A stretch of 64,000 bases of DNA from Rhizobium sp. FY34 (GTDB taxonomy: Bacteria > Pseudomonadota > Alphaproteobacteria > Rhizobiales > Rhizobiaceae). The position numbers and the translations under genes were made by a program. The notes under the pieces were generated by a model that was not told where the DNA came from, did no database searches, and saw only the letters and a list, made by a program, of their open reading frames with translations. The DNA lies in contig NZ_STFZ01000002.1 of assembly GCF_005222845.1 (NCBI RefSeq), positions 62,001-126,000 on the forward strand. Reading direction: 5' to 3'. Each line of letters starts with the position of its first letter. The first letter of the stretch is position 1. This document shows positions 1 to 64,000 of this stretch, one piece after another.

Positions 1-315
1 CAAAGCAAATTCATCGACGCCGTAATCGACCGGAGCCGACGAGACATTCATTTTGTCGACCAGCGGCCGGCTGACCAGGCTTGCCGTGAAAAACCCGGTC
101 TCCTCGGCATTCTTCAGGCTGTGCTTGCGGCCGCTTGAAGAAAACATGATGATCTTTGGGCGATCGGAGACGATATTGAAGAAAGAATAGGGTGACAGGT
201 TGAACGAGCCGTCCCTGCCCTTCGTGCCGATCCAGCCGATTGGCCGCGGTGCAACGATGGCCTTGAACGGATCATGCGCCATGCCATGCTGGTTTGTGTC
301 GGTCGTATAAAACAT
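1..315 (-). CDS. Flavin reductase family protein, FMN-binding split barrel (3' part missing)
   Basis: The minus-strand frame opens with ATG at 315 and runs off the window edge, so only about 105 N-terminal residues are visible. The translation begins MFYTTDTNQHGM and contains KAIVAPRPIGWIGT followed by NLSPYSFFNIVSDRPK. This is the pattern of the DIM6/NTAB flavin reductase-like family, where PRPIGWIGT and NLSPYSFF line the FMN pocket. Such proteins reduce or bind FMN and often supply reduced flavin to partner oxidoreductases. The start lies 5 bp after the stop of the upstream nitroreductase, so the two are almost certainly one transcript. The substrate is unknown. Confidence 0.85.
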   Translation of the reverse strand, partial: MFYTTDTNQHGMAHDPFKAIVAPRPIGWIGTKGRDGSFNLSPYSFFNIVSDRPKIIMFSSSGRKHSLKNAEETGFFTASLVSRPLVDKMNVSSAPVDYGVDEFAL

Positions 316-320
316 GGGCG

Positions 321-908
321 TCAGGCTTCCTCGCCGCCGGTCCAGGTGACGATCTGCGACAGGTCCGGGCGCGGTCTGTCTGTCTGCGGGAAGTTGGTGG
401 AACCTATATAGAGGAAGCCAGCGACCTTCTCTTCTGCCCGAACGCCGAGAATTGCCTTGGCAGTTTCGTCATAGGAGATCCATTCGCTCAGCCAGTTGGC
501 GGCAAAGCCATGGGCATTGGCTGCCATGAACAGGTTGAGGCAGACGGCACCGGCCGAAAGCTCCTGCTCCCAGACTGGGACTTTCACATGCGGTGCCGCG
601 CAGCTGACAACGGCGATGACCAAAGGCGCACGCAAAAGCCGCTGGCGCTCCACCTCCTGCATTTCCAGGGTCATATCCGGGTTGCGCGCCAGCGCCACGG
701 CCAGCAACTGTTCGCCAAGCCTTGCCCGCTCAGAGCCGCGATAGACGATGAAGCGCCAGGGCGCCAGCTTGCCGTGATCGGGCACCCGCGACGCCAGCGT
801 CAGCATGGCGGTGATGGCGCTGCGGTCGGGCCCCGGCTCCATCATCTGAGGAGCTGGAATGGAACGGCGTGTGCTCAAATAATCGAAAAGATGCGGATTG
901 TTCGCCAT
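321..908 (-). CDS. Nitroreductase family protein
   Basis: A 195-residue protein starting [11 protein letters not shown]. The N-terminal RRSIP and the segment [14 protein letters not shown] match the FMN-binding edge of the YdjA-type small nitroreductases, which are NAD(P)H-dependent flavoenzymes of about 185-195 residues. The C-terminal GFLYIGS is also typical. I chose ATG 908 because family members begin just before the STRRS motif; a longer frame reaches 989 but its extra 27 residues look non-coding. It is followed at 5 bp by a flavin reductase-like gene. The physiological electron acceptor cannot be inferred. Confidence 0.88.
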
Positions 909-1014
909 GATAATGATCTGCCGGGATGATGGAGTGGAACTAGATCTTGAAATTGCCGCGAGCTTGGTCTTGAAGTGACCTCTTGGCATTTCAGAGTCAA
1001 CGGTCGGAAGCGGT

Positions 1015-1983
1015 ATGAATTCACTTTCTCAGGCGGCTCTTTGTGTGGTGGTCCTTGCGGCCTGCCCCTTGGCGTCGAATGCTGCCTTGGCTCAGGATGC
1101 GTTCAAGACCTTCAAGCAGATCGACAGCACGGCGAAGATGCCGAAGCTGAATTCCTTTTCGCCGACGGTCGGCAGTCCCGTACCCGTCGCACGCGATGTG
1201 CGTCTGGATGCCAAGCTGACCGCCGATGGCCAGCCCATGCAGACGGGACTGACCTGGCGCGTGTTCAGCCCGCAACCGGGACCGGATGGCAAGCTGCCGC
1301 TGGTGGCGACCTCCGAAGGCGGCGGCGCACAGTTCCAACTGGTTCCGGGTGACTATTTCGTCAATGTTGCCTTCGGGCGCGCCGGCGTGACGAAGAAAGT
1401 CACGGTTCCGGCAACCGGCGATGTGGGCAAGCAGGCGCTGGTGCTGGATGCCGGCGGTTTCGTGCTGAATGCCGTTGCCGGTTCCGACCAGCGGCTCCCC
1501 GCCAGCAAGCTGCGCTTTTCGATCTATTCGGCGGAGGTGCGCGAAGACGGCGAGCGTGGCCTGGTGATGGCCAATGTCAAGGCCGATACGATCGTGCGCC
1601 TCAATGCGGGAACCTATCACGTCGTCTCCGAATATGGCGATATCAACGCCACGGTTCGCGCCGATATCCAGGTGGAAGCCGGAAAGCTGACGGAGGCCAC
1701 CATACAGCACCGCGCTGCGCAGATGACGCTTAAACTGGTGTCACAGGCCGGCGGCGAAGCGATTGCCGATACGGCCTGGTCCGTACTGACGGCTGGCGGC
1801 GACGTGGTCAGCGAAAGCGTAAGCGCCTTTACCACCATGGTGCTTGCGGAAGGCGATTACACGGCCGTTGCCCGCAACAAGGACAAGATCTATCAGCGCG
1901 ATTTTACCGTGCATTCAGGCCGCAATGCCGATGTGGAAGTGCTGATGCGCGACCAGCAGAGCGCCAACGTCGATCCGGATTGA
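1015..1983 (+). CDS. Exported protein with three internal beta-rich repeats, function unknown
   Basis: A 322-residue protein with a likely Sec signal peptide (hydrophobic 7-25, cleavage near ALAQ-DA). I do not recognise a named family. The mature part carries three spaced copies of a pattern L-x-x-G-x-Y followed by an alternating beta segment ending in V/I-x-[14 protein letters not shown] (109-121), [13 protein letters not shown] (196-208) and [13 protein letters not shown] (277-289). Each is preceded by a stretch resembling a W/F-x-V/I strand. This suggests three Ig- or prealbumin-like sandwich modules in the periplasm. GGAAG sits 6 bases before the ATG. The gene is divergent from the nitroreductase pair and ends before a strong terminator. 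Confidence 0.75.
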
Positions 1984-2048
1984 CAGTGGCTTTGCACCGG
2001 CGCATCTCGCCGCTGCGCTGCCTTGCCCCTCAAGCCCGAAACAGAAAA

Positions 2049-2084
2049 TGCCCCGATCCTTGTGAAAGGACCGGGGCATTTTTT
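2049..2084 (+). terminator. Rho-independent terminator
   Basis: An 11-bp stem (TGCCCCGATCC against GGACCGGGGCA, one A/C mismatch) with an 8-base loop is followed by six T residues. It lies between the convergent exported protein and thrS. The plus strand has the longer T-run; the minus strand has a shorter T-run and could also end thrS transcripts. Confidence 0.8.
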
Positions 2085-2095
2085 CATGTATCCCG

Positions 2096-4099
2096 TTATT
2101 CGGCCGCAGCCGCCAGGCGCTTGGCCTGCCGGCGCTTCAGATCCGGCGGCGTCGCCTCGTCGGAAAGCGATGAGACAGCATCGGCCAACGACATCGGCGT
2201 CTGGGCCTGGCTGCCGAGACGGCGGATATTGACCGTGCGGTTTTCCGCTTCCTGACGCCCGCAGACGATGATCACCGGCACCTTGGTGACGGAATGCTCG
2301 CGCACCTTGTAATTGATCTTCTCGTTGCGGAAATCGGTCTCGACGATGAGGCCAGCCTCGCGCAGCGTTTCTGCCACTTCGCGACCGTAATCATCCGCAT
2401 CCGAAGTAATCGTGGCGACGACCACCTGAAGCGGCGCAAACCACAGCGGCATATGGCCAGCAAAGTTCTCGATCAGAATGCCGACAAAACGCTCCAGAGA
2501 GCCGCAGATGGCGCGGTGGATCATCACCGGCTGCTTCTTTTCCGAGCTCTGGTCGATGTAAAAGGCGCCAAAGCGTTCCGGCAGGTTGAAGTCCACCTGC
2601 GTCGTGCCGCACTGCCAATCACGGCCGATGGCATCCTTCAGCGTGTATTCGAACTTCGGACCGTAGAAGGCGCCCTCGCCCGGCAGGATGCCGGTCTTGA
2701 TGCGACCGCCCGATTGCGCCTCGATCTCCTTCAGAACATCCATCATAACGCCTTCGGCGCGATCCCAGAGATCGTCGGAACCGACGCGCTTGTCAGGACG
2801 GGTGGAAAGCTTCACCACCACTTCCTTGAACCCGAAATCCTCATAGACCGAGAGGATCAGGTCGTTGATGCGCAGGCATTCCGCCGCCATCTGTTCTTCC
2901 GTGCAGAACACATGCGCATCGTCCTGCGTAAAGCCGCGCACGCGCATCAGGCCGTGAAGAGCACCGGAGGCCTCATAGCGATGCACAAGCCCGAACTCCG
3001 CAAGCCGAACAGGCAGCTCGCGATAGGATTTCAGCCCATGCTTGAAGATCTGCACATGACCGGGGCAGTTCATCGGCTTCAGGGCAAAGACGCGATTATC
3101 GGCTTCCTTGTCTTCCGGATGCGTGAAGGCATAGGCCGATTTCACCGCAAACATGTTTTCCTGATACCAGCCCCAGTGGCCGGAGGTTTCCCAGAGCGAG
3201 GCATCCAGCACCTGCGGCGCATTGACCTCCTCATAGGTATTGGCAAGCCTGCGGCGCATATAGGCCGTCAGTGTCTGGAACATGCGCCAGCCCTTGCCGT
3301 GCCAGAAGACGACGCCCGGCCCCTCTTCCTGGAAATGGAACAGATCCATTTCACGGCCGAGCTTGCGGTGGTCGCGCTTTTCCGCCTCTGCCAGCACATG
3401 CAGATACTGGTCGAGTTCTTCCTGGCTGGCCCAGGCCGTGCCGTAAATGCGCGTCAGCATGGGGCGCGTGGAATCACCGCGCCAATAGGCGCCCGCCACC
3501 TTCATCAGCTTGAATGCCGTGCCGATCTGGCCGGTGGAGGCCATATGCGGGCCACGGCAAAGGTCGAACCAGTCGCCCTGATAGTAGATCTTCAGGTCCT
3601 GGTCGGCCGGGATCGCATCGACAAGCTCGACCTTATAGGCCTCGCCCTTGGCGAGGAAGACTTCCTTGGCCTTGTCACGTGACCAGATTTCCTTGGTGAA
3701 AGGCTTGTTGCGCTGGATGATCTCCTTCATGCGCTTTTCGATCTTCGGCAGATCGTCTGGCGTGAATGGCTCGTCCTTGGCAAAATCGTAATAGAATCCG
3801 TTTTCGATCACAGGGCCGATCGTCACCTGGGTGCCGGGCCACAATTCCTGCACGGCTTCTGCCATCACATGCGCTGCATCGTGGCGGATCAGCTCCAGCG
3901 CACGCGCATCGGTGCGCGTCACGATCTCGATCAGACCGTCGGTGACGGGATCGGACAGATCGCGCAGCGCACCATCGATGGCGATGGCAACGGCCTTCTT
4001 GGCCAGCGATTTGGAAATGGATTCGGCGACCGCCAGACCGGTCGTGCCGGCATCAAAGGAACGGATCGAGCCATCGGGAAAAGTAAGGGAAACGGTCAT
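2096..4099 (-). CDS. thrS: Threonine--tRNA ligase
   Basis: Class II aminoacyl-tRNA synthetase charging tRNA-Thr in the cytoplasm. The 667 residues include a TGS domain (about 1-63), an editing domain with [11 protein letters not shown] (HxxxH), the catalytic core with the zinc-site segment PMNCPGHV, motif 2 [18 protein letters not shown], motif 3 [16 protein letters not shown], and a C-terminal anticodon-binding domain. Length is normal for alphaproteobacteria. ATG 4099 is preceded by AGGAG. No T-box leader is visible in the 130 bases upstream. Confidence 0.98.
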
Positions 4100-4231
4100 G
4101 GTTTTCTCCTGTTATCCAGTCCCGCCAACGAATGCGGGTGGTGATATAAGGCCGCCTGGGCAGCCTGTTTTGACGTGCGCGTGATAAGTGAAAAAAGACT
4201 TTGAGTAAAGTGTGGGGGACAGAGGCAGAGG

Positions 4232-4657
4232 CTATGCCTGAAGACCCCAGAAGGCCAGGGCTCCTTCGGGAAGCCGATCGAGAAACGCCCGCAGCTTTTC
4301 TTCGTCCATATGGCGGCGGATGGCAGACGTGACATCCTCGATGGCACTCGGCGTCGACAGATTATGGTTATGGCGCAGCGCCCTCACCTCCTGCATCATC
4401 ACCTCGCGGTCCAGAAATGGACTGACCTGCTGTTTGGTATCCCAATCGCTGACGAAGATGGCCCGCAGGACCGCCGGCAACAGATTGGCAAACTGGATGG
4501 CCTCATCCAGTGTCAACCGGCGGCGGAAGACCTGCAGAACCGCCTGCAGCATCGTATAGCCCTGATGGCGTGTCGCCAGCATCGAGATGTCGAGGAGATC
4601 GGCCATAAAGGCTTCGAACTGGGCGGTCGCGTGATGATATTCCATCGGGATTGGCAT
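4232..4657 (-). CDS. DUF2267 domain protein
   Basis: A 141-residue protein matching the DUF2267 pattern: an alpha-helical protein with LLPAVLRAIFVSDWD in the middle and RAFLDRLPEGALAFWG near the C-terminus. The biochemical role is unknown. I start it at ATG 4657 (MPIPMEYHH); ATG 4645 (MEYHH) is equally possible, and the longer frame to 4861 only mirrors the neighbouring gene. It lies 16 bp after yidD and 130 bp before thrS on the same strand, so it may be last in the IscU-like/yidD transcript. Confidence 0.8.
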   Translation of the reverse strand: MPIPMEYHHATAQFEAFMADLLDISMLATRHQGYTMLQAVLQVFRRRLTLDEAIQFANLLPAVLRAIFVSDWDTKQQVSPFLDREVMMQEVRALRHNHNLSTPSAIEDVTSAIRRHMDEEKLRAFLDRLPEGALAFWGLQA

Positions 4658-4673
4658 GGTCAGTTTCGCTCGC

Positions 4674-5060
4674 TCAGGGTCTGGTCGTTTCTGCCATCCG
4701 TCCCGCCGGTCGATATCGCCAGGGCATCCACCAGCGCTGCCGGGCGGACAGTGTTTCCGGCACAGGGTCGAGTCCGGAGGAACCAAAGGGACCACAGCGC
4801 ACGAAACGCCAGGCCACCATCCAACCGCCGAACCAGAGCCCATGGCGGGCGACGGCCTCATAGCCGAATTCCGAACAGGTGGGGATATGGCGGCAGGAAT
4901 TGCCGATAAAGCCGGATAGCGTCAGCTGATAGAGCCGGATGAAGCCCATGCCGAACAGCCGGCCGGGCGTCTTTCGAAAGGAACCGTGCCAGTTGCGGCC
5001 ACGCCGCCTTGGCGGCCTATCGTCGCCATCCTCCTCAAGCTCTTCGCAGTGGCGACACAT
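4674..5060 (-). CDS. yidD: Membrane protein insertion efficiency factor YidD
   Basis: A 128-residue protein of the YidD (haemolytic domain) family, an amphipathic membrane-associated protein that assists YidC-dependent insertion. Family signatures are visible: IRLYQLTLSGFIGNSCRHIP, TCSEFGYEAVARHG and GGWMVAWRFVRCGPFG. The N-terminal 35 residues are charged and arginine-rich (DRPPRRRGR), and the protein is longer than the minimal 75-85-residue YidD, as is common in rhizobia. It lies 5 bp after the IscU-like gene. It is not next to rnpA/yidC here, unlike in gammaproteobacteria. Confidence 0.93.
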   Translation of the reverse strand: MCRHCEELEEDGDDRPPRRRGRNWHGSFRKTPGRLFGMGFIRLYQLTLSGFIGNSCRHIPTCSEFGYEAVARHGLWFGGWMVAWRFVRCGPFGSSGLDPVPETLSARQRWWMPWRYRPAGRMAETTRP

Positions 5061-5065
5061 ATCGA

Positions 5066-5512
5066 TCAGCCCGCCATTGCGCTCTTCTGTGCGTCGATCT
5101 GGTCAAGACAGTCGATCACCGCATCGAAGGTCAGCATGGTCGAGGCGTGGCGGGCCTTGTAATCCTTAACCGGTTTCAGGACACGCATTTCCTCAAACCG
5201 CCCTTGTGGTCCCTCGCCGCCGTCCTTCAGCATGGCCAGCATCGCCTCGCGGGCGCTGCGTATATCATGCGGGGCCGCGCCGACCACATGGCGGGCCATG
5301 ACCGAGGACGAGGCCTGCCCAAGCGCGCAGGCGCGCACCTGATGGGAGAAATCGGCGACAGTGCCATCCGCATTGAGCTTTAAAAACACCCGAACCTTGG
5401 AGCCACACAGCCGCGAGTGCTTTTCAGACGTGGCATCGGCATTGTCGAGGACGCCTGAGCGCTCGATATTGCCGGCGAGTTCTAGGATCCTGCTATTGTA
5501 GATGTCGTCCAT
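5066..5512 (-). CDS. IscU/SufU-like Fe-S scaffold family protein, ligands incomplete
   Basis: A 148-residue protein of the IscU/NifU N-terminal family. C36 (CGSKV) and C62 (RACALGQASSSVMA) occupy the first two cluster-ligand positions. At the place of the third Cys the sequence reads RHASTML with Ala at 123, and the Asp that normally follows the first Cys is Ser38. Another Cys (135) lies 12 residues further on. It may bind a cluster differently or act as a trafficking or regulatory homologue. It is co-transcribed with yidD and divergent from folE; rhizobial genomes often keep this neighbourhood. The family call is secure, scaffold activity is not. Confidence 0.85.
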   Translation of the reverse strand: MDDIYNSRILELAGNIERSGVLDNADATSEKHSRLCGSKVRVFLKLNADGTVADFSHQVRACALGQASSSVMARHVVGAAPHDIRSAREAMLAMLKDGGEGPQGRFEEMRVLKPVKDYKARHASTMLTFDAVIDCLDQIDAQKSAMAG

Positions 5513-5800
5513 GGGTGCTGTCCGTCTGCTTTCGAAAAAAGCCGCGCAATGCGCCTTGTCGAACAGAGCGTCAATCGTCCGGCGCTGGCCGACTGCGCTG
5601 TCTCATCCTATATGATAGCCTTGCAGCGCGGCATCAAGACGCAAAGTTTTGCCTTAAACGATAGCCAAAGCCGTAAGGACTGGCTTGTAAAAAAAGATCT
5701 GGCGGGCCAAAAAGCGCGTAAATCCTGACGGGCGCGTGACGCACTGGAACCGTCGGACCGGTCAGGTGCGGCCTTCAAACCGCATCAGGAGACGTAAAAC

Positions 5801-6409
5801 ATGGACGCCATCGTGAAGAATTTTCCTGCCGGCCAAAGAGAGGCGCGCCCGACTCAGCAGGACGCGGAGGACGCCGTGCGTCTTCTTTTGCGCTGGGCTG
5901 GCGATGACCCGACGCGAGAAGGCCTTCTCGACACGCCCAAGCGCGTTGCTCTCGCCTATAGCGAATTGTTCGGCGGTTACGACCAGTCACCGGAAGACGT
6001 GCTTGGTCGCACCTTCGAGGAGGTCGGCGGCTATGACGACCTCGTTCTCGTCAAGGACATTCCCTTCTATTCGCATTGCGAACATCATATGGTGCCCATC
6101 ATCGGCAAGGCGCATGTGGCCTATCTGCCGAAGGGGCGCGTGCTCGGCCTGTCCAAGATCGCTCGACTGGTGGAGGTGTTCGGACGTCGCCTGCAGACGC
6201 AGGAATCGATGACGGCGCAGATCGCTCACTCTATTCAGGACGTGCTGCAACCGCGCGGCGTGGCCGTAATGATCGAGGCCGAGCATTTGTGCATGGCCAT
6301 GCGTGGCATCCAGAAGCAGGGATCGACGACGCTGACCACCACATTTACCGGCGACTTCCAGAAAAACGCCACCGAGCAGGCGCGCTTCCTCACACTCATC
6401 CGGCTTTGA
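5801..6409 (+). CDS. folE: GTP cyclohydrolase I
   Basis: Converts GTP to 7,8-dihydroneopterin triphosphate, the first step of folate (and possibly queuosine-type) pterin synthesis. The 202 residues contain the zinc ligands C93 and H96 in SHCEHHMVP and C164 in [11 protein letters not shown], plus [17 protein letters not shown] and the C-terminal QARFLTLI. Length and residues are canonical for the zinc-dependent FolE-I enzyme. ATG 5801 follows CAGGAG. It precedes hisI by 21 bp, so the two are co-transcribed. The 288-bp divergent space to the IscU-like gene must contain both promoters; I could not assign them. Confidence 0.97.
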
Positions 6410-6430
6410 TGCAGAGACTGAGCTATCCTC

Positions 6431-6892
6431 ATGACGATCGAATTTGATGCGCCCTCCGCCGACAAACTGATCCTCGAAGGCCAGGGTCCGTTTACACCGC
6501 GTTTCGACGAGGCCGGTCTTGTAACCGCCATCGTTACCGATATCCGCGACGGCGAATTGCTGATGGTGGCCCATATGAACAGCGAGGCGCTGGCGCTGAC
6601 TATCGAGACCGGCATCGCCCATTATTACAGCCGCTCGCGCGGCAAGATCTGGAAGAAGGGCGAGACCTCCGGCAATCTACAGAAGGTCGAGGCGCTGCTG
6701 ACCGATTGCGATCAGGACGCCGTCTGGCTGAAAGTCTCGGTCGCCGGGCACGATGCCAGCTGCCATACGGGCCGCCGTTCCTGCTTTTATCGCACCGTCA
6801 AACTGGAGAATGGTAAAGCAGGCCTTGAAGTGAGCGATGACCAACGTCACTTTGATCCGGGCCATGTCTATGGCGACAAGGGCCACGCCTAA
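6431..6892 (+). CDS. hisI: Phosphoribosyl-AMP cyclohydrolase
   Basis: Third enzyme of histidine synthesis, opening the adenine ring of PR-AMP. The 153 residues carry the conserved metal-site elements: C93 in [11 protein letters not shown], and C111 and C118 in [28 protein letters not shown] is the usual substrate-loop signature. It is monofunctional, without a HisE pyrophosphohydrolase domain, as is normal in alphaproteobacteria. It is separated from the main his genes and follows folE closely, a rhizobial arrangement. Confidence 0.96.
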
Positions 6893-6999
6893 GCAACTGC
6901 TTTGTTTTTCGGCAGGTCAACCGTCGATCAACGGTTTGGAAACCATTAAGGGCGTTCAATGGAACTTCGGCGATCTTCGCCCTTAAGGACGGGAATACG

Positions 7000-7956
7000 A
7001 TGCTGAACTGGAGCTGGAATCGCAGCGGACCCAATGGCGCAACGACAGATTCCGGCACCACGCCACCTGTCCAGCCCGCGATTCCACAGCCGACACCGCG
7101 CAAGGCCAAGCTGGCGCTCGCCCTCGGCGGAGGTGCGGCGCGTGGCTGGGCACATATTGGCGTATTGCGCGCGCTTGACGAGGCAAAGATTGAGGTGGGC
7201 ATGATAGCCGGCACTTCGATCGGCGCATTGGTCGGCGGTTGCTATCTGGCCGGCAAACTCGACGAGTTGGAGACCTTTGCGCGCTCTTTGACCATGCGGC
7301 GCATTGCTGGCCTCCTCGATCTGACGATTGGCGGCGGCGGTCTGCTCGGCGGGATGCGGTTGACCAAGCGCATGCAGGAACATCTGGAAGACATGGCGAT
7401 CGAGGCGCTCGACCGGCCCTTCGTTGCGGTGGCAACAGAACTGCATAGCGGCCATGAAGTGTGGATCACCAGCGGCTCGCTGATTACCGGCCTTCGCGCA
7501 TCCTATGCCCTGCCCGGTATTTTCGAGCCAGTGAAATGCAATAACCGCACACTGGTGGATGGCGCCCTCGTCAATCCCGTACCCACATCCGTCTGTCGCG
7601 CCTATGAGCAGCCGCTCGTCGTGGCGGTCAATCTGAACTACGAGATTTTCGGCCGCTCGGCCGTCGTCAAGCACAATGCCAGCGTCCAGCCGGTTGTGGC
7701 CGGCCAGCACACCAAGGTACAAGAATCGCGAATCGGCATGACAGGCGTAATGGTGCAGGCCTTCAACATCATACAGGATCGCATGTCGCGCGCACGCCTT
7801 GCCGGCGATCCACCCGATCTGGCGCTGCATCCGCGCCTGAGCGATATCGGCCTGTCGGAGTTTCATCGTGCCGGCGAGGCCATAGACCGCGGCTACCAGG
7901 AGACCGTGGCCCGGATCGACGAATTGAAGCGTATGCAGGCCGTGTTTGCCGTCTGA
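7000..7956 (+). CDS. Patatin-like phospholipase
   Basis: A 318-residue soluble protein of the bacterial patatin/RssA family, serine acyl hydrolases with a Ser-Asp dyad. The oxyanion-hole loop ALGGGAARGWAHIGV lies at 41-55, the nucleophile elbow GTSIG has Ser at 73, and the catalytic Asp is in LVDGALVNP (about 187). There is a proline-rich, probably disordered N-terminus (1-33) and no signal peptide or membrane segment. It follows hisI by 107 bp. The lipid substrate is unknown. Confidence 0.93.
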   Translation: MLNWSWNRSGPNGATTDSGTTPPVQPAIPQPTPRKAKLALALGGGAARGWAHIGVLRALDEAKIEVGMIAGTSIGALVGGCYLAGKLDELETFARSLTMRRIAGLLDLTIGGGGLLGGMRLTKRMQEHLEDMAIEALDRPFVAVATELHSGHEVWITSGSLITGLRASYALPGIFEPVKCNNRTLVDGALVNPVPTSVCRAYEQPLVVAVNLNYEIFGRSAVVKHNASVQPVVAGQHTKVQESRIGMTGVMVQAFNIIQDRMSRARLAGDPPDLALHPRLSDIGLSEFHRAGEAIDRGYQETVARIDELKRMQAVFAV

Positions 7957-8037
7957 AGCTGCCCTTGTCTGCTGCATGCAAGACCCTGTGCAGGCGCCAC
8001 TGAACTTTGCCGGGCGCCCGCTGGCAGGGTTTGAACC

Positions 8038-8472
8038 TCAGCCTGCTATATAGGCGCGGATATGCTCGGCTTCCTGCTCGACTTCGCGGATGCGCGCCTT
8101 CACCACGTCACCGATCGACATGATGCCGACCAGCTTTCCGCCGTCTTCGACCGGCACGTGGCGGAAACGGCCGCTGCTCATCATTTCCATCAATTCGTTG
8201 AGCGTCGTGTCTTCGCGGCAGCGCACGACATTGGTGGTCATGGCAGTTGAGACCGGCTTTTCAAGCACCGCAGCACCCTGCTCGGCGACACAGCGCACCA
8301 GATCGCGTTCGGTGAAAATACCGGCGATCCGTCCCTCGAGACTGGTGATCACCACGGCACCAATGCGGTTTTGATTGAGAATGGTTGCCACCTCGCCCAT
8401 GGTCTTTTCCCGGCTAACCGAGATGACGTTGCGACCTTTGGCATCCAGCATGTTCCTGACAGAGACCGGCAT
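8038..8472 (-). CDS. Paired CBS-domain protein
   Basis: A 144-residue protein made of two CBS motifs (about 10-65 and 75-130), each ending in the typical HVPV/GIFTERDLVR or GIMSIGDVV form. Stand-alone CBS pairs sense adenine nucleotides or Mg2+ and regulate partner proteins. ATG 8472 is set by a near-perfect AAGGAGG seven bases upstream; a longer reading to 8493 would bury this site. It is convergent with the patatin gene. The partner is not evident from the neighbours. Confidence 0.9.
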   Translation of the reverse strand: MPVSVRNMLDAKGRNVISVSREKTMGEVATILNQNRIGAVVITSLEGRIAGIFTERDLVRCVAEQGAAVLEKPVSTAMTTNVVRCREDTTLNELMEMMSSGRFRHVPVEDGGKLVGIMSIGDVVKARIREVEQEAEHIRAYIAG

Positions 8473-8626
8473 CAAATCCTCCTTATGAAGCATCCCCTAT
8501 CGGCCTGTGTGCCACTGAACTCCCACTCGAGACACACCGCCGAAGCGGATGGTGCGCCAGTGTGGCACCGATTGCAACAGCCAAGCAGACCACGCCCTTG
8601 CAGCAAAGCCGCCCGGCGGCCGGCAT

Positions 8627-9421
8627 TCACCGCTTCGGCAGGGGGCGATCGAAGATATCGAAGAGGAAATAGCCGAACAGGAAACCGCCGATATGCGCAT
8701 CCCAGGCAATTGCGCCCTCGCCCGCCCCGACCAGCGGCATGCCGAAGGCGATCAGCACATTGCCGAGGAACCAGAGCAGCGTGAAGATGAATACCGTGCG
8801 GTTGCGCATGGCCTCGACAATGCCCTGTCGGGGCAGGAGATGCGCATGCGCGCGGCCAAGCCCGCCGCCACGAGCCGGAAAGGCAAAGCGGCAGGCGGCG
8901 GCCATCAGCGCCGAAATGACGCCGGAAGCGCCAATCAGAATGGTTTCCTGCCCCCAATTGAGCATGGCATGAAAGAAGGCGGCAGCGGCCGACGAAAAGG
9001 CCCAGAAGACGATAAAGCGCGACAGGCCTATGCGCCGGAATACGGGCGCACCAAAGGCGGCAAGCCAGAGCCCGTTAAAGGCGAGATGCTCGATACTGCC
9101 ATGCAGAAGCGAATAGGTGACCGGCGTCCATAGCCATTCCAGCCCCTGTTGCGACAAGGGATAGACATAGCGCAGCGGCGTGAACGCCAGTTCGAACAGC
9201 ATGTAGCTGTGCATCTCATCCGACAAGAGATAGTTTTCGACGAGATAAAGCCCGACCAGCAAAGCAAGCAGGGCGACCAGCGGACCAGGCAGGTTGATGG
9301 CCGGCTGAGAGGTACCGGCCTCTGCCTCTGACGCGTGGGCTGCACGGTATTCGCCGGAGGGCGCAGACCTGTCCGGCTGGGGCACATCGCCCGTTGCGGG
9401 TGTCTTTGGCGAATCGTCCAT
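8627..9421 (-). CDS. Rhomboid family intramembrane serine protease
   Basis: A 264-residue polytopic membrane protease. The cytoplasmic N-terminus (1-44) is polar and rich in Pro/Ala/Glu. Six membrane helices follow, with HLAFN (His112, Asn116), the catalytic GASG with Ser166 (IGASGVISALMAA) and the catalytic His243 in WDAHIGGFLFG. ATG 9421 is preceded by AAGGGA; a frame extending to 9589 has no ribosome site and looks spurious. Substrates are unknown. It is divergent from the exported phosphatase gene. Confidence 0.94.
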   Translation of the reverse strand: MDDSPKTPATGDVPQPDRSAPSGEYRAAHASEAEAGTSQPAINLPGPLVALLALLVGLYLVENYLLSDEMHSYMLFELAFTPLRYVYPLSQQGLEWLWTPVTYSLLHGSIEHLAFNGLWLAAFGAPVFRRIGLSRFIVFWAFSSAAAAFFHAMLNWGQETILIGASGVISALMAAACRFAFPARGGGLGRAHAHLLPRQGIVEAMRNRTVFIFTLLWFLGNVLIAFGMPLVGAGEGAIAWDAHIGGFLFGYFLFDIFDRPLPKR

Positions 9422-9621
9422 GCGCGGATCCCTTTGTGTGATGACATGGAGACATACAGCAGCGCTGCGCGGCGGCAAACCCGCCATGCGTCGCAGGTGA
9501 GTGCAAGGCCAGCGCCCGTCTCCACAAAACATGAAACACGCTCCGATTGTTAGAAAACTGACGCATGCTTGCTTTATTGCGCAGGTCAAAGCCCGTTTTG
9601 CCCTGATGAGGACTGACCGTC

Positions 9622-11550
9622 ATGAATTCCCGTCTGCTCTTTTCGTTTACCGCAAGCTTGATGCTGGCAAGCGCCCTCACCCCAGCCTTTGCCGAGATGA
9701 TCACTCTGGCCCCGATGCCGGCAGGCCTTGGCAAGGCCGATAGCGCAGCACCGCCCTCTGACGTTCCGGCCTATGTCGACACTGGCGCCAGCAACCAGCG
9801 CGGCGATGCCTGCCTTTCGACGCTGGAGACCAATGCCGGCGTTCGACTGCTTTCGGGCTTCCTCGATCTTTGGACGCCACGCTCAGCCTTTGTCGATGCC
9901 GATCAGGATGCTCCTGCCAAGGATGCCTGCCCGGCAGTGGCCAAATCAGATTGGGATGGCGTGCCGCACAGCCCGACGGATGGCACAATGAAGCATCCGG
10001 AGGTCCACGCAGCCAATCTGGCTTATGTGGTCAAGACCACCAGGGCAAACACGGCGCAAGACGATCTGGAAGCCTATCTTGACGATCGGCGCGGCAAGAG
10101 CGTCAGCATTACCGATGGACTTGGTCCTTTGGCGGATGCCTGGCGCAAGGGCGTGCAGCAGACCACCACGATCAGCGGCATGCCGGCCGATGCAACCAGC
10201 GTCAAATATGACGACAAGGGCAATAATCGCGGTGTCGGCAGCAAGGATGGCAATGAGGCGATGGGCAAGGCGGTTGACCTCGTCAAGGCCGGCAGCGAGG
10301 ACGGTTCCACCGAACCGGCAAAGCGCTACTACAAATACGCCCGTCCCTACCGCTGGAGCGAGGATGTGCGCGTCGTGCCGCAGCTTGAACAGGCGAAAAG
10401 TACCAAGCCGGCCGGCGATGGCGGCTTTCCCAGCGGCCATACGGCCGAAGCCTGGCGCGATGCGCTGGTAATGGCCTATCTCGTGCCGCAGCGTTACCAG
10501 GAAATGGTCACCCGCGCGGTGGTGATGGGCGAGAACCGCATTCGTGCCGGCATGCACCAGCCTTTCGACGTGTTGGGAGGCCGCATGCAGGCCATGGCCG
10601 TCGTTGCCTATAACCTCAATCGGGCCGACTATGCGGCGCTGAAAGCCGATGCTTACCAGCAGACGCAGAGTTTCATGGCCAAGGAAACCGGTACTGCCGG
10701 GTTCGACGGCTTGATGGCGCTTGGCCAGTCTGCGCCAAGGAGCGCCGACCGGTTTGCCGATCGCGGCGAAAATGCCGCCTTCATAGCCCCGCGTCTGACC
10801 TATGGCCTGCCGACGATCAGCGCCACCGATATGCCGCCCGTCGTACCAAAGGGCGCCGAAGTGCTGCTGGAGACCAGATTGCCCTACCTGACGGGCGAGC
10901 AGCGCCGCGTGGTGCTGAAATCCACTGCCATCTCCTCGGGCTTCCCGATCCTCAGCGATGCGGAAGGCTGGGGGCGCCTCAACCTGTTTGCCGCTGCAGA
11001 CGGCTATGGCAGTTTTGCCGGCGACGTCACGGTCCGCATGGATGCATCCAAGGGCGGCTTCAATGCCGCAGACAGCTGGAAGAACGATATCTCCGGTGCC
11101 GGCAAATTGACCAAGCAGGGCACGGGCAGCCTGACCCTTGCCGGGCGCAATGCTTTTACCGGCGGCCTTGTACTGGAAGAGGGAACTGCCATTGCCTCCA
11201 CGCCGACGGCCTTCGGTGCGGGCGATGTGTATATCGCAGGTGGTCGCGCCGTGGTGTCGGACGCCGGTCTGAAGGTCGGCGGCAATCTCAGCCTTGCCGC
11301 AACCGGCGGCATCGACATGCGCCTTGCGGCCGATGGCGCGGCCATAACCGTGGCCAAGGATACGGTCCTTGCCGGAGGCAAGCTGACGCTCAGCCTCGGC
11401 GGTGACGCCAAGCCGTCCGCCGGCCAAGAGTTCACCCTGATCCGCGCCGGCCATCATCTCAGCGGTCGCTTCGACGAGATCACCCTTGACGGCTACAAGA
11501 TCACGCCCGTCTACGGTGATGACAGGCTGGTTCTGCGCATCGACGGCTAA
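9622..11550 (+). CDS. Exported PAP2-type acid phosphatase with passenger-type C-terminal repeat
   Basis: A 642-residue protein with a signal peptide (about 1-23, ALTPAFA). The central region has the class A acid phosphatase signatures GGFPSGHTAEAWRDALVM (about 268-285) and GENRIRAGMHQPFDVLGG (about 304-321), which contribute the phosphate-binding Arg/His set of the PAP2 fold. Residues from about 490 match an autotransporter passenger repeat: GSLTLAGRNAFTGGLVLEEG, then beta-rich Gly-rich sequence. No outer-membrane barrel follows; the protein stops after LVLRIDG. It probably acts in the periplasm or at the surface on phosphomonoesters. GAGGA precedes the ATG. The gene appears monocistronic. 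Confidence 0.85.
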   Translation: MNSRLLFSFTASLMLASALTPAFAEMITLAPMPAGLGKADSAAPPSDVPAYVDTGASNQRGDACLSTLETNAGVRLLSGFLDLWTPRSAFVDADQDAPAKDACPAVAKSDWDGVPHSPTDGTMKHPEVHAANLAYVVKTTRANTAQDDLEAYLDDRRGKSVSITDGLGPLADAWRKGVQQTTTISGMPADATSVKYDDKGNNRGVGSKDGNEAMGKAVDLVKAGSEDGSTEPAKRYYKYARPYRWSEDVRVVPQLEQAKSTKPAGDGGFPSGHTAEAWRDALVMAYLVPQRYQEMVTRAVVMGENRIRAGMHQPFDVLGGRMQAMAVVAYNLNRADYAALKADAYQQTQSFMAKETGTAGFDGLMALGQSAPRSADRFADRGENAAFIAPRLTYGLPTISATDMPPVVPKGAEVLLETRLPYLTGEQRRVVLKSTAISSGFPILSDAEGWGRLNLFAAADGYGSFAGDVTVRMDASKGGFNAADSWKNDISGAGKLTKQGTGSLTLAGRNAFTGGLVLEEGTAIASTPTAFGAGDVYIAGGRAVVSDAGLKVGGNLSLAATGGIDMRLAADGAAITVAKDTVLAGGKLTLSLGGDAKPSAGQEFTLIRAGHHLSGRFDEITLDGYKITPVYGDDRLVLRIDG

Positions 11551-11581
11551 CTGGCAAAACTATTGACAAAACAGCACCCTG

Positions 11582-11607
11582 ATGGCCCGCCCTGCGCGGG
11601 CCATTTG
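11582..11607 (+). terminator. Probable terminator hairpin after the phosphatase gene
   Basis: A perfect 9-bp stem (ATGGCCCGC / GCGGGCCAT) with a 5-base loop is followed by only three T residues. The position, 31 bp after the stop codon, supports a termination role, but the U-tract is weak. Confidence 0.5.
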
Positions 11608-11710
11608 CATATGTCTCTGAAAATCCACCCGGACTGGCATGATTTTCGCTGCGCCTCATACAAGCCGGGCATGACGCCCTGAAACGGCTCGGATCGAGAC
11701 AGTTTTGACC

Positions 11711-12304
11711 ATGCAGAGTACGCGCAGTAACGAAGTCTTTACATATTGGAACAGCCTGAGACACGGACGGGCTGCACCGTCGCGGGCCCAGATCGATCCA
11801 TCGGCACTACGTCACCGCTTACCCGATCTTTTTATGCTGGACTGGGAAGGGCCGCAGCTGAAATTTCGCCTGGGTGGGACGCGGGTCTGCGAGCTGTTTG
11901 GCCATGAACTGCGCGATACCCGCTTCCTGTCGCTGTGGGTGAAGGGTTCCTACGACAGCGCAAATGAAGCGGCGCTTGCTGCCCTGCGCATGGAAGAAGC
12001 CGTTCTGATGGACATCGTGCTTTCGACTGTCGAGGACGCGGTCGCCTGCGAGATGCTGTTGATGCCGCTGCGCTCGCCAAGCGGCGTCGTCGACCGACTG
12101 CTGGGCTGCTTCATGCCGCTTGTCACCGCCCATCGGATCACGCCGCTTGCCGGCGCATCCATGACGCTTGCGCGCTGGTCACCCGTCAATGCACAGGCCG
12201 CTGAGCAGGAGGAAGAAGAAACCGATCTGCCGCACGATTCTCTGTTTCGCCGGTTGACGCCGCAACGCCTGGCGCAGATGGCCCGCGATACATTGCGCTG
12301 GTAG
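11711..12304 (+). CDS. PAS_5 (DUF1457) family protein
   Basis: A 197-residue protein of the alphaproteobacterial PAS_5 family: SNEVFTYWNSLRHGRAAPSR at the N-terminus, then LRHRLPDLFMLDWEG and KFRLGGTRVCELFGHEL, the usual start of this single PAS-like sensory domain. The C-terminal RRLTPQRLAQMARDTLRW is a short helical tail. No output domain is present, so it probably signals through protein contacts. ATG 11711 is preferred to the TTG two codons earlier. It is followed at 100 bp by a PilZ protein on the same strand. Confidence 0.83.
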   Translation: MQSTRSNEVFTYWNSLRHGRAAPSRAQIDPSALRHRLPDLFMLDWEGPQLKFRLGGTRVCELFGHELRDTRFLSLWVKGSYDSANEAALAALRMEEAVLMDIVLSTVEDAVACEMLLMPLRSPSGVVDRLLGCFMPLVTAHRITPLAGASMTLARWSPVNAQAAEQEEEETDLPHDSLFRRLTPQRLAQMARDTLRW

Positions 12305-12404
12305 CGCCATGAGTGAGTGGCGATCGTGGCCAGCAAGCGACAAAACCATATGTTAACCGGGTTCCTGTAAGGCTGAAGGGCAACACGACAGACGAAAGAC
12401 TGTG

Positions 12405-13010
12405 ATGTTTTCCTTTCAGCCCGCCCAGTCAGCACGACAGATCCAGCCGACGCGGACGTTCCAGCGCGTCTCGGTCAACATGACCGGCCGACTGATGCTT
12501 GCCAATCACGAGGAATATCCCTGTACGGCAGTCGAAATGTCTCCGGGCGACGTGGTCATGGCCTGTATCGGGCGGCCCGGCCCTGCCGAACGGGTGATTG
12601 CCTATATCGATCATCTCGGTCGGCTTGAAGGCACCGTGCAGCAGTTGTTCGACGACACTTTCGTCATGTCGATCAATGCCACCGACCGCAAGCGCGAAAA
12701 GCTTGCCGCCCAGCTGACCTGGCTTGCCAATCGTCATGAACTCGGCCTGCCGGAAGATCGTCGCCATGACCGCCTGTCGCCGCGCGTGACACGCGCCGAA
12801 CTCGGACTGGAAGACGGACGGCGCATCAGCTGCCGCCTCGTCGATCTGTCGCTGTCGGGTGCCGCCGTCGATATCGAGATGCGGCCCGAGGTTGGCACAC
12901 CGGTCGCGCTCAACAATCTTCGCGGCCGCGTGGTGCGCCACTTCGCCGAGGGCGTGGCTATCGAATTTGCCAGCGTCCAGACCCGCGAAAGCCTGCGCGC
13001 CTTTCTCTGA
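12405..13010 (+). CDS. Tandem PilZ-domain protein (c-di-GMP receptor candidate)
   Basis: A 201-residue soluble protein with two PilZ-like modules. The C-terminal module (about 115-200) has a full c-di-GMP signature: RRHDR (119-123, RxxxR) and DLSLSG (147-152, DxSxxG). The N-terminal module (about 17-100) has FQRVSVNMTGRLML and VEMSPGDV but not the complete RxxxR/DxSxxG set, so it is probably non-binding. ATG 12405 is preferred over the overlapping GTG 12402. It lies between a PAS protein and a transglutaminase-like protease, and the target process is not shown. Confidence 0.88.
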   Translation: MFSFQPAQSARQIQPTRTFQRVSVNMTGRLMLANHEEYPCTAVEMSPGDVVMACIGRPGPAERVIAYIDHLGRLEGTVQQLFDDTFVMSINATDRKREKLAAQLTWLANRHELGLPEDRRHDRLSPRVTRAELGLEDGRRISCRLVDLSLSGAAVDIEMRPEVGTPVALNNLRGRVVRHFAEGVAIEFASVQTRESLRAFL

Positions 13011-13044
13011 TCCGTAACCGGACACATCTGGTCCCGTTTTGAAG

Positions 13045-13069
13045 CGCCCGGCAGCCCACCTGCCGGGCG
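13045..13069 (+). terminator. Terminator-like hairpin after the PilZ gene
   Basis: A perfect 10-bp GC-rich stem (CGCCCGGCAG / CTGCCGGGCG) with a 5-base loop lies 34 bp after the stop codon. There is no proper T-run (TCCTCGTTCT follows), so intrinsic termination is uncertain. Confidence 0.4.
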
Positions 13070-13072
13070 TCC

Positions 13073-13615
13073 TCGTTCTGGCACCGCATTTGGTCATCGG
13101 CAGCACATGCTCCCGGCCCTTTCTTACTGCAATGCGGTCACACTACATCTCTCGAGCAGTCTCCGGACGGCGTACAGAAGGCCAGTGTGTGCGAATTCGG
13201 AGCGCCAGAATCATTTTTTTCTCGCTCCGGCACAGTTTTTTTGGCGACTAATCAGGGCCAATTTCTCCGTCCGAGACCCATTTCGGACCCCGGCCCATCG
13301 TTATTTCCCTCAACATCATCGGGCTCGCCGAACGCAGCAAGACACGAATACCCCTCGCGTAGCGCCTTGGCCCGTTCTGCGAAATGCCGGGGAATCAATC
13401 GATTGGCCGCAGACGCCGACAATTTTCGATAAGTATGAGTGAAATTTGACGCGCATTTACATCGAATGAAACGTGAATACCACTCAAATACGCATCAAGT
13501 TTTGCGCGCATTCTACCGGCATTCGAATCAAATAAGCCTATGTTTTAACTGGTAAATTTCGCGAGCAATCAAGGGCCTTGTGCGAGCTTCTTCCCAACGA
13601 ACGGGGAGTAACAGA
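13073..13615. other. Non-coding stretch with a hairpin/T-run and AT-rich promoter zone
   Basis: No convincing gene is present; the short open frames here lack ribosome sites and family resemblance. The part from about 13190 to 13560 is clearly more AT-rich than the surroundings. At 13198-13242 a 7-bp stem (CGGAGCG / CGCTCCG, 18-base loop) is followed six bases later by seven T residues, which could be a terminator or the 3' end of a small RNA. The last 150 bases presumably hold the promoter of the protease gene. Confidence 0.4.
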
Positions 13616-14224
13616 ATGTCGCACGCAAAGACGATTGCATCAGGCCTTGCAGCCCTCTGCCTCACATTGATGTCCACGCAGTCCGCGCTGGCCGGACCGG
13701 GCGCCATGCGCATTACCGGCAAAGCCAATCCGCCGATTGGGCACTATGAATTCTGCCAGACCTATCAGAGCGAATGTGCTGCAACCGGCGCGGATCAGGG
13801 CCCGTTGACCCTGACCGAAGACAGGTGGCGCAAGATCCTCGACATCAACTACACGGTCAATTCGACCATACAGCCGATGACGGACCAGGAAATCTATGGC
13901 GTCGAGGAGCGCTGGGCCTATCCCCGCACGGTCGGCGATTGCGAGGATTTCGTACTCTTGAAGCGCAAGCTCTTGATGGCGCAGGGCATCGATGCCTCCG
14001 ACCTGTTGATCACGGTTGTCCTGCAGCCGAATGGCGAAGGCCATGCGGTGCTCACAGTGCGCACCGATCGCGGCGATTTCGTTCTCGACAACATGCGCAA
14101 CAAGGTGATGAACTGGAGCGATACGGAATACACTTTCCTCAAGCGCCAGTCGTCTTCCGATCCGGGTGCATGGGTCAAGCTGCAGGACGGCCGCGCCATG
14201 GCGGTCAGCAGCGTCAAGCGCTAG
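13616..14224 (+). CDS. Exported transglutaminase-like cysteine proteinase (BTLCP/DUF920 family)
   Basis: A 202-residue protein with a signal peptide (about 1-26, TQSALA-GPG). The catalytic triad of the bacterial transglutaminase-like family is complete: Cys109 in TVGDCEDFVLLKRKLL, His143 in GEGHAVLTVRTDRGD and Asp158 in FVLDNM. LapG, which cleaves adhesins under c-di-GMP control, is the best-known relative, but many rhizobial members are uncharacterised. GGGGAG precedes ATG 13616; the longer frame from 13580 is not supported. Location is probably periplasmic. Confidence 0.88.
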   Translation: MSHAKTIASGLAALCLTLMSTQSALAGPGAMRITGKANPPIGHYEFCQTYQSECAATGADQGPLTLTEDRWRKILDINYTVNSTIQPMTDQEIYGVEERWAYPRTVGDCEDFVLLKRKLLMAQGIDASDLLITVVLQPNGEGHAVLTVRTDRGDFVLDNMRNKVMNWSDTEYTFLKRQSSSDPGAWVKLQDGRAMAVSSVKR

Positions 14225-14262
14225 GCAGCACCACCACTCCGGCCACCCTCGCCTGCCTCTTC

Positions 14263-14289
14263 ATGGCGCCCTCATCGGGCGCCATTCTT
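14263..14289 (+). terminator. Probable terminator hairpin after the protease gene
   Basis: A perfect 9-bp stem (ATGGCGCCC / GGGCGCCAT) with a TCATC loop lies 38 bp after the stop codon, followed by the pyrimidine-rich TCTTC rather than a pure T-run. Confidence 0.45.
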
Positions 14290-14380
14290 CATTAACGTAG
14301 CATTAACCATCTTTAACGAATGATGCCCGCCAGGAACGCGATGATCCGGCGTTTCCTTCCAGCACAGGCGGGCAGGCATC

Positions 14381-15133
14381 ATGCGACAGGAACAGGCAGA
14401 CTGCCGGAGCGAGGACAGCGCGCTTGTCTCCAATGCCCTCCTCCTGAAGGTGACCTCTGCCATTGCCGGCCTTGCCCTTCTGACAGCCGGCATCAGCTAT
14501 GCCGGTCACCGGTATGGCGAGCGGCTGTCGCTGGCCGGCCATACGGACAGCCCACAGGTTTTTTCCATCAGCATCGGCTCCGATATGCTTCAGGTGCCGG
14601 CCAACATGATCCGCTTTCGCGAACAGCGCGCTTCGGGTGCAGCCGAACGGCTCAACATCTACCTGACCTGGCCGGACATGCAGGGTTACAGCCAGGCGAA
14701 CCGAGCCCGCTTCGACCGGCTGGATCTTGCCAATCAGTTGATCTTCATCGAACTGTCGCAGGCGACCATGTCGCGCGACATGTCGGGTCGGCTGGAGCCG
14801 ATCTACAGCCGCCTGTTTGAAGGGGAGCCGAAAGCTGTCGGCAACGGGCTCGTCCAGCACAGCTTGCGGGCCGATAGCGGCTATGCGGGAGAAGCCATCT
14901 TTACCGCAAGCAGACCAGCAAAGCCCGATTATGTCGTGCGTTGCGTGCTACCCCAGACACGCAGTCCTGAGCCCAGCAGCGGCGACTGCCAGCGCGACAT
15001 CCATCTCGGTTCCGGCCTCACGGTTCTCTACCGCTTTTCCGCCACCCTCCTGCCCGACTGGGAACCCATTGATGAGGCAATCGAGACATTCGTTCAAAAC
15101 CGTTTGTCCACAGACGGCGCAGCAGGCAGCTAA
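14381..15133 (+). CDS. Membrane-anchored protein of unknown function
   Basis: A 250-residue protein with one N-terminal membrane segment (about 22-44, LKVTSAIAGLALLTAGISYAG) and a long extracytoplasmic part. Two Cys residues (in RCVLP and GDCQRD) could form a disulfide. I do not recognise a family domain. It is expected to sit in the inner membrane facing the periplasm. It is followed at 122 bp by the D,D-carboxypeptidase gene; a cell-envelope role is conceivable but is inference from context only. Confidence 0.7.
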   Translation: MRQEQADCRSEDSALVSNALLLKVTSAIAGLALLTAGISYAGHRYGERLSLAGHTDSPQVFSISIGSDMLQVPANMIRFREQRASGAAERLNIYLTWPDMQGYSQANRARFDRLDLANQLIFIELSQATMSRDMSGRLEPIYSRLFEGEPKAVGNGLVQHSLRADSGYAGEAIFTASRPAKPDYVVRCVLPQTRSPEPSSGDCQRDIHLGSGLTVLYRFSATLLPDWEPIDEAIETFVQNRLSTDGAAGS

Positions 15134-15255
15134 AACACGACCCAGTTCCCTAAGGGTCTGTTCATCATAAACCACTTGGTAACGCTAGCCCCCTATTGTG
15201 CCGTGAACGGATGCTGCGGGGGACGCAGCCGGATATATCAATTGAAATACAGTGA

Positions 15256-16752
15256 GTGAGTGCAGCCGTGCTGGATAACGTCAACACAACATCCTTCCCC
15301 AAGGGTGGCGCCTCGATTTTCATGAAGATCGTTGCTTTTTTCGTCATTCTGGCCGGTCTGGCGGCCGTCGGCGCGGACAACGCGTCTGCCAATCCCAAAT
15401 ATGCGGGCATTGTCGTCGATGCCAAAACCGGCAAGGTTCTCTATAGCGAAGATCCGGACAGTCTGCGTTATCCGGCATCGCTGACCAAGATGATGACGCT
15501 CTACATGACTTTCGAGGCTTTGGAAGCCGGGCGGATCAGCCTTGATTCGCGCGTGCCCGTTTCCGCCCATGCCGCAGCAGAACCTCCGTCCAAGCTTGGT
15601 GTGCGGGCCGGCTCATCTGTCACCGTAGAGCAAGCCATCCAGGCCCTCGTCACGCGCTCGGCAAACGATATTGCCACTGCGCTCGGCGAATTCCTCGGCG
15701 GTTCAGAATCCCGCTTTGCCCAGTTGATGACCAACAAGGCACGGGCGCTCGGCATGACCCGCACGACGTACCGCAATGCCAATGGTCTGCCCAATACGGC
15801 GCAGATGACCACGGCGCGCGACCAGGCCCGGCTCGGGATCGCGCTGCGGCAGCACTTTCCGCAGTATTACGCCTATTTTTCCACCCGCTCCTTCCGCTTC
15901 GGCACGCAGACCATCGGCAACCACAATCGTCTTCTGGGCAATGTGAACGGCGTCGATGGCATCAAGACCGGTTATACGCGCGCCGCCGGCTTCAATCTCG
16001 TCACCTCCGCCCAGGCCGATGGCCGCTCAATCGTTGGCGTCGTCCTTGGCGGTACCAGTGGTGGCGCCCGTGATGCGCAGATGCGCAAGCTGGTGGCAGC
16101 CTATCTTCCCAAAGCCAGCCGTGGCGGTGCAAGCAACCTGATTGCCGAAAGCCGCACACCGGCAGCACCGGTGGCTGTAGCCGCAAGCGTGCCGGTTCCG
16201 GTTCAACCCACCGCATCGCCAGCCGTTGTGGCAGCCACATCCGATGTAGCTTCCCTTTCGCTGCCGAATGCCGGTCCGGTTCCTTCCGGTCGCTATGAAG
16301 AGAAGCTTGCCGGCGCTTCCGCCTATGCACCGGAGCCGAATGCTCGCGGTGCAGCCGCAGCCGTAACCGCTGCCATGGGCGCGCGGCCGATGGCTGTGCC
16401 TACACCTGCGCCGGAATACATGCCGCAGGCAGCCGTGCGCGAGGAAAGCGTACCGGCCACCGATTCGGTCACCACGGCATCCACCCGCCCAAGCGCAAAT
16501 TCCGCTGCCGGCTGGGTCATTCAGATCGGCGTATCGCAAAGCCGCGATGCAGCCATGTCTCTCCTGCAGAATGCGCAGGACAAGGGCGGACAGGTATTGC
16601 GTTCCGCCAAGCCATTCACGGTGGCGGTCGCCGCCGGTGGCGCCCAGGTCTACCGCGCCCGCTTCGGCGGCTTCGACGACCAGAAGGACGCCCTCAATGC
16701 CTGTAATGCTCTGAAGAAGAAGGGTGTCGCCTGCTGGGCGTCGCTACAGTAA
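15256..16752 (+). CDS. D-alanyl-D-alanine carboxypeptidase (class C LMW PBP) with SPOR domain
   Basis: Periplasmic penicillin-binding serine peptidase trimming peptidoglycan stem peptides. Using the GTG at 15256 the motifs fall at Ser75-LTK (SxxK), Ser135-AN (SxN) and KTG at 237-239, in normal spacing. A signal sequence (about 24-45) is followed directly by NPKYAGIVVDAKTGKVLY. A Pro/Ala-rich linker (about 290-410) leads to a SPOR domain (about 415-498, GWVIQIGVSQSRDAA to CWASLQ) that binds denuded glycan at division sites. The start is ambiguous: GTG 15268 or ATG 15322 (MKIVAFF) would also keep the signal peptide. Confidence 0.93.
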   Translation: MSAAVLDNVNTTSFPKGGASIFMKIVAFFVILAGLAAVGADNASANPKYAGIVVDAKTGKVLYSEDPDSLRYPASLTKMMTLYMTFEALEAGRISLDSRVPVSAHAAAEPPSKLGVRAGSSVTVEQAIQALVTRSANDIATALGEFLGGSESRFAQLMTNKARALGMTRTTYRNANGLPNTAQMTTARDQARLGIALRQHFPQYYAYFSTRSFRFGTQTIGNHNRLLGNVNGVDGIKTGYTRAAGFNLVTSAQADGRSIVGVVLGGTSGGARDAQMRKLVAAYLPKASRGGASNLIAESRTPAAPVAVAASVPVPVQPTASPAVVAATSDVASLSLPNAGPVPSGRYEEKLAGASAYAPEPNARGAAAAVTAAMGARPMAVPTPAPEYMPQAAVREESVPATDSVTTASTRPSANSAAGWVIQIGVSQSRDAAMSLLQNAQDKGGQVLRSAKPFTVAVAAGGAQVYRARFGGFDDQKDALNACNALKKKGVACWASLQ

Positions 16753-16843
16753 TCGGCGGTGGCCGGCGGTGTTGCCGGCCACGACCGGAGCCATAGCGGC
16801 TCCAGCACAGATCCTCGATTGTATCGCGTTTACGAGGTCACAC

Positions 16844-17113
16844 ATGGCAATGAACGAGAATAATCTCGACTATCCGCTGCCATCCGGCAGCCGGTCGAAG
16901 CTGAAAGGCAGTGCACTTCACCCGCTGCACGAAGCCGCCATGCGGCTGGCAGGGCTTGGGATCAACCGGCCCAAGGAGCGCACCCGTGACCTGGTGTCAT
17001 TGCTGTTGTCGCATGGTGCGCGCGCTTGGCGACAGGCGCAACCGGAGGCGAATATCCACCTGCATATCGCATCGCGCTCAGGCCGTGCGCCGCTCAGGCT
17101 GAAATTGCGCTGA
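16844..17113 (+). CDS. Small basic protein of unknown function
   Basis: An 89-residue open frame starting MAMNENNLDYPLPSG with GAGGT five bases upstream of ATG 16844. It is rich in Arg/Leu/Ala, mostly helical in appearance, and lacks signal peptide or membrane segment. I do not recognise the family. It follows the carboxypeptidase gene by 91 bp after a GC-rich hairpin (16759-16782) and is convergent with the DUF1489 gene. Coding is supported by the ribosome site and the lack of any better frame, but not proven. Confidence 0.5.
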   Translation: MAMNENNLDYPLPSGSRSKLKGSALHPLHEAAMRLAGLGINRPKERTRDLVSLLLSHGARAWRQAQPEANIHLHIASRSGRAPLRLKLR

Positions 17114-17179
17114 GCGCATCTGGCTGTTCTATCCAATACCAGAGATCTGCCATGCGACCCGTTGGCCGCATGGACCATA

Positions 17180-17617
17180 TCAAAGAAGGCCAAGTTCGAT
17201 GAGTTCGCGTCGCAACTCTTCCGGCATGGCAGCCACATCATCGCCGAGCGCCCCCAGGTCGCGCGGGGCATCTTCCGGGGTCAGGTAGCGCCAGCCCTGA
17301 AACGGGCGCTTCGGCTGGGCCACGGTTTCGATGACTTCGGGCGCCAGCACAAGATTGCAGCGGTTGATCCCGTCGCCGCTGGTAAAGGTCTCAATCCCGA
17401 GCAGTGGCTGACGCGCTGCCACCTGCCCCTTGATGACCCAGTAGAGCGATCCGCCATCCAGCAGCTCATCGACACGCTTGGGCACCATGCGCGTCGTATG
17501 CGTACTGTGCGGTTGAAGGCCGGCCGCCATGGCGGTCAGCGCACGCTGGCTGACCCAGTCGCGCAGGTCCTGGATATGATCTGCGCCGACGCAGAGTTTC
17601 AAGAGATGCAATGCCAT
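17180..17617 (-). CDS. DUF1489 family protein
   Basis: A 145-residue alphaproteobacterial protein recognised by MALHLLKLCVGAD at the N-terminus, TRMVPKRVDELLDGGSLYWV in the middle and RPFQGWRYLTPEDAPRDLG near the C-terminus, the typical DUF1489 pattern. It is soluble and of unknown function, strongly conserved in Rhizobiales. It lies 53 bp after sdaA on the same strand and may be co-transcribed. Confidence 0.9.
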   Translation of the reverse strand: MALHLLKLCVGADHIQDLRDWVSQRALTAMAAGLQPHSTHTTRMVPKRVDELLDGGSLYWVIKGQVAARQPLLGIETFTSGDGINRCNLVLAPEVIETVAQPKRPFQGWRYLTPEDAPRDLGALGDDVAAMPEELRRELIELGLL

Positions 17618-17670
17618 GGATCTGCTTCAACGCCCAAGCGGGCGCAAGGTCAAGAGCGCAGGTGTCGCTA

Positions 17671-19071
17671 TCAACATTCCACGACGTTGACGGCAAGCCC
17701 GCCGAGCGATGTTTCCTTGTATTTATCGCTCATGTCATAGCCGGTCTGGCGCATGGTCTCGATGGCGGCATCCAGCGGCACGAAATGCGTGCCATCGCCC
17801 TTGAGGGCAAGCGAGGCCGCGGTCACTGCCTTGACGGCACCCAGCGCATTGCGCTCAATGCAGGGCACCTGCACGAGGCCGGCAATCGGATCGCAGGTCA
17901 TGCCGAGATGATGTTCCAGCGCGATTTCGGCGGCGTTCTCGATCTGCTCCGGCGAACCGCCCATGACGGCGGCAAGGCCGGCGGCTGCCATGGCGGCGGC
18001 CGATCCCACTTCGCCCTGACAGCCGACTTCGGCGCCGGAAATCGAAGCATTGTGCTTGATGATGCCGCCGATGGCCGCCGCCGTCAGCAGGAAGGTGTGG
18101 ACATCCTCGGCTGTTGCATCCTCATGGAAATGCAGAAAATAGCGGATGGTGGCGGGAATGACGCCCGCCGCGCCATTGGTCGGGGCGGTCACGACACGTC
18201 CGCCGCCGGCATTTTCCTCATTAACGGCCATTGCGTAAACGGAAAGCCAGTCATTGGCGAGCAGCGGGTTCAGGCGGTTGCTGCGCCATTCGGTTTCCAG
18301 CTGCGCATGGATCGCCTTGGCGCGCCGCTTGACGTTGAGGCCACCCGGCATGATGCCATCAACCTTCAGGCCGCGATCAATGCAGGTGCTCATCGATGTC
18401 CAGATGCGGTCGAGACCGTCATCCAGCGCCTGCGCTGACATCTTCGTCAATTCGTTGGCGCGCTTCATCGCGGCAATGCCGAGACCGGAGCTGCGCGCCA
18501 TGTCGAGCATCTGGCGCGCCGACGAAAAGGGATAGGGAACCCGGTCGGACGAGGGCTGCGCCTTGGCGGTGCGCATGGCCTCCAGTTCCGTATCGGTGAC
18601 GACGAATCCACCGCCGATGGAATAATAGAGCCGCTTCAGCAGCAGTCTTCCATCCTTGTCGAAGGCGGAAAAACTCATGCCATTGGCATGACCAGGCAAA
18701 GGCTGCTTCTTGTCAAAGACCAGGTCCGTCTTTGGTGCAAAACCATAGGACGGGTGTCCGGCGGGTGTCACACGACCGCTTCGCTCCACCGTCTCGAGCA
18801 GGATCTCCATGCGATCGGGATCGACCGTATCCGGCTGCTCGCCCATCAGTCCAAGGATCACCGCCCTACCCGTTCCATGACCTATGCCGGTAAAGGCCAG
18901 GGACCCGTGCAGGCTTGCCTTCAGGCTGACCACCTGGGCACTCGCTGGCCGCGGCCAGTCATCCGAGAGAATGAGATCGAGAAAGCGGTTGGCGGCCGAC
19001 ATGGGTCCCATAGTGTGGGAACTGGACGGACCGATGCCGATTTTGAACACGTCAAAGACGGAGAGAAACAT
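17671..19071 (-). CDS. sdaA: L-serine ammonia-lyase, iron-sulfur type, single chain
   Basis: Deaminates L-serine to pyruvate using a [4Fe-4S] cluster. The 466 residues fuse the beta domain (start [23 protein letters not shown]) and the alpha domain, with the GPSSSHT serine-binding loop and cluster-region segments [40 protein letters not shown] and ERNAL. The architecture matches E. coli SdaA/SdaB. It is a useful partner of the glycine cleavage system further along the window (serine-glycine metabolism), but the two are not linked transcriptionally. Confidence 0.96.
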
Positions 19072-19229
19072 GAGACTGCGATTCCCGGCTGACAGACTGA
19101 GCGATGACGCTCACCCTAATCAAGCCGTTGTGGCTGTCCAGCTTTCTTGCCGACACTGAATGCTACGCCGACGACAAGCCCGCTACGGCAACAGCGGCCG
19201 GCGACGCGCGCAGCAAGAACAAGCGAAAA

Positions 19230-19331
19230 TCAGATGCTACCGAAGATATAGGCAAGTGCGAGTACACCGGCAAAGCCACAAAGCGCCTTGATCGTAACGC
19301 TCCAGCAGGACTTCTGAACGCTGTCTTCCAT
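19230..19331 (-). CDS. Possible 33-residue single-pass membrane peptide
   Basis: A short frame with ATG at 19331 encodes MEDSVQKSCWSV followed by a hydrophobic segment ALCGFAGVLALAYIFGSI that would span the membrane. Only a weak GGA precedes the start. It sits in a 514-bp interval between sdaA and the DUF599 gene where no larger frame is convincing. Small membrane peptides of this form are real in rhizobia, but I cannot confirm conservation. Confidence 0.3.
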   Translation of the reverse strand: MEDSVQKSCWSVTIKALCGFAGVLALAYIFGSI

Positions 19332-19585
19332 GATAAATCCAGTTACAGGTGCTCTGAAATGCTGCGCACAGGCAATTAACTCTATATTAACGACGTTCAC
19401 AGTTCGCAACTGCAAAATTGATGGGCAGCAATGCAGGCAGGCGTTTCGCACAGGCGTTCAAGGCATGCAAGCGGATCGGTTGGCCCATCAATGCATATGG
19501 TGAACGGCCGGAGGCTTGTCGGCGCCCGCGAACTGACGCATAGCAAGCTCGAACCGGTTGCCACGTAAAAGCACCACGGAGCCCC
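19332..19585. other. Intergenic region with a 10-bp inverted repeat
   Basis: No gene is seen. ATTGATGGGC at 19417-19426 is perfectly repeated in inverse at 19483-19492, leaving a 56-base spacer that itself contains short self-complementary pieces. This could be a structured RNA leader or chance. The promoter of the DUF599 gene should lie in the last 100 bases. Confidence 0.3.
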
Positions 19586-20290
19586 ATGAGCACGCTCGAC
19601 TATATCGCCCTTGCCTACTTTGCCTTTCTCTGGGTCAGTTATTCCTGGCTGACCAGCGGCGAGCCATTTCTCTCACGCCGCAGTCTGAACCAGGCCATGG
19701 CGGAGCATCGGCGCCGATGGATCTACAATTCGCTCAGCCGCGACCTGAAGATGATCGACACGCAGATCATGGCCGGTCTGCAGAACGGCACGGCATTTTT
19801 CGCATCGACGTCAATCTTCGCCATCGGCGGATGTTTTGCCCTGCTCGGCGCCACCGACCAGGTCGATGCCGTGTTCCGCGACCTCGCCTTCGTCAATTAC
19901 AGCGGCCGCGCCGCCTTCGAGGCCAAGGTCGTCGGGCTGACAGCGCTGTTCGGCTATTCGTTTTTCAAGTTCGGCTGGTCCTATCGTCTGTTCAACTACT
20001 GCACCATCCTGTTTGGCAGCCTGCCGATGATGGGCGAGACGGCTCTAGACCGCGCCAGTGCCGAACGGACAGCGGAAAAAGTATTCCGCATGAATGTGAT
20101 TGCAGCCCGCCACTTCAATGCCGGGCTTCGCACGATCTTTCTGTCGATCGGCTATCTGGGCTGGTTCATCGGCCCCACTATGTTCATGGCATCGACATCC
20201 TTCGTCATCATCGTGCTGCTGCGCCGCCAGTTCTTTTCCGAGGCCCGCAAAGCCCTGATGGAACAGGACGAAACCACCGGCAAACGATAG
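19586..20290 (+). CDS. DUF599 family membrane protein
   Basis: A 234-residue integral membrane protein with about four to five helices (near 5-20, 70-87, 115-132, 185-215). The segment SRDLKMIDTQIMAGLQNGTAFFASTS, written here in part, and the late ARHFNAGLRTIFLSIGYLGW are typical of DUF599, found in bacteria and plants and of unknown function. CGGAG precedes the ATG. The next gene starts 8 bp later, so the two form an operon. Confidence 0.88.
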   Translation: MSTLDYIALAYFAFLWVSYSWLTSGEPFLSRRSLNQAMAEHRRRWIYNSLSRDLKMIDTQIMAGLQNGTAFFASTSIFAIGGCFALLGATDQVDAVFRDLAFVNYSGRAAFEAKVVGLTALFGYSFFKFGWSYRLFNYCTILFGSLPMMGETALDRASAERTAEKVFRMNVIAARHFNAGLRTIFLSIGYLGWFIGPTMFMASTSFVIIVLLRRQFFSEARKALMEQDETTGKR

Positions 20291-20298
20291 GAAAGCGC

Positions 20299-21288
20299 TT
20301 GTCTCCTTCCGATACCGCCTCCGGCCTGCCGCGCAGCCCCCGCATTCCGCTTATTGATACGGTGCGGGGCATCGCGCTCATTGCAATGGCCTCCTACCAT
20401 TTCACCTGGGATCTCGAATTTTTCGGTTATCTCGAGCAGGGTACCGCGACGCAGGGCCTTTGGAAGATCTATGCGCGAACAATCGCCACCTCCTTCCTGT
20501 TTCTCGTCGGCGTGAGCCTTGTTCTGGCGCATGGCCGGCAGATCCGCTGGGCCTCTTTCGGCCGGCGGCTGGCCATGGTGGCCGGCGCTGCTCTCGCCAT
20601 CAGCCTGGCCACATTCTTTTTCATGCCGCAGGAGTGGATCTTCTTCGGCATCCTGCATGCAATTACCGTTTCGAGCCTGCTGGCGCTGGCGTTTCTCAGG
20701 CTGCCGCCATTGGTCACCGGATTGATCGCGCTTGCGATTTTTGCACTGATGCTGCTCGACACCTGGATTGCGCCCGGCCTCATGGGCTTTCCGCTCTTCG
20801 ACAGCCGCTGGCTTGCCTGGACAGGTCTTGCCGAAATACCGCCACGTTCGAACGACTTCGTGCCTCTGTTTCCGTGGTTTGCGGCAGTGCTTGCCGGCAT
20901 AGCACTCGCGGGACTGGTGCGGGATCTCGGCGGTTTGGACGTGCTTTCGCGCCTGCAGACCCGACCCAATATCCTGACGAAAGCCGGCCAGCACAGCCTT
21001 ATCTTCTACCTGATCCATCAGCCGATACTGATCGGGCTTCTCTACCTGTTTTCGCTGGTTTATCCGGCGCCAGCGCCGGATCCGGTTGCCGAGTACAATC
21101 GAAGCTGCACCGCGTCCTGCACGACGGAGGGAAACGAGGCCGGCATGTGCAGGCGTTTTTGCGGCTGTACTGCCGAAGGTCTTGTCGCTCAGTCGCTGCT
21201 TGAGCCGATGCGTCGCGGCGACATAGACCCAATGAGCGATGAGCGCGTGCTGAGCCTTGCCGCAGAGTGTTCGATGCGCAGCCGCTGA
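20299..21288 (+). CDS. DUF1624 / heparan-alpha-glucosaminide acetyltransferase-like membrane protein with Cys-rich tail
   Basis: A 329-residue membrane protein starting at TTG 20299, set by AGGAAA six bases upstream; there is no usable ATG before the conserved RIPLIDTVRGIALIAMASYH. That segment and HSLIFYLIHQPILIGLLY define the DUF1624/acyltransferase-3-like fold with eight or more helices. After the last helix a tail of about 70 residues contains SCTASC, MCRRFCGC and a later Cys, a compact CxxxC...CxxxCxC pattern that might bind metal or form disulfides. The acyl donor and acceptor are unknown. Confidence 0.85.
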   Translation: MSPSDTASGLPRSPRIPLIDTVRGIALIAMASYHFTWDLEFFGYLEQGTATQGLWKIYARTIATSFLFLVGVSLVLAHGRQIRWASFGRRLAMVAGAALAISLATFFFMPQEWIFFGILHAITVSSLLALAFLRLPPLVTGLIALAIFALMLLDTWIAPGLMGFPLFDSRWLAWTGLAEIPPRSNDFVPLFPWFAAVLAGIALAGLVRDLGGLDVLSRLQTRPNILTKAGQHSLIFYLIHQPILIGLLYLFSLVYPAPAPDPVAEYNRSCTASCTTEGNEAGMCRRFCGCTAEGLVAQSLLEPMRRGDIDPMSDERVLSLAAECSMRSR

Positions 21289-21300
21289 GCGACCGTCCGA

Positions 21301-21687
21301 CTACGTCCCGACGCCGATTTCAGCCAGTCGCGTCAGGCAGGCTTCCTCGACATTGTCGAGTTCACTCAGCGTGTCGTCGATATCCTTGCGCTTCTGGCGC
21401 AGCTCATCGCGCTTTTCGTCAAGCCGCTTCATCAACAGCTTCAACTGGCCAAGCTCGCCCGGCGGTTCCTTGTAGACCTGGATGACTTCGCGGATCTCGG
21501 CAATGGTGAATCCGATCCGGCGTCCGCGCAGGATCTCCTGGATCAGTCGCCGATCGGCGGTGCGGAACAAGCGGGTGCGCCCACGCCGTTCCGGCTGGAT
21601 CAGGCCCTCGTCTTCGTAAAAACGGAGCGTTCGGGTGGAAACCCCGAATTCGCGTGTCAGTTCGGTAATGGTATAATACTTGTTCAC
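21301..21687 (-). CDS. MerR family transcriptional regulator (LiuR-like)
   Basis: A 128-residue regulator. A MerR winged-helix domain (1-70: YYTITELTREFGVSTRTLRFYEDEG split across the HTH, then RGRTRLFRTADRRLIQEIL) is followed by a coiled-coil dimerisation helix (80-115, MKRLDEKRDELRQKRKDI). No Cys metal-binding loop is present, so it is not a metal sensor. Members of this type often control branched-chain or fatty acyl-CoA catabolism. It is convergent with the DUF1624 gene and has a palindromic site 30 bp upstream that suggests autoregulation. Confidence 0.9.
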   Translation of the reverse strand: MNKYYTITELTREFGVSTRTLRFYEDEGLIQPERRGRTRLFRTADRRLIQEILRGRRIGFTIAEIREVIQVYKEPPGELGQLKLLMKRLDEKRDELRQKRKDIDDTLSELDNVEEACLTRLAEIGVGT

Positions 21688-21716
21688 GCCCGCATCCCAT
21701 ATGAGCGTGCCAAATT

Positions 21717-21742
21717 AATTGACTTTTACGTACCAGTCAATT
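21717..21742. promoter_or_regulatory. Probable MerR-family operator
   Basis: Inverted arms AATTGAC (21717-21723) and GTCAATT (21736-21742) flank a 12-base core TTTTACGTACCA centred on ACGT. The spacing and the ACGT centre resemble LiuR-type MerR operators. It lies 30 bp upstream of the MerR start codon, as expected for an autoregulated promoter. Confidence 0.6.
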
Positions 21743-21793
21743 TTTGCGCCCCTTAAATGTCGCAAGCGTGTCGGTATAACGATAAATACGCCA

Positions 21794-23209
21794 TCAACTG
21801 ATGGCAAACCACCAGGTCGCCAGACCAAGGAAGGCAAAAAAGCCCGTCACATCGGTGACCGTGGTGACAAAGACCGCCGAGGCGACCGCCGGGTCCACGC
21901 CGACCTTGTCGAGGATCAGAGGGATGGTAATACCGGCCAGTGCTGCCGCCATCATGTTGATCAGCATCGCCGTTGCGATAATACCGCCGATATTCACATC
22001 CTGAAACCACAAACCGGCGACAACGCCGATCAGGACGCCGAACAGTGCGCCATTGAGCAAGCCCACCCCGGCTTCGCGCCGTATGATACGCGCGGCGTTG
22101 TGGATATCGATATCGCGGGTTGCAAGCGCGCGCACCGTCACCGTCATAGTCTGCGATGCTGCATTGCCGCCCATGCCGGCAACGATGGGCATCAGCACGG
22201 CAAGTGCAACGATCTGCTCGATCGTGGCCTCGAAAAGGGCAATCACGGTGGCAGCCAGAAAGGCGGTCAGCAGATTGACAAGTAGCCAGGGCACGCGCGA
22301 ACGGGATGTGGCAAGCACCGTATCCGAAAGTTCTTCGTCACCGACGCCGCCAAGGCGCATGATGTCTTCTTCGGCCTCTTCCTGGATGACGTCCACCACG
22401 TCATCGATGGTGAGCACGCCGACGAGACGGCCATTGTCATCGACCACAGCTGCCGAGAGAAGGTCATATTGCTCGAAAAGCTGGGCCGCCTCCTCCTGGT
22501 CCATATCGGCCGGGATTGGGTAATTGGTTTCGCCCATGATGGCTTCGATCTTCACCTGGCGTTTGGTGCGCAGGATCTTGTCGAGTGCCACGATGCCCAT
22601 CAGCTTGAAAGTGGGATCAATGACGAAGATTTCCGTGAAATTCTCCGGAAGGTCCTCTTCCTCGCGCATGTAGTCGATCGTCTGACCGACCGTCCAGAAG
22701 GGCGGCACCGCGACGAATTCCGTCTGCATGCGCCGGCCGGCGGAGCTTTCCGGATAATCAAGCGCACGGCGCAGGCGCACCCGTTCCGTAAACGGCAGTT
22801 GGGCCAGAATGTCGTCGCGGTCTTCCTGGTCGAGATCTTCCAGAATGTAGACGGCATCGTCCGAGTCAAGCTCGCCGATGGCTGCGGCGATCTGCTCGTT
22901 CGGCATCTGGTCGACGATTTCGAGACGGATCGCCTCGTCAACCTCGGTCAGTGCCGTCAGGTCGAACTCGTGGCCCAGCAGTTTGACGAGTGCCCGGCGC
23001 TGATCCGGCTGGATGGATTCCAGCAGATCGCCGAGTTCCGATTCGTGCAGATTGACGACATGATTGCGCAGGAACAGGATATCGCGATCAGCGACCGCCG
23101 CACCAACCAGCGCCAGAAATTCGGCGCGAATCGAGCCGTTGTCCGCATAGATGTCGTCCTGAGCGCCATCGGCAGGCGAACGCAGGCGGTCATCATCTAT
23201 ATTGCTCAT
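21794..23209 (-). CDS. mgtE: Magnesium transporter MgtE
   Basis: A 471-residue Mg2+ channel/transporter. Order: N-terminal MgtE_N helical superhelix (about 35-140, containing EIVDQMPNEQIAAAIGELDSD in part), two CBS domains (about 145-270, with EIFVIDP and GVLTIDDVVDVIQEEAEEDI), a connecting helix and five C-terminal membrane helices (from SRVPWLLVNLLTAFLAA to the end). The N and CBS domains sense cytosolic Mg2+ and gate the pore. ATG 23209 (MSNIDDDRL) is preferred over an upstream frame extension. No Mg2+ riboswitch is visible upstream. Confidence 0.96.
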   Translation of the reverse strand: MSNIDDDRLRSPADGAQDDIYADNGSIRAEFLALVGAAVADRDILFLRNHVVNLHESELGDLLESIQPDQRRALVKLLGHEFDLTALTEVDEAIRLEIVDQMPNEQIAAAIGELDSDDAVYILEDLDQEDRDDILAQLPFTERVRLRRALDYPESSAGRRMQTEFVAVPPFWTVGQTIDYMREEEDLPENFTEIFVIDPTFKLMGIVALDKILRTKRQVKIEAIMGETNYPIPADMDQEEAAQLFEQYDLLSAAVVDDNGRLVGVLTIDDVVDVIQEEAEEDIMRLGGVGDEELSDTVLATSRSRVPWLLVNLLTAFLAATVIALFEATIEQIVALAVLMPIVAGMGGNAASQTMTVTVRALATRDIDIHNAARIIRREAGVGLLNGALFGVLIGVVAGLWFQDVNIGGIIATAMLINMMAAALAGITIPLILDKVGVDPAVASAVFVTTVTDVTGFFAFLGLATWWFAIS

Positions 23210-23445
23210 GCATCGCCCTCGCCTTGCACCCGTGCGGCCACCAGCCTTTGCAAAGCCGTTCGGCAAGGCAAAAAGATGGCTGCGAAAACTGAATATCAAC
23301 AATCGGATAGCACAGATGCCGAGAGATCACTGCGCATCTGCAAGAACCCTGCTAGACCAATATCGGGCGGCGGTCCACCCTTGCCGGTCGATCTGGCGCC
23401 CTTCAGAGCCAATCCCTTCCAGTTCGTACAGCAGAGGCCCTCGTC

Positions 23446-23943
23446 GTGACCGTCCGCCAGATCCTTTCCTATCCAGATCCCCGCCTGTCGCAGGCCTGCG
23501 AACCCGTGACAGAATTCGATGCGCAGCTTGCCAGCCTGTGCGAGGATCTCATCGACACGATGCGGGCCGCACATGGCATCGGCATCACCGCGGCCCATAT
23601 CGGCGAGGCTCGGCGGGTATCCGTCATCCAGCTTGCAGGCAATGAACCGGTGCGCGTGCATATCAATCCGGTCATCCTCACGGTCTCGGCCGATCTCCAG
23701 CGCTTTACCGAGGGAAGCGTCTCCATGCCCGGCATGACCGAAACGGTGGAGCGGCCAGCAGCGATCCGTTTTCGCTACCAGGATTTGAGCGGCGTGCCCC
23801 ATGAAGAGGGTGCCGAAGGCTTTCTCGCCACCTGTATCCAGCATGAGATCGACCAACTCGACGGCATCTTCTGGCTGAAGCAGCTTTCGCGCCTGAAGCG
23901 CGACCGGCTTGTGCGCAAATGGGAGAAACAGGCTTCTTTCTAA
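23446..23943 (+). CDS. Peptide deformylase-like protein with altered metal-site residues
   Basis: A 165-residue protein clearly of the peptide deformylase fold, but all three motifs differ from active enzymes. Motif 1 reads GIGITAAH (44-51) where GxGxAAxQ is usual; motif 2 reads EGSVS (89-93) with Ser91 replacing the metal-ligand Cys; motif 3 reads HEIDQ (133-137) with Gln137 replacing the second His ligand. Glu134 is kept. It is therefore unlikely to bind Fe/Zn normally and may be inactive or repurposed. GTG 23446 has AGAGG upstream. It is divergent from mgtE; a true def gene would lie elsewhere. Confidence 0.87.
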   Translation: MTVRQILSYPDPRLSQACEPVTEFDAQLASLCEDLIDTMRAAHGIGITAAHIGEARRVSVIQLAGNEPVRVHINPVILTVSADLQRFTEGSVSMPGMTETVERPAAIRFRYQDLSGVPHEEGAEGFLATCIQHEIDQLDGIFWLKQLSRLKRDRLVRKWEKQASF

Positions 23944-24005
23944 ACAGGTCGAACCAACCGGCAGGCAAAACGTTGTGCGCGCAGCCAACCACTGGAGAGA
24001 CCCAC

Positions 24006-24503
24006 ATGCCGGTCAAGAAAAACATCAACAATCTTCCGCGCGAAGAAGATTATCGCGATTATGACACCCGCAATATCGATGAGGGCTGGCCCTATGCGGA
24101 CCAGGCCGGCGCAGGTTCCGATCCGATCGACAATTCAGCCTATGGCGATACCGACTCCAATTTCGACCTCGAGCGTAACAAAGGCTACAAGGTCGACAAT
24201 GCCGACAAGAATGGACGGGAAGAACCTGTCCGTGATCGCGCCACCATCGCAGACCCGGACGTAATCGAAAGCGACGATCTGGAAGAGAGGGTGAGCGACG
24301 CCATCGAGGAACTCGATATCGTTGCCATGGAAACGCTCGACATTCGTGCCGACGGCACGACCGTCACCATCGAGGGTGAAGTCGATGACGACCAGACGGC
24401 GCGCAAGATCGTCGCCCGCGTCAGGCGCGTCAACGGCGTCAGCAAAGTGGTGAACGAACTGACGCTGCTTGGCATTGACAGCCTGATCCCCGACGAGGAC
24501 TGA
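24006..24503 (+). CDS. BON-domain protein
   Basis: A 165-residue acidic protein. The first 90 residues are polar and low-complexity (MPVKKNINNLPREEDYRDYD and many Asp/Asn). A BON domain follows at about 95-160, with GTTVTIEGEVDDDQTARKIV and VNGVSKVVNEL, the classic BON beta-alpha pattern that binds lipids or cell-wall material. No signal peptide is visible, so the location is uncertain. GGAGAGA precedes ATG 24006. It is 62 bp after the deformylase-like gene. Confidence 0.85.
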   Translation: MPVKKNINNLPREEDYRDYDTRNIDEGWPYADQAGAGSDPIDNSAYGDTDSNFDLERNKGYKVDNADKNGREEPVRDRATIADPDVIESDDLEERVSDAIEELDIVAMETLDIRADGTTVTIEGEVDDDQTARKIVARVRRVNGVSKVVNELTLLGIDSLIPDED

Positions 24504-24512
24504 GGCCTACCC

Positions 24513-24941
24513 TCACATGGCTTCGGCGCTGACCTCGACATTCGGGGTCAGCGTCAGCGTATTGCTCACCGTGCAGAGATCCTTTGCCAGCTTGCGGATC
24601 GCCTCGCGCTCCTCGTCTGAATAGTCGCCGGCGATCTTGATAACAGCGGTAATGGTTTCCACGCGCGACAGCCCGTCATGGGCTTTTTCGCCCGTCACAT
24701 GCGCCGTGACGCCCTCGAATCGTTCCACCATCTGCAGCTTGACCACCGCGCCCTTGACGCTGAGCACCAGGCAACTGGCAAGCGATGCATAGAGGAGATC
24801 GAGCGGGTTGAAGCCCGGTTCCGAGACGCTGGTAATCACATCCAGCATGCCGCCGGTCTCTGTCTTCAGGCTGGCATGGCCGCGCGCGGCCATCATGGCG
24901 GTCGCACCAGTCACACGCGTCTTCATTTTCAGTTCGACCAT
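24513..24941 (-). CDS. OsmC family peroxiredoxin-like protein
   Basis: A 142-residue OsmC/YhfA-type protein. The segment NPLDLLYASLASCLVLSV supplies one redox Cys and the C-terminal KDLCTVSNTLTLTPNV the second, the usual two-Cys arrangement for thiol-dependent hydroperoxide reduction. GGAGGT six bases upstream sets ATG 24941. It is convergent with the BON gene, with a 9-bp gap, so transcripts must overlap. Confidence 0.9.
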   Translation of the reverse strand: MVELKMKTRVTGATAMMAARGHASLKTETGGMLDVITSVSEPGFNPLDLLYASLASCLVLSVKGAVVKLQMVERFEGVTAHVTGEKAHDGLSRVETITAVIKIAGDYSDEEREAIRKLAKDLCTVSNTLTLTPNVEVSAEAM

Positions 24942-25123
24942 CTTTCTACCTCCAGCGTCGCACGCCCTTGGCGTACCGTCTCAGCAGGACAGCACATCTG
25001 CCTTAAGGAACAAATGATCCAGATGCTCAAACTGTTGCGGCCGCTTGCCGCAGCCGCGGTTCTTTGAGCACCAGACGAGCACCATAGACATTTTGTCCCT
25101 TGACGGGCAGCCGCCGGCGTCGC

Positions 25124-25141
25124 TATTTTAAACTTAAAATA
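25124..25141. promoter_or_regulatory. Perfect palindrome, candidate operator of the aryl-CoA operon
   Basis: TATTTTAAACTTAAAATA is a perfect inverted repeat of two 8-bp arms around AC. It stands out as AT-rich in a GC-rich intergenic region 45 bp upstream of the first gene. Size and form suit a MarR- or TetR-type repressor site. No such regulator gene is in the window. Confidence 0.55.
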
Positions 25142-25186
25142 AAAATCCGGAACAGTTCCTCGTCGTCAGCAAGGGAAGGAAGACTT

Positions 25187-27511
25187 ATGCGTATCGTTTG
25201 CATTGGCGGAGGCCCGGCCGGCCTCTACTTCGCGCTTTTGATGAAGAAGCTTTACCCCTCGCACCACATTCGCGTGGTGGAGCGCAACAAGCCCTATGAC
25301 ACATTCGGCTGGGGCGTCGTGTTTTCCGATGCCACCATGGTCTCCATGCAGGCCTGGGATCCTGACAGTGCCGCGGAAATCCGCCAGGCCTTCAATCACT
25401 GGGATGATATCGAGGTTCTGTTCAAGGGCACCCGCCAGCGCACATCCGGCCATGGTTTTGTCGGCATTGGCCGCAAGAAGCTGTTGAACATTCTACAGCG
25501 CCGCTGCGAGACGCTCGGTGTCGAGCTGATCTTCGAGGCCGATGTCGACAGTGACCTGGATTTCCCCGATGCCGACCTGATCATTGCAGCAGATGGGGTC
25601 AATTCCCGCATCCGCCAGAAATATGCCGATATCTTCGAGCCGGATATGGTGATCCGTCCAAACCGCTATATCTGGCTTGGCACGAACAAGCTTTTCGACG
25701 CTTTCACCTTCGATTTCCGCAGGACAGATCACGGCTGGTTCCAGGCGCATATCTATAAGTTCGACGAAAACACCTCGACCTTCATTATCGAGACGACGGA
25801 AGAGGCCTATCAGGCCCATAAGCTTGGCGAGCTTGACCAGCAGGGCTCCATCGATTTTTGCCAGGACCTGTTTTCCGAGGTGCTGGAAGGTTCACCTCTG
25901 ATGACCAATGCGCGCCATCTGCGCGGCTCGTCCTGGCTGAATTTCCAGCGGCTGATCTGCGGTAAGTGGAGCCATTTCAACGGCCAGAGCCATGTCGTGC
26001 TGATGGGCGATGCCGCGCATACGGCGCATTTCGCTATCGGTTCGGGCACGAAGCTTGCCATCGACGATGCAATCGAACTGGCCAACCAGTTCCAGAAGAT
26101 CGGCCACGACAAGGTAAGCATCCCGGCGGTGCTGGATGTCTATGAAGAGATCCGCCGCGTCGATGTCGCGCGCATCCAGAATGCTGCCCGCAATGCCATG
26201 GAATGGTTCGAAGTGGTGGGCACCCGCTATGCCGATACCCTGCCGCCGGAACAGTTCATGTATTCCATGCTGACGCGCTCACAGCGCATCAGCCACGAAA
26301 ACCTGCGTCTGCGCGACAAGACCTGGCTGGAGGGCTATGAGCGCTGGTTTGCCGAACAATCCGGCCTGACGGCGGGTAAGGACGGTGCGGTTCCGCCACC
26401 GATGTTCACGCCCTATACGGTGCGCGACGTGACACTTCCAAACCGTATCATCATGTCGCCAATGGCTATGTATTCGGCCAAAGACGGCTTGTTCGATGAT
26501 TTTCACCTGGTGCATCTGGGTGCCCGCGCTCTGGGTGGCGCAGGCCTCGTGTTTGCCGAAATGACCTGCGTTTCGCCCGACGCCCGCATTACCCCCGGAT
26601 GCCTTGGCCTGTGGAGCGATGAGCAGATCCCCGGCTGGAAGCGCTTTGTCGATTTCGTGCATACCAATAGTGCCGCCAAGGTGGGGATACAGCTCGGTCA
26701 TGCGGGCCGCAAGGGAGCCACCAAGCTTGCCTGGGAGGGCGCCGACCAGCCATTGGAAGAGGGTGCATGGCCACTTCTTTCGGCCTCCGCCCTGCCCTAT
26801 CTGAAAAACAGCACCGTCCCGAAAGCCATGGACCGCGCCGACATGGACCGGGTGAAAGCCGATTTCGTTTCCGCCACGCGGCGCGCTGCCGCAACCGGTG
26901 CCGACTGGCTGGAATTCCATGCAGCCCACGGCTATCTGCTGTCCGCCTTCCTGTCGCCGCTGACCAACCGGCGCGAGGACGAATATGGCGGCAGCCATGC
27001 GAACCGGGCACGCTATCCGCTTGAAGTGTTTGCAGCTGTTCGCGCGAACTGGCCTGACGATAAGCCGATATCGGTGCGCCTCTCCTGCCATGACTGGTTT
27101 GAGGGCGGCAATAGGCCCGAGGATGCGGCGATCTTTGCCTCCATGTTCAAGGACGCCGGCGCCGACGTGATCGACTGCTCGTCCGGCCAGGTGTGGAAGG
27201 AAGAGCAGCCCGTCTATGGGCGTCTGTTCCAGACGCCGTTTTCCGACAAGATCCGCAACGAAGTGGGCATTCCAACGATTGCGGTGGGGGCGATTTCCGA
27301 AGCCGACCACGCCAATTCGATCATTTCCGCCGGCCGTGCCGATCTCTGTGCCGTGGCGCGTCCGCATCTGGCAGATCCGGCCTGGGTGCTGCATGAGGCT
27401 GCAAAAATCGGGCTGACGTCCGTGCCATGGCCCAAGCAGTATTATTCCGGCAAGCGGCAGTATGAAACCAATCTTGCCCGTGCGGCACTGACCGCACCTG
27501 TGGCCAAGTAG
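25187..27511 (+). CDS. Bifunctional flavin monooxygenase / Old Yellow Enzyme fusion (2-aminobenzoyl-CoA or salicylyl-CoA type)
   Basis: A 774-residue fusion. Residues 1-390 form a UbiH/PHBH-like FAD monooxygenase ([10 protein letters not shown] at the N-terminus, [20 protein letters not shown] for the flavin/substrate site). From about 400 an NADPH-dependent Old Yellow Enzyme domain follows ([40 protein letters not shown]). This is the layout of Azoarcus evansii 2-aminobenzoyl-CoA monooxygenase/reductase and of proteins named salicylyl-CoA 5-hydroxylase; it hydroxylates and then reduces the CoA-bound aromatic ring. ATG 25187 follows AGGAAG. It is the first gene of a six-gene operon. Anthraniloyl- versus salicylyl-CoA cannot be decided. 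Confidence 0.92.
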
Positions 27512-27520
27512 GAGACGGAT

Positions 27521-28318
27521 ATGGCGAACACGTCCCGGCAGGCTCTGCACGGCCGCCATGCGCTTGTCACCGGTGCCGGATCCGGCATCGGTGCTGCCAT
27601 CGCATCGGCACTTGTCGAGGCAGGGGCGCATGTGACGCTTGCCGGCCGCCGGGCCGCACCGCTTGACGAGCTTGCGGACAGACTTGGTGCGCAACAATGC
27701 CTGGCGCTTCCAGGCTTTGACGTGACCGATCCTTCCGCCATTGCCACTGGTCTCGGCAGGGCGCGCTCCGCCTTTGGTCCTATCGAAATCCTCGTCAACA
27801 ATGCCGGTGAAGCACCGACGGCTTCGTTTGAGAAAACGACGCTGGAGATGTGGAACCATGTAATGGCGGTGGACCTGACCGGAGTGTTTTCGGTGACCCA
27901 GGCCGTTCTGGCCGATCTGAAAGCCAAGGGTGACGGCGCGCGCATCATCACCATCGCCTCCACCGCAGGCCTTACCGGCTATGCCTATGTCAGCGCCTAT
28001 TGCGCGGCAAAGCACGGCATTATCGGGCTGACGCGATCTCTGGCGCTGGAACTTGCGAAAACCGGCGTCACCGTCAATGCCGTGTGTCCGGGCTTTACCG
28101 ATACGCCGCTGGTGGCCCGCTCGCTCGACACGATCATGCAAAAGACCGGACGCAGCCAGGCCGAGGCGCTGCAGGAACTGACAAAGCACAATCCGCAAGG
28201 GCGGCTGGTGACGCCGGAGGAGGTCGCAGATACGGTTCTGTGGCTGGCGTCGCCCTCTGCCCGATCAATCACAGGACAGGCGATCGCGGTCGCCGGTGGG
28301 GAGGTATTTTCCGGATGA
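27521..28318 (+). CDS. SDR family NAD(P)-dependent oxidoreductase
   Basis: A 265-residue classical short-chain dehydrogenase. Cofactor motif TGAGSGIG near residue 18, NNAG near 90, catalytic Ser in IASTAG and YCAAKHG (Tyr-x3-Lys) near 160, and a C-terminal [17 protein letters not shown]. It starts 9 bp after the fusion gene and ends by overlapping the next start (ATGA), so it belongs to the aryl-CoA operon. It may oxidise a hydroxyacyl-CoA or ring-hydroxyl intermediate; this is inferred from position. Confidence 0.92.
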
Positions 28319-29169
28319 TCGACACCAAAGAGCCATCCATGGCATCGCACCTGAAACCCTTGAAGGACTACCAGGCGCAGCATTTCCTTTTCGAGGTAAG
28401 CGCGAATGGGCGGGTTGCCACCATACGCCTCAACCGGCCAGAGCGTAAGAACCCGCTGACCTTCGAGAGCTATGCCGAGTTGCGCGACCTGTTTCGCAAT
28501 CTCGCCTCAGCATCCGATGTGCGCGCCGTGGTTCTGACCGGTGCCGGCGGTAATTTCTCCTCCGGCGGCGATGTGTTCGAGATCATCGAACCGCTGACAA
28601 AGATGGCCATGCCGGATCTTCTGGCATTCACGCGCATGACCGGCGATCTGGTGAAGGCCATGCGCAAGTGCCCGCAGCCGATCATTGCCGCCGTCGATGG
28701 TATCTGCGCCGGCGCTGGTGCCATTCTGGCCATGGCATCCGATCTGCGGCTGGCAACGCCCGAGGCAAAGACCGCCTTTCTCTTCACCCGCGTTGGTCTT
28801 GCCGGCGCAGACATGGGCGCCTGCGGCCTTCTTCCGCGTATCATCGGCCAGGGCCGTGCCGCTGAACTTCTGTTGACCGGCCGCGCCATGAGCGCGACGG
28901 AAGGTCATGCCTGGGGCTTCTACAATGGCCTGCATTCACCCGAAACGCTGGAGGCTGAAGCGCTGGCGCTCGCCCATTCGCTGGCCGATGGCCCGTGGTT
29001 TGCCCATACGATGACCAAGACCATGCTGAACCAGGAATGGGCCATGGGCATTGAGGAACTGATCGAAGCGGAAGCCCAGGCGCAGGCGATTTGCATGGGA
29101 ACTCAGGATTTCCGGCGTGCCTTTGAAGCCTTTGCCGCAAAGCGCAAGCCGATCTTCGAGGGCAATTGA
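28315..29169 (+). CDS. Enoyl-CoA hydratase/isomerase family protein
   Basis: A 284-residue crotonase-fold enzyme. The first oxyanion-hole segment is [15 protein letters not shown], the second [18 protein letters not shown], then ARTPEAK-type sequence and the later [19 protein letters not shown]. The start is taken at ATG 28315, which overlaps the SDR stop as ATGA; ATG 28339 (MASHLKPLK) is a reasonable alternative. It probably hydrates or isomerises a ring-derived enoyl-CoA, or opens the ring, as in other CoA-dependent aromatic routes. Confidence 0.92.
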
Positions 29170-29171
29170 CC

Positions 29172-30347
29172 ATGGCCGCCCTCACCCCGCCGGGCCTTCC
29201 CAGCCGCGAGCATCTCGACTGGCCGTTCTTTGATGCAAGCCATAGACTGCTGACCGATAAACTCGATGCCTTTGCGGGCTCCGGCGCCCTCACCTCTATC
29301 GACCATCGGGATACGGACAGCGTGTGCCGCGCGCTGGTATCGGCGCTCGGACAGGCTGGATTGCTGGATGCGGCAACCGGTTCCGGCGGACGCGAGGCCA
29401 TCGACAGCCGCTCTGTCTGCCTGACGCGCGAAACGCTCGCCTATCACGACGGGCTTGCCGATTTCGCCTTTGCCATGCAAGGGCTCGGCACCGGTGCCAT
29501 CGGCCTGTCCGGTTCGGATGAGCTGAAGCGGGCGATATTGCCGAAGGCGCAAAGCGGCACCTGGATTTCGGCCTTTGCCCTTTCGGAAAAAGAGGCCGGT
29601 TCGGATGTCGCCGCGATGGCCTGCGCGGCACGGCGCGACGGCAACCATTTCGTTCTCGACGGGAGCAAGACCTGGATTTCCAATGGCGGCATTGCCGATG
29701 TCTATACGGTATTTGCCCGCACCGGCGAGGCGCCCGGCACACGCGGCATTTCCGCCTTCGTGGTGTTTGCCGATGATCCGGGTTTTTCCATCGAGGAACG
29801 CATCGATGTGATGGCCCCGCATCCGCTGGCGACCATCCGCTTCGACAATTGCCGCATTCCCGCCGATCGCCTGCTTGGTGCCCCCGGCGAAGGCTTCAAG
29901 ATCGCCATGCGCACGCTCGATATCTTTCGTGCCTCGGTGGCGGCAGCAGCGCTCGGCTTTGCCCGCCGGGCACTGGACGAGGCGCTGTCTTATGCAAAAG
30001 CGCGGCCGATGTTTGGCGCAAGGCTTGCCGATCTGCAATTGACCCAGGCCGCTTTCGGCGACATGGCAACCGATATCGATGCCGGCGCTCTCTTGACCTA
30101 CCGCGCCGCCTGGCGCCGCGATGTGCAGGGCCTGCCCACCACCAAGGAAGCCGCCATGGCCAAGATGACCGCGACCGAAAACGCCCAGCGGGTGATCGAT
30201 CGGGCGGTGCAGATGTTTGGCGGACGCGGCGTCCAGGTGGGCGAAATCACCGAAAAACTCTACCGCGAGATCCGGGCGTTGCGCATCTATGAGGGTGCGA
30301 CCGAAGTCCAGAAACTCATCATCGCCCGCGAACTCCTGAAGACCTGA
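29172..30347 (+). CDS. Acyl-CoA dehydrogenase
   Basis: A 391-residue FAD enzyme of the acyl-CoA dehydrogenase superfamily. Visible signatures are [36 protein letters not shown], the C-terminal [19 protein letters not shown] and the base-region [17 protein letters not shown]. It lies 2 bp after the hydratase; ATG 29172 is chosen over TTG 29166. Expected role: alpha,beta-dehydrogenation of an acyl-CoA intermediate after ring reduction, passing electrons to ETF. Substrate is inferred from the operon only. Confidence 0.94.
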
Positions 30348-30367
30348 CAGACCGGAGATTTCACCCC

Positions 30368-30763
30368 ATGCACACCATTCTGCAGCCCGAAGGCTGGGCC
30401 AAACCGATCGGTTATGCCAACGGCATCGCAGCCACAGGCCGCCAGGTCTATGTCGGCGGTCAGATCGGCTGGAACGGCCAATGCCAGTTCGAAAGCGACG
30501 ACCTCGTCGATCAGGCACGCCAGACGCTGGAAAACATCGTCGCGGTTCTGGCAGAGGCCGGTGCCCGCCCCGAGCACATTACGACGATGACCTGGTATTT
30601 TGTCGACAAGGCCGAATATCTCGCCAATCTGAAGGGCATAGGCCAGGCCTATCGTGAGGTGATTGGTCGGCATTACCCGGCCATGGCCGCCGTGCAGGTG
30701 GTGGCGCTGATGGAAGATCGGGCAAAGATCGAGATCCAGGCGATAGCCGTCATTCCCGAGTGA
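30368..30763 (+). CDS. Rid family protein without the RidA arginine
   Basis: A 131-residue YjgF/YER057c/UK114 family protein. In RidA enamine/imine deaminases an Arg lies in the PARSxV motif; here the corresponding text is HYPAMAAVQV with Met106, so canonical imine deaminase activity is doubtful. It lies within the aryl-CoA operon (20 bp after the dehydrogenase), where release of ammonia from an amino-cyclohexenone-CoA would be a fitting task. A Rid-like gene also accompanies the Azoarcus 2-aminobenzoate genes, which supports the anthranilate reading. Confidence 0.88.
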   Translation: MHTILQPEGWAKPIGYANGIAATGRQVYVGGQIGWNGQCQFESDDLVDQARQTLENIVAVLAEAGARPEHITTMTWYFVDKAEYLANLKGIGQAYREVIGRHYPAMAAVQVVALMEDRAKIEIQAIAVIPE

Positions 30764-30797
30764 CGACAGGCCGAGAGCATCACACAAGGATAGAACC

Positions 30798-32768
30798 ATG
30801 CCGCCCTTCACCTTTTCCGCCACGGTTTCCGGTCAGGTGACTAAGGGCGTGCTCATCGTTACGCTCGACAATCCGCCGGTCAATGCCGCCTCTGCCGATC
30901 TGCGTGCCGGACTGATGGCAGCCCTTGCCCACAGCACGGCAACCGCATCGATTTCAGGCATCGTCATCACGGCGGCGGGAAAGACATTCATCGGTGGCGC
31001 CGATATCCGCGAATTCGGCAAGCCGCCGGTCGATCCGATCCTTCCAGACGTGATTGCCGCCGTGGAAGCACATGAGAAGCCCGTGATCGCCGCGCTGAAT
31101 GGCGCAGCACTCGGCGGCGGGCTGGAAGTGGCGCTCGCCTGCCATCACCGCGTGGCGCTGTCCTCTGCTACAGTCGCCCTGCCGGAGGTGAAACTCGGCC
31201 TGGTGCCGGGTGCCGGCGGCACGCAGCGTCTGCCGCGCCTGATCGGCGCTTTGCCCGCACTCGACCTGATCAGCAGCGGCCGCACAATCAAGACTATCGA
31301 GGCAAAATCCCTCGGTTTGATCGATGAGGTTGTCGAGGCCGATCTCGTCATGACGGCCTGCGCCACGGCGCGGGCGCTGGCCGGCCAGTCTCTCAAGCGC
31401 ACAGGCATGCTTTCGCCGCCCGCCTTCGATGAGGCGGTCTTTGCCGAAGCCAGCGACAAGATCCTTGCCAAGGCGCGCGGCCAGAAAGCTCCAGCCGAGA
31501 TCATCCGCCTGGTGCGGCTTGCCGGCGAAACCCCGCTTGCCGAAGGTCTTGCAGAGGAGCGCAGCAGTTTTATCGCTTTGCGCGACGGCCCGCAAAGCAA
31601 GGCGCTGCGTCATGTGTTCTTTGCCGAACGCGAGGCGGGCAAGGTGGCAGGACTTGAAGGCATCGCCCCACGCCCGGTCGAAACCATCGCCATTGCGGGC
31701 CTTGGCCTGATGGGAAGCGGCATAGCCATGGCCGCCCTTGGCGCCGGCTACAGGGTAATCGGGCTCGACCGGACGCCGGAGGCCGCAGACGGTGGGCGCG
31801 CACGCATTCTGGCACTGATCGACAAGTCGGTGTCCAGCGGCAGGCTGGATCGCGATGCCGCCGACGCACAGATCGCAAACCTTTCGGTGACTGCCAGTGA
31901 TGCCGATCTCGCCCCGGCAGATCTGGTGATCGAGGCGGTGTTCGATGATCTGGCCGTCAAGATCGACCTTTTCCAGCGGTTGGACACAGTGCTGCGCCCG
32001 GATGCGATTCTCGCCACCAATACCAGCTATCTGAACCCCGACGAGATTGCTGCGGCGACCGCGCATCCGGAGCGGGTTCTCGGCCTGCATTTCTTTTCGC
32101 CAGCGCATGTCATGCGGCTTCTGGAAGTGGTGCGCTGCGAAAAAACCGCGCCGGACGTACTGGCGACCGGTTTTGCGCTGGCCAGGCGCCTGAAGAAACT
32201 GGCCGTGGCCACCGGCGTGACCGAAGGCTTTATCGGCAACCGGATTTTTTCCGCCTATCGTCGCGAAGCGGAATATCTCATCGAGGACGGCGCTCTGCCG
32301 CACGAGATCGATCAGGCGCTGGAGGCCTATGGCTTTCCGATGGGCCTGTTTGCCGTCTATGACATGGCAGGCCTCGAAATTGCCTGGGCACGCCGCAAGC
32401 GCCAGGCCACAAGCCGTGATCCGGCGGAACGCTATGTCGAGATCGCCGATCGCCTCTGCGAGGCGCAGCGATTCGGCCAGAAGGCCGGTCGCGGCTGGTA
32501 TCGCTATGACAGTGGCAAACGCGCGGCCGATCCCGAGGTCACCGCCATCATAGAGGCCTGCCGGGCCGCAAAGGGCATTGTGCCGCGCTCCTTCACGCAG
32601 AGCGAGATCATCGCGCGCATGCTTGCCGCCATGGCAGCCGAAGGCCGGGCGCTGCTTGCCGAAGGCATTGCGGCGCGCGCCAGCGATGTGGATCTGGTGA
32701 TGATCAACGGCTATGGTTTCCCCGCCCATAGAGGCGGCCCGATGTTTGCGGCAGATCTCTCCGGCTGA
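30798..32768 (+). CDS. Enoyl-CoA hydratase / 3-hydroxyacyl-CoA dehydrogenase fusion
   Basis: A 656-residue FadB/PaaH-like multifunctional protein. N-terminal crotonase domain (1-200: FIGGADIREFG, ALGGGLEVALACHHRVA, PEVKLGLVPGAGGTQRLPR). From about 295, the Rossmann domain (IAGLGLMGSGIAMAALGAGY, NTSYLNPDEIA, GLHFFSPAHVMRLLEVV) and two C-terminal 3HCDH domains (GFIGNRIFSAYRREAEYLIE, INGYGFPAHRGGPM). It hydrates and then oxidises acyl-CoA intermediates to 3-ketoacyl-CoA. It is the last gene of the operon; no thiolase follows. Confidence 0.94.
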   Translation: MPPFTFSATVSGQVTKGVLIVTLDNPPVNAASADLRAGLMAALAHSTATASISGIVITAAGKTFIGGADIREFGKPPVDPILPDVIAAVEAHEKPVIAALNGAALGGGLEVALACHHRVALSSATVALPEVKLGLVPGAGGTQRLPRLIGALPALDLISSGRTIKTIEAKSLGLIDEVVEADLVMTACATARALAGQSLKRTGMLSPPAFDEAVFAEASDKILAKARGQKAPAEIIRLVRLAGETPLAEGLAEERSSFIALRDGPQSKALRHVFFAEREAGKVAGLEGIAPRPVETIAIAGLGLMGSGIAMAALGAGYRVIGLDRTPEAADGGRARILALIDKSVSSGRLDRDAADAQIANLSVTASDADLAPADLVIEAVFDDLAVKIDLFQRLDTVLRPDAILATNTSYLNPDEIAAATAHPERVLGLHFFSPAHVMRLLEVVRCEKTAPDVLATGFALARRLKKLAVATGVTEGFIGNRIFSAYRREAEYLIEDGALPHEIDQALEAYGFPMGLFAVYDMAGLEIAWARRKRQATSRDPAERYVEIADRLCEAQRFGQKAGRGWYRYDSGKRAADPEVTAIIEACRAAKGIVPRSFTQSEIIARMLAAMAAEGRALLAEGIAARASDVDLVMINGYGFPAHRGGPMFAADLSG

Positions 32769-32845
32769 GGAAACCAAAGCGGCCGGCTGGACGTTTTGAC
32801 GCGACGCACCATGTCCGGTCGTGCGGGATGCAGGAGATATGCGCC

Positions 32846-33100
32846 ATGAACACGTTTTTGCCACTCAGTCTTGTCGGCCTGCTTGCGCTGTCCGGCTGCA
32901 ACGCGTCCGGCACGTTCTACGAACCCTTCCCGGAAAGCCTCACCTATGGTGGGCGCTCGCCTATCGTTTCGGCACCGGTTGGCAGTTCCTTCAGCCGCGA
33001 AGTGCGCGATGAGTTCGGTGCCCGTTATGAGGAACTCTACGAGGTGCAGCCCGACCAGACTGTGCGCATCGTGACGCGCTTCCGGCGGTCTATTCCGTAA
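32846..33100 (+). CDS. Small lipoprotein
   Basis: An 84-residue protein with a signal peptide and lipobox LSGC (lipid Cys18), then a short polar domain containing YGGRSPIVSAPVGSSFSREV. AGGAG nine bases upstream sets ATG 32846 over the in-frame ATG 32828. Function unknown. It lies 77 bp after the aryl-CoA operon and may be a separate unit. Confidence 0.75.
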   Translation: MNTFLPLSLVGLLALSGCNASGTFYEPFPESLTYGGRSPIVSAPVGSSFSREVRDEFGARYEELYEVQPDQTVRIVTRFRRSIP

Positions 33101-33189
33101 GGACTGGCATCTATTGGGCGACCATTTGCAATTTCGGTGCTTGCGGGGCAGCCTGTCCTGATGGACAGCGACTGCGAGGACGGGCGTTC

Positions 33190-33990
33190 ATGAAGATTTT
33201 CTCTCTCAATGCATGGGGCGGTAAGCTCCATGCCCCGCTGCTTACATATTTGCAGCAGGTAGACCCGGATATTTTGTGTCTTCAGGAAGTGGTGCACACG
33301 CCGCATGCGCAGAAGGAATGGCTGACCTATCGCGATGGTGATCATGTCCTGCCCCAGCGTGCGCAATTGTTCCGCGAACTATGCGAGGCACTGCCGGAGC
33401 ATGCAGGGTTCTTTTCGCCCAATGCCGAAGGCGTGCTTTTTGATGGCGAGACTGCTCTTCCCTCGCAGTTCGGCCTTGCCACCTTCGTGCGCCAGGAGAT
33501 ACCCATCATCGCGCAGGCCGTGGGCTTCGTGCATGGCGGCTTTTCGCCAAAGGGTTACGGAGAGCATCCGCGGCCGCGTAACGCGCATGTCCTTCGTGTT
33601 TTCGACCGGGCGCAGGACCGGACCCTGACGATTGCCCATATGCATGGACTGCGCGACCTGCGCGGAAAGATGGATACGCCGCAGCGCCAACAGCAGGCCA
33701 GGCGATTTGCAGACCTGATAGGGTCAGTGGCCGAGCCGGCGGATGTGCTGGTTGCCTGCGGCGATTTCAATGTCGAACCGCGCAGCGCAACCTTCGACAT
33801 CCTGGGCGAACTGGGCATGACCGATCTTGTCACCACGCGCGGTTTTCAAAGCACGCGGACTTCCCACTACACCAAGCCCGGCCGATTTGCCGATTACATG
33901 CTGGTCAATGAGGCCGGTCTTCACTGCGAATTCGAGGTTGTCAGCGATCCGGAAGTCTCCGATCACTGCCCGCTGCTTCTGTGTATCTGA
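33190..33990 (+). CDS. Endonuclease/exonuclease/phosphatase family protein
   Basis: A 266-residue member of the EEP (DNase I-like) metallo-hydrolase fold. Motifs in order: FSLNAWGG at the N-terminus, CLQEVVHTP with the metal-binding Glu, HMHGLRD, ACGDFNVEPRS with the Asp-x-Asn pair, and SDHCPLLL with the catalytic Asp-His at the C-terminus. It has no signal peptide. Substrates in this fold range from DNA to phospholipids; none can be chosen here. Confidence 0.9.
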   Translation: MKIFSLNAWGGKLHAPLLTYLQQVDPDILCLQEVVHTPHAQKEWLTYRDGDHVLPQRAQLFRELCEALPEHAGFFSPNAEGVLFDGETALPSQFGLATFVRQEIPIIAQAVGFVHGGFSPKGYGEHPRPRNAHVLRVFDRAQDRTLTIAHMHGLRDLRGKMDTPQRQQQARRFADLIGSVAEPADVLVACGDFNVEPRSATFDILGELGMTDLVTTRGFQSTRTSHYTKPGRFADYMLVNEAGLHCEFEVVSDPEVSDHCPLLLCI

Positions 33991-34040
33991 GCGTAATCCG
34001 GCTTTGCTGACCGACGCTGGCCAACCCATTGCCAGACAAC

Positions 34041-34064
34041 AAAAAACCCGGCTTGCGCCGGGTT
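34041..34064 (-). terminator. Rho-independent terminator of tRNA-Leu
   Basis: Reading the minus strand, AACCCGGC, loop GCAA, GCCGGGTT and then a run of T residues. It begins 5 bases after the encoded CCA end of the tRNA. Confidence 0.88.
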
Positions 34065-34068
34065 CTTT

Positions 34069-34153
34069 TGGTGCGGTCGAGAAGACTCGAACTTCCACGG
34101 GTTGCCCCACAGCGACCTCAACGCTGCGCGTCTACCAATTCCGCCACGACCGC
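34069..34153 (-). tRNA. tRNA-Leu (anticodon GAG)
   Basis: The 85-base cloverleaf on the minus strand has acceptor stem GCGGTCG / CGACCGC, the D-arm with TGGCGGAATTGGTAGACGC, and the anticodon stem CAGCG-TTGAGGT-CGCTG giving anticodon GAG. It also has a long leucine-type variable arm, the T-loop TTCGAGT, discriminator A and an encoded CCA. It decodes CUC/CUU. Confidence 0.97.
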
Positions 34154-34190
34154 ATCGTGGTAGATGCCGGTTTGTTGCCGGCGAGGGAGC

Positions 34191-34219
34191 ATCTAGCAAA
34201 GGGATTTCCCTGACGCAAG
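34191..34219 (-). promoter_or_regulatory. Sigma-70 type promoter of tRNA-Leu
   Basis: On the minus strand CTTGCG and CTAGAT are separated by exactly 17 bases, close to the rhizobial consensus CTTGAC-N17-CTATAT. The -10 box lies 37 bases before the mature tRNA 5' end, leaving a normal short leader. Confidence 0.65.
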
Positions 34220-34313
34220 TGCGCCGTGACAGTTTTTTGAAAGATAAAATGTGTTGAAGAAATCCTATATAGGGAAAGCCCTGATTTGCGGGCTTTGTGC
34301 CTGTGGATAGTAA

Positions 34314-34475
34314 TACCAAGTCTCGATGATAGGAACCTATGGCGTGGGACCGGAGACGTTCATCCGGCAAGGAGCATACCGGAGAGCGATGCTTTTGGCA
34401 TCGGTCGAGGATTGCGACATAGCCGGAAATCAAAATCGCTCCGGCGCAATAGGTTCGTATCATCGAGATTTGGTA
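34314..34475. repeat. 162-bp MITE-like element with 27-bp terminal inverted repeats
   Basis: The 27-base end at 34314-34340 (beginning TACCAAGTCTCGATGAT) is repeated inversely at 34449-34475 with 25 of 27 positions matching. The 108-bp interior has no coding frame but has further internal pairing such as GATGC-TTTTG-GCATC (34388-34402). TA-containing flanks on both sides hint at a TA target duplication, as left by IS630/mariner-type transposases. It may also be a RIME-class intergenic repeat. The right end places a TATAAA just before lipB. Confidence 0.7.
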
Positions 34476-34507
34476 TAAAATGCCTTCCGTCACCCAAGAG
34501 AAATGAC

Positions 34508-35230
34508 ATGCTAGAGCGCACCGATCTCAATCTTTCCATGCACCCGCTGGACGGTTCGCCGCCCGTGCGCTGGCGGATCTCCGATTCCCCCGTGCCCTAT
34601 GAAGAAGCACTTGCCGTGATGGAAAGCGAAGTGGCCGCGATTGCAGAGGGCACGGCTCAGGAGCTTGTCTGGCTTTTGGAGCACCCTCCGCTCTACACCG
34701 CCGGCACGAGTGCTGATGCGAGCGACCTGATCCAGCCCGACCGATTCCCGGTATTTTCCACGGGCCGGGGCGGTGAATATACCTATCATGGACCCGGCCA
34801 GCGGGTTGCCTATGTAATGCTGGATCTCAAGCGCCGCCGCCAGGATGTGCGCGCCTATGTGGCAGCGCTTGAGGAAGTCATCATCCGCTGTCTCGGCTCC
34901 ATGAATGTGCGTGGCGAACGGCGCGAGGATCGCGTCGGGGTCTGGGTGCGTCGCCCGGAAAAGGCCCCACTGCCGGATGGCACGATGGCCGAGGACAAGA
35001 TTGCAGCGCTCGGCATCCGTCTGCGCCGCTGGGTCAGCTTCCATGGGCTGTCGATCAATGTCGATCCGAATCTCACGCATTTTTCCGGCATCGTGCCCTG
35101 CGGCATCTCAGCCTATGGCGTCACAAGCCTTGAGGATCTTGGTATGCTGGTGATGATGCAGGATGTCGATATCCGGCTGCGCGATGCCTTCGAGGAAGTG
35201 TTCGGGCAAACCGAAATCGAAGGCCGGTGA
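34508..35230 (+). CDS. lipB: Octanoyl-ACP:protein N-octanoyltransferase
   Basis: Transfers octanoate from acyl-carrier protein to lipoyl domains, the first committed step of lipoate synthesis. The 240 residues hold the substrate loop [17 protein letters not shown] (86-102), catalytic Lys164 in [13 protein letters not shown] and catalytic Cys198 in GIVPCGI. Length is slightly above the 210-230 typical. The lipoylated GcvH in the same window is one expected target. ATG 34508 follows AAGAGAA. Its promoter region is occupied by the MITE-like repeat. Confidence 0.96.
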
Positions 35231-35317
35231 GGGCCAGGCGTACCGCCACTCGTCAGGCACGCCTTGTGCAACCACCCTTGCCTGTGGTTGAACGGACCTC
35301 CACAGAAAGCATCAAAC

Positions 35318-36250
35318 ATGTCCTCATCCTTCGGACCCTCACCCGCTGCCTCGACCGACAGTTCCGTGAAGGGCATGGCACTGATGGCGGGTTGCATGGT
35401 CGTGCTGCCGATGATGGACGCGATTGCCAAATACATGGCGACGTTTGAGACCATGTCGCCCGGCCAGGTGACCTTCTACCGCTTTCTCGTGCAACTGGTG
35501 GTGCTGGCGCCGCTGTTCTTCTGGACGGTCGGCAGTTTTTCCAAGGTTCGCCGCCCCTGGATGAACATGCTGCGCGGCGCGCTGCATGCCAGCGCCAGCC
35601 TGATGTTCTTTACTGCCGTCAAATACATGCCGCTCGCGGATGTCTTTGCCATCTATTTCGTAGAGCCCTTCATGCTGACGATCATGTCGGCGCTGTTTTT
35701 GGGCGACAAGGTCGGCTGGCGGCGGTGGCTTGCCATTCTTGTGGGCTTCGGCGGGGCGATGATCGTTATCCAGCCGAGCTTCGAGATTTTTGGCTGGACC
35801 TCGCTTCTGCCTATCGCCTGCGCCTTTCTGTTCACGCTCTACCTCTTTCTCAACCGGGCGCTGGGCGATGCCGATTCGCCGCTCACCATGCAGATGATGT
35901 CAGGCGTTGGCGGCACGGCGCTGATGGCGGTCGTACTGGTTGCCGGACACATGGCCGGTATGACGGATTTCGAAATGTCGCTACCGGCCTCTTCGCTGGG
36001 TATCGTGCTGCTGCTGATCCTCGGCTCGCTGTCCGGCTATGTGCATCTGCTGGTGGTACGGGCCTTCCGCATGGCCTCGGTGTCGCTTCTGGCGCCTTTC
36101 CAGTATTTCGAGATCATTTCGGCCACCGTGCTCGGCTACCTGCTGTTTTCCGATTTCCCCACGCCGTCCAAATGGTTGGGCATTGCCATCATCGTGGCAT
36201 CCGGCCTTTTCATCATCTGGCGCGAGCGGGTGCGCAGCCGCATGGCCTGA
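35318..36250 (+). CDS. DMT-superfamily (EamA) transporter
   Basis: A 310-residue membrane protein with about ten helices arranged as two EamA repeats. The first repeat includes GQVTFYRFLVQLVVLAPLFFW and the ADVFAIYFVEPFMLTIMSA element; the second ends with LAPFQYFEIISATVLGYLLF and WLGIAIIVASGLFIIWRE, both typical. It is an inner-membrane exporter of a small metabolite that I cannot identify. It starts 87 bp after lipB. Confidence 0.9.
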   Translation: MSSSFGPSPAASTDSSVKGMALMAGCMVVLPMMDAIAKYMATFETMSPGQVTFYRFLVQLVVLAPLFFWTVGSFSKVRRPWMNMLRGALHASASLMFFTAVKYMPLADVFAIYFVEPFMLTIMSALFLGDKVGWRRWLAILVGFGGAMIVIQPSFEIFGWTSLLPIACAFLFTLYLFLNRALGDADSPLTMQMMSGVGGTALMAVVLVAGHMAGMTDFEMSLPASSLGIVLLLILGSLSGYVHLLVVRAFRMASVSLLAPFQYFEIISATVLGYLLFSDFPTPSKWLGIAIIVASGLFIIWRERVRSRMA

Positions 36251-36346
36251 TGCCGGCCTGATGCCAGCCCATGCCGCTTTGAGGGTTGAGCCGAGCAAGC
36301 TCGCGTGCCACAAAGTTCAGGAATCAGAGATATAGGGAGATAGACC

Positions 36347-37474
36347 ATGGATGTTCGCGCCGCCGTTGCCGTTCAGGCCGGAAAACCGCTCGAAATCATG
36401 ACCGTACAGCTGGAAGGCCCACGCGCCGGAGAAGTGCTGATCGAGGTGAAGGCCACCGGCATCTGCCACACGGATGATTTCACGCTCTCAGGCGCCGATC
36501 CGGAAGGTCTGTTTCCGGCAATCCTCGGCCATGAGGGTGCCGGTATCGTCGTGGATGTCGGTCCGGGCGTCACCTCGGTGAAAAAAGGGGACCATGTCAT
36601 TCCGCTCTACACGCCGGAATGCCGCGAATGCTATTCCTGCCTTTCGCGCAAGACGAACCTCTGCACCGCCATCCGCTCGACGCAAGGCCAGGGCCTGATG
36701 CCGGATGGCACATCGCGCTTTTCCATCGGCAAGGACAAGATCCACCACTATATGGGCTGCTCCACCTTCGCCAATTACACGGTGCTGCCGGAAATTGCGT
36801 TGGCCAAGGTCAACCCCGACGCCCCGTTTGACAAGATCTGCTATATCGGCTGCGGCGTCACCACCGGCATCGGCGCCGTCATCAATACGGCAAAGGTCGA
36901 AATCGGCTCGACGGCCATCGTTTTTGGTCTCGGCGGCATTGGCCTCAACGTTATCCAGGGCCTGCGGCTTGCCGGTGCCGACATGATCATCGGCGTCGAT
37001 CTCAACAACGACAAGAAGGAATGGGGCGAACGCTTCGGCATGACGCATTTCGTCAACCCGAAGGAAGTCGGCGAGGATATCGTACCCTATCTCGTCAACC
37101 TGACGAAGCGCGGCAATGACCATATCGGCGGCGCCGACTACACTTTCGACTGCACCGGCAATACCAAGGTCATGCGCCAGGCGCTGGAAGCCTCGCATCG
37201 CGGCTGGGGCAAGTCGGTGGTCATTGGCGTTGCCGGCGCCGGCCAGGAAATCTCCACCCGTCCCTTCCAGCTTGTCACCGGCCGTTCCTGGATGGGCACG
37301 GCATTCGGTGGCGCGCGTGGCCGCACCGACGTGCCGAAAATCGTCGACTGGTATATGGATGGCAAGATCATCATCGATCCGATGATCACCCACACCATGC
37401 CGCTCGAGGATATCAACAAGGGTTTCGAGCTGATGCATTCGGGAGAAAGCATCCGCTCTGTTGTGCTCTACTAA
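36347..37474 (+). CDS. frmA: S-(hydroxymethyl)glutathione dehydrogenase (class III alcohol dehydrogenase)
   Basis: Oxidises S-hydroxymethylglutathione, formed from formaldehyde and glutathione, to S-formylglutathione with NAD+; also acts as GSNO reductase. The 375-residue zinc enzyme has catalytic zinc ligands C40 ([11 protein letters not shown]) and H62 (LGHEGAG), four structural-zinc Cys in [17 protein letters not shown], and Rossmann motif [13 protein letters not shown]. The name adhC/flhA is also used in alphaproteobacteria. The next pathway enzyme, fghA, lies 2.5 kb downstream on the same strand. Confidence 0.97.
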
Positions 37475-37505
37475 ACGAGCGCGTATTGCCATCATAGAGA
37501 TTGAA

Positions 37506-37527
37506 GGACGCCGCACGGCGTCCCTTT
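37506..37527 (+). terminator. Probable terminator after frmA
   Basis: A 7-bp perfect stem (GGACGCC / GGCGTCC) with loop GCAC is followed by CTTT. It is weak but well placed, 31 bp after the stop. Confidence 0.45.
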
Positions 37528-37576
37528 GCCGCCCGGCAATCGCCACCACAGGGCCGGGCGATCATCAGGAGCATGC

Positions 37577-38785
37577 ATGGCGGAGCGGATCGTATCAGGC
37601 GCGGTGAGAGCCGATGGACAGGTGCTAGAGGGCCAGGGCTTTCACGTCAGCCGCAAGACGGCCGGCAGCTATCTCATCCTCTTTCAACCACCGCTGTCGG
37701 CCATCGAAAACGGCATGGCTCAGCTAATCGATACCCGCCATGCCGGCCTGCTGAAGGCGGCGGTTTCCTCCGTGGACGGGTTGCATGCGGCGATCACCGT
37801 GACCGATGCGGCAAACGCAATGCGTGACTGTGCCTTCTCCTTCGTCTTTACCGGCCAAAACCATGAGGACAGGATGTCCTTGCCGCGAGTTCATCCGCTC
37901 GATCCGACAGGAGTCATTGCGGATCCGGCGATCGGCAGCCCCGCCCCGCCCGTCGTTTCGCTGCGCAGGTCCCATGAGACCGCGCAGGCTCCGGACAGTG
38001 GCGAAGATCTGTCGCCTCTCGCCCAGCTGAAGCGTCTGAAGGAAACAATGCAGCAGGTGCTGCGGCCATTGCAGCGGGAAAACCGCATGCTGAAATCGCG
38101 GCTTGAGATCACCGCGCGCCAGACGAATGGCGGACGCCGGATCGTGCCGGCCGCCGATGCCTTTCCGCAGATTGAGGCCGGCCCGCTCCTGACCCTTCTT
38201 CTGCGCCAGCACCGTTTTCAAAGCGTGCTTGATCTGGGCCAACCCGACCTGCAGCGGCTGGCGCTGCTGGCTGCGGACGGTCGGCAGGTGACAGGTGTGG
38301 TAACATCTGCCGTTGCGTCACTGCCCACACCCAACGTGACGCTGCGCCAGCACGCACCCGTTGATCCTGAGACGCCCTTCGACTGCGTGATCGCCATCGA
38401 CCTTCTGCAAAGACAGGTTGATCCACAGGCCTTCCTGCGCCGCGCCCACGGCATGCTGGCCGAAGGCGGCGTGCTGGCGCTCAGTGTCCCCGCCATGCGC
38501 TATCCGCTCGTCACCGGCGACCTCAGCATCTGGAGCGGCGGCCTGCTGCTCTATCATCTGGTTCTGTCCGGTTTTGACTGCCGCAATGTCAAGATGTTGA
38601 CGCAAGGCGAACAGATTTTCCTGGTGCTGGTGAAAACGAGCATCGAGCCTGCCCCGCTTGGCGTACCGCTTCCGTTGCCAGAGACGATGCGGGTGCACCT
38701 GCCGCATGGGCTGGAATTTGTCGAGACGCCGGATGGTGGCCTTGCCTTCGATGGCGATCTTCCCGCGATCGGCTGGACGATCTGA
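37577..38785 (+). CDS. Methyltransferase-like protein with degenerate SAM site
   Basis: A 402-residue soluble protein. The N-terminal part (1-150) is unrecognised; 155-195 is a helical, coiled-coil-like stretch (LAQLKRLKETMQQVLRPLQR). From about 215 it resembles a class I methyltransferase: FQSVLDLGQPDLQRLALLA takes the place of motif I but lacks the GxGxG glycines, and FDCVIAIDLLQR plus AEGGVLALSVPA match post-motif segments. SAM binding is therefore doubtful. AGGAG precedes ATG 37577. It lies within the frmA-fghA interval; partnership with these is inference. Confidence 0.6.
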   Translation: MAERIVSGAVRADGQVLEGQGFHVSRKTAGSYLILFQPPLSAIENGMAQLIDTRHAGLLKAAVSSVDGLHAAITVTDAANAMRDCAFSFVFTGQNHEDRMSLPRVHPLDPTGVIADPAIGSPAPPVVSLRRSHETAQAPDSGEDLSPLAQLKRLKETMQQVLRPLQRENRMLKSRLEITARQTNGGRRIVPAADAFPQIEAGPLLTLLLRQHRFQSVLDLGQPDLQRLALLAADGRQVTGVVTSAVASLPTPNVTLRQHAPVDPETPFDCVIAIDLLQRQVDPQAFLRRAHGMLAEGGVLALSVPAMRYPLVTGDLSIWSGGLLLYHLVLSGFDCRNVKMLTQGEQIFLVLVKTSIEPAPLGVPLPLPETMRVHLPHGLEFVETPDGGLAFDGDLPAIGWTI

Positions 38786-38843
38786 TGGAACACATCCGCG
38801 CCAAGACCGATGGCCAGACTGTCTTTCGCCAGGAGAATGACCG

Positions 38844-39320
38844 ATGATCTATGTGGATGCCGATGCCTGCCCGGTGAAACCGGAGATCCTGAAAGTCGCC
38901 GAACGGCATGGGCTGGAAGTGACCTTCGTTGCCAATTCGGGCCTGCGCCCCTCGCGCGATCCGATGGTGAAGAATGTCATCGTCTCTGGTGCCTTTGATG
39001 CCGCCGATGACTGGATCGCTGAACGGGCCGGCGTCGGCGATGTGGTGATTACCGCCGATGTGCCACTTGCTGTGCGCTGCGTGGCGGCCGGCGCGCAGGT
39101 GACCGGCCCGACAGGCCGCGTCTTCGACCAGACCAATATCGGCATGGCAAGCGCCATGCGCGATCTGGGACAGCATCTGCGCGAGACCGGCGAAAGCAAG
39201 GGCTATAACGCAGCCTTCTCGCCCCGCGACCGCTCGTCCTTCCTGTCCACGCTCGATACGCTCTGCCGCCGCGCCAAGGCCATCATGGCCGCCGCAAGCC
39301 AGGCCGGAAGCACGCCATGA
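38844..39320 (+). CDS. YaiI/YqxD family protein (DUF188)
   Basis: A 158-residue protein beginning MIYVDADACPVKPEILKVAE, the hallmark of the UPF0178/DUF188 family, with ADVPLAVRCVAAGAQV in the middle. The fold is PIN-like with conserved Asp residues, suggesting nuclease ancestry, but activity is unproven. Its last four bases overlap the start of the DUF1345 gene (ATGA), so the two are translationally coupled. Confidence 0.93.
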   Translation: MIYVDADACPVKPEILKVAERHGLEVTFVANSGLRPSRDPMVKNVIVSGAFDAADDWIAERAGVGDVVITADVPLAVRCVAAGAQVTGPTGRVFDQTNIGMASAMRDLGQHLRETGESKGYNAAFSPRDRSSFLSTLDTLCRRAKAIMAAASQAGSTP

Positions 39321-39979
39321 CAGAGATATCGCACAGCTGGCGCCATCGGCGTTACAGCGCATTTTATGCGGCAAGCCTTGGCGGGCTGGGTTCCCTGCCC
39401 TTGCTGCTGCTGCTCATCCCGCATCTGGCGATCGAGCTCTCGGCCATCCTGTTCTTCCTGATCTATCTCGGCATGATCGCGCGGCGTGTGCCCCACCTTA
39501 CCGTCAACCGCCTGAAGACAAGCCGCGAGCGCGACGATGCGCCAGCCTATACGATCCTTCTCGTCACCATGCTGGCGGTGGTGGCCGCCATTGGTGCGCT
39601 GTTCAATGCGCTCAATCGCGCCAATGATCCGAGCCTGTTTGAAGTGGCACTGGCCTTTGCCTCGGTCATCGGAGGCTGGCTGACCATCCACACAATGTTT
39701 GCCATGCATTATGCCCATCACTTCTGGCGCCGTGCAGCAGATAGCGCAGGCAAGCTGCAGATCCAGGCAGGGCTTGCCTTTCCCGAAACGCCGGAACCAT
39801 CCGGCTTTGACTTTCTGTATTTCTCGCTGGTGATCGGCATGACGGCGCAAACCTCGGATGTCACCATCACCACCACGGCCATGCGACGCATCAATCTCAC
39901 CCATGCGCTCCTGGCCTTTTTCTTCAATACCGTGCTCGTTGCCGCAGCAGTCAATGCCGTCGTGTCGCTTGCCGGCTGA
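39317..39979 (+). CDS. DUF1345 family membrane protein
   Basis: A 220-residue inner-membrane protein with five to six helices. The signature HYAHHFWRRAADSAG and FDFLYFSLVIGMTAQTSDV are typical of DUF1345, a family of unknown function. It overlaps the DUF188 gene by ATGA and lies 28 bp before fghA. Confidence 0.9.
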   Translation: MTEISHSWRHRRYSAFYAASLGGLGSLPLLLLLIPHLAIELSAILFFLIYLGMIARRVPHLTVNRLKTSRERDDAPAYTILLVTMLAVVAAIGALFNALNRANDPSLFEVALAFASVIGGWLTIHTMFAMHYAHHFWRRAADSAGKLQIQAGLAFPETPEPSGFDFLYFSLVIGMTAQTSDVTITTTAMRRINLTHALLAFFFNTVLVAAAVNAVVSLAG

Positions 39980-40007
39980 GCCTCGTTCAAAAAGGAGAAC
40001 TCACCCC

Positions 40008-40841
40008 ATGAAAGTCCTGTCCCAGAACACTGCCTTTGGCGGCATGCAGGGTGTCTTCCAGCACGATTCGGCCGTGCTGAATTGCGAGATGACCTTTGCC
40101 GTCTTCGTGCCGCCGCAGGCGATTGCGGAGAAGCGCCCGGTCCTCTGGTATCTGTCAGGGCTGACCTGCACCCATGCCAATGTGATGGACAAGGGCGAAT
40201 ACCGCCGGCTGGCCGCCGAGCTTGGCCTCGTCATCGTCTGCCCGGATGTCAGCCCGCGCGGCGATGATGTGGCGGATGAAAAGACCAATTGGCAGATGGG
40301 CAAGGGCGCCGGCTTCTATCTCGATGCCACCGAAAAGCCCTGGTCCGATCACTACCGCATGTACAGCTATATTACCGAGGAGCTGCCGGCGCTGGTCGCG
40401 GAACATTTTCGCGTCGACATGGACCGTCAGGGCATATTCGGCCACTCGATGGGCGGCCATGGCGCCCTGACGATTGCCCTGAGAAACCCGGAACGCTTCA
40501 AGAGCTGCTCAGCCTTTGCGCCCATCGTCGAGCCATCGACGGCCGACTGGTCAAAGCCCGCCTTTGAAAAATACCTTGGAGCAAATCGCGACACCTGGCG
40601 TGCCTATGATGCCTGCGCGCTGGTGCATGATGGCGCGCGCTTCCCGGAATTCCTGATCGATCAGGGCAAGGCCGATAGTTTCCTCGACAATGGCCTGCGC
40701 CCCTGGCTGTTCGAAGAGGCGGTCAAGGATACGGGCATCGCGCTGACGCTGCGCATGCACGAGCGCTACGACCATTCCTATTACTTCATCTCGACCTTCA
40801 TGGATGATCACCTGCGCTGGCATGCGGAGCGGCTCGGGTAA
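40008..40841 (+). CDS. fghA: S-formylglutathione hydrolase
   Basis: Hydrolyses S-formylglutathione to formate and glutathione, completing formaldehyde detoxification begun by the frmA product. The 277-residue esterase-D type enzyme has the nucleophile Ser147 in GIFGHSMGGHGALT, LWYLSGLTCTHANVM for the oxyanion region, and the catalytic His in ERYDHSYYFIS. AAGGAG precedes ATG 40008. Confidence 0.97.
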   Translation: MKVLSQNTAFGGMQGVFQHDSAVLNCEMTFAVFVPPQAIAEKRPVLWYLSGLTCTHANVMDKGEYRRLAAELGLVIVCPDVSPRGDDVADEKTNWQMGKGAGFYLDATEKPWSDHYRMYSYITEELPALVAEHFRVDMDRQGIFGHSMGGHGALTIALRNPERFKSCSAFAPIVEPSTADWSKPAFEKYLGANRDTWRAYDACALVHDGARFPEFLIDQGKADSFLDNGLRPWLFEEAVKDTGIALTLRMHERYDHSYYFISTFMDDHLRWHAERLG

Positions 40842-40909
40842 GCTTTTGCGCACATAGATCGACAGGCACAGAGGTTGATTGTCGATCGTGGTGTCCCACA
40901 TTGGTGTGA

Positions 40910-40988
40910 CGCGGACGACCGCGGGCACCGGGTGATCCTGACAGATCTCAGGCACCGAATGCTTCAAACCCTGCGAGGACGGCCTTGC
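40910..40988 (+). promoter_or_regulatory. Guanidine-II (mini-ykkC) riboswitch
   Basis: Two hairpins with ACGR tetraloops, the diagnostic feature of mini-ykkC. Hairpin 1 is CGCGG-ACGA-CCGCG (40910-40923); hairpin 2 is GCGAGG-ACGG-CCTTGC (40973-40988, one G-T pair). The 49-base linker holds a third hairpin, CCTGA / TCAGG, longer than usual. Hairpin 2 ends about 10 bases before AGGAAGGAG of the Gdx/SugE gene, consistent with control of translation by guanidinium. Confidence 0.82.
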
Positions 40989-41012
40989 TCTTTTCTCAGG
41001 AAGGAGCGCCTT

Positions 41013-41327
41013 GTGCCCTGGATCTATCTCATTCTCGCCGGTCTTCTGGAAGTCGGCTGGGCCATCGGGCTCAAATATACGGATGGCTTTTCCCGCCTCG
41101 GGCCATCCGTCCTTACCGTAACCTGCATGGCGGTCAGCCTCGGCCTCCTGGGCCTTGCCATCCGCGACCTGCCGGTCGGTACGGCCTATGCGATCTGGAC
41201 CGGCATCGGCACCGTCGGCGCCGTTGCCTTTGGCATCACCTTTCTCGGTGATCCGGCAACGCTGGCACGGCTTGCCTGCATCGGCCTCATCCTCTGCGGC
41301 ATTGTTGGGCTGAAACTCACGTCGTGA
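41013..41327 (+). CDS. gdx: Guanidinium exporter, SMR family
   Basis: A 104-residue four-helix membrane protein of the small multidrug resistance family, Gdx/SugE subgroup. Glu13 ([18 protein letters not shown]) is the central proton/substrate carboxylate, and the W-x3-LKYT-x-GF pattern marks the guanidinium-selective branch rather than the EmrE branch. It works as an antiparallel dimer exporting Gdm+ against protons. GTG 41013 is set by AAGGAG seven bases upstream. The guanidine-II riboswitch directly upstream strongly supports this function. Confidence 0.93.
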
Positions 41328-41340
41328 CGTAAAAAAGTAA

Positions 41341-41374
41341 ATACCCCGCGCCGGTTTCGGCACGGGGTATTTTT
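41341..41374 (+). terminator. Bidirectional terminator between gdx and doxX-like gene
   Basis: Stem ATACCCCG / CGGGGTAT extended by GCCG / CGGC with a GTTT loop, followed by TTTT on the plus strand and by TTTACTTTTTTA on the minus strand. It separates two convergent genes. Confidence 0.85.
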
Positions 41375-41394
41375 AACGCTTCAAACGGGGCCGA

Positions 41395-41787
41395 TCAGGC
41401 CTTGTTGCGATTGTCGAGCGCGAAGGCGCCGGCACCGGCAAACACGATGTAGAGGAAGATGAAGCAGTAGAGAACCGCTGCATCGCCGCCGTTCAGCGAC
41501 GGGAAAAAGCTCTTCGGAAAATGCGCAAAGAAGTAGGCGAAGGCCATCATACCGGACAGAACGAAGGACACCGGGCGCGTCAGGAAACCGACGGCCACGA
41601 GCAAGCCGCCGACCAGTTCCAGGATGCCGGCAGTCAGCAATAGGGGTGGAAGGGGCCCCTCCATCTGGGCGGCAGGGAATGCAAACAGCTTCATTGTTCC
41701 ATGGGCGAGAAATAGAAGTGCCGCCATGATGCGCAGCACACCCAGCGCCTGCGGACGAAAAGCGTCCAGACGTTCGGAAATTGACAT
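41395..41787 (-). CDS. DoxX family membrane protein
   Basis: A 130-residue four-helix membrane protein. LRIMAALLFLAHGTMKLFAFP at the start, GILELVGGLLVAVGFLTRP in the middle and MMAFAYFFAHFPKSFFP are typical of the DoxX/YphA family, linked in some bacteria to thiol/redox stress; the activity is unclear. GGAGAA sets ATG 41787. Confidence 0.9.
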   Translation of the reverse strand: MSISERLDAFRPQALGVLRIMAALLFLAHGTMKLFAFPAAQMEGPLPPLLLTAGILELVGGLLVAVGFLTRPVSFVLSGMMAFAYFFAHFPKSFFPSLNGGDAAVLYCFIFLYIVFAGAGAFALDNRNKA

Positions 41788-41914
41788 AAAAATTCTCCAG
41801 CGAAAATGTGATCGACGCGTGATGGATATCGCCGCACAGCAGCAAATTGCAATCAACTGAACTCCCCGCACATCACAACTCGTTGATGTCGCGCGCTGGT
41901 TCTTATGAAACGAC

Positions 41915-41945
41915 CCACCGGTCCGCCGCGTGGACGGACCAGTGG
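41915..41945 (-). terminator. Probable terminator after the alpha/beta hydrolase gene
   Basis: On the minus strand an 11-bp stem (CCACTGGTCCG / CGGACCGGTGG, one G-T pair) with a 9-base loop is followed by GTCGTTTC. It is placed 16 bp after the hydrolase stop. Confidence 0.5.
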
Positions 41946-41961
41946 ATCAAGGAAGCCTCCC

Positions 41962-43269
41962 TTATTCAGCCAGTCTGTGTTCCAGCTTCAGGCCCTTGGC
42001 CGTGCGATTCTTGAAGCCGGTCCAGTAGCTATGCTCCGGCTTGAATGTTCCGTCCTTGTTGGCAGCCCATACGCCTTTTTCCGAATCCTCGACAAGATCG
42101 AGATATTTGCCCTTCTCCGCATCGTTCTTCAGCTTCAGATCGAACCAGGCACTGGCAAAATGCTGGGCGATATTGTTCATCCGCACCGTATCCCAGACAG
42201 AATCGGCATAATGGTCGAAGGCCGCATAGCCCAGCGTGTCGCTGACCTTGTAGCTTTCCACCGGCGCCGGCATGGGCGCTGCCGCATTGTGGTTGGCGTG
42301 ATCAAACGTCAGAAGATAGCGCTCGACCGGCTTTGCGCCCTCAAACAGCGGGCGGATGCCTTTTCCATAATCCGACACATCATCGACGCTGCCGGCCATG
42401 AAGAAGATCGGCACCTTGATTTCGCCAAGGCCCTTCTCGTCCCACATGCCGCGCTGCATACCCCAGGGCGCGATGGCGATGATTGCCTTGAACCGCGGAT
42501 CAAACAGCGCGGCGTGAGTTTCTGAGCCGGCCTGGTGCATGGCAAGCGTGCCGGCCGGTGCGCTCCATTCGGCGGAGACCGCTTTTTCCGTGACGCCGGC
42601 GCCTGCCGTGATCATCGCGCCATAGCCGCCCATGGAATAGCCAATCAGGCCGGTGTTTGACACATCGACCATGCCTTCGAGGAAACTGTCCTTCTGCGTA
42701 CCAAGACGTGCGATCTCATCCAGCACCGCGCGCTGATCGAGCGGACGGTTGACGAGCGTGCTACCAAAGGCTGCGCGGTCATTATAGGTGCTGTCGGTGT
42801 GATCGATCGAGGCAACGACATAGCCCTTGCTGGCGAGATTCTCTCCCAGAGGCGCCAGGAGATAGCGGTTGCCCGGATAGCCATGCGACAGAATGATCAG
42901 CGGAAAGCTCTGTCCCGCCTTTTCCGGTGCAGCATCGCGCACGGCTCGCCCGGCAAGGTTCACCTCTGTCTTGCCGTCACGCAGGAAGGTGCGGTATTCC
43001 CCGCCCGGCGCATTGACAGTTGCGGGATACCAGACTTCGACCGTGAGCGGACGCTCATAGCGCGGCGGCGCCTTGTCAGCCTCCACCTTCAGAATGTCGA
43101 TCTGGTCTGGCGAGCTGAGCGTGATAGTGCGCACGCCGACCTGATGGGCGCCCAGCGCGGCAAGCTCCGGCGCGTCAGGGCGAATCATGTCTATGCGGTT
43201 GTCGGCAGCCTGCGCCACAAGGGGACAGACAAGGCTCACGGCCGCAGCAAATTTCAAAACATAGCTCAT
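41962..43269 (-). CDS. Exported alpha/beta hydrolase (dienelactone hydrolase / PAF-acetylhydrolase-like)
   Basis: A 435-residue protein with a signal peptide (1-21, CPLVAQA-AD). The nucleophile elbow is GLIGYSMGGYGAMI; the oxyanion segment is FPLIILSHGYPGNRYLL; FFMAGSVDDVSDY and FDHANHNAAA probably carry the acid and histidine. It resembles large periplasmic esterases annotated as dienelactone hydrolase family. AGGAG ten bases upstream favours ATG 43269 over GTG 43290. Substrate unknown. Confidence 0.87.
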   Translation of the reverse strand: MSYVLKFAAAVSLVCPLVAQAADNRIDMIRPDAPELAALGAHQVGVRTITLSSPDQIDILKVEADKAPPRYERPLTVEVWYPATVNAPGGEYRTFLRDGKTEVNLAGRAVRDAAPEKAGQSFPLIILSHGYPGNRYLLAPLGENLASKGYVVASIDHTDSTYNDRAAFGSTLVNRPLDQRAVLDEIARLGTQKDSFLEGMVDVSNTGLIGYSMGGYGAMITAGAGVTEKAVSAEWSAPAGTLAMHQAGSETHAALFDPRFKAIIAIAPWGMQRGMWDEKGLGEIKVPIFFMAGSVDDVSDYGKGIRPLFEGAKPVERYLLTFDHANHNAAAPMPAPVESYKVSDTLGYAAFDHYADSVWDTVRMNNIAQHFASAWFDLKLKNDAEKGKYLDLVEDSEKGVWAANKDGTFKPEHSYWTGFKNRTAKGLKLEHRLAE

Positions 43270-43399
43270 GGAAAACAGTCTCCTCTCCACGACGCCGATC
43301 GTCTTTGCGCCGCGCCGGAGCGAAACTAGCGCATTCTTGACAAAAGCGAAGGTGGCTCACGTTTGACAGGAGAAAGATGACGGGGCGATGAAGGCCGCT

Positions 43400-43423
43400 G
43401 GGGATGGCCAACAGCCCATCCCC
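43400..43423 (-). terminator. Terminator-like hairpin directly after the exported protein gene
   Basis: GGGGATGG / CCATCCCC, 8 bp with an 8-base partly paired loop, lies immediately beyond the stop codon at 43424. A T-run is missing. Confidence 0.4.
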
Positions 43424-43915
43424 TCAAGGAAACAGCGCCGTGGCCAGCGTCGAGGGGCCGGCATCCTGCAACCGGAACTCCATTGAGACGCGCTCGGCTA
43501 TGCGCAGCGCCAGGATACGGTCGGCATAGGCCTGATCGAGCGCAAAGGTCGAGACCGCAAATGTACCGGTGGCTATTTTCTCGCCATTGCCGACTGCGGT
43601 GGCTTCTACCGTCACCTTGGCGCGAAAGCGTCCGCCAAGGATCAGCGGCAGATAGCCGGTCTCGACGATACGGATGGTGAGAACGGTGCGCGGCAGTGAT
43701 TTCTGCCGGAACGTGGCGCGGATCGCATCATCGACAAGCCTGTCCGTATCGGCCACCAGCCGGCGGGAGACATCCGGACGGGCGCTGACAAAGGCACCGC
43801 GCACGTCGTAGAGAAGCTGGGGATCCGACTGTCGTTCGCCCGATGCCATGCGAAAGCCGCTGAGCGTCAGCAGGGCAATGAGGGCTACAGACAAACGAAG
43901 CGATGAGGCGTGCAT
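43424..43915 (-). CDS. Exported protein of unknown function
   Basis: A 163-residue protein with a signal-peptide-like start (SLRLSVALIALLTLSGFRMA). The mature part has a regular beta/alpha pattern (PRTVLTIRIVETGYLPLILG, RAKVTVEATAVGNGEKIATG) with no motif I recognise. Probably periplasmic or lipid-free outer leaflet. Upstream is the ATP12 gene end, 51 bp away. Confidence 0.7.
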   Translation of the reverse strand: MHASSLRLSVALIALLTLSGFRMASGERQSDPQLLYDVRGAFVSARPDVSRRLVADTDRLVDDAIRATFRQKSLPRTVLTIRIVETGYLPLILGGRFRAKVTVEATAVGNGEKIATGTFAVSTFALDQAYADRILALRIAERVSMEFRLQDAGPSTLATALFP

Positions 43916-43966
43916 GGACCACCGGGATATTTTCCCCGATCATCACAAAACACGGTTAGAATTCGG

Positions 43967-44770
43967 TTAAGTACCGCGCTCCAGCGCTTCGAAAACGGCA
44001 ACTGCAGACTGCAACTCGATCAGACGCTTGGCACGACGCGCCTCGGCCTCGAGGTCTAGGCCCCAGTGCTCGTTCGTCCAGTCCTCGTCAAGATGGGCCA
44101 GCGCCCAAGCCTCGTCGGCGGTGAGAAAGCCTTCGGCATAGGCGATAGCCAGAAGCGCTGAGCCGGTCAGCGTCGTGACCGTGTGCAGTGCTGCAAGTTC
44201 CAGATGATGGTCATATTTCGAAAGCACCCGGCCAAGCGCCAGGGCTGCCTCGGCGGGCTGTTCCTTTGGCATCACGCCTTCAACCAGAATGAACCGTGCA
44301 CCATGGTTTTGCGCCGCCCAGTCCAGAACCGGGTCCCAGCGCTCCGCCTGGCGCGCCACCAATTGTTCCGGCTGATCGGCGCGGTAGCACAGCATGTCGC
44401 TGCCGCTATAGCGCAGGATATCGTCAAACACCGCCTGCGTATTGCCGGCAATGCCGTCGATGGCGGTATTCACAAGCCGCGTGACCGGCATGCTGCCGGG
44501 ATCGATCACCTCGACCTGTGCCGCCCATTCGGCGCGAATGATCTCGGCAAGCTTTGCGGTCGGCACGGCAAGCGTATTGCGTGCCGGCGTCTTGACGCTG
44601 CGGCCATCCAACTGGATGGCAAAGCCTTCGGCACCCTCGGCAATACTCACCTCGGCATAAAACCGCTTGGGCAGCGGCTTGTGCATCTGGATCTGCGCGC
44701 GGCGCGTCGGATCGGGATGGCTGAGGCCAGCTTCGCCGCTATGCAGAGACAGGTCGAAAAGTTCGCTCAT
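43967..44770 (-). CDS. ATP12 family F1-ATPase assembly chaperone
   Basis: A 267-residue protein of the ATP12 family, which helps assemble the alpha subunit of F1 in mitochondria and is kept in alphaproteobacteria. Visible signatures are KRFYAEVSIAEGAEGFAIQL, LDGRSVKTPARNTLAVPT, AEWAAQ, the Tyr/Asp-rich SDMLCYRADQPEQLVARQ and HHLELAALHTVTTLTGSALL. It lies 10 bp after the HAD gene in the same transcript. Confidence 0.95.
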   Translation of the reverse strand: MSELFDLSLHSGEAGLSHPDPTRRAQIQMHKPLPKRFYAEVSIAEGAEGFAIQLDGRSVKTPARNTLAVPTAKLAEIIRAEWAAQVEVIDPGSMPVTRLVNTAIDGIAGNTQAVFDDILRYSGSDMLCYRADQPEQLVARQAERWDPVLDWAAQNHGARFILVEGVMPKEQPAEAALALGRVLSKYDHHLELAALHTVTTLTGSALLAIAYAEGFLTADEAWALAHLDEDWTNEHWGLDLEAEARRAKRLIELQSAVAVFEALERGT

Positions 44771-44780
44771 GCAGAAGTCC

Positions 44781-45434
44781 TCAGCCGATATGGCTCAAAA
44801 GTTCTCTCGGGTGATGGACGATCGCATCAGCGCCCGCCGCAATCAGTTGATCGACCGAGGCATAGCCCCAGGACACGCCGATTGCCGTGGCACCGGCCGC
44901 CTTTGCCATTTGCATATCGTAAATGGCATCGCCGATGACAAGTGTGTCTTCCGGGCGCATGCCCGTCTCGTCGCAGCATTCCGTCACCATGGCCGGATGC
45001 GGCTTGGACGGGCAGTCATCGGCGGTGCGCCCTACGATGAACCAGGGGCGAAAACCGTGGCTGTCGAGGATGAGGTTCAGGCCGCGCCGCGATTTGCCGG
45101 TGACGGCGCCGATCCGCAGATCCTCGCGCGGGCCGATGGCCTCCATCACGGGCCGGATGCCATCGAAAAGCGGCTCTTCGAAACCGCCTTCTGCACGGGT
45201 TTCGATAAAGATGGACTTGTAGAAGGCCATCATTTGCACTGCCTCCTCATCGGCATGCAGCTTGCCCTGAATGCGGGCAATCGCGATGTCGAGCGTCAGG
45301 CCGATAATGGCTTTCGTCTGCGACAGTTCCGGCCGCTGATAGCCGAAATGTGCAAACGTCCGGCACATGACCTCATGGATGAGCTTGGCGCTGTCGACCA
45401 GCGTGCCGTCGCAATCGAAGAGAACCAGCTTCAT
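44781..45434 (-). CDS. HAD family hydrolase (phosphoglycolate phosphatase-like)
   Basis: A 217-residue HAD subfamily IA phosphatase. Motif I DCDGTLVDS at residues 8-16, motif II AVTGKSRRG, motif III Lys in CPSKPHPAM, motif IV VIGDAIYDMQMAKAAG. The cap inserted after motif I is helical. It resembles Gph-like enzymes but could be another sugar-phosphate or nucleotide phosphatase. ATG 45434 is one base after the rluC-type stop (TGAG-ATG), a coupled arrangement. Confidence 0.92.
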   Translation of the reverse strand: MKLVLFDCDGTLVDSAKLIHEVMCRTFAHFGYQRPELSQTKAIIGLTLDIAIARIQGKLHADEEAVQMMAFYKSIFIETRAEGGFEEPLFDGIRPVMEAIGPREDLRIGAVTGKSRRGLNLILDSHGFRPWFIVGRTADDCPSKPHPAMVTECCDETGMRPEDTLVIGDAIYDMQMAKAAGATAIGVSWGYASVDQLIAAGADAIVHHPRELLSHIG

Positions 45435-45435
45435 C

Positions 45436-46425
45436 TCAATTGTCTTCCCCGATCCCGTCCGCCTGATCAAGGCCGAGCAGGTTCCAGGTCTGTACCATAT
45501 GCGGCGGCAAAGGTGCCGTGATGCGCAGGCGACCGCCGGCCGGATGCGGAATATCGATATGGCGGGCATGCAGGTGCAGACGCTTCTGTACGCCGCCCGG
45601 AAAATCCCAATTGTGGTCTTCGTCGAAATATTTCGGATCGCCGATAATCGGGTGGCCGATATGCAGCGCATGCACGCGCAGCTGATGGGTGCGGCCGGTA
45701 TAGGGTTCCATTTCCAGCCAGGCGAGGTTTTGCGCCGCCGTATCCACCACACGGTAGTAGGAGACGGCATGATCTGCACCGTCTTCGCCATGGCGCGCAA
45801 TGCGCATGCGGTCGCCGTCCGGCGTCGTTTCCTTCACCAGCCAGGTGGAAATCTTGTCTTCATGCTTGCGCGGCACACCCTTGACCAGCGCCCAGTAGGT
45901 TTTTTTGGTGTCGCGCTCGCGAAAAGCAGCCGTCAGCTTCTGGGCAGCGCCGCGTGTGCGCGCAATCACCAGAACGCCGGTCGTATCGCGGTCAAGACGG
46001 TGCACGAGGCGTGGCTTTTCGCCCTTGGGGCTGATGAAGGCCTCCAGCATCTGATCGATATGGCGCGTAACACCTGATCCGCCCTGCACCGCAAGGCCTG
46101 CCGGCTTGTTGAGGATGATCACCTTGTCGTCTTCATGCAGGATCATGCGTGAGACGAGCTCGAAATCGCTCGAATGCTTGAGATCCTTACCGGCAATCGG
46201 TCCAGTCTTGCGGGCATCGACATCCATGGGCGGCACTCGAACGACCTGGCCGGGCTGGACGCGAGCGTCTGATTTCACCCGTCCGCCATCCACGCGCACC
46301 TGGCCCGAACGCAGCAGCTTTTGCAGCGGCCCGAAGCCCAGTCCCGGATAATGCACCTTGAACCAACGGTCGAGGCGCATGCCAGCTTCATCCGCTTCGA
46401 CGCGGATATGCTCGATGCCTGCCAT
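45436..46425 (-). CDS. RluA/RluC family pseudouridine synthase
   Basis: A 329-residue enzyme with an N-terminal S4 RNA-binding domain (MRLDRWFKVHYPGLGFGPL, SGQVRVDGGRV) and the RluA catalytic domain, whose motif RLDRDTTGVLVIART carries the catalytic Asp. It modifies uridines in 23S rRNA; the RluC type (positions 955/2504/2580 in E. coli numbering) is likely. It heads the run rluC-HAD-ATP12. Confidence 0.94.
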   Translation of the reverse strand: MAGIEHIRVEADEAGMRLDRWFKVHYPGLGFGPLQKLLRSGQVRVDGGRVKSDARVQPGQVVRVPPMDVDARKTGPIAGKDLKHSSDFELVSRMILHEDDKVIILNKPAGLAVQGGSGVTRHIDQMLEAFISPKGEKPRLVHRLDRDTTGVLVIARTRGAAQKLTAAFRERDTKKTYWALVKGVPRKHEDKISTWLVKETTPDGDRMRIARHGEDGADHAVSYYRVVDTAAQNLAWLEMEPYTGRTHQLRVHALHIGHPIIGDPKYFDEDHNWDFPGGVQKRLHLHARHIDIPHPAGGRLRITAPLPPHMVQTWNLLGLDQADGIGEDN

Positions 46426-46520
46426 AAATATCTCTCATCTTGGAGGGGGCTCAAAGCCCATTAAGCCCTGCCTTTAGATGATTTCGACGCGGAAGGGAAA
46501 GAGAAATGCCAAATGGCGGC

Positions 46521-46895
46521 TCAAAGCACCGCCCGACCGAGCGCGAGGCCGCCAAATGCGGCCAGCAGCGAGAGGATGACGCTAAGGAGAACATAGGAGA
46601 TGGCGGCCAGTGTCGCTTCGCGCTCCAGCAAGGCCATCGTATCCAGCGAGAAGGAGGAAAAGGTGGTGAAACCACCGAGAAACCCGACCACGATCAAAAG
46701 CCGCATCTCCATGGAAGCGTTGAGCTTTCGGGCAACAAGTTCCGTCAGAAAGCCGATGGCAAAGGAACCGACAAGATTGACCGTCAGCGTTCCCCAGGGA
46801 AAGGCCGGGCCGAAAATTCGCGTCATCCACAGGCCCGTCAGATAGCGGCAGACGGATCCGACAGCGCCGCCAACGGCCACAAGCAGAACGTTCAT
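46521..46895 (-). CDS. crcB: Fluoride ion channel CrcB/Fluc
   Basis: A 124-residue four-helix protein exporting fluoride as a dual-topology dimer. GAVGSVCRYL at the N-terminus, FPWGTLTVNLVGSFAIGFL with the conserved Asn, and GFLGGFTTFSSFSLDT with the Phe-box and Na+-site region are canonical. ATG 46895 or the adjacent 46898. I checked the 110-bp leader for a fluoride riboswitch and saw no convincing one. Confidence 0.95.
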   Translation of the reverse strand: MNVLLVAVGGAVGSVCRYLTGLWMTRIFGPAFPWGTLTVNLVGSFAIGFLTELVARKLNASMEMRLLIVVGFLGGFTTFSSFSLDTMALLEREATLAAISYVLLSVILSLLAAFGGLALGRAVL

Positions 46896-47013
46896 CATTA
46901 AAACACCAAGCCTCTTTCTAAAAACCGGCATCGTTAAAACTGTAGGAAATGGCTTAACACCCATCAAAGCCGTTACAGCCTATCCTCCTTTATCGAAGGA
47001 GATGGTGCGTGTC

Positions 47014-47286
47014 ATGACACAAGTGGTTTCAGTTTCGGCCCAGACGGCCGCCTATGCGATGGAGGCGGTGAAGCCCCCACGTCGCATTGCCGCAGCAGAC
47101 CAGGCTCGCGACGCCCGCGTGGACAGCGACCGCAATGCGCAGCGACTTGTGGGTGGCCAGGTCACGGATGTGGAGGGATTGATCCCCGCGGTTCCTCTGT
47201 CCTTCGACATAACCGCCGGTCAGAACGGCAGGCAGCAGCAGCATACCAGCATGCGCTATGCCGAAGAGGCCTATAAGGAAATCTGA
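47014..47286 (+). CDS. Small protein of unknown function
   Basis: A 90-residue protein beginning MTQVVSVSAQTAAYAMEAVK and ending MRYAEEAYKEI. It is polar, without signal peptide, and the C-terminal QNGRQQQHTSMRYAEEAY is low-complexity. AAGGAG is 12 bases before ATG 47014, a long spacing; an in-frame ATG at 47002 overlaps that ribosome site. It is divergent from crcB. Family not recognised. Confidence 0.6.
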   Translation: MTQVVSVSAQTAAYAMEAVKPPRRIAAADQARDARVDSDRNAQRLVGGQVTDVEGLIPAVPLSFDITAGQNGRQQQHTSMRYAEEAYKEI

Positions 47287-47300
47287 TCCTGTCTCTGGCA

Positions 47301-47325
47301 CCGGCGCTTCGTGTCGAAGCGCCGG
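47301..47325. terminator. Perfect hairpin between convergent genes
   Basis: CCGGCGCTTCG / CGAAGCGCCGG is a perfect 11-bp stem with a TGT loop. It has no T-run on either side, but lies exactly between two convergent genes. Confidence 0.4.
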
Positions 47326-47346
47326 ATCACCGCGTCAAATCAGCTG

Positions 47347-48333
47347 TCAGTTATGGACATGCGCATCCTTGGCGCCGGCGGCCTCGCCGACCGGCAGGAC
47401 CACATCCACCTTGCCCGCCTTTTCAAACACCAGGGTTGCGGCAACCGTATCGCCCGCCTTGAACGGTGTCTTCACCTTCATGAACATTAGGTGCAATCCG
47501 CCCGGCTTCAGCTCGACCGTCTGGCCGGCGGGCACGGGAATACCTGCATCGAGCTTGCGCATCTTCATCACATCACCCGCCATGACCATTTCATGGAGTT
47601 CGACCTCGCCTGCCTGCGGCGATGTCACCGAGACAAGCCGGTCATCGGCGGTGCCTGAATTGGCAATGGTCAGATATCCGCCGCCGACCGGTTGGCCGGG
47701 CAGCATGGCCTTGACGATACCGGCAGACACGCTGAGCGAGCCGATGACGGCGGGCTTCATCGCTTCGGCCTTCATCGTCATCATCGACATGTCATGATCA
47801 GTTGCTGCCATGACCATGCCGGCTGAAACCTTTAAGGTGGGTGCCGGATCCTTCAAGGAATGCGGATCAATGCCGGGGCCGGCCACTTCATCCCATTTTT
47901 CCGTATCGCTGCCGCAGAGCTGGATCGTCGGAAAGGCCAGAACCGAGCCTTCCGCGACACCGGCAATTTTGCCCTGTATGGCAAAGGTGTCGTAGAAATC
48001 ATCCGAGAGACTGCCGTTCTTCCAGCGGATTTCCAGCACGCCGGATGTAACGCTCTGGCCGTGATTATCATAGGGCTTGGCATAATCGCCCTTGATGACT
48101 TCGAGATCCCAGCCGGGTTTGGGCTGCGGCTTTGCGCCATAAAAGCCAGCCGGCAGCTTCACCTGCACTTCATTCGTCGGCTTGCCGGCGCAACCATGCG
48201 GAACCTGCAATTGCAAGACCACGGTGGCGTCAGGCTTTGCAGTGCCATTGACGAAGGTTACATGCGCATTCGCAGCGCTTGCCGTAATAACAGCGGCAGT
48301 ACCGGCTGCCAGAAAAATCCGGATCGTCTTCAT
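47347..48333 (-). CDS. Copper-handling fusion: YcnI/DUF1775 domain plus PCu(A)C domain
   Basis: A 328-residue exported protein. The signal peptide ends at AANA, so the mature chain starts with His24 (HVTFVNG), the residue that with Trp/Glu binds Cu(II) in YcnI proteins; KPGWDLEVIKG and WDEVAG follow. From about 200 a PCu(A)C copper chaperone domain is fused, with ELHEMVMAGDVMKMRKL and GGLHLMFMKV supplying the His/Met Cu(I) site. The domain pair suggests one protein handling both Cu(II) and Cu(I) for oxidase maturation or copper uptake. Metal binding is inferred from motifs. Confidence 0.9.
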   Translation of the reverse strand: MKTIRIFLAAGTAAVITASAANAHVTFVNGTAKPDATVVLQLQVPHGCAGKPTNEVQVKLPAGFYGAKPQPKPGWDLEVIKGDYAKPYDNHGQSVTSGVLEIRWKNGSLSDDFYDTFAIQGKIAGVAEGSVLAFPTIQLCGSDTEKWDEVAGPGIDPHSLKDPAPTLKVSAGMVMAATDHDMSMMTMKAEAMKPAVIGSLSVSAGIVKAMLPGQPVGGGYLTIANSGTADDRLVSVTSPQAGEVELHEMVMAGDVMKMRKLDAGIPVPAGQTVELKPGGLHLMFMKVKTPFKAGDTVAATLVFEKAGKVDVVLPVGEAAGAKDAHVHN

Positions 48334-48404
48334 TGTCTGTTCCTCCTGCGGCAAGGCACTCTCTAGCCTTCAGCCGCCAGTCTCATTGATGGGTTACGGT
48401 CACA

Positions 48405-48779
48405 TCAGGTGAGAATGGGAGGTGCGCGCGATCGCGGAGCAGGAATGGCGCGCTTTTCTGCAACGGCTGACGGTTGGCGCAGATTGTTCTCGAGCGCCTG
48501 TCTTGATGCCAACAGCCAATGGCCGTCTTCCGGCGGCGGCAGAAGCGCCGATGCGCAGATCAGGCAGACCTCGCAGACAGGCACGATCTGATGGCTGCGA
48601 TTATCGTGAGGAGTGGCACAGAGTTCGGCATAACTGCCGTCCGGCAGCCGGTATTCATTCGCGAAATGACCGGCAAGATCCACAACGGGCGGCGCATGAT
48701 GGGCAAGACCGAGCGACAGAACCACCACCGCGCAGAGCATGCGCGCAAGCCTTCCCGCTCTTATTCCCATTCCACGCAT
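48405..48779 (-). CDS. DUF2946-like protein with CxxCxxC motif
   Basis: A 124-residue protein with a membrane/signal segment near the N-terminus (GRLARMLCAVVVLSLGLAHH) and the cysteine motif CEVCLICASALLPPPE. It resembles small DUF2946-type proteins found beside copper genes. ATG 48779 is preferred (GGTGGG upstream); 48770 or 48809 are possible, and the long frame to 49268 crosses the riboswitch and is not real. It is 71 bp before the copper fusion gene on the same strand. Confidence 0.55.
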   Translation of the reverse strand: MRGMGIRAGRLARMLCAVVVLSLGLAHHAPPVVDLAGHFANEYRLPDGSYAELCATPHDNRSHQIVPVCEVCLICASALLPPPEDGHWLLASRQALENNLRQPSAVAEKRAIPAPRSRAPPILT

Positions 48780-48922
48780 ATGCACTTTTCCCACCCTGTT
48801 TCCAGACATAACCGAGAATGGCTGACGGTGCAAAAGCCTGTTTGTCGCAGCTCTCGTTTTCGAACCATCCACAGCGGTCTGTTGCAGCGCGACAGATTTG
48901 TCGCCGAATGCGACATTTGTCT

Positions 48923-48951
48923 CTTGCCAAGACAAGGTCCTCGCCCATAAT
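48923..48951 (+). promoter_or_regulatory. Promoter of the gcv operon
   Basis: CTTGCC and CATAAT are separated by 17 bases. Transcription would start near 48958, exactly at the first paired bases of the glycine riboswitch. Confidence 0.65.
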
Positions 48952-48956
48952 GAGCG

Positions 48957-49128
48957 CCATCCCGCTGGGAGAAACCGCTTCGATGCGGCGCCGAAGGAGC
49001 AACCGCCCCGGAAACTCTCAGGCAAAAGGACCAGCAGGATGAACAGGACTCTGGAGAGAAGCCTTCGAAACATGCGATGAAGGCTCGCCGAAGGGATAAC
49101 AATCTCAGGCGCAAAGGACAGAGGGGGC
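48957..49128 (+). promoter_or_regulatory. Tandem glycine riboswitch
   Basis: Two consecutive aptamers with the family core. First: CTGGGAGA, GCGCCGAAGGAGCAA, AACTCTCAGGCAAAAGGAC, CAGCAGG (48963-49038). Second: CTCTGGAGAGAAGCC, GCCGAAGGGATAACAATC, CTCAGGCGCAAAGGACAGAG (49050-49126). The order and short linker match glycine riboswitches that switch on gcv operons when glycine is plentiful. A downstream GGCGT-GAAA-ACGCC hairpin (49139-49152) may be part of the expression platform. Confidence 0.95.
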
Positions 49129-49200
49129 TCATGAAACGGCGTGAAAACGCCAGATACTGAGCACCCGTGCGGATAGTTTCGCACAGACCTGGAGGTTTTC

Positions 49201-50337
49201 TTGACCGATACCGGCCCTCTCCACACGACGCCTTTGCATGCCCTGCATGTGTCGCTCGGCGCCCGCATGGTGCCGTTTGCCGGCTATGACATGCCGGTGC
49301 AATATCCAGCCGGCGTCCTGAAGGAACACCTTCATACCCGCGCCAAAGCCGGACTTTTCGACGTCTCCCATATGGGCCAGGTTCTGGTAAAGGCCGATAC
49401 CGGCGCTTATGCCGATGCAGCACTGGCGCTGGAGGCGCTGGTGCCGGTGGATATTCTGGGGCTGAAGCCCGGCCGCCAGCGCTACGGTTTCTTCACCGAT
49501 GACGCCGGCAACATTCTCGACGACCTGATGCTTGCCAATCGTGGCGATCATCTCTTCGTCGTCGTCAATGCCGGCTGCAAGAGCGCCGATATCGCCCATA
49601 TGCGGGCCCATCTGCCCGGCTGTACGGTTACACCGCTCGAAGATCGGGCGCTGATTGCCCTTCAGGGACCGGCAGCCGTTACCGTGCTTGCCACGCTCAA
49701 TCCCGACGTGGCGGCGATGAAGTTCATGGACGTGCGCGATGTCACGCTTTCGGGCGTCACCTGCATCGTCTCGCGCTCCGGTTACTCTGGCGAGGATGGC
49801 TTTGAAATCTCGGTGCCGTCCGAAAAGGCAGAAGATCTCGCCAAGGCGCTGCTCGCCCATGAGGATTGCGAGGCGATCGGCCTTGGCGCGCGCGATTCGC
49901 TGAGGCTCGAAGCCGGGCTCTGCCTCTATGGCAATGATATCGACACGACCACCTCCCCCATCGAAGCCTCGCTGGAATGGGCAATCCAGAAGGTGCGCCG
50001 TCAAGGCGGCGAGCGTGAAGGCGGCTTTCCCGGTGCGGCCCGCATACTTGCGGAACTGGCCGGCGGCACGGTACGCCGCCGCGTTGGCCTGAAGCCCGAG
50101 GGCAAGGCGCCGGTGCGCGCCCATGCAAAGCTCTATGCCGATGCCGAGGGCCAGACGGAGATTGGCGAAGTCACATCCGGCACGTTCGGCCCGTCGATCG
50201 AGGGCCCGGTTGCCATGGGTTATGTGCCAACCGCCTTTGCAGCACCGGGCACACCGATTTTTGCCGAGGTGCGCGGCAAATACCTGCCGCTTGCCGTTGC
50301 CGCCCTGCCCTTCATCACGCCGACGTATAAGAGATAA
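49201..50337 (+). CDS. gcvT: Aminomethyltransferase (glycine cleavage T protein)
   Basis: Releases ammonia and passes the methylene group from aminomethyl-lipoyl GcvH to tetrahydrofolate. The 378 residues start at TTG 49201 with GGAGG five bases upstream. Signatures are [24 protein letters not shown], given in part as [17 protein letters not shown], then [40 protein letters not shown] and the C-terminal EVRGKYLPL. It is controlled by the tandem glycine riboswitch 70 bp upstream. Confidence 0.97.
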
Positions 50338-50362
50338 GTCTCGAATGCTTGCGTTTGCAACA

Positions 50363-50544
50363 CCCCCCTCTGTCCTGCCGGACATCTCCCCCTCAAGGGG
50401 GGAGATCAGGGATGCAGCCGCTCGCATCATCGTATCTCTCATCAATCCAGGGTCGATCGTCACGAACGTTGCCGAGAGGCAATCCGCCACCGACTTGCCG
50501 ATCTCCCCCCTTGAGGGGGAGATGTCCGGCAGGACAGAGGGGGG
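50363..50544. repeat. Palindromic intergenic repeat with perfect 44-bp arms
   Basis: The 44 bases at 50363-50406 (CCCCCCTCTGTCCTGCCGG and on) are repeated inversely without mismatch at 50501-50544; one further pair extends inward. A 92-base spacer separates them. Each arm also contains its own hairpin (ATCTCCCCC / GGGGGAGAT). Sequences of this type recur between genes in Rhizobiales and give rise to spurious [14 protein letters not shown]-like translations. It sits inside the gcv operon, between gcvT and gcvH. Confidence 0.85.
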
Positions 50545-50600
50545 GGCGCCTGCCCGGCAAAGCCAATTACGCCTTTTCATCAGATCAAAGAGGACCTCCC

Positions 50601-50963
50601 ATGCTGAAATTCACCGCAGAACACGAATGGCTGAAGCTCGACGGCGATGTCGCAACGGTCGGCATCACGCAACATGCCGCAGACCAGCTCGGTGATCTGG
50701 TCTTTGTTGAACTGCCCGAGGTTGGCGCGACATTCGACAAGAATGGCGAAGCCGCCACCGTGGAAAGCGTCAAGGCGGCGTCTGACGTCTATTGTCCGCT
50801 GGCCGGCGAAATCGTCGAGATCAACGAAGCTGTCACCACCGATCCCTCGCTCGTCAATTCCGATCCGCAGGGCAAGGGCTGGTTCTTCAAGCTGAGGCTC
50901 GCCAATATCGCCGACGCCGATGAGCTGATGGATGAGGCCGCTTACAAGGAGCTGGTCGCCTGA
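50601..50963 (+). CDS. gcvH: Glycine cleavage system H protein
   Basis: The lipoyl shuttle of the glycine cleavage complex. The 120 residues contain [20 protein letters not shown] in part and the lipoylated Lys in [18 protein letters not shown]. It should receive octanoate from LipB. ATG 50601 follows AGAGGAC. The stop TGA overlaps the gcvP start by one base (TGATG), so translation is coupled. Confidence 0.97.
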
Positions 50964-53827
50964 TGTCCGACACACGCGATTTCCATTTCACCGATTACCA
51001 GCCTTACGATTTTGCCAATCGTCGGCATATCGGCCCCTCGCCGTCTGAAATGGCGGAGATGCTGAAAGTGGTTGGCTACCGGTCACTCGATGCGCTGATC
51101 GATGCAACGGTGCCGTCCACCATCCGCCAGCGCGAGCCGCTCGCCTGGGGTGCGGCACTCACCGAACGCGAAGCGCTCGACCGGATGCGCGAGACCGCCA
51201 ACAAGAACCAGCCGCTTACCTCGCTGATCGGCCAGGGCTATTATGGCACGATCACACCGCCGGTCATTCAGCGCAACATTCTGGAAAATCCCGCCTGGTA
51301 CACGGCCTATACGCCCTATCAACCGGAAATCAGCCAGGGTCGTCTTGAAGCTCTGCTGAACTTCCAGACGATGATCTGCGATCTCACCGGTCTGGACGTC
51401 GCCAATGCCTCGCTTCTGGATGAGGCAACCGCTGCCGCCGAAGCCATGGCGCTTTGCCAGCGCCAGGCAAAATCCAAGGCGACCGCCTTCTTCGTCGATG
51501 AAGCCTGCCATCCGCAGACGATTGCGCTCATCGAAACGCGCGCAGCGCCGCTCGGCTGGAGCGTCGTCATCGGCAATCCGTTTACCGATCTCGATCCCGT
51601 CGATGTGTTTGGCGCCATTTTCCAGTATCCCGGCAGCCTGGGCCATGCGCATGATTTTTCCGGCCTGATTGCCCGCCTGCACCAGACGGGTGCGGTGGCC
51701 GCCGTCGCAGCCGATCTTCTGGCGCTGACGCTTCTGAAATCACCTGGTGAAATGGGCGCCGATATTGCCATCGGTTCCTCGCAACGCTTTGGCGTACCGA
51801 TGGGCTATGGCGGTCCGCATGCCGCCTTCATGGCGGTCAAGGATGCGCACAAGCGCTCCATGCCCGGCCGTCTCGTCGGCGTGTCGGTCGATGCGCGCGG
51901 CAATCGCGCCTATCGCCTGTCGCTGCAGACCCGCGAACAGCATATCCGCCGCGAAAAGGCGACCTCCAACATCTGCACCGCACAGGTGCTGCTGGCGGTC
52001 ATGGCCTCCATGTACGGCGTCTTCCATGGGCCGGAAGGCCTGAAGGCGATTGCCCAGCAGGTTCACCGCAAGGCCGTTCTGATGGCCAAGGGCCTGGAAA
52101 AGCTCGGCTACAAGGTTGAGCCGGAGACCTTCTTCGATACGATCACGGTCGAGGTTGGCCATATGCAGGGCCTGATCCTCAAAGCCGCCATTGCCGAAGG
52201 TGTGAACCTTCGCAAGGTTGGCACGACGAAGATCGGCCTGTCGCTGGATGAGCGCACCCGACCGGTGACGCTGGAAGCGGTCTGGCGGGCCTTCGGCGGC
52301 ACTTTCCAGGTGTCCGATTTCGAAGCCGATTACCGCCTGCCGAAGGATCTGTTGCGCACCTCGCCCTATATGACGCATCCGATTTTCCATATGAACCGCG
52401 CTGAAAGCGAGATGACCCGCTATATCCGCCGGCTGTCGGATCGTGATCTGGCGCTCGATCGGGCCATGATCCCGCTCGGCTCCTGCACGATGAAGCTCAA
52501 CGCCACGGCGGAAATGCTGCCGATCACCTGGCCGGAATTTGCCGACATGCACCCGTTCTGCCCAGCGGACCAGGCGCTGGGTTACAAGGAAATGATCGAG
52601 GATCTCTCCGCGAAACTCTGCCAGATCACCGGCTATGATGCGATCTCCATGCAGCCGAATTCCGGTGCGCAGGGCGAATATGCCGGGCTTCTGACCATCC
52701 GCAACTATCATATTGCCGAGGGCAATGCGCATCGCGATGTCTGCCTGATCCCGACCTCCGCGCATGGCACCAATCCGGCATCTGCCCAGATGGTCGGCAT
52801 GAAGGTGGTGCCCGTGAAGGCCAAGGATAATGGCGATGTGGATCTTGATGATTTCCGCGCCAAGGCTGAAGCACATTCCGCCAATCTTGCGGCCTGCATG
52901 ATCACCTATCCCTCGACACATGGCGTGTTTGAGGAAACGGTAAGCGAGATCTGCGCCATCACCCATCAGCATGGTGGCCAGGTCTATCTCGATGGCGCCA
53001 ATATGAACGCCATGGTCGGCCTGTCGCGGCCGGGCGATATCGGCTCGGATGTCAGCCACCTTAACCTGCACAAGACCTTCTGCATTCCCCATGGCGGTGG
53101 TGGTCCCGGCATGGGCCCGATCGGCGTCAAGGCGCATCTGGCAAAGCATCTTCCCGGCCATGTGGCGACGGATGGACGCGATGGGGCTGTGTCGGCAGCG
53201 CCCTTCGGCTCGCCGTCGATCCTGCCGATCAGCTGGTCCTACTGCCTGATGATGGGCGGTGAAGGCCTGACGCAGGCGACGAAGGTTGCGATCCTCAATG
53301 CCAATTATATCGCAGCCCGTCTAGCCGGCGCCTATGACGTGCTCTACAAGTCGGCCGCTGGCCGGGTGGCGCATGAATGCATCATCGACACTCGACCGCT
53401 GGCCGTGTCCGCCGGCGTAACGGTCGATGATGTGGCCAAGCGCCTCGTCGATTGCGGCTTCCACGCACCGACCATGAGCTGGCCGGTGGCCGGCACGCTG
53501 ATGATCGAGCCGACCGAATCGGAAACCAAGGCGGAAATCGACCGTTTCTGCGATGCCATGCTGGCAATCCGCGAGGAAGCCCGCGCCATCGAGGAGGGCC
53601 GCATGGACAGGGAAAACAACCCGCTCAAAAATGCGCCGCACACGGTGGAAGATCTGGTGGGCGAATGGGACCGCCCCTATTCACGCGAGCAAGCCTGCTT
53701 CCCGCCCGGCTCGTTCCGCGTCGACAAATATTGGTCGCCGGTCAACCGCATCGACAATGTCTATGGCGACCGTAACCTGGTGTGCACCTGCCCGCCGATG
53801 GAAGCCTATGCCGAGGCTGCCGAATAG
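50963..53827 (+). CDS. gcvP: Glycine dehydrogenase, decarboxylating (P protein)
   Basis: PLP enzyme that decarboxylates glycine and loads the aminomethyl group on GcvH. The single 954-residue chain carries both halves of the homodimeric type: N-terminal [15 protein letters not shown] and [21 protein letters not shown]-terminal [27 protein letters not shown] and the PLP-lysine segment [20 protein letters not shown]. Full-length, with no disruption. The L protein (lipoamide dehydrogenase) is not in this operon, as usual. Confidence 0.98.
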
Positions 53828-53975
53828 CAAAGCCTGATCCCATCCCCGGCCTGCCGGGGGTGGGACGGACTTGCGCCCCATCCCTTGATTGATCCATCCA
53901 ATGCCACCGCCGCATTCAGCCGGCTGTCAGCTAGGAAGCCGAGAAGCGCATCGGGTCACATCAAGGAGATTCCCA

Positions 53976-54407
53976 ATGGCACGTCGCTTTCGTTACTCCA
54001 CTTTCGTTGCTTTTTCGCTGCTTCTCTCGTCACAGGCCTTTGCTGCCAGCACCACAGTCATGGTGGCGGAAGATGGAGAAGGCGGTGGCCCGATGACCAT
54101 CACGCTGGACAAGACCACGGTGCCGGCTGGCCAGGTTACCTTCAAGGTTCACAATCATGCAGCCTCCGAAGAGCATGAAATGGTGCTGGTAAAGCTGAAA
54201 TCCGCCGATCAGATGATCGCCGTCAACGCGGCCAAGCACCGGGTGGACGAATCGAAACTCAAGAGCCTTGGTGAAGTGGCCGACCTGAAGCCCGGCAAGG
54301 ACGGCCAGCTTTCCGTCTCGCTGACACCGGGCAGCTATCTACTACTCTGCAATATCAAGGGTCATTTCGAAGCCGGCATGAAGGCGTCGTTTACCGTCAC
54401 CCCCTGA
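53976..54407 (+). CDS. Exported cupredoxin (blue copper protein)
   Basis: A 143-residue protein with a signal peptide (about 1-24, SSQAFA-AS). The type I copper site is visible: a first His in EEHEMVLVKL and the cluster CNIKGHFEAGM (Cys, His, Met) at the C-terminus. It is a small periplasmic electron carrier or copper-stress protein. AAGGAG precedes ATG 53976. It follows gcvP by 148 bp after a hairpin (53839-53864), so it is probably its own unit. Confidence 0.88.
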   Translation: MARRFRYSTFVAFSLLLSSQAFAASTTVMVAEDGEGGGPMTITLDKTTVPAGQVTFKVHNHAASEEHEMVLVKLKSADQMIAVNAAKHRVDESKLKSLGEVADLKPGKDGQLSVSLTPGSYLLLCNIKGHFEAGMKASFTVTP

Positions 54408-54522
54408 ACCAGGCCATGCCGGCGTAGCGCCGGCAACACGCCAGCAGACAGCGGCTTCCATCGACCGACCAGAAGCGAACTGGTCTCTGGCGTGGAAGCT
54501 CGCACCGTCGTTCCCAGCGGGA

Positions 54523-55914
54523 TCAGGCCGCGTGCGACATCCGCGACCGGGTGCGACGGCTATCCAGTTCTGCAGTCTTGAACTGCGAGACCAATGCCCG
54601 CAGGCCTGCAGCTTCCTGCGCCAGAGCTGCCGCCGCAGCGGTCGATTCCTCCGCCACTGCTGCATTCTGCTGCGTCGTCTGGTCCATATGATTGACCGCG
54701 ACATTGATCTCGGACAGTCCCGTCGCCTGCTCGCGGGCGGAACTGAAAATCGCTTCCATGTGCTGGTTGATGGCGTGGATATGCTCAATGATCGTCTTCA
54801 GCGAGGCGCCATTGTCACGCACCAGCCGCACACCCTCATCCACCTCGACAGACGAATTGTGGATCAGCGACGCGATTTCCTTGGCCGCCTGGGCGGAACG
54901 CTGCGCCAGTTCCCGCACTTCCTGCGCCACGACAGCAAAGCCCTTGCCCGCCTCTCCGGCGCGCGCTGCTTCAACGCCTGCATTCAGCGCGAGCAAATTG
55001 GTCTGGAAGGCGATCTGATCGATCACCCCGATAATGTTGGAAATCTTCTGGCTGGCCTGCTCGATCCGCTGCATGGCGCCCTCGGCCTGGGTGACGACCT
55101 CGGCGCTTTCCTTGGCGCTAACGGCCGCAGCCTGGGCAACCTTGCGGGCCTCTTCCGTCTTGCGGGTGGATGAACTCACATTGGCGGTGATCTGCTCGAG
55201 CGCTGCTGCGGTCTCCTCCAGCGACGCGGCCTGACGCTCGGTTCTTGTGGAGAGGTCGTTGGCACTCGTGGCAATTTCCTGCGTGCCGGAATCAATCGCC
55301 TGCGTCGTGCCGTAGATCTGCCCGATCGTCCTGCTCAGGCGTTCAGCGGATGCATTGAAGCTCTGGCGCAGATCATCGAACCCTTCACCAAGGGGTTGCT
55401 CTATGCGAAAACTCAGATCTCCATCCGCCAGATGCTGAAGGCCTTGCGAAATGGACTGGATCGTCGCCTGCTGAACACGCGAAAGCTGCTCGGCCTCGTC
55501 GTTCAGGCGCTGCTGCTTTTCACGCAAGGCGACCATGGTGGCAATGTCCTGCCAGAAGCAGACCATCAGTCGCTGGCCGGCAATTTCGGCAGCTATGAGC
55601 GTGGCATAGACAGGGAAAACCTTGCCATCCAGGCTCTGCACCCACCATTCGAAACGCGATAATCCCTTGGCACCGATCTCTGCGAGCATGGGCTTGATAG
55701 CCTCCTGCGACGGCAGGCCACTTGGCTGCTTTTCAATGGAAAACTGAAGCGGATGCAAGCCTATCGCCTTCTCGACGGTCGTGCCGATCATCCGGGCCAT
55801 GGCCTCATTGCATGCAATCACCTTGTCGGCGTCCATCACCCAATAGGCATCCGGTGATTTCCTGAAAATGAACTCCGCAATCTGCTCATCGAGTGTCTTC
55901 TTGCGAGCAAACAT
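54523..55914 (-). CDS. Cytoplasmic methyl-accepting chemotaxis protein with PAS domain
   Basis: A 463-residue chemoreceptor without membrane segments. An N-terminal PAS domain (about 10-130: [31 protein letters not shown]) is followed by a HAMP-like stretch ([20 protein letters not shown]) and the long methyl-accepting signalling helix with the tip [16 protein letters not shown] and AAR(A)[18 protein letters not shown]. No C-terminal CheR-binding pentapeptide is seen. It probably senses an internal, perhaps redox, signal. ATG 55914 has AAGGAAG upstream. Confidence 0.94.
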
Positions 55915-56217
55915 GAAAGCTTCCTTCTCTTGCAAAAGGCATGAATTGGCAGGCCGTTTTACTTCGACCATCATTCCCTATTTGTGCATTGTTCGGTTAC
56001 CAAGAGGTAAAACTTAAGGGTGAAATCGCACTCAATACAACAACGGCATGCTGCCGGATCGCGAGGGGAAGCATCATTGGCCTCACTGCAAACACTTCCC
56101 CCGCCACAACCATTTACCGCTTGTCAGCCATCCTCATGCTCAAGACAGGCAGACCCGGTCATTTCACGCTATAGAGGGTAACAGGCAGATTTGCCTGGAG
56201 AGGGACGGGAAACAACG
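55915..56217. other. Divergent intergenic region
   Basis: About 300 bp between the divergent chemoreceptor and rod-like genes, more AT-rich near 55965-56040. It should contain both promoters. I see a small perfect hairpin CGGCA-TGC-TGCCG (56044-56056) but no gene and no promoter I can assign with confidence. Confidence 0.4.
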
Positions 56218-56526
56218 ATGCTGAACGCCGTAGCCAACACCGCATTGTCGGGCATGCAGGCACAAATCACGCGGGTGTCTGCCACGGCAAACAATATCGC
56301 CAATATCAACAGCAGTGGATATGCCCCCCTCTCCACCCAGTTCCAGACCACCGCAAACGGTGGTGTCACAGCAAGTGTCGAGGCGTCCAGCACGCCCACA
56401 CAGCCAGACCCCCTCGATGACATGACAGGACTGATCGAATCCGAGCTGGCGTTCAAGGCAAATGCCAGCGTCTTCGAGACCGGCGCAGATCTCTGGGATG
56501 TGCTGGCGAGCATCAAGAAAGACTAA
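56218..56526 (+). CDS. Orphan flagellar basal-body rod-like protein (FlgC-type ends)
   Basis: A 102-residue protein holding both halves of the rod/hook axial family signature. N-terminal LNAVANTALSGMQAQ and ATANNIANINSSGYAP correspond to the flg_bb_rod motif; the C-terminal DMTGLIESELAFKANASVFETGADLW corresponds to the C-terminal coiled coil, here cited in parts. It lacks the usual middle domain, and no flagellar genes surround it. It may be an accessory axial component or a relic. GGAGAGGGACGGG precedes the ATG. Confidence 0.75.
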   Translation: MLNAVANTALSGMQAQITRVSATANNIANINSSGYAPLSTQFQTTANGGVTASVEASSTPTQPDPLDDMTGLIESELAFKANASVFETGADLWDVLASIKKD

Positions 56527-56575
56527 TACCGTTAGCCGGAGAATAATAATTCATGATCCGGCTAAAGAAAATTGC

Positions 56576-56920
56576 CTATTCGATCGTGTAGGTTCCGATC
56601 TCACAAACATTCAGCTTTTCACTAAAGCTCTCATAGCCCTGGGTTTCGTCCGCTTCCTCGAATTCGGCACGGATCTGAACAAGGCAATTATCGCCCACAA
56701 CCGGGATCGATACGGTGCGCGACTTGCCACTACCCAGGCCGCGCTTCTTGAAAAGCTCGACTTTCTGCCCCTTGCCATTGGCCGGCTGGGCATAGAACCG
56801 CACAATCATGCCCTTCGTCTTGTTCTCTATGACAAGTTGTTCATCGGCCTTCGCCGACACGGCCATCGTATAGGACGCAGACCCAATTAGGGCTGCAAGC
56901 AAGACTGACAGCATGCGCAT
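56576..56920 (-). CDS. Exported protein of unknown function
   Basis: A 114-residue protein with a signal peptide (about 1-25, AVSAKA-DE). The mature part is beta-rich, with LVIENKTKGMIVRFYAQP and two Cys (in GDNCLVQI and NVCEIG) that could form a disulfide. No family is recognised. GGGGGG eight bases upstream supports ATG 56920; the TTG two codons earlier is less likely. It is convergent with the rod-like gene, 49 bp away. Confidence 0.7.
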   Translation of the reverse strand: MRMLSVLLAALIGSASYTMAVSAKADEQLVIENKTKGMIVRFYAQPANGKGQKVELFKKRGLGSGKSRTVSIPVVGDNCLVQIRAEFEEADETQGYESFSEKLNVCEIGTYTIE

Positions 56921-57001
56921 ACGCAATTCCCCCCAAACGCGTGAGAATCACAGTTTTACACGTCGTCTATTGATGGGCAAGCCATGCAGCATCCCATACG
57001 T

Positions 57002-57100
57002 GGCTGCGCCGTCGCCAACTGCTCCCGGCCCTTCGCTTGAGGCTCAGGGCGTTCGTTGCTCAAATCGCTCCACTGGAGCGATTTGCCGGCTGCGCCGTCT
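57002..57100. repeat. Palindromic intergenic repeat candidate
   Basis: A perfect 11-bp hairpin CAAATCGCTCC-ACT-GGAGCGATTTG (57061-57085) is flanked by two direct copies of GGCTGCGCCGTC (57002-57013 and 57088-57099). There is no T-run, so it is not a normal terminator. Form and position suggest a dispersed repeat, which I cannot confirm. Confidence 0.45.
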
Positions 57101-57104
57101 CAAC

Positions 57105-57929
57105 TCACCCCACAAATGCACGTTCAATGACGAATTCGGCAGGCTTGTTGTTGGCGCCCTCGGTCAGCCCAGCCTTTTCCAAGAGTTCCTTGGTTTCCTT
57201 CAGCATCGCTGTCGAGCCGCAGATCATGGCGCGATCAATGGCCGGATCGAGCGGCGGAACGCCGAGATCGGTATAAAGCTTGCCGCTTTCCATGAGGTCG
57301 GTGATACGGCCCTGATAGGAATAGGCCTCGCGGGTCACAGTCGGATAATGCTTCAGCTTGGTGCCGACGATTTCGGCCAGAAATTCGTGATTGCGGATCT
57401 CTTCCATCAGGTCGAAACCGTATTTCAGTTCGGCAATCTCGCGGCAGGTATGGGTGAGGATGACTTCCTCGAACTTTTCATAGGTTTCCGGGTCGCGGAT
57501 GAGGCTGGCAAATGGCGCAATGCCGGTGCCCGTCGAAAACATGTAAAGCCGCTTGCCGGGTGTCAGCGCATCGAGAACCAGCGTGCCGGTCGGCTTCTTG
57601 CGCATCAGCACGGTATCGCCAGGCTTGATTTTCTGCAGATGCGAGGTCAGCGGGCCATCCGGCACCTTGATCGAGAAGAATTCCAGTTCTTCGTCCCAGG
57701 ATGGGCTCGCGATGGAATAGGCACGGTAGATCGGCTTTTCGCCAACCATAAGACCGATCATGGCAAATTCGCCGGAGCGGAAGCGGTAGCCGGCCGGCCG
57801 TGTCATGCGAAAGCGGAACAAATGATCTGTGTAATGCTCCACGGCCAGGACCGTCTCGGCATAAACGCCGTCCGGAATGGCGGCAGGCGCCTTGGCGGCA
57901 AACTCTTCGGTCTTGGCTGGAGCGTTCAT
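57105..57929 (-). CDS. fpr: Ferredoxin--NADP+ reductase
   Basis: A 274-residue FAD enzyme moving electrons between NADPH and ferredoxin/flavodoxin. RAYSIASPSWDEELEFFSIK is the FAD-binding motif, MFSTGTGIAPFASLIRDPET binds NADP(H), and the chain ends EFVIERAFVG, a bacterial subclass I end. ATG 57929 (MNAPAKTEE) is preferred over a longer frame. It closes the sulfite-reduction gene group and probably supplies its electrons. Confidence 0.96.
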   Translation of the reverse strand: MNAPAKTEEFAAKAPAAIPDGVYAETVLAVEHYTDHLFRFRMTRPAGYRFRSGEFAMIGLMVGEKPIYRAYSIASPSWDEELEFFSIKVPDGPLTSHLQKIKPGDTVLMRKKPTGTLVLDALTPGKRLYMFSTGTGIAPFASLIRDPETYEKFEEVILTHTCREIAELKYGFDLMEEIRNHEFLAEIVGTKLKHYPTVTREAYSYQGRITDLMESGKLYTDLGVPPLDPAIDRAMICGSTAMLKETKELLEKAGLTEGANNKPAEFVIERAFVG

Positions 57930-58095
57930 TCCGTCGTCTCGTTCTGTTCTCGTGTTGTCTCGCGATTGCGAAATATACCATGCGCGACCGCTTTTGAAGG
58001 CATGCGCGTTCATATGTCGCGGTCGCGGCAGAAAATATGTGTCGTTTAGTCCAGTTTAACGGGCGTCGATGGCCTGCCACCGCCGCCCGACGGGC

Positions 58096-58599
58096 TCAGG
58101 CGGAGCGGCGACGCCAGCTATAGGTCTCGCCGTCTCTGGCCGCGCGCGCCGTGGGCTGATAATGCACATCGATGCCCGGCAGACGATTTTCCGCCAGCCG
58201 CTTCAGCGCCGTCGCATTGCTGACAGCAAAGCTGTCGAAGCCGCAGCGCAGCATCAGCGGCACATGGTCGATCAGCACATCACCCACGGCGCGAAGCTCG
58301 CCCGTATATCCAAGCCGTTCACGCAAGAGCGAGGCATGGCTGAAACCGCGTCCATCGCTGAAGGCCGGGAACAGCACTGCCACCAGAGCCAGCCGGTCGA
58401 GATAAAGCTCCAGCCGCGCCACGTCGTCGGCGGGTTTGATCAGGACGCCGAAGCCGACCTCATTGGTGGCATCTGCCTGTTCGATCAGCTGATCGATCGA
58501 CAGATAAGGGCGCTGCTGGCCCTCAGCCTTTATCTCGTCCGTCTCGATGATCCAGCGATCGCCCTCGATGAAGCCGGTTTCTTTCCAGATGCGTGTCAT
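58096..58599 (-). CDS. DUF934 protein, sulfite-reduction accessory
   Basis: A 167-residue protein of the DUF934 family, nearly always next to sulfite reductase in proteobacteria. Typical text is KPADDVARLELYLDRLALVAV, FSDGRGFSHASLLRERLGY and GELRAVGDVLIDHVPLMLRCGFD, shown partly. It may help assemble or regulate the reductase. It begins 17 bp after cysI. Confidence 0.92.
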   Translation of the reverse strand: MTRIWKETGFIEGDRWIIETDEIKAEGQQRPYLSIDQLIEQADATNEVGFGVLIKPADDVARLELYLDRLALVAVLFPAFSDGRGFSHASLLRERLGYTGELRAVGDVLIDHVPLMLRCGFDSFAVSNATALKRLAENRLPGIDVHYQPTARAARDGETYSWRRRSA

Positions 58600-58616
58600 G
58601 TGCGTGATGTGTCCCG

Positions 58617-60287
58617 TTATGCCGCAGCTGCCGTCTGGCCGTAGAGCGCATCCTTGAAAGGCTGCGGTCCGACACGACGATAGGCTTCAAGGAAAGTCTC
58701 TGCCTTTGACAGGCGAAGACCGAGATAGGTATCAACGACCTTTTCGACAGCATCCGTCACCTTGTCGGGCTCGAAGCCCCGCCCGATGATTTCACCAATC
58801 GAGGTGTGTTCGTCACCGGAACCGCCCAATGTGATCTGGTAAAGCTCGGCACCTTTCTTTTCCACGCCCAACAGGCCGATATGACCGACATGGTGGTGGC
58901 CGCAGGCATTGATGCAGCCGGAGATCTTGATCTTCAGCTCGCCGATATCGGCCTGACGCTCCGGATTGCCAAAGCGGGTCGAAAGCTCCTGCGCCACGGG
59001 GATCGAACGGGCATTCGCCAGTGCGCAATAGTCCAAGCCGGGACATGCAATGATATCGGTGATCAAGCCGGCATTGGCCGTTGCCAGACCTTGCGCCACC
59101 AGCGCCCGATAGACCGGCTCCAGATCCGCCAGCGCCACATGCGGCAGGATGACATTCTGCTCATGACTGATACGGATCTCGTCGAAGGCATATTCCTCGG
59201 CTATCTCGGCAATCGCATCCATCTGCACATCCGTGGCATCGCCCGGAATACCGCCGATCGGCTTTAGGGATATGGTCACCATCCCGTAATCGGGATGCCT
59301 GTGCGGCTGGACATTCTGGTCCACCCAACGGGCAAACTCGGCATCGGCCTTTTTCCAGCCGGCCAGCTGCGCCCAGCCTTCCGGACGATCACCCAAGGCG
59401 GGCGGCGCGAAATAGGCGGAAATTGCCTGGATATCGGCTTCAGGCAGTTTTAGTTCGCTGCCCTGGAGATGCGCAAATTCCGCATCAACCTGGCGAGCCA
59501 GTTCTTCGGCGCCGGTTTCGTGCACGAGAATCTTGATACGCGCCTTGTACTTGTTGTCGCGCCGGCCATGCAGGTTGTAAACACGCATGATCGCCGTCGT
59601 ATAGGACAGAAGATCCTCTTCCGGCAGGAAGTCGCGCAGCTTCTTTGCCACCATTGGCGTGCGGCCCTGGCCACCGCCGACATAGACGGCAAAGCCGATC
59701 TCGCCCTTGTCGTTCTTTTTCAGATGCAGACCGATATCATGCACCTGGATGGCAGCACGGTCGCGCTCGGCACCGGTCACGGCAATCTTGAACTTGCGCG
59801 GCAGATAGGAAAATTCCGGATGGACCGAGGACCACTGGCGCAGGATTTCCGCGTAAGGCCGCGGATCGGCCACCTCATCAGCAGCAGCGCCGGCAAAATG
59901 GTCGGCGGTCACGTTGCGAATACAGTTACCGGAGGTCTGCAGCGCATGCATTTCAACGCTTGCCAGTTCCGCCAGGATATCCGGCGTATCGGAGAGCTTT
60001 GGCCAGTTATATTGGATATTCTGGCGCGTGGTAAAATGGCCGTAGCCGCGGTCATATTTGCGGGCGATATGCGCCAGCATCCGCATCTGGCGGCCATTCA
60101 GCGTGCCATAGGGAATGGCAACGCGCAGCATATAGGCATGCAGCTGCAGATAGACGCCGTTCATCAGGCGCAGCGGCTTGAAGGCATCTTCCGCCAGTTC
60201 GCCGGACAGGCGGCGCGTCACCTGGTCGCGGAACTGGTCCACGCGGGCAGCGACAAAAGCGTGGTCGAACTCGTCGTAACGATACAT
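58617..60287 (-). CDS. cysI: Sulfite reductase hemoprotein (nitrite/sulfite reductase family)
   Basis: Six-electron reduction of sulfite to sulfide with siroheme and a coupled [4Fe-4S] cluster. The 556 residues show HFTTRQNIQYNW, TSGNCIRNVTADHFAG and the cluster ligands as C-x5-C in ACPGLDYCALA and C-x3-C in SGCINACGHHHVGHIGLLG. It is probably ferredoxin-dependent, as no CysJ flavoprotein is near while fpr is. The family also includes nitrite reductases; the DUF2849/DUF934 context favours sulfite. ATG 60287 follows TGAGGA. Confidence 0.95.
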   Translation of the reverse strand: MYRYDEFDHAFVAARVDQFRDQVTRRLSGELAEDAFKPLRLMNGVYLQLHAYMLRVAIPYGTLNGRQMRMLAHIARKYDRGYGHFTTRQNIQYNWPKLSDTPDILAELASVEMHALQTSGNCIRNVTADHFAGAAADEVADPRPYAEILRQWSSVHPEFSYLPRKFKIAVTGAERDRAAIQVHDIGLHLKKNDKGEIGFAVYVGGGQGRTPMVAKKLRDFLPEEDLLSYTTAIMRVYNLHGRRDNKYKARIKILVHETGAEELARQVDAEFAHLQGSELKLPEADIQAISAYFAPPALGDRPEGWAQLAGWKKADAEFARWVDQNVQPHRHPDYGMVTISLKPIGGIPGDATDVQMDAIAEIAEEYAFDEIRISHEQNVILPHVALADLEPVYRALVAQGLATANAGLITDIIACPGLDYCALANARSIPVAQELSTRFGNPERQADIGELKIKISGCINACGHHHVGHIGLLGVEKKGAELYQITLGGSGDEHTSIGEIIGRGFEPDKVTDAVEKVVDTYLGLRLSKAETFLEAYRRVGPQPFKDALYGQTAAAA

Positions 60288-60294
60288 GTTATCC

Positions 60295-60609
60295 TCAGGC
60301 AGCGATGAAGGCAGGATCGGCGACCGCAAAGCCGCTGGCATATTCCATGGTCGGACCGGCCGCACGAATGCGCTCACGCAGGCGAAGCGGGCGAAGACTA
60401 CCGTTCACCTCTTCCACTTCGACGATATTGACGTCAACCACGAGATTGGCGGAAAAATCACGCTTGCCGATGGCTTCCAGCGAAGCAATGGCCTCAGCGT
60501 GGCGCGCCACCAGCGCATCCTGCAGGCGCTCGTTCCAAGTGCCTGCGGCATCCAGCCAGACGGCAATGCCATCGCTCAGGCGGTTGGCGGTCAGAACCTT
60601 GTCTGTCAT
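60295..60609 (-). CDS. DUF2849 protein
   Basis: A 104-residue protein starting MTDKVLTANRLSDGIAVWLD, a standard DUF2849 start. The family always precedes cysI in rhizobia, often after siroheme synthase cysG. Here it is the first gene and cysG is absent; the function is unknown. It lies 7 bp before cysI. The 293 bp upstream, to the deaminase gene, must hold the operon promoter. Confidence 0.92.
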   Translation of the reverse strand: MTDKVLTANRLSDGIAVWLDAAGTWNERLQDALVARHAEAIASLEAIGKRDFSANLVVDVNIVEVEEVNGSLRPLRLRERIRAAGPTMEYASGFAVADPAFIAA

Positions 60610-60902
60610 GTTGCAAGTCCCATCGTCTTTTTCGGTCCGTCGGAGCGCCATATCGACTCTACGAAGTCCATTCTACATCCATTATGGCAGAGCCGCGCAG
60701 CCTATAGAAGAAACGCTAATCCCCCGTTTCATCAACGGGCGTATTTCTGTTCCTGTACAGCGCTTGTAGGCAGAAAATGCACCCTCACCGGTCTCCCGGC
60801 CCTGCCATCCACATCGCATTGCAGCAGCTGCTTGAAAATGCTTTTGCCATTTCGCCTGCGTGCCTATGATAGAGGCCTTGCAGCAACCCCAAGGAAAGCG
60901 CC

Positions 60903-61490
60903 GTGACCGGAACGACCATTGCCTCCCGCCTGCTCGACGTCATCGAGCATGACATCATTCCGCTGACGGCCAAAGGCGTCGCCGCAGGCAACAAGGTGTT
61001 TGGTGCAGCGATCCTGCGCAAATCGGATCTATCTCTGGTTGTTGCCGATACCAATAACGAGCTGGAAAATCCGCTCTGGCACGGCGAAGTGCACACGCTG
61101 AAGCGCTTTTATGAACTGGGCGAAAAACCGAACACACGCGACCTGATCTTTCTATCAACCCATGAGCCCTGCACCATGTGCATGTCGGCGATTACCTGGG
61201 CGGGCTTCGACAATTTTTACTATTTCTTCAGCCACGAGGATTCGCGCGATGCCTTTGCCATTCCGCATGATCTGAAGATCCTGAAGGAAGTCTTCGATCT
61301 CGGGCCAGGTGGCTATCGCCGGCAAAATGCCTTCTGGCACTCCTATGCCATTGCAGACCTTGCCGATGCGGAAGAAGAGACCGCGCGAGCGCCGCTGAAG
61401 GAACGCATCGCAAAATTGAAGTTGCGCTATAACGGCCTGTCGGACACCTATCAGGCCAGCAAGAGCGGCAACAATATCCCTCTCGGCTGA
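60903..61490 (+). CDS. Nucleoside deaminase (CMP/dCMP deaminase fold)
   Basis: A 195-residue zinc enzyme. HGEVHT (His60-x-Glu62, zinc ligand and proton shuttle) and STHEPCTMCMSAI (Cys90, Cys93) define the cytidine-deaminase-like site. The long C-terminus (from 115) with GPGGYRRQNAFWHSYAIADL is unlike TadA or guanine deaminase standards, so the base is undecided. GTG 60903 has AAGGAAA upstream. mazG follows 34 bp later. Confidence 0.88.
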   Translation: MTGTTIASRLLDVIEHDIIPLTAKGVAAGNKVFGAAILRKSDLSLVVADTNNELENPLWHGEVHTLKRFYELGEKPNTRDLIFLSTHEPCTMCMSAITWAGFDNFYYFFSHEDSRDAFAIPHDLKILKEVFDLGPGGYRRQNAFWHSYAIADLADAEEETARAPLKERIAKLKLRYNGLSDTYQASKSGNNIPLG

Positions 61491-61524
61491 TCCAAAATCC
61501 CCCATATTGCAAGGAAACGGCGGC

Positions 61525-62346
61525 ATGCAGCCCTCCAAGGAAATTTCGCGCCTTCTCGATCTGATGGCGGCGCTTCGCGACCGCAAGACCGGCTGCCCCT
61601 GGGATGTCGAGCAGACATTTCAGACGATCAAGCCCTACACGATCGAAGAGGCCTATGAGGTGGCCGATGCCATCGAGCGAAACGACATGGACGACCTGAA
61701 AGACGAGCTGGGCGACCTTCTGTTCCAGGTGGTCTTCCATGCGCAGATGGCATCCGAGGCCGGCGAGTTTTCCTTCGCCGATGTGGTGGAGGCGGTGATG
61801 ACCAAGATGATCCGCCGTCATCCGCATGTGTTTGCCCGCTCAGATGTTTCGACGCCGGATGCCGTCAAGCTGCAATGGGATGAGATCAAGGCGGCGGAAA
61901 AACGCGAGCGGGCCGAGCGCCGTGCCCGGCGTGGCAATACGCAGGATTTCAAGGAAGGCTATCTGGGGTCCGTCCATAGAAGCCAGCCGGCGCTGACTGA
62001 AGCCCTGAAACTTCAGGAGCGCGCCGCAAAAGTCGGCTTCGACTGGTCAGACGCTGAACCGATCCTCGACAAGATCGAAGAGGAAATCGGGGAACTGCGC
62101 GAGGCGCTAGAGGGCGGCCAGGCACACCGGGTAAAGGATGAACTGGGTGACCTTATCTTCGCGCTGGTCAATATCGGCCGCCATGTGAAGGCCGATCCCG
62201 AACAGGCGCTGCGCGGCACGAACACCAAGTTTCGACGCAGGTTCAAGCATATCGAAACCTCCCTGGAAGAGCTGGGCGTGACGCTGCAAGACGCGACCTT
62301 GGAGCAGATGGAGGCCTTCTGGCAGGCAGCGAAGGTTGAGGAGTGA
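61525..62346 (+). CDS. mazG: Nucleoside triphosphate pyrophosphohydrolase MazG
   Basis: Hydrolyses (d)NTPs, clearing aberrant nucleotides. The 273 residues contain two MazG domains with EExxE/ExxD metal sites: EEAYEVADAIE and KDELGDLLFQVVFHAQMA in the first, KIEEEIGELREALEGG and KDELGDLIFALVNIGRHV in the second. CPWDVEQTFQTIKPY is the typical start. ATG 61525 with AAGGAAA upstream. In many rhizobia hflX precedes mazG directly; here a toxin-antitoxin pair lies between them. Confidence 0.96.
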   Translation: MQPSKEISRLLDLMAALRDRKTGCPWDVEQTFQTIKPYTIEEAYEVADAIERNDMDDLKDELGDLLFQVVFHAQMASEAGEFSFADVVEAVMTKMIRRHPHVFARSDVSTPDAVKLQWDEIKAAEKRERAERRARRGNTQDFKEGYLGSVHRSQPALTEALKLQERAAKVGFDWSDAEPILDKIEEEIGELREALEGGQAHRVKDELGDLIFALVNIGRHVKADPEQALRGTNTKFRRRFKHIETSLEELGVTLQDATLEQMEAFWQAAKVEE

Positions 62347-62360
62347 TGGATACAATAGTT

Positions 62361-62380
62361 GCGAAATGATATCACATCGC
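62361..62380. promoter_or_regulatory. Candidate operator of the toxin-antitoxin pair
   Basis: GCGAAATGATATCACATCGC holds a perfect central palindrome TGATATCA (62367-62374) with outer arms GCGA / TCGC. It lies 37 bp upstream of the antitoxin start, where FitA-type repressors usually bind. Confidence 0.5.
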
Positions 62381-62416
62381 CTAAATTGATAGCGCAACAT
62401 CGAAGGATACTTCGTC

Positions 62417-62671
62417 ATGCCAGCGGTCACGATTCGCAACCTGTCTGAAGCTACCCACCGCGCTCTCAAGGCGCGCGCCAGCCACAACGGCCGCAGCACA
62501 GAGGCGGAAATCCGCGATATTCTGGACGCCGCAGTCCGACCAGACGACAGGCTAAAAATTGGAACGTTTCTCAGTCAACTGGGTCGGAGCATAGGCTTGA
62601 CAGACCACGACGTGGCGGCTTTGCGCCCAGTTGGCGAGGGAGTACCCGCAAAGCCGCTGGACTTCGAATGA
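62417..62671 (+). CDS. FitA-like ribbon-helix-helix antitoxin
   Basis: An 84-residue protein starting MPAVTIRNLSEATHRALKAR with NGRSTEAEIRDILDAAVR, the Arc-type ribbon-helix-helix of FitA/VapB antitoxins that binds the operator. The C-terminal tail (45-84) would wrap the toxin. Its stop overlaps the toxin start (ATGA). Confidence 0.92.
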   Translation: MPAVTIRNLSEATHRALKARASHNGRSTEAEIRDILDAAVRPDDRLKIGTFLSQLGRSIGLTDHDVAALRPVGEGVPAKPLDFE

Positions 62672-63102
62672 TCCTTCTCGACACCAATGTTCTGTCCGAG
62701 CCCATGAGGCCGGCGCCCGCGCCAGAGGTTGTCGCCTGGCTTGATCAACAGGCTTCCGAAACGCTCTATCTATCCAGCGTCACCATGGCGGAAATGCTGT
62801 TCGGGGTGGCCTGCCTGCCGGATGGACGTCGCAAGACCAAGCTTTCAGAAGCATGCGAGACGATACTCGCGGTATTTGACGGACGAATACTGGCTTTTGA
62901 TGCAGCGGCAGCCAGGCTCTATGGCGAAATGGCGGCGGCGGCGCGATCAGCCGGACAGGGGTTCCCGACGCCTGATGGCTATATCGCTGCCATCGCCGCT
63001 GCACATGGCTATACGGTAGCCACGCGCGACGAAGGCGCCTTCAAGGCGGCGGGTGTTGCAACGATCAACCCCTGGCGATCTGCATCCAGAGATATCGACT
63101 AG
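62668..63102 (+). CDS. FitB/VapC-type PIN-domain ribonuclease toxin
   Basis: A 144-residue PIN nuclease. The four acidic residues are present: Asp5 (ILLDTNVLSE), Glu42 (TMAEMLFG), Asp103 (TPDGYIAAIAA) and Asp121 (ATRDEGAF). MILLDTNVLSEPMRPAP is the usual FitB start. It is likely a site-specific RNase neutralised by the upstream antitoxin. It overlaps the antitoxin by ATGA. No mobile element is seen next to the pair. Confidence 0.93.
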   Translation: MILLDTNVLSEPMRPAPAPEVVAWLDQQASETLYLSSVTMAEMLFGVACLPDGRRKTKLSEACETILAVFDGRILAFDAAAARLYGEMAAAARSAGQGFPTPDGYIAAIAAAHGYTVATRDEGAFKAAGVATINPWRSASRDID

Positions 63103-63123
63103 GTTGACCGGCGTCTCCGCCCC

Positions 63124-64000
63124 TCAACGCTCCCAGTCTTCCTTTTCGGCCACCGTCAACACACCGAGCTTGCGCTCCAGCGCCTGCGTCTGCTGTTCCG
63201 TAAGCCGCAGATCAAAGGCAACGGAGCCGTCTTCACGGTCCTCGCGGCCATCCACCAGCGCATTGTCATAGATCCACGAGACCAGAGCCAGCTTTTGCGG
63301 CGGCACGATGATGGTTACTTCGGTCAGGACGCCGGACAGGCGGCTGGAAATCTCATCGAGCAGCACATCGACGCCCTCGCCCGTGATAGCCGAAACCGCC
63401 ATTACATTCTTGCGGCTTGCGGCCTTTTCGGCGATCGCCTCATGCGCTTCCGGCTCCAGCCGGTCCATCTTGTTCCAGATCTCGATGATGCGCTCGTCGC
63501 GCTCCTTCTCGCCGATGCCCAGATCATCCAGAATGCGCAGCACATCGGCGGATTGCGCCGCGTTATCAGGGTCGGACATGTCGCGCACATGCAGCACCAG
63601 ATCGGCTTCCAGCACTTCTTCCAACGTGGCGCGGAAGGCAGCCACAAGATGCGTGGGGAGATCCGAAATAAAGCCGACCGTATCCGAGAGGATGACGGTG
63701 CGGCCATGCGGCAGCTTCATGCGGCGCAGCGTCGGATCAAGCGTGGCAAACAGCATGTCTTCGGCCAGAACGCCGGCACCGGTGATGCGGTTGAACAGGG
63801 TAGACTTGCCGGCATTGGTATAGCCGACCAGTGCCACGATCGGATGCGGCACCTTGCGGCGCTTGGCCCGGTGCAGCTGGCGTGTGCGCACCACCTGCTC
63901 CAGTTCCCGCTCCAGCTTGATGATCCGGTCCTGCAATTGCCGCCGGTCAGCCTCGATCTGGGTCTCGCCGGGACCGCCCATGAAGCCCGCACCACCGCGC
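63124..64000 (-). CDS. hflX: GTPase HflX (N-terminal part beyond the window)
   Basis: Ribosome-associated GTPase that splits stalled 70S ribosomes. The visible 292 residues begin in the linker (FMGGPGETQIEADRR), then a G domain with G1 GYTNAGKST, G2/G3 around DTVGFISDLP and G4 NKMD, followed by the C-terminal domain. The first half (the HflX N-terminal domain) is cut off at the edge. It is convergent with the toxin gene, 21 bp apart. Confidence 0.97.
   Translation of the reverse strand, partial: RGGAGFMGGPGETQIEADRRQLQDRIIKLERELEQVVRTRQLHRAKRRKVPHPIVALVGYTNAGKSTLFNRITGAGVLAEDMLFATLDPTLRRMKLPHGRTVILSDTVGFISDLPTHLVAAFRATLEEVLEADLVLHVRDMSDPDNAAQSADVLRILDDLGIGEKERDERIIEIWNKMDRLEPEAHEAIAEKAASRKNVMAVSAITGEGVDVLLDEISSRLSGVLTEVTIIVPPQKLALVSWIYDNALVDGREDREDGSVAFDLRLTEQQTQALERKLGVLTVAEKEDWER

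Follow-up and report, generated by a model that had tools for sequence, protein, structure and literature searches.

A six-gene operon of Rhizobium sp. FY34 as the probable lower pathway of aerobic anthranilate-CoA degradation within a scattered regulon

The window analysed here, a 64-kb stretch of the Rhizobium sp. FY34 genome on contig C18, contains six open reading frames (ORFs) on the same strand (+), which lack internal stops and are spaced from 4-base overlaps up to 34 bp. The first encodes a fusion of an FAD monooxygenase and an Old Yellow Enzyme (25187..27511, 774 aa; Pfam domains FAD_binding_3 and Oxidored_FMN), which scored 1328.9 bits against the NCBIfam profile NF006101 (cut-off 1078). 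It is followed by genes for a short-chain dehydrogenase (SDR; 27521..28318, 265 aa, adh_short_C2), a crotonase-family protein (28315..29169, ATG at 28315), an acyl-CoA dehydrogenase (29166..30347, Acyl-CoA_dh domains; start codon TTG, next ATG at 29172), a Rid-family enamine/imine deaminase (30368..30763, 131 aa, Ribonuc_L-PSP), and a FadB-like fusion of enoyl-CoA hydratase and 3-hydroxyacyl-CoA dehydrogenase (30798..32768, 656 aa; ECH_1, 3HCDH_N, and 3HCDH). The crotonase exceeded the NF006107 cut-off (483.5 versus 330 bits), and its closest solved structure is an uncharacterised enoyl-CoA hydratase (3g64). Matches for the SDR, acyl-CoA dehydrogenase, Rid protein, and FadB-like fusion were at the superfamily level, mostly under NCBIfam cut-offs. 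The gene set is kept in order across many relatives, so the operon is not a chance arrangement, and the SDR gene adjoins the fusion gene in the majority of relatives compared. The six-gene operon described in the initial annotation is therefore real. Its interpretation as an aryl-CoA dearomatisation operon of the anthraniloyl-CoA (2-aminobenzoyl-CoA) monooxygenase/reductase type is likewise supported at the sequence level, by the NF006101 score and domain set.

A perfect palindrome, TATTTTAANNTTAAAATA, precedes the fusion gene by 45 bp. This putative operator, TATTTTAA-AC-TTAAAATA (25124..25141, unstranded, 0 mismatches), is the sole match at ≤3 mismatches in the window (0.02 expected in shuffles). 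The second hexamer of a promoter-like TTGACG-18-TATTTT (25100..25129, + strand) overlaps it, although such sites constitute weak evidence, as the region holds two against a chance mean of 2.1. Promoter and terminator scans gave site numbers that were not above chance.

The initial annotation also stated that the window lacks a CoA ligase, thiolase, and transporter, and that activation may be supplied elsewhere. Searches of the genome yielded 15 AMP-ligase and 10 Thiolase_N matches, none of them on C18, and no aromatic-acid transporter was seen when the ORF list of the 64-kb window was judged by eye. A DMT/EamA-like permease is encoded in the window at 35264-36250. The genome searches for a ligase and a beta-ketothiolase that had been suggested produced candidates for both. 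The candidate ligase (C11:90111-91718) is the first gene of a transporter operon, adjoined by a likely HAAT-type transporter, and shares 51% identity (514 bits) with the ligase of pAL1 from Arthrobacter sp. Rue61a, for which anthranilate activity has been shown (PMC3534580). The runner-up AMP-ligase in the genome reached 28% and 134 bits. Among solved structures, the C11 ligase matched an anthranilate-CoA ligase best (4wv3, 283 bits), then a benzoate-CoA ligase (2v7b, 276 bits), and it fell slightly under the TIGR02262 cut-off (366.6 versus 375.25). Genes L018 (contig C31, adjoining a MarR gene) and L010 (contig C37) were rejected as the ligase, having only 28–29% identity to that of pAL1. A gene at C6:234060, with 66% identity to a PcaF-like thiolase encoded just downstream of FADB in relative G071, is a candidate for the beta-ketothiolase needed in an aerobic anthraniloyl-CoA pathway.

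Comparison with other genomes associates this ligase with the fusion. In one relative (G121), an orthologous ligase (80%) and transporter (66–83%) are encoded directly 3' of the fusion, SDR, crotonase, and acyl-CoA dehydrogenase genes. Of 106 genomes with an over-cut-off fusion, 92 carry a ligase orthologue of at least 70% identity, versus 5 of 93 others (Fisher test, kinship ignored), and all five of the latter carry a sub-cut-off fusion. Fusion genomes without the ligase number 14 of the 106 at this identity, and 11 at any grade searched.

The initial annotation had named either anthranilate or salicylate as the substrate. Here, anthranilate is preferred and salicylate weakened because of the resemblance of the ligase to an anthranilate-active one, the links to kynureninase and tryptophan dioxygenase, and the presence of Rid. 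Anthranilate is formed when tryptophan, indole, and plant auxin are degraded. Genes for kynureninase and tryptophan dioxygenase, both above NCBIfam cut-offs, come after those for the ligase and Rid in relative G046, and the FY34 genome itself encodes a kynureninase scoring above the cut-off. The alternative, that the substrate is salicyloyl-CoA and the fusion a salicylyl-CoA 5-hydroxylase, follows from the name of NF006101, whose cut-off the fusion exceeds. That name, bifunctional salicylyl-CoA 5-hydroxylase/oxidoreductase, is an annotation that says nothing of any test on the window fusion. It also covers the pAL1 protein, which adjoins a ligase active on anthranilate; moreover, Rid and the kynureninase/isatin hydrolase links suit an amino rather than a hydroxy substrate, and the C11 ligase candidate is similar to anthranilate-CoA ligases. 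Salicyloyl-CoA is accordingly very improbable, and the common database name is probably misleading for these operons.

The anthraniloyl-CoA pathway is itself already known. As described for Azoarcus evansii, it likewise comprises a monooxygenase/reductase, ligase-formed anthraniloyl-CoA, and beta-oxidation enzymes (a comparison by description, not sequence), and the enzyme product is given as 2-amino-5-oxocyclohex-1-ene-1-carbonyl-CoA (PMC4539516, PMC3534580). In the pathway proposed for FY34, the fusion would oxygenate and reduce anthraniloyl-CoA to this same compound, and the SDR would reduce the ring ketone. Rid may help to hydrolyse the enamine/imine, giving a 2-oxo acyl-CoA and ammonia, and the crotonase may open the ring as a hydrolase/hydratase. 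The acyl-CoA dehydrogenase and FadB-like fusion would then perform beta-oxidation, to be finished by an unlinked thiolase. The pAL1 system (NC_009453) is similar in its fusion (48.6% identity over 774 positions), ligase, and RidA (39%), the RidA gene lying near those for ligase and fusion, but it has an FAH-hydrolase, a cupin, and a thioesterase in place of the crotonase, dehydrogenase, and FadB-like protein. Anthranilate-grown Rue61a cells are described as containing a CoA ester with C7H8O4, perhaps cyclohexanedione-carboxyl-CoA (PMC3534580), which fits a deaminating step. In the indole degrader Cupriavidus sp. SHE, a 2-aminobenzoyl-CoA cluster was vital for anthranilate degradation (Qu et al. 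2017, cited in PMC6221969); the review, as excerpted, mentions no operator or IorAB link.

We used an A/B division of the fusions at 1325 bits as a working label, and a tree (55 rows from 56 extracted, with one G160 duplicate omitted and partial fusions of <690 aligned positions excluded) backs this split for the sampled rows, placing all 30 fetched A loci and the window fusion in one clade of 39 (100/100). The exact placement of pAL1 is unsure, as it forms a long branch. The clade of the window fusion is separate from the clade having a linked ligase, and the identity between them, about 54–55%, is distant enough for a shift in specificity. The operon could hence serve a different or wider range of ortho-substituted benzoyl-CoA esters, with anthranilate just one of them. 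We consider this unlikely, given that the same ligase orthologue is kept in 30 of 40 clade-A-labelled genomes and IorA (see below) is found in 24 of the 40.

Further operator-like sites, with three mismatches each, precede the FY34 ligase, IorA, and flavin-reductase genes. In shuffled 200-bp upstream stretches, a match of this quality was reached in 11, 19, and 1 of 5000, respectively, and a control of 947 kb of other FY34 sequence gave one match, inside a coding ORF. Among relatives, a site occurs ≤250 bp upstream of 19/25 fusion genes (loci not deduplicated). Counting against a shared operator, the upstream regions of only 17/122 IorA and 3/44 isatin hydrolase genes have one, and those of MarR (0/10) and FADox1 (0/48) genes have none. 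On the regulon reading, the palindrome overlapping the presumed promoter recurs in degenerate form before the C11 ligase and HAAT-type transporter operon, and on C9 before both IorAB and the indole-oxygenase operon. Unlike in A. evansii, the Rhizobium ligase is unlinked to the operon and is tied in by the shared operator. We infer that the likeliest repressor is the MarR protein whose gene neighbours those of IorAB and isatin hydrolase on C9. Taken with the gene content, these sequence patterns make it probable that the window encodes the lower pathway of aerobic anthranilate-CoA degradation, as one arm of a regulon scattered over C18, C11, and C9.

The C9 indole/isatin locus encodes an indole-monooxygenase-like protein, an isatin hydrolase, IorA and IorB (L094:9896-13609, on a contig distinct from that of the window), and MarR. 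The iad loci of Variovorax, Achromobacter, and Bradyrhizobium similarly have IorA/IorB (IadA/IadB), isatin hydrolase-like, and MarR genes, and their auxin degradation is described as passing through isatin and isatinic acid to anthranilic acid as end product; in the excerpted accounts, IadAB is given no assigned step (PMC9613470, PMC12633357, PMC11630574). The FY34 locus differs in its indole-monooxygenase-like gene, and no Rieske auxin oxygenase (IadDE) was noticed by eye in the 50 kb around IorA. IorA has a TPP motif and Fe-S cysteines, all invariant across 10 aligned sequences. Isatinate, the product of isatin hydrolase, is 2-aminophenylglyoxylate. We propose that IorAB, as a 2-oxoacid oxidoreductase containing TPP and Fe-S, may convert isatinate and CoA to anthraniloyl-CoA by oxidative decarboxylation, a ligase-free entry that would also explain IadAB, and to which we give an even chance. 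The earlier suggestion that the substrate arrives as a CoA ester may hold in part by this route, and free anthranilate in iad auxin degradation would then be a side product. Among the open-licence PMC papers searched, no title or abstract states this reaction.

A competing explanation, to which we assign somewhat less than an even chance, is that the ligase alone supplies anthraniloyl-CoA and IorAB belongs to an upper pathway (e.g., indolepyruvate to indoleacetyl-CoA), such that its co-occurrence with the fusion reflects anthranilate disposal by indole or auxin degraders. IorA and IorB do match indolepyruvate oxidoreductase families, and IorA is also present in 49 of the 95 fusion genomes that carry a ligase. 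Furthermore, anthranilic acid was fully restored in a Variovorax deletion mutant by iadC-K2 without iadA (PMC12633357), and so free anthranilate forms without iadA. On the other hand, IorA is far under the cut-off of the indolepyruvate ferredoxin oxidoreductase equivalog TIGR03336 (274 versus 650.9 bits), and the C9 locus has an indole-monooxygenase-like gene, with no Rieske auxin oxygenase noticed there by eye. IorA also occurs in 10 of the 11 fusion genomes in which no such ligase was found, and in all 57 family genomes with an isatin hydrolase of at least 60% identity. In genome G487, IorA, IorB, TE, and the fusion follow one another on the same strand, separated by 48, 30, and 116 bp.

Which genes break down anthranilate during indole degradation, and whether isatin truly lies on that route, are questions raised in a review (PMC6221969). 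The operator and co-occurrence patterns tie isatin hydrolase, IorAB, the ligase, and the ring-breaking operon into one testable scheme, which predicts a reaction for IorAB, whose two genes serve as a marker of auxin degraders. Overall, IorA was detected in 65 of 199 family genomes, all of which have the fusion, including one (G089) where it is cut off at a contig end (818 bits). At the phylum level, where a 60% identity cut for IorA was set after the list had been seen, 26 of 28 IorA genomes have the fusion when no identity cut is applied.

The six genes at 25187-32768 of the window lie on the same strand throughout, contain no internal stops and are spaced by anything from 4-base overlaps to 34 bp, as expected of the tightly spaced operon described in the initial annotation. 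The first encodes an FAD monooxygenase/OYE fusion of 774 residues (1328.9 bits to NF006101, cut-off 1078), and genes 2 to 6 match, in this order, family or domain profiles of an SDR, a crotonase (above the NF006107 cut-off), an acyl-CoA dehydrogenase, a Rid protein and a FadB-like protein. NF006101 is named bifunctional salicylyl-CoA 5-hydroxylase/oxidoreductase, and the fusion of the anthranilate cluster on plasmid pAL1 of Arthrobacter sp. Rue61a falls under the same name. Most likely this is a known type of operon for anthraniloyl-CoA dearomatisation; its predicted ligase and transporter are unlinked and appear tied in by a shared operator. What we propose as new is the scattered regulon and an entry from isatinate via IorAB, known as IadA/IadB in the iad auxin loci. 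A divergent OsmC-family gene 5' of the operon (24513-24941) shows no sign of pathway membership. A sampled genome of the same genus (G047) carries a thioesterase-like gene between the dehydrogenase and Rid genes (L085:12914-13348), and the window has none at 30347-30368.

The product expected of the fusion is the one described for the Azoarcus enzyme (PMC4539516, PMC3534580). In Rue61a cells on anthranilate, a CoA ester with the formula C7H8O4 has been reported, which may be cyclohexanedione-carboxyl-CoA (PMC3534580). This ester fits a hydrolytic deamination, the role we propose for the Rid protein; the order in which the SDR, the crotonase, the dehydrogenase and the FadB-like protein would act is presumed. 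The genome holds a thiolase candidate on contig C6, 66% identical to the PcaF-like thiolase directly 3' of the FadB-like gene in G071. Separately, a variant lower pathway near the fusion, in which a thioesterase, an FAH-family hydrolase and a second SDR accompany fusion, SDR and Rid in place of crotonase, dehydrogenase and FadB-like genes, was found by tblastn at fetched loci L074, L075, L076 and L078 (G102, G163, G187 and G023), L233 (Devosia limi) and L096 (pAL1), with some parts missing in some loci and no fusion in the flanks of L233.

A candidate for the ligase that the window lacks lies on another contig. Among 15 AMP-binding hits in the genome, C11:90111-91718 matches the pAL1 ligase at 51% over 537 positions (514 bits), and the runner-up reaches 28% (134 bits). 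The pAL1 ligase gene adjoins the pAL1 fusion gene, and it follows from gene order that it is the assayed ARUE_113p00220, for which activity has been reported (PMC3534580). The closest NCBIfam family of the C11 candidate is benzoate-CoA ligase (366.6 bits, just below the cut-off of 375.25); among solved structures, anthranilate-CoA ligase 4wv3 ranks first (283 bits) and benzoate-CoA ligase 2v7b second (276 bits). Immediately 3' are genes for a binding protein, two permeases and two ATPases, which by eye resemble a branched-chain/aromatic-type ABC transporter. In G121, these genes stand in one run with the ring-breaking genes: fusion, SDR, a MarR-like ORF (L087:10572-11111; none at this place in the window), crotonase, dehydrogenase, ligase, binding protein, two permeases and two ATPases, the ligase being 80% and the transporter 66-83% identical to the C11 set. 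G046 has, downstream of ligase and Rid, genes scoring above the cut-offs for kynureninase (265.7 bits against 246.4) and tryptophan 2,3-dioxygenase (415.1 against 390.7); the strain's own kynureninase on C36 exceeds the cut-off and adjoins, by eye, a tryptophan-dioxygenase-like gene. As a side observation, six AMP-binding hits of the own-genome search fall at about 98.8-135.2 kb of contig C3 (G000), inside or next to open frames of great length (the longest 2584 aa), suggesting a non-ribosomal peptide synthetase cluster.

Fusions above the NF006101 cut-off occur in 106 of 199 genomes sampled from the family; in a phylum sample of 388 genomes, an E-value limit of 1e-180 retains 67 and the NF006101 cut-off 61. 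Ligase orthologues (70% or more) are present in 92 of the 106 genomes versus 5 of the 93 others (Fisher p 2e-34, kinship ignored), and all five of the latter have a fusion below the cut-off. We split the fusions provisionally at 1325 bits into clades A (including the window) and B (including G121); fusion and ligase are no more than 12 kb apart in 7/40 clade A and 56/66 clade B genomes. A tree of 55 fusions placed the window, with G113 and G092 as nearest rows, within a 39-row clade (support 100/100) containing all 30 fetched clade A loci, and the fusion of G047 beside those from Neorhizobium alkalisoli and from Rhizobium sp. CF080. As G047 shares its genus with the window, the source of the window is probably Neorhizobium or a close relative of it. 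A third clade (L090 and L091, from G020 and G002) scores about 1000-1050 bits, below the cut-off, and is 44-46% identical to the window fusion; in some genomes an isatin hydrolase lies near it.

A perfect palindrome, TATTTTAA-AC-TTAAAATA, at 25124-25141 is a putative operator, 45 bp 5' of the fusion, and overlaps a promoter-like sequence at its second hexamer. Copies with 3 mismatches each stand upstream of three further genes of the strain: the ligase (at 143 bp), IorA (66 bp) and a flavin reductase on contig C9 that heads indole-oxygenase genes (33 bp). Dinucleotide shuffles of the 200-bp upstream stretches gave an equal match in 11, 19 and 1 of 5000, and 947 kb of other stretches of the genome held one match with at most 3 mismatches, which was intragenic. 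In relatives (within 250 bp upstream, loci not deduplicated), the operator precedes 19/25 fusions, 6/10 ligases, 5/8 flavin reductases, 6/8 AndR-like genes and 21/39 peptide-type binding proteins adjoining IorA. It is rarer upstream of IorA (17/122), isatin hydrolases (3/44) and FADox2 (2/36), and was absent from the same interval before FADox1 (0/48), MarR (0/10) and indole monooxygenases (0/4).

The C9 locus (L097, L094) encodes a flavoprotein with 595 bits to the solved chain 7z4x, an indole monooxygenase, together with an SDR, the flavin reductase, an AndR-like regulator (154 bits, cut-off 350), IorA and IorB, two CrtI-like FAD proteins, an isatin hydrolase (423 bits to 4j0n) and a MarR protein. 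The second-best solved match of the latter (105 bits) is 7kym, one of the MarR structures deposited by an auxin-locus study (PMC9613470). Our guess is that this MarR protein is the operator's regulator.

IorA has a TPP domain, and its GDG motif and seven cysteines are invariant over ten aligned sequences, features that fit 2-oxoacid oxidoreductases making acyl-CoA from a 2-oxoacid. Isatinate (isatinic acid, C8H7NO3) is an aryl 2-oxoacid, and phenylglyoxylate oxidoreductase, which yields benzoyl-CoA, offers a precedent. Such an enzyme would convert isatinate to anthraniloyl-CoA, and we propose IorAB as a possible entry into the ring-breaking pathway. The Variovorax iad locus spans genes 77-53, with iadA as gene 72 and iadC as gene 70 (PMC9613470). 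When a mutant lacking this locus received iadC-K2 alone, C8H7NO3 and C7H7NO were reported to build up, and anthranilic acid was fully restored (PMC12633357). The former fits a missing isatinate consumer; the latter implies that IadAB is dispensable for forming free anthranilate. The authors of that study read both compounds as intermediates en route to anthranilic acid (PMC12633357).

IorA (E 1e-150) was detected in 65 of the 199 family genomes, including all 57 with an isatin hydrolase at 60% or more (p 1.4e-41), which lies within 12 kb of IorA in 50/59 cases; four of the eight remaining IorA genomes have a 51-54% relative. The fusion is present in 65/65 IorA genomes (cut by a contig end in G089) versus 51/134 others (p 1.8e-20), in 24/24 versus 43/364 across the phylum sample (IorA at 60% or more), and in 13/13 versus 43/359 outside the family (p 5.6e-12). 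Exceptions were G332 and G398 (IorA at 54-55%, no fusion), G217 and G454 (IorA, no isatin hydrolase), G430 (isatin hydrolase, neither IorA nor fusion) and G517 (isatin hydrolase and fusion, no IorA). Eleven fusion genomes had no ligase match at E 1e-100; ten have both IorA and isatin hydrolase and G196 has neither, versus 49/95 (IorA, p 0.02) and 42/95 (isatin hydrolase, p 0.004) of ligase-bearing fusion genomes.

Among 57 named IorA loci of at least 20 kb, the flanks include a fusion (40% identity or more) in 15 and an isatin hydrolase in 44; the Achromobacter and Variovorax iad loci in this set have no fusion in their flanks. Fusion, ligase and IorAB adjoin one another in Rhizobium tropici PTD1. 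G487 has a one-strand run IorA-IorB-TE-fusion (gaps of 48, 30 and 116 bp), and G418 has IorB-TE-fusion (23 and 22 bp) with IorA 1.4 kb further upstream. G160 carries, on one strand, isatin hydrolase, FADox1, MarR, IorA and IorB and, 1.0 kb on, the whole ring-breaking operon. One 22-kb stretch of Zoogloeaceae bacterium G21618-S1 (L213) holds a fusion, an AndR-like gene, an indole-monooxygenase-like gene, two isatin hydrolase-like genes and IorAB.
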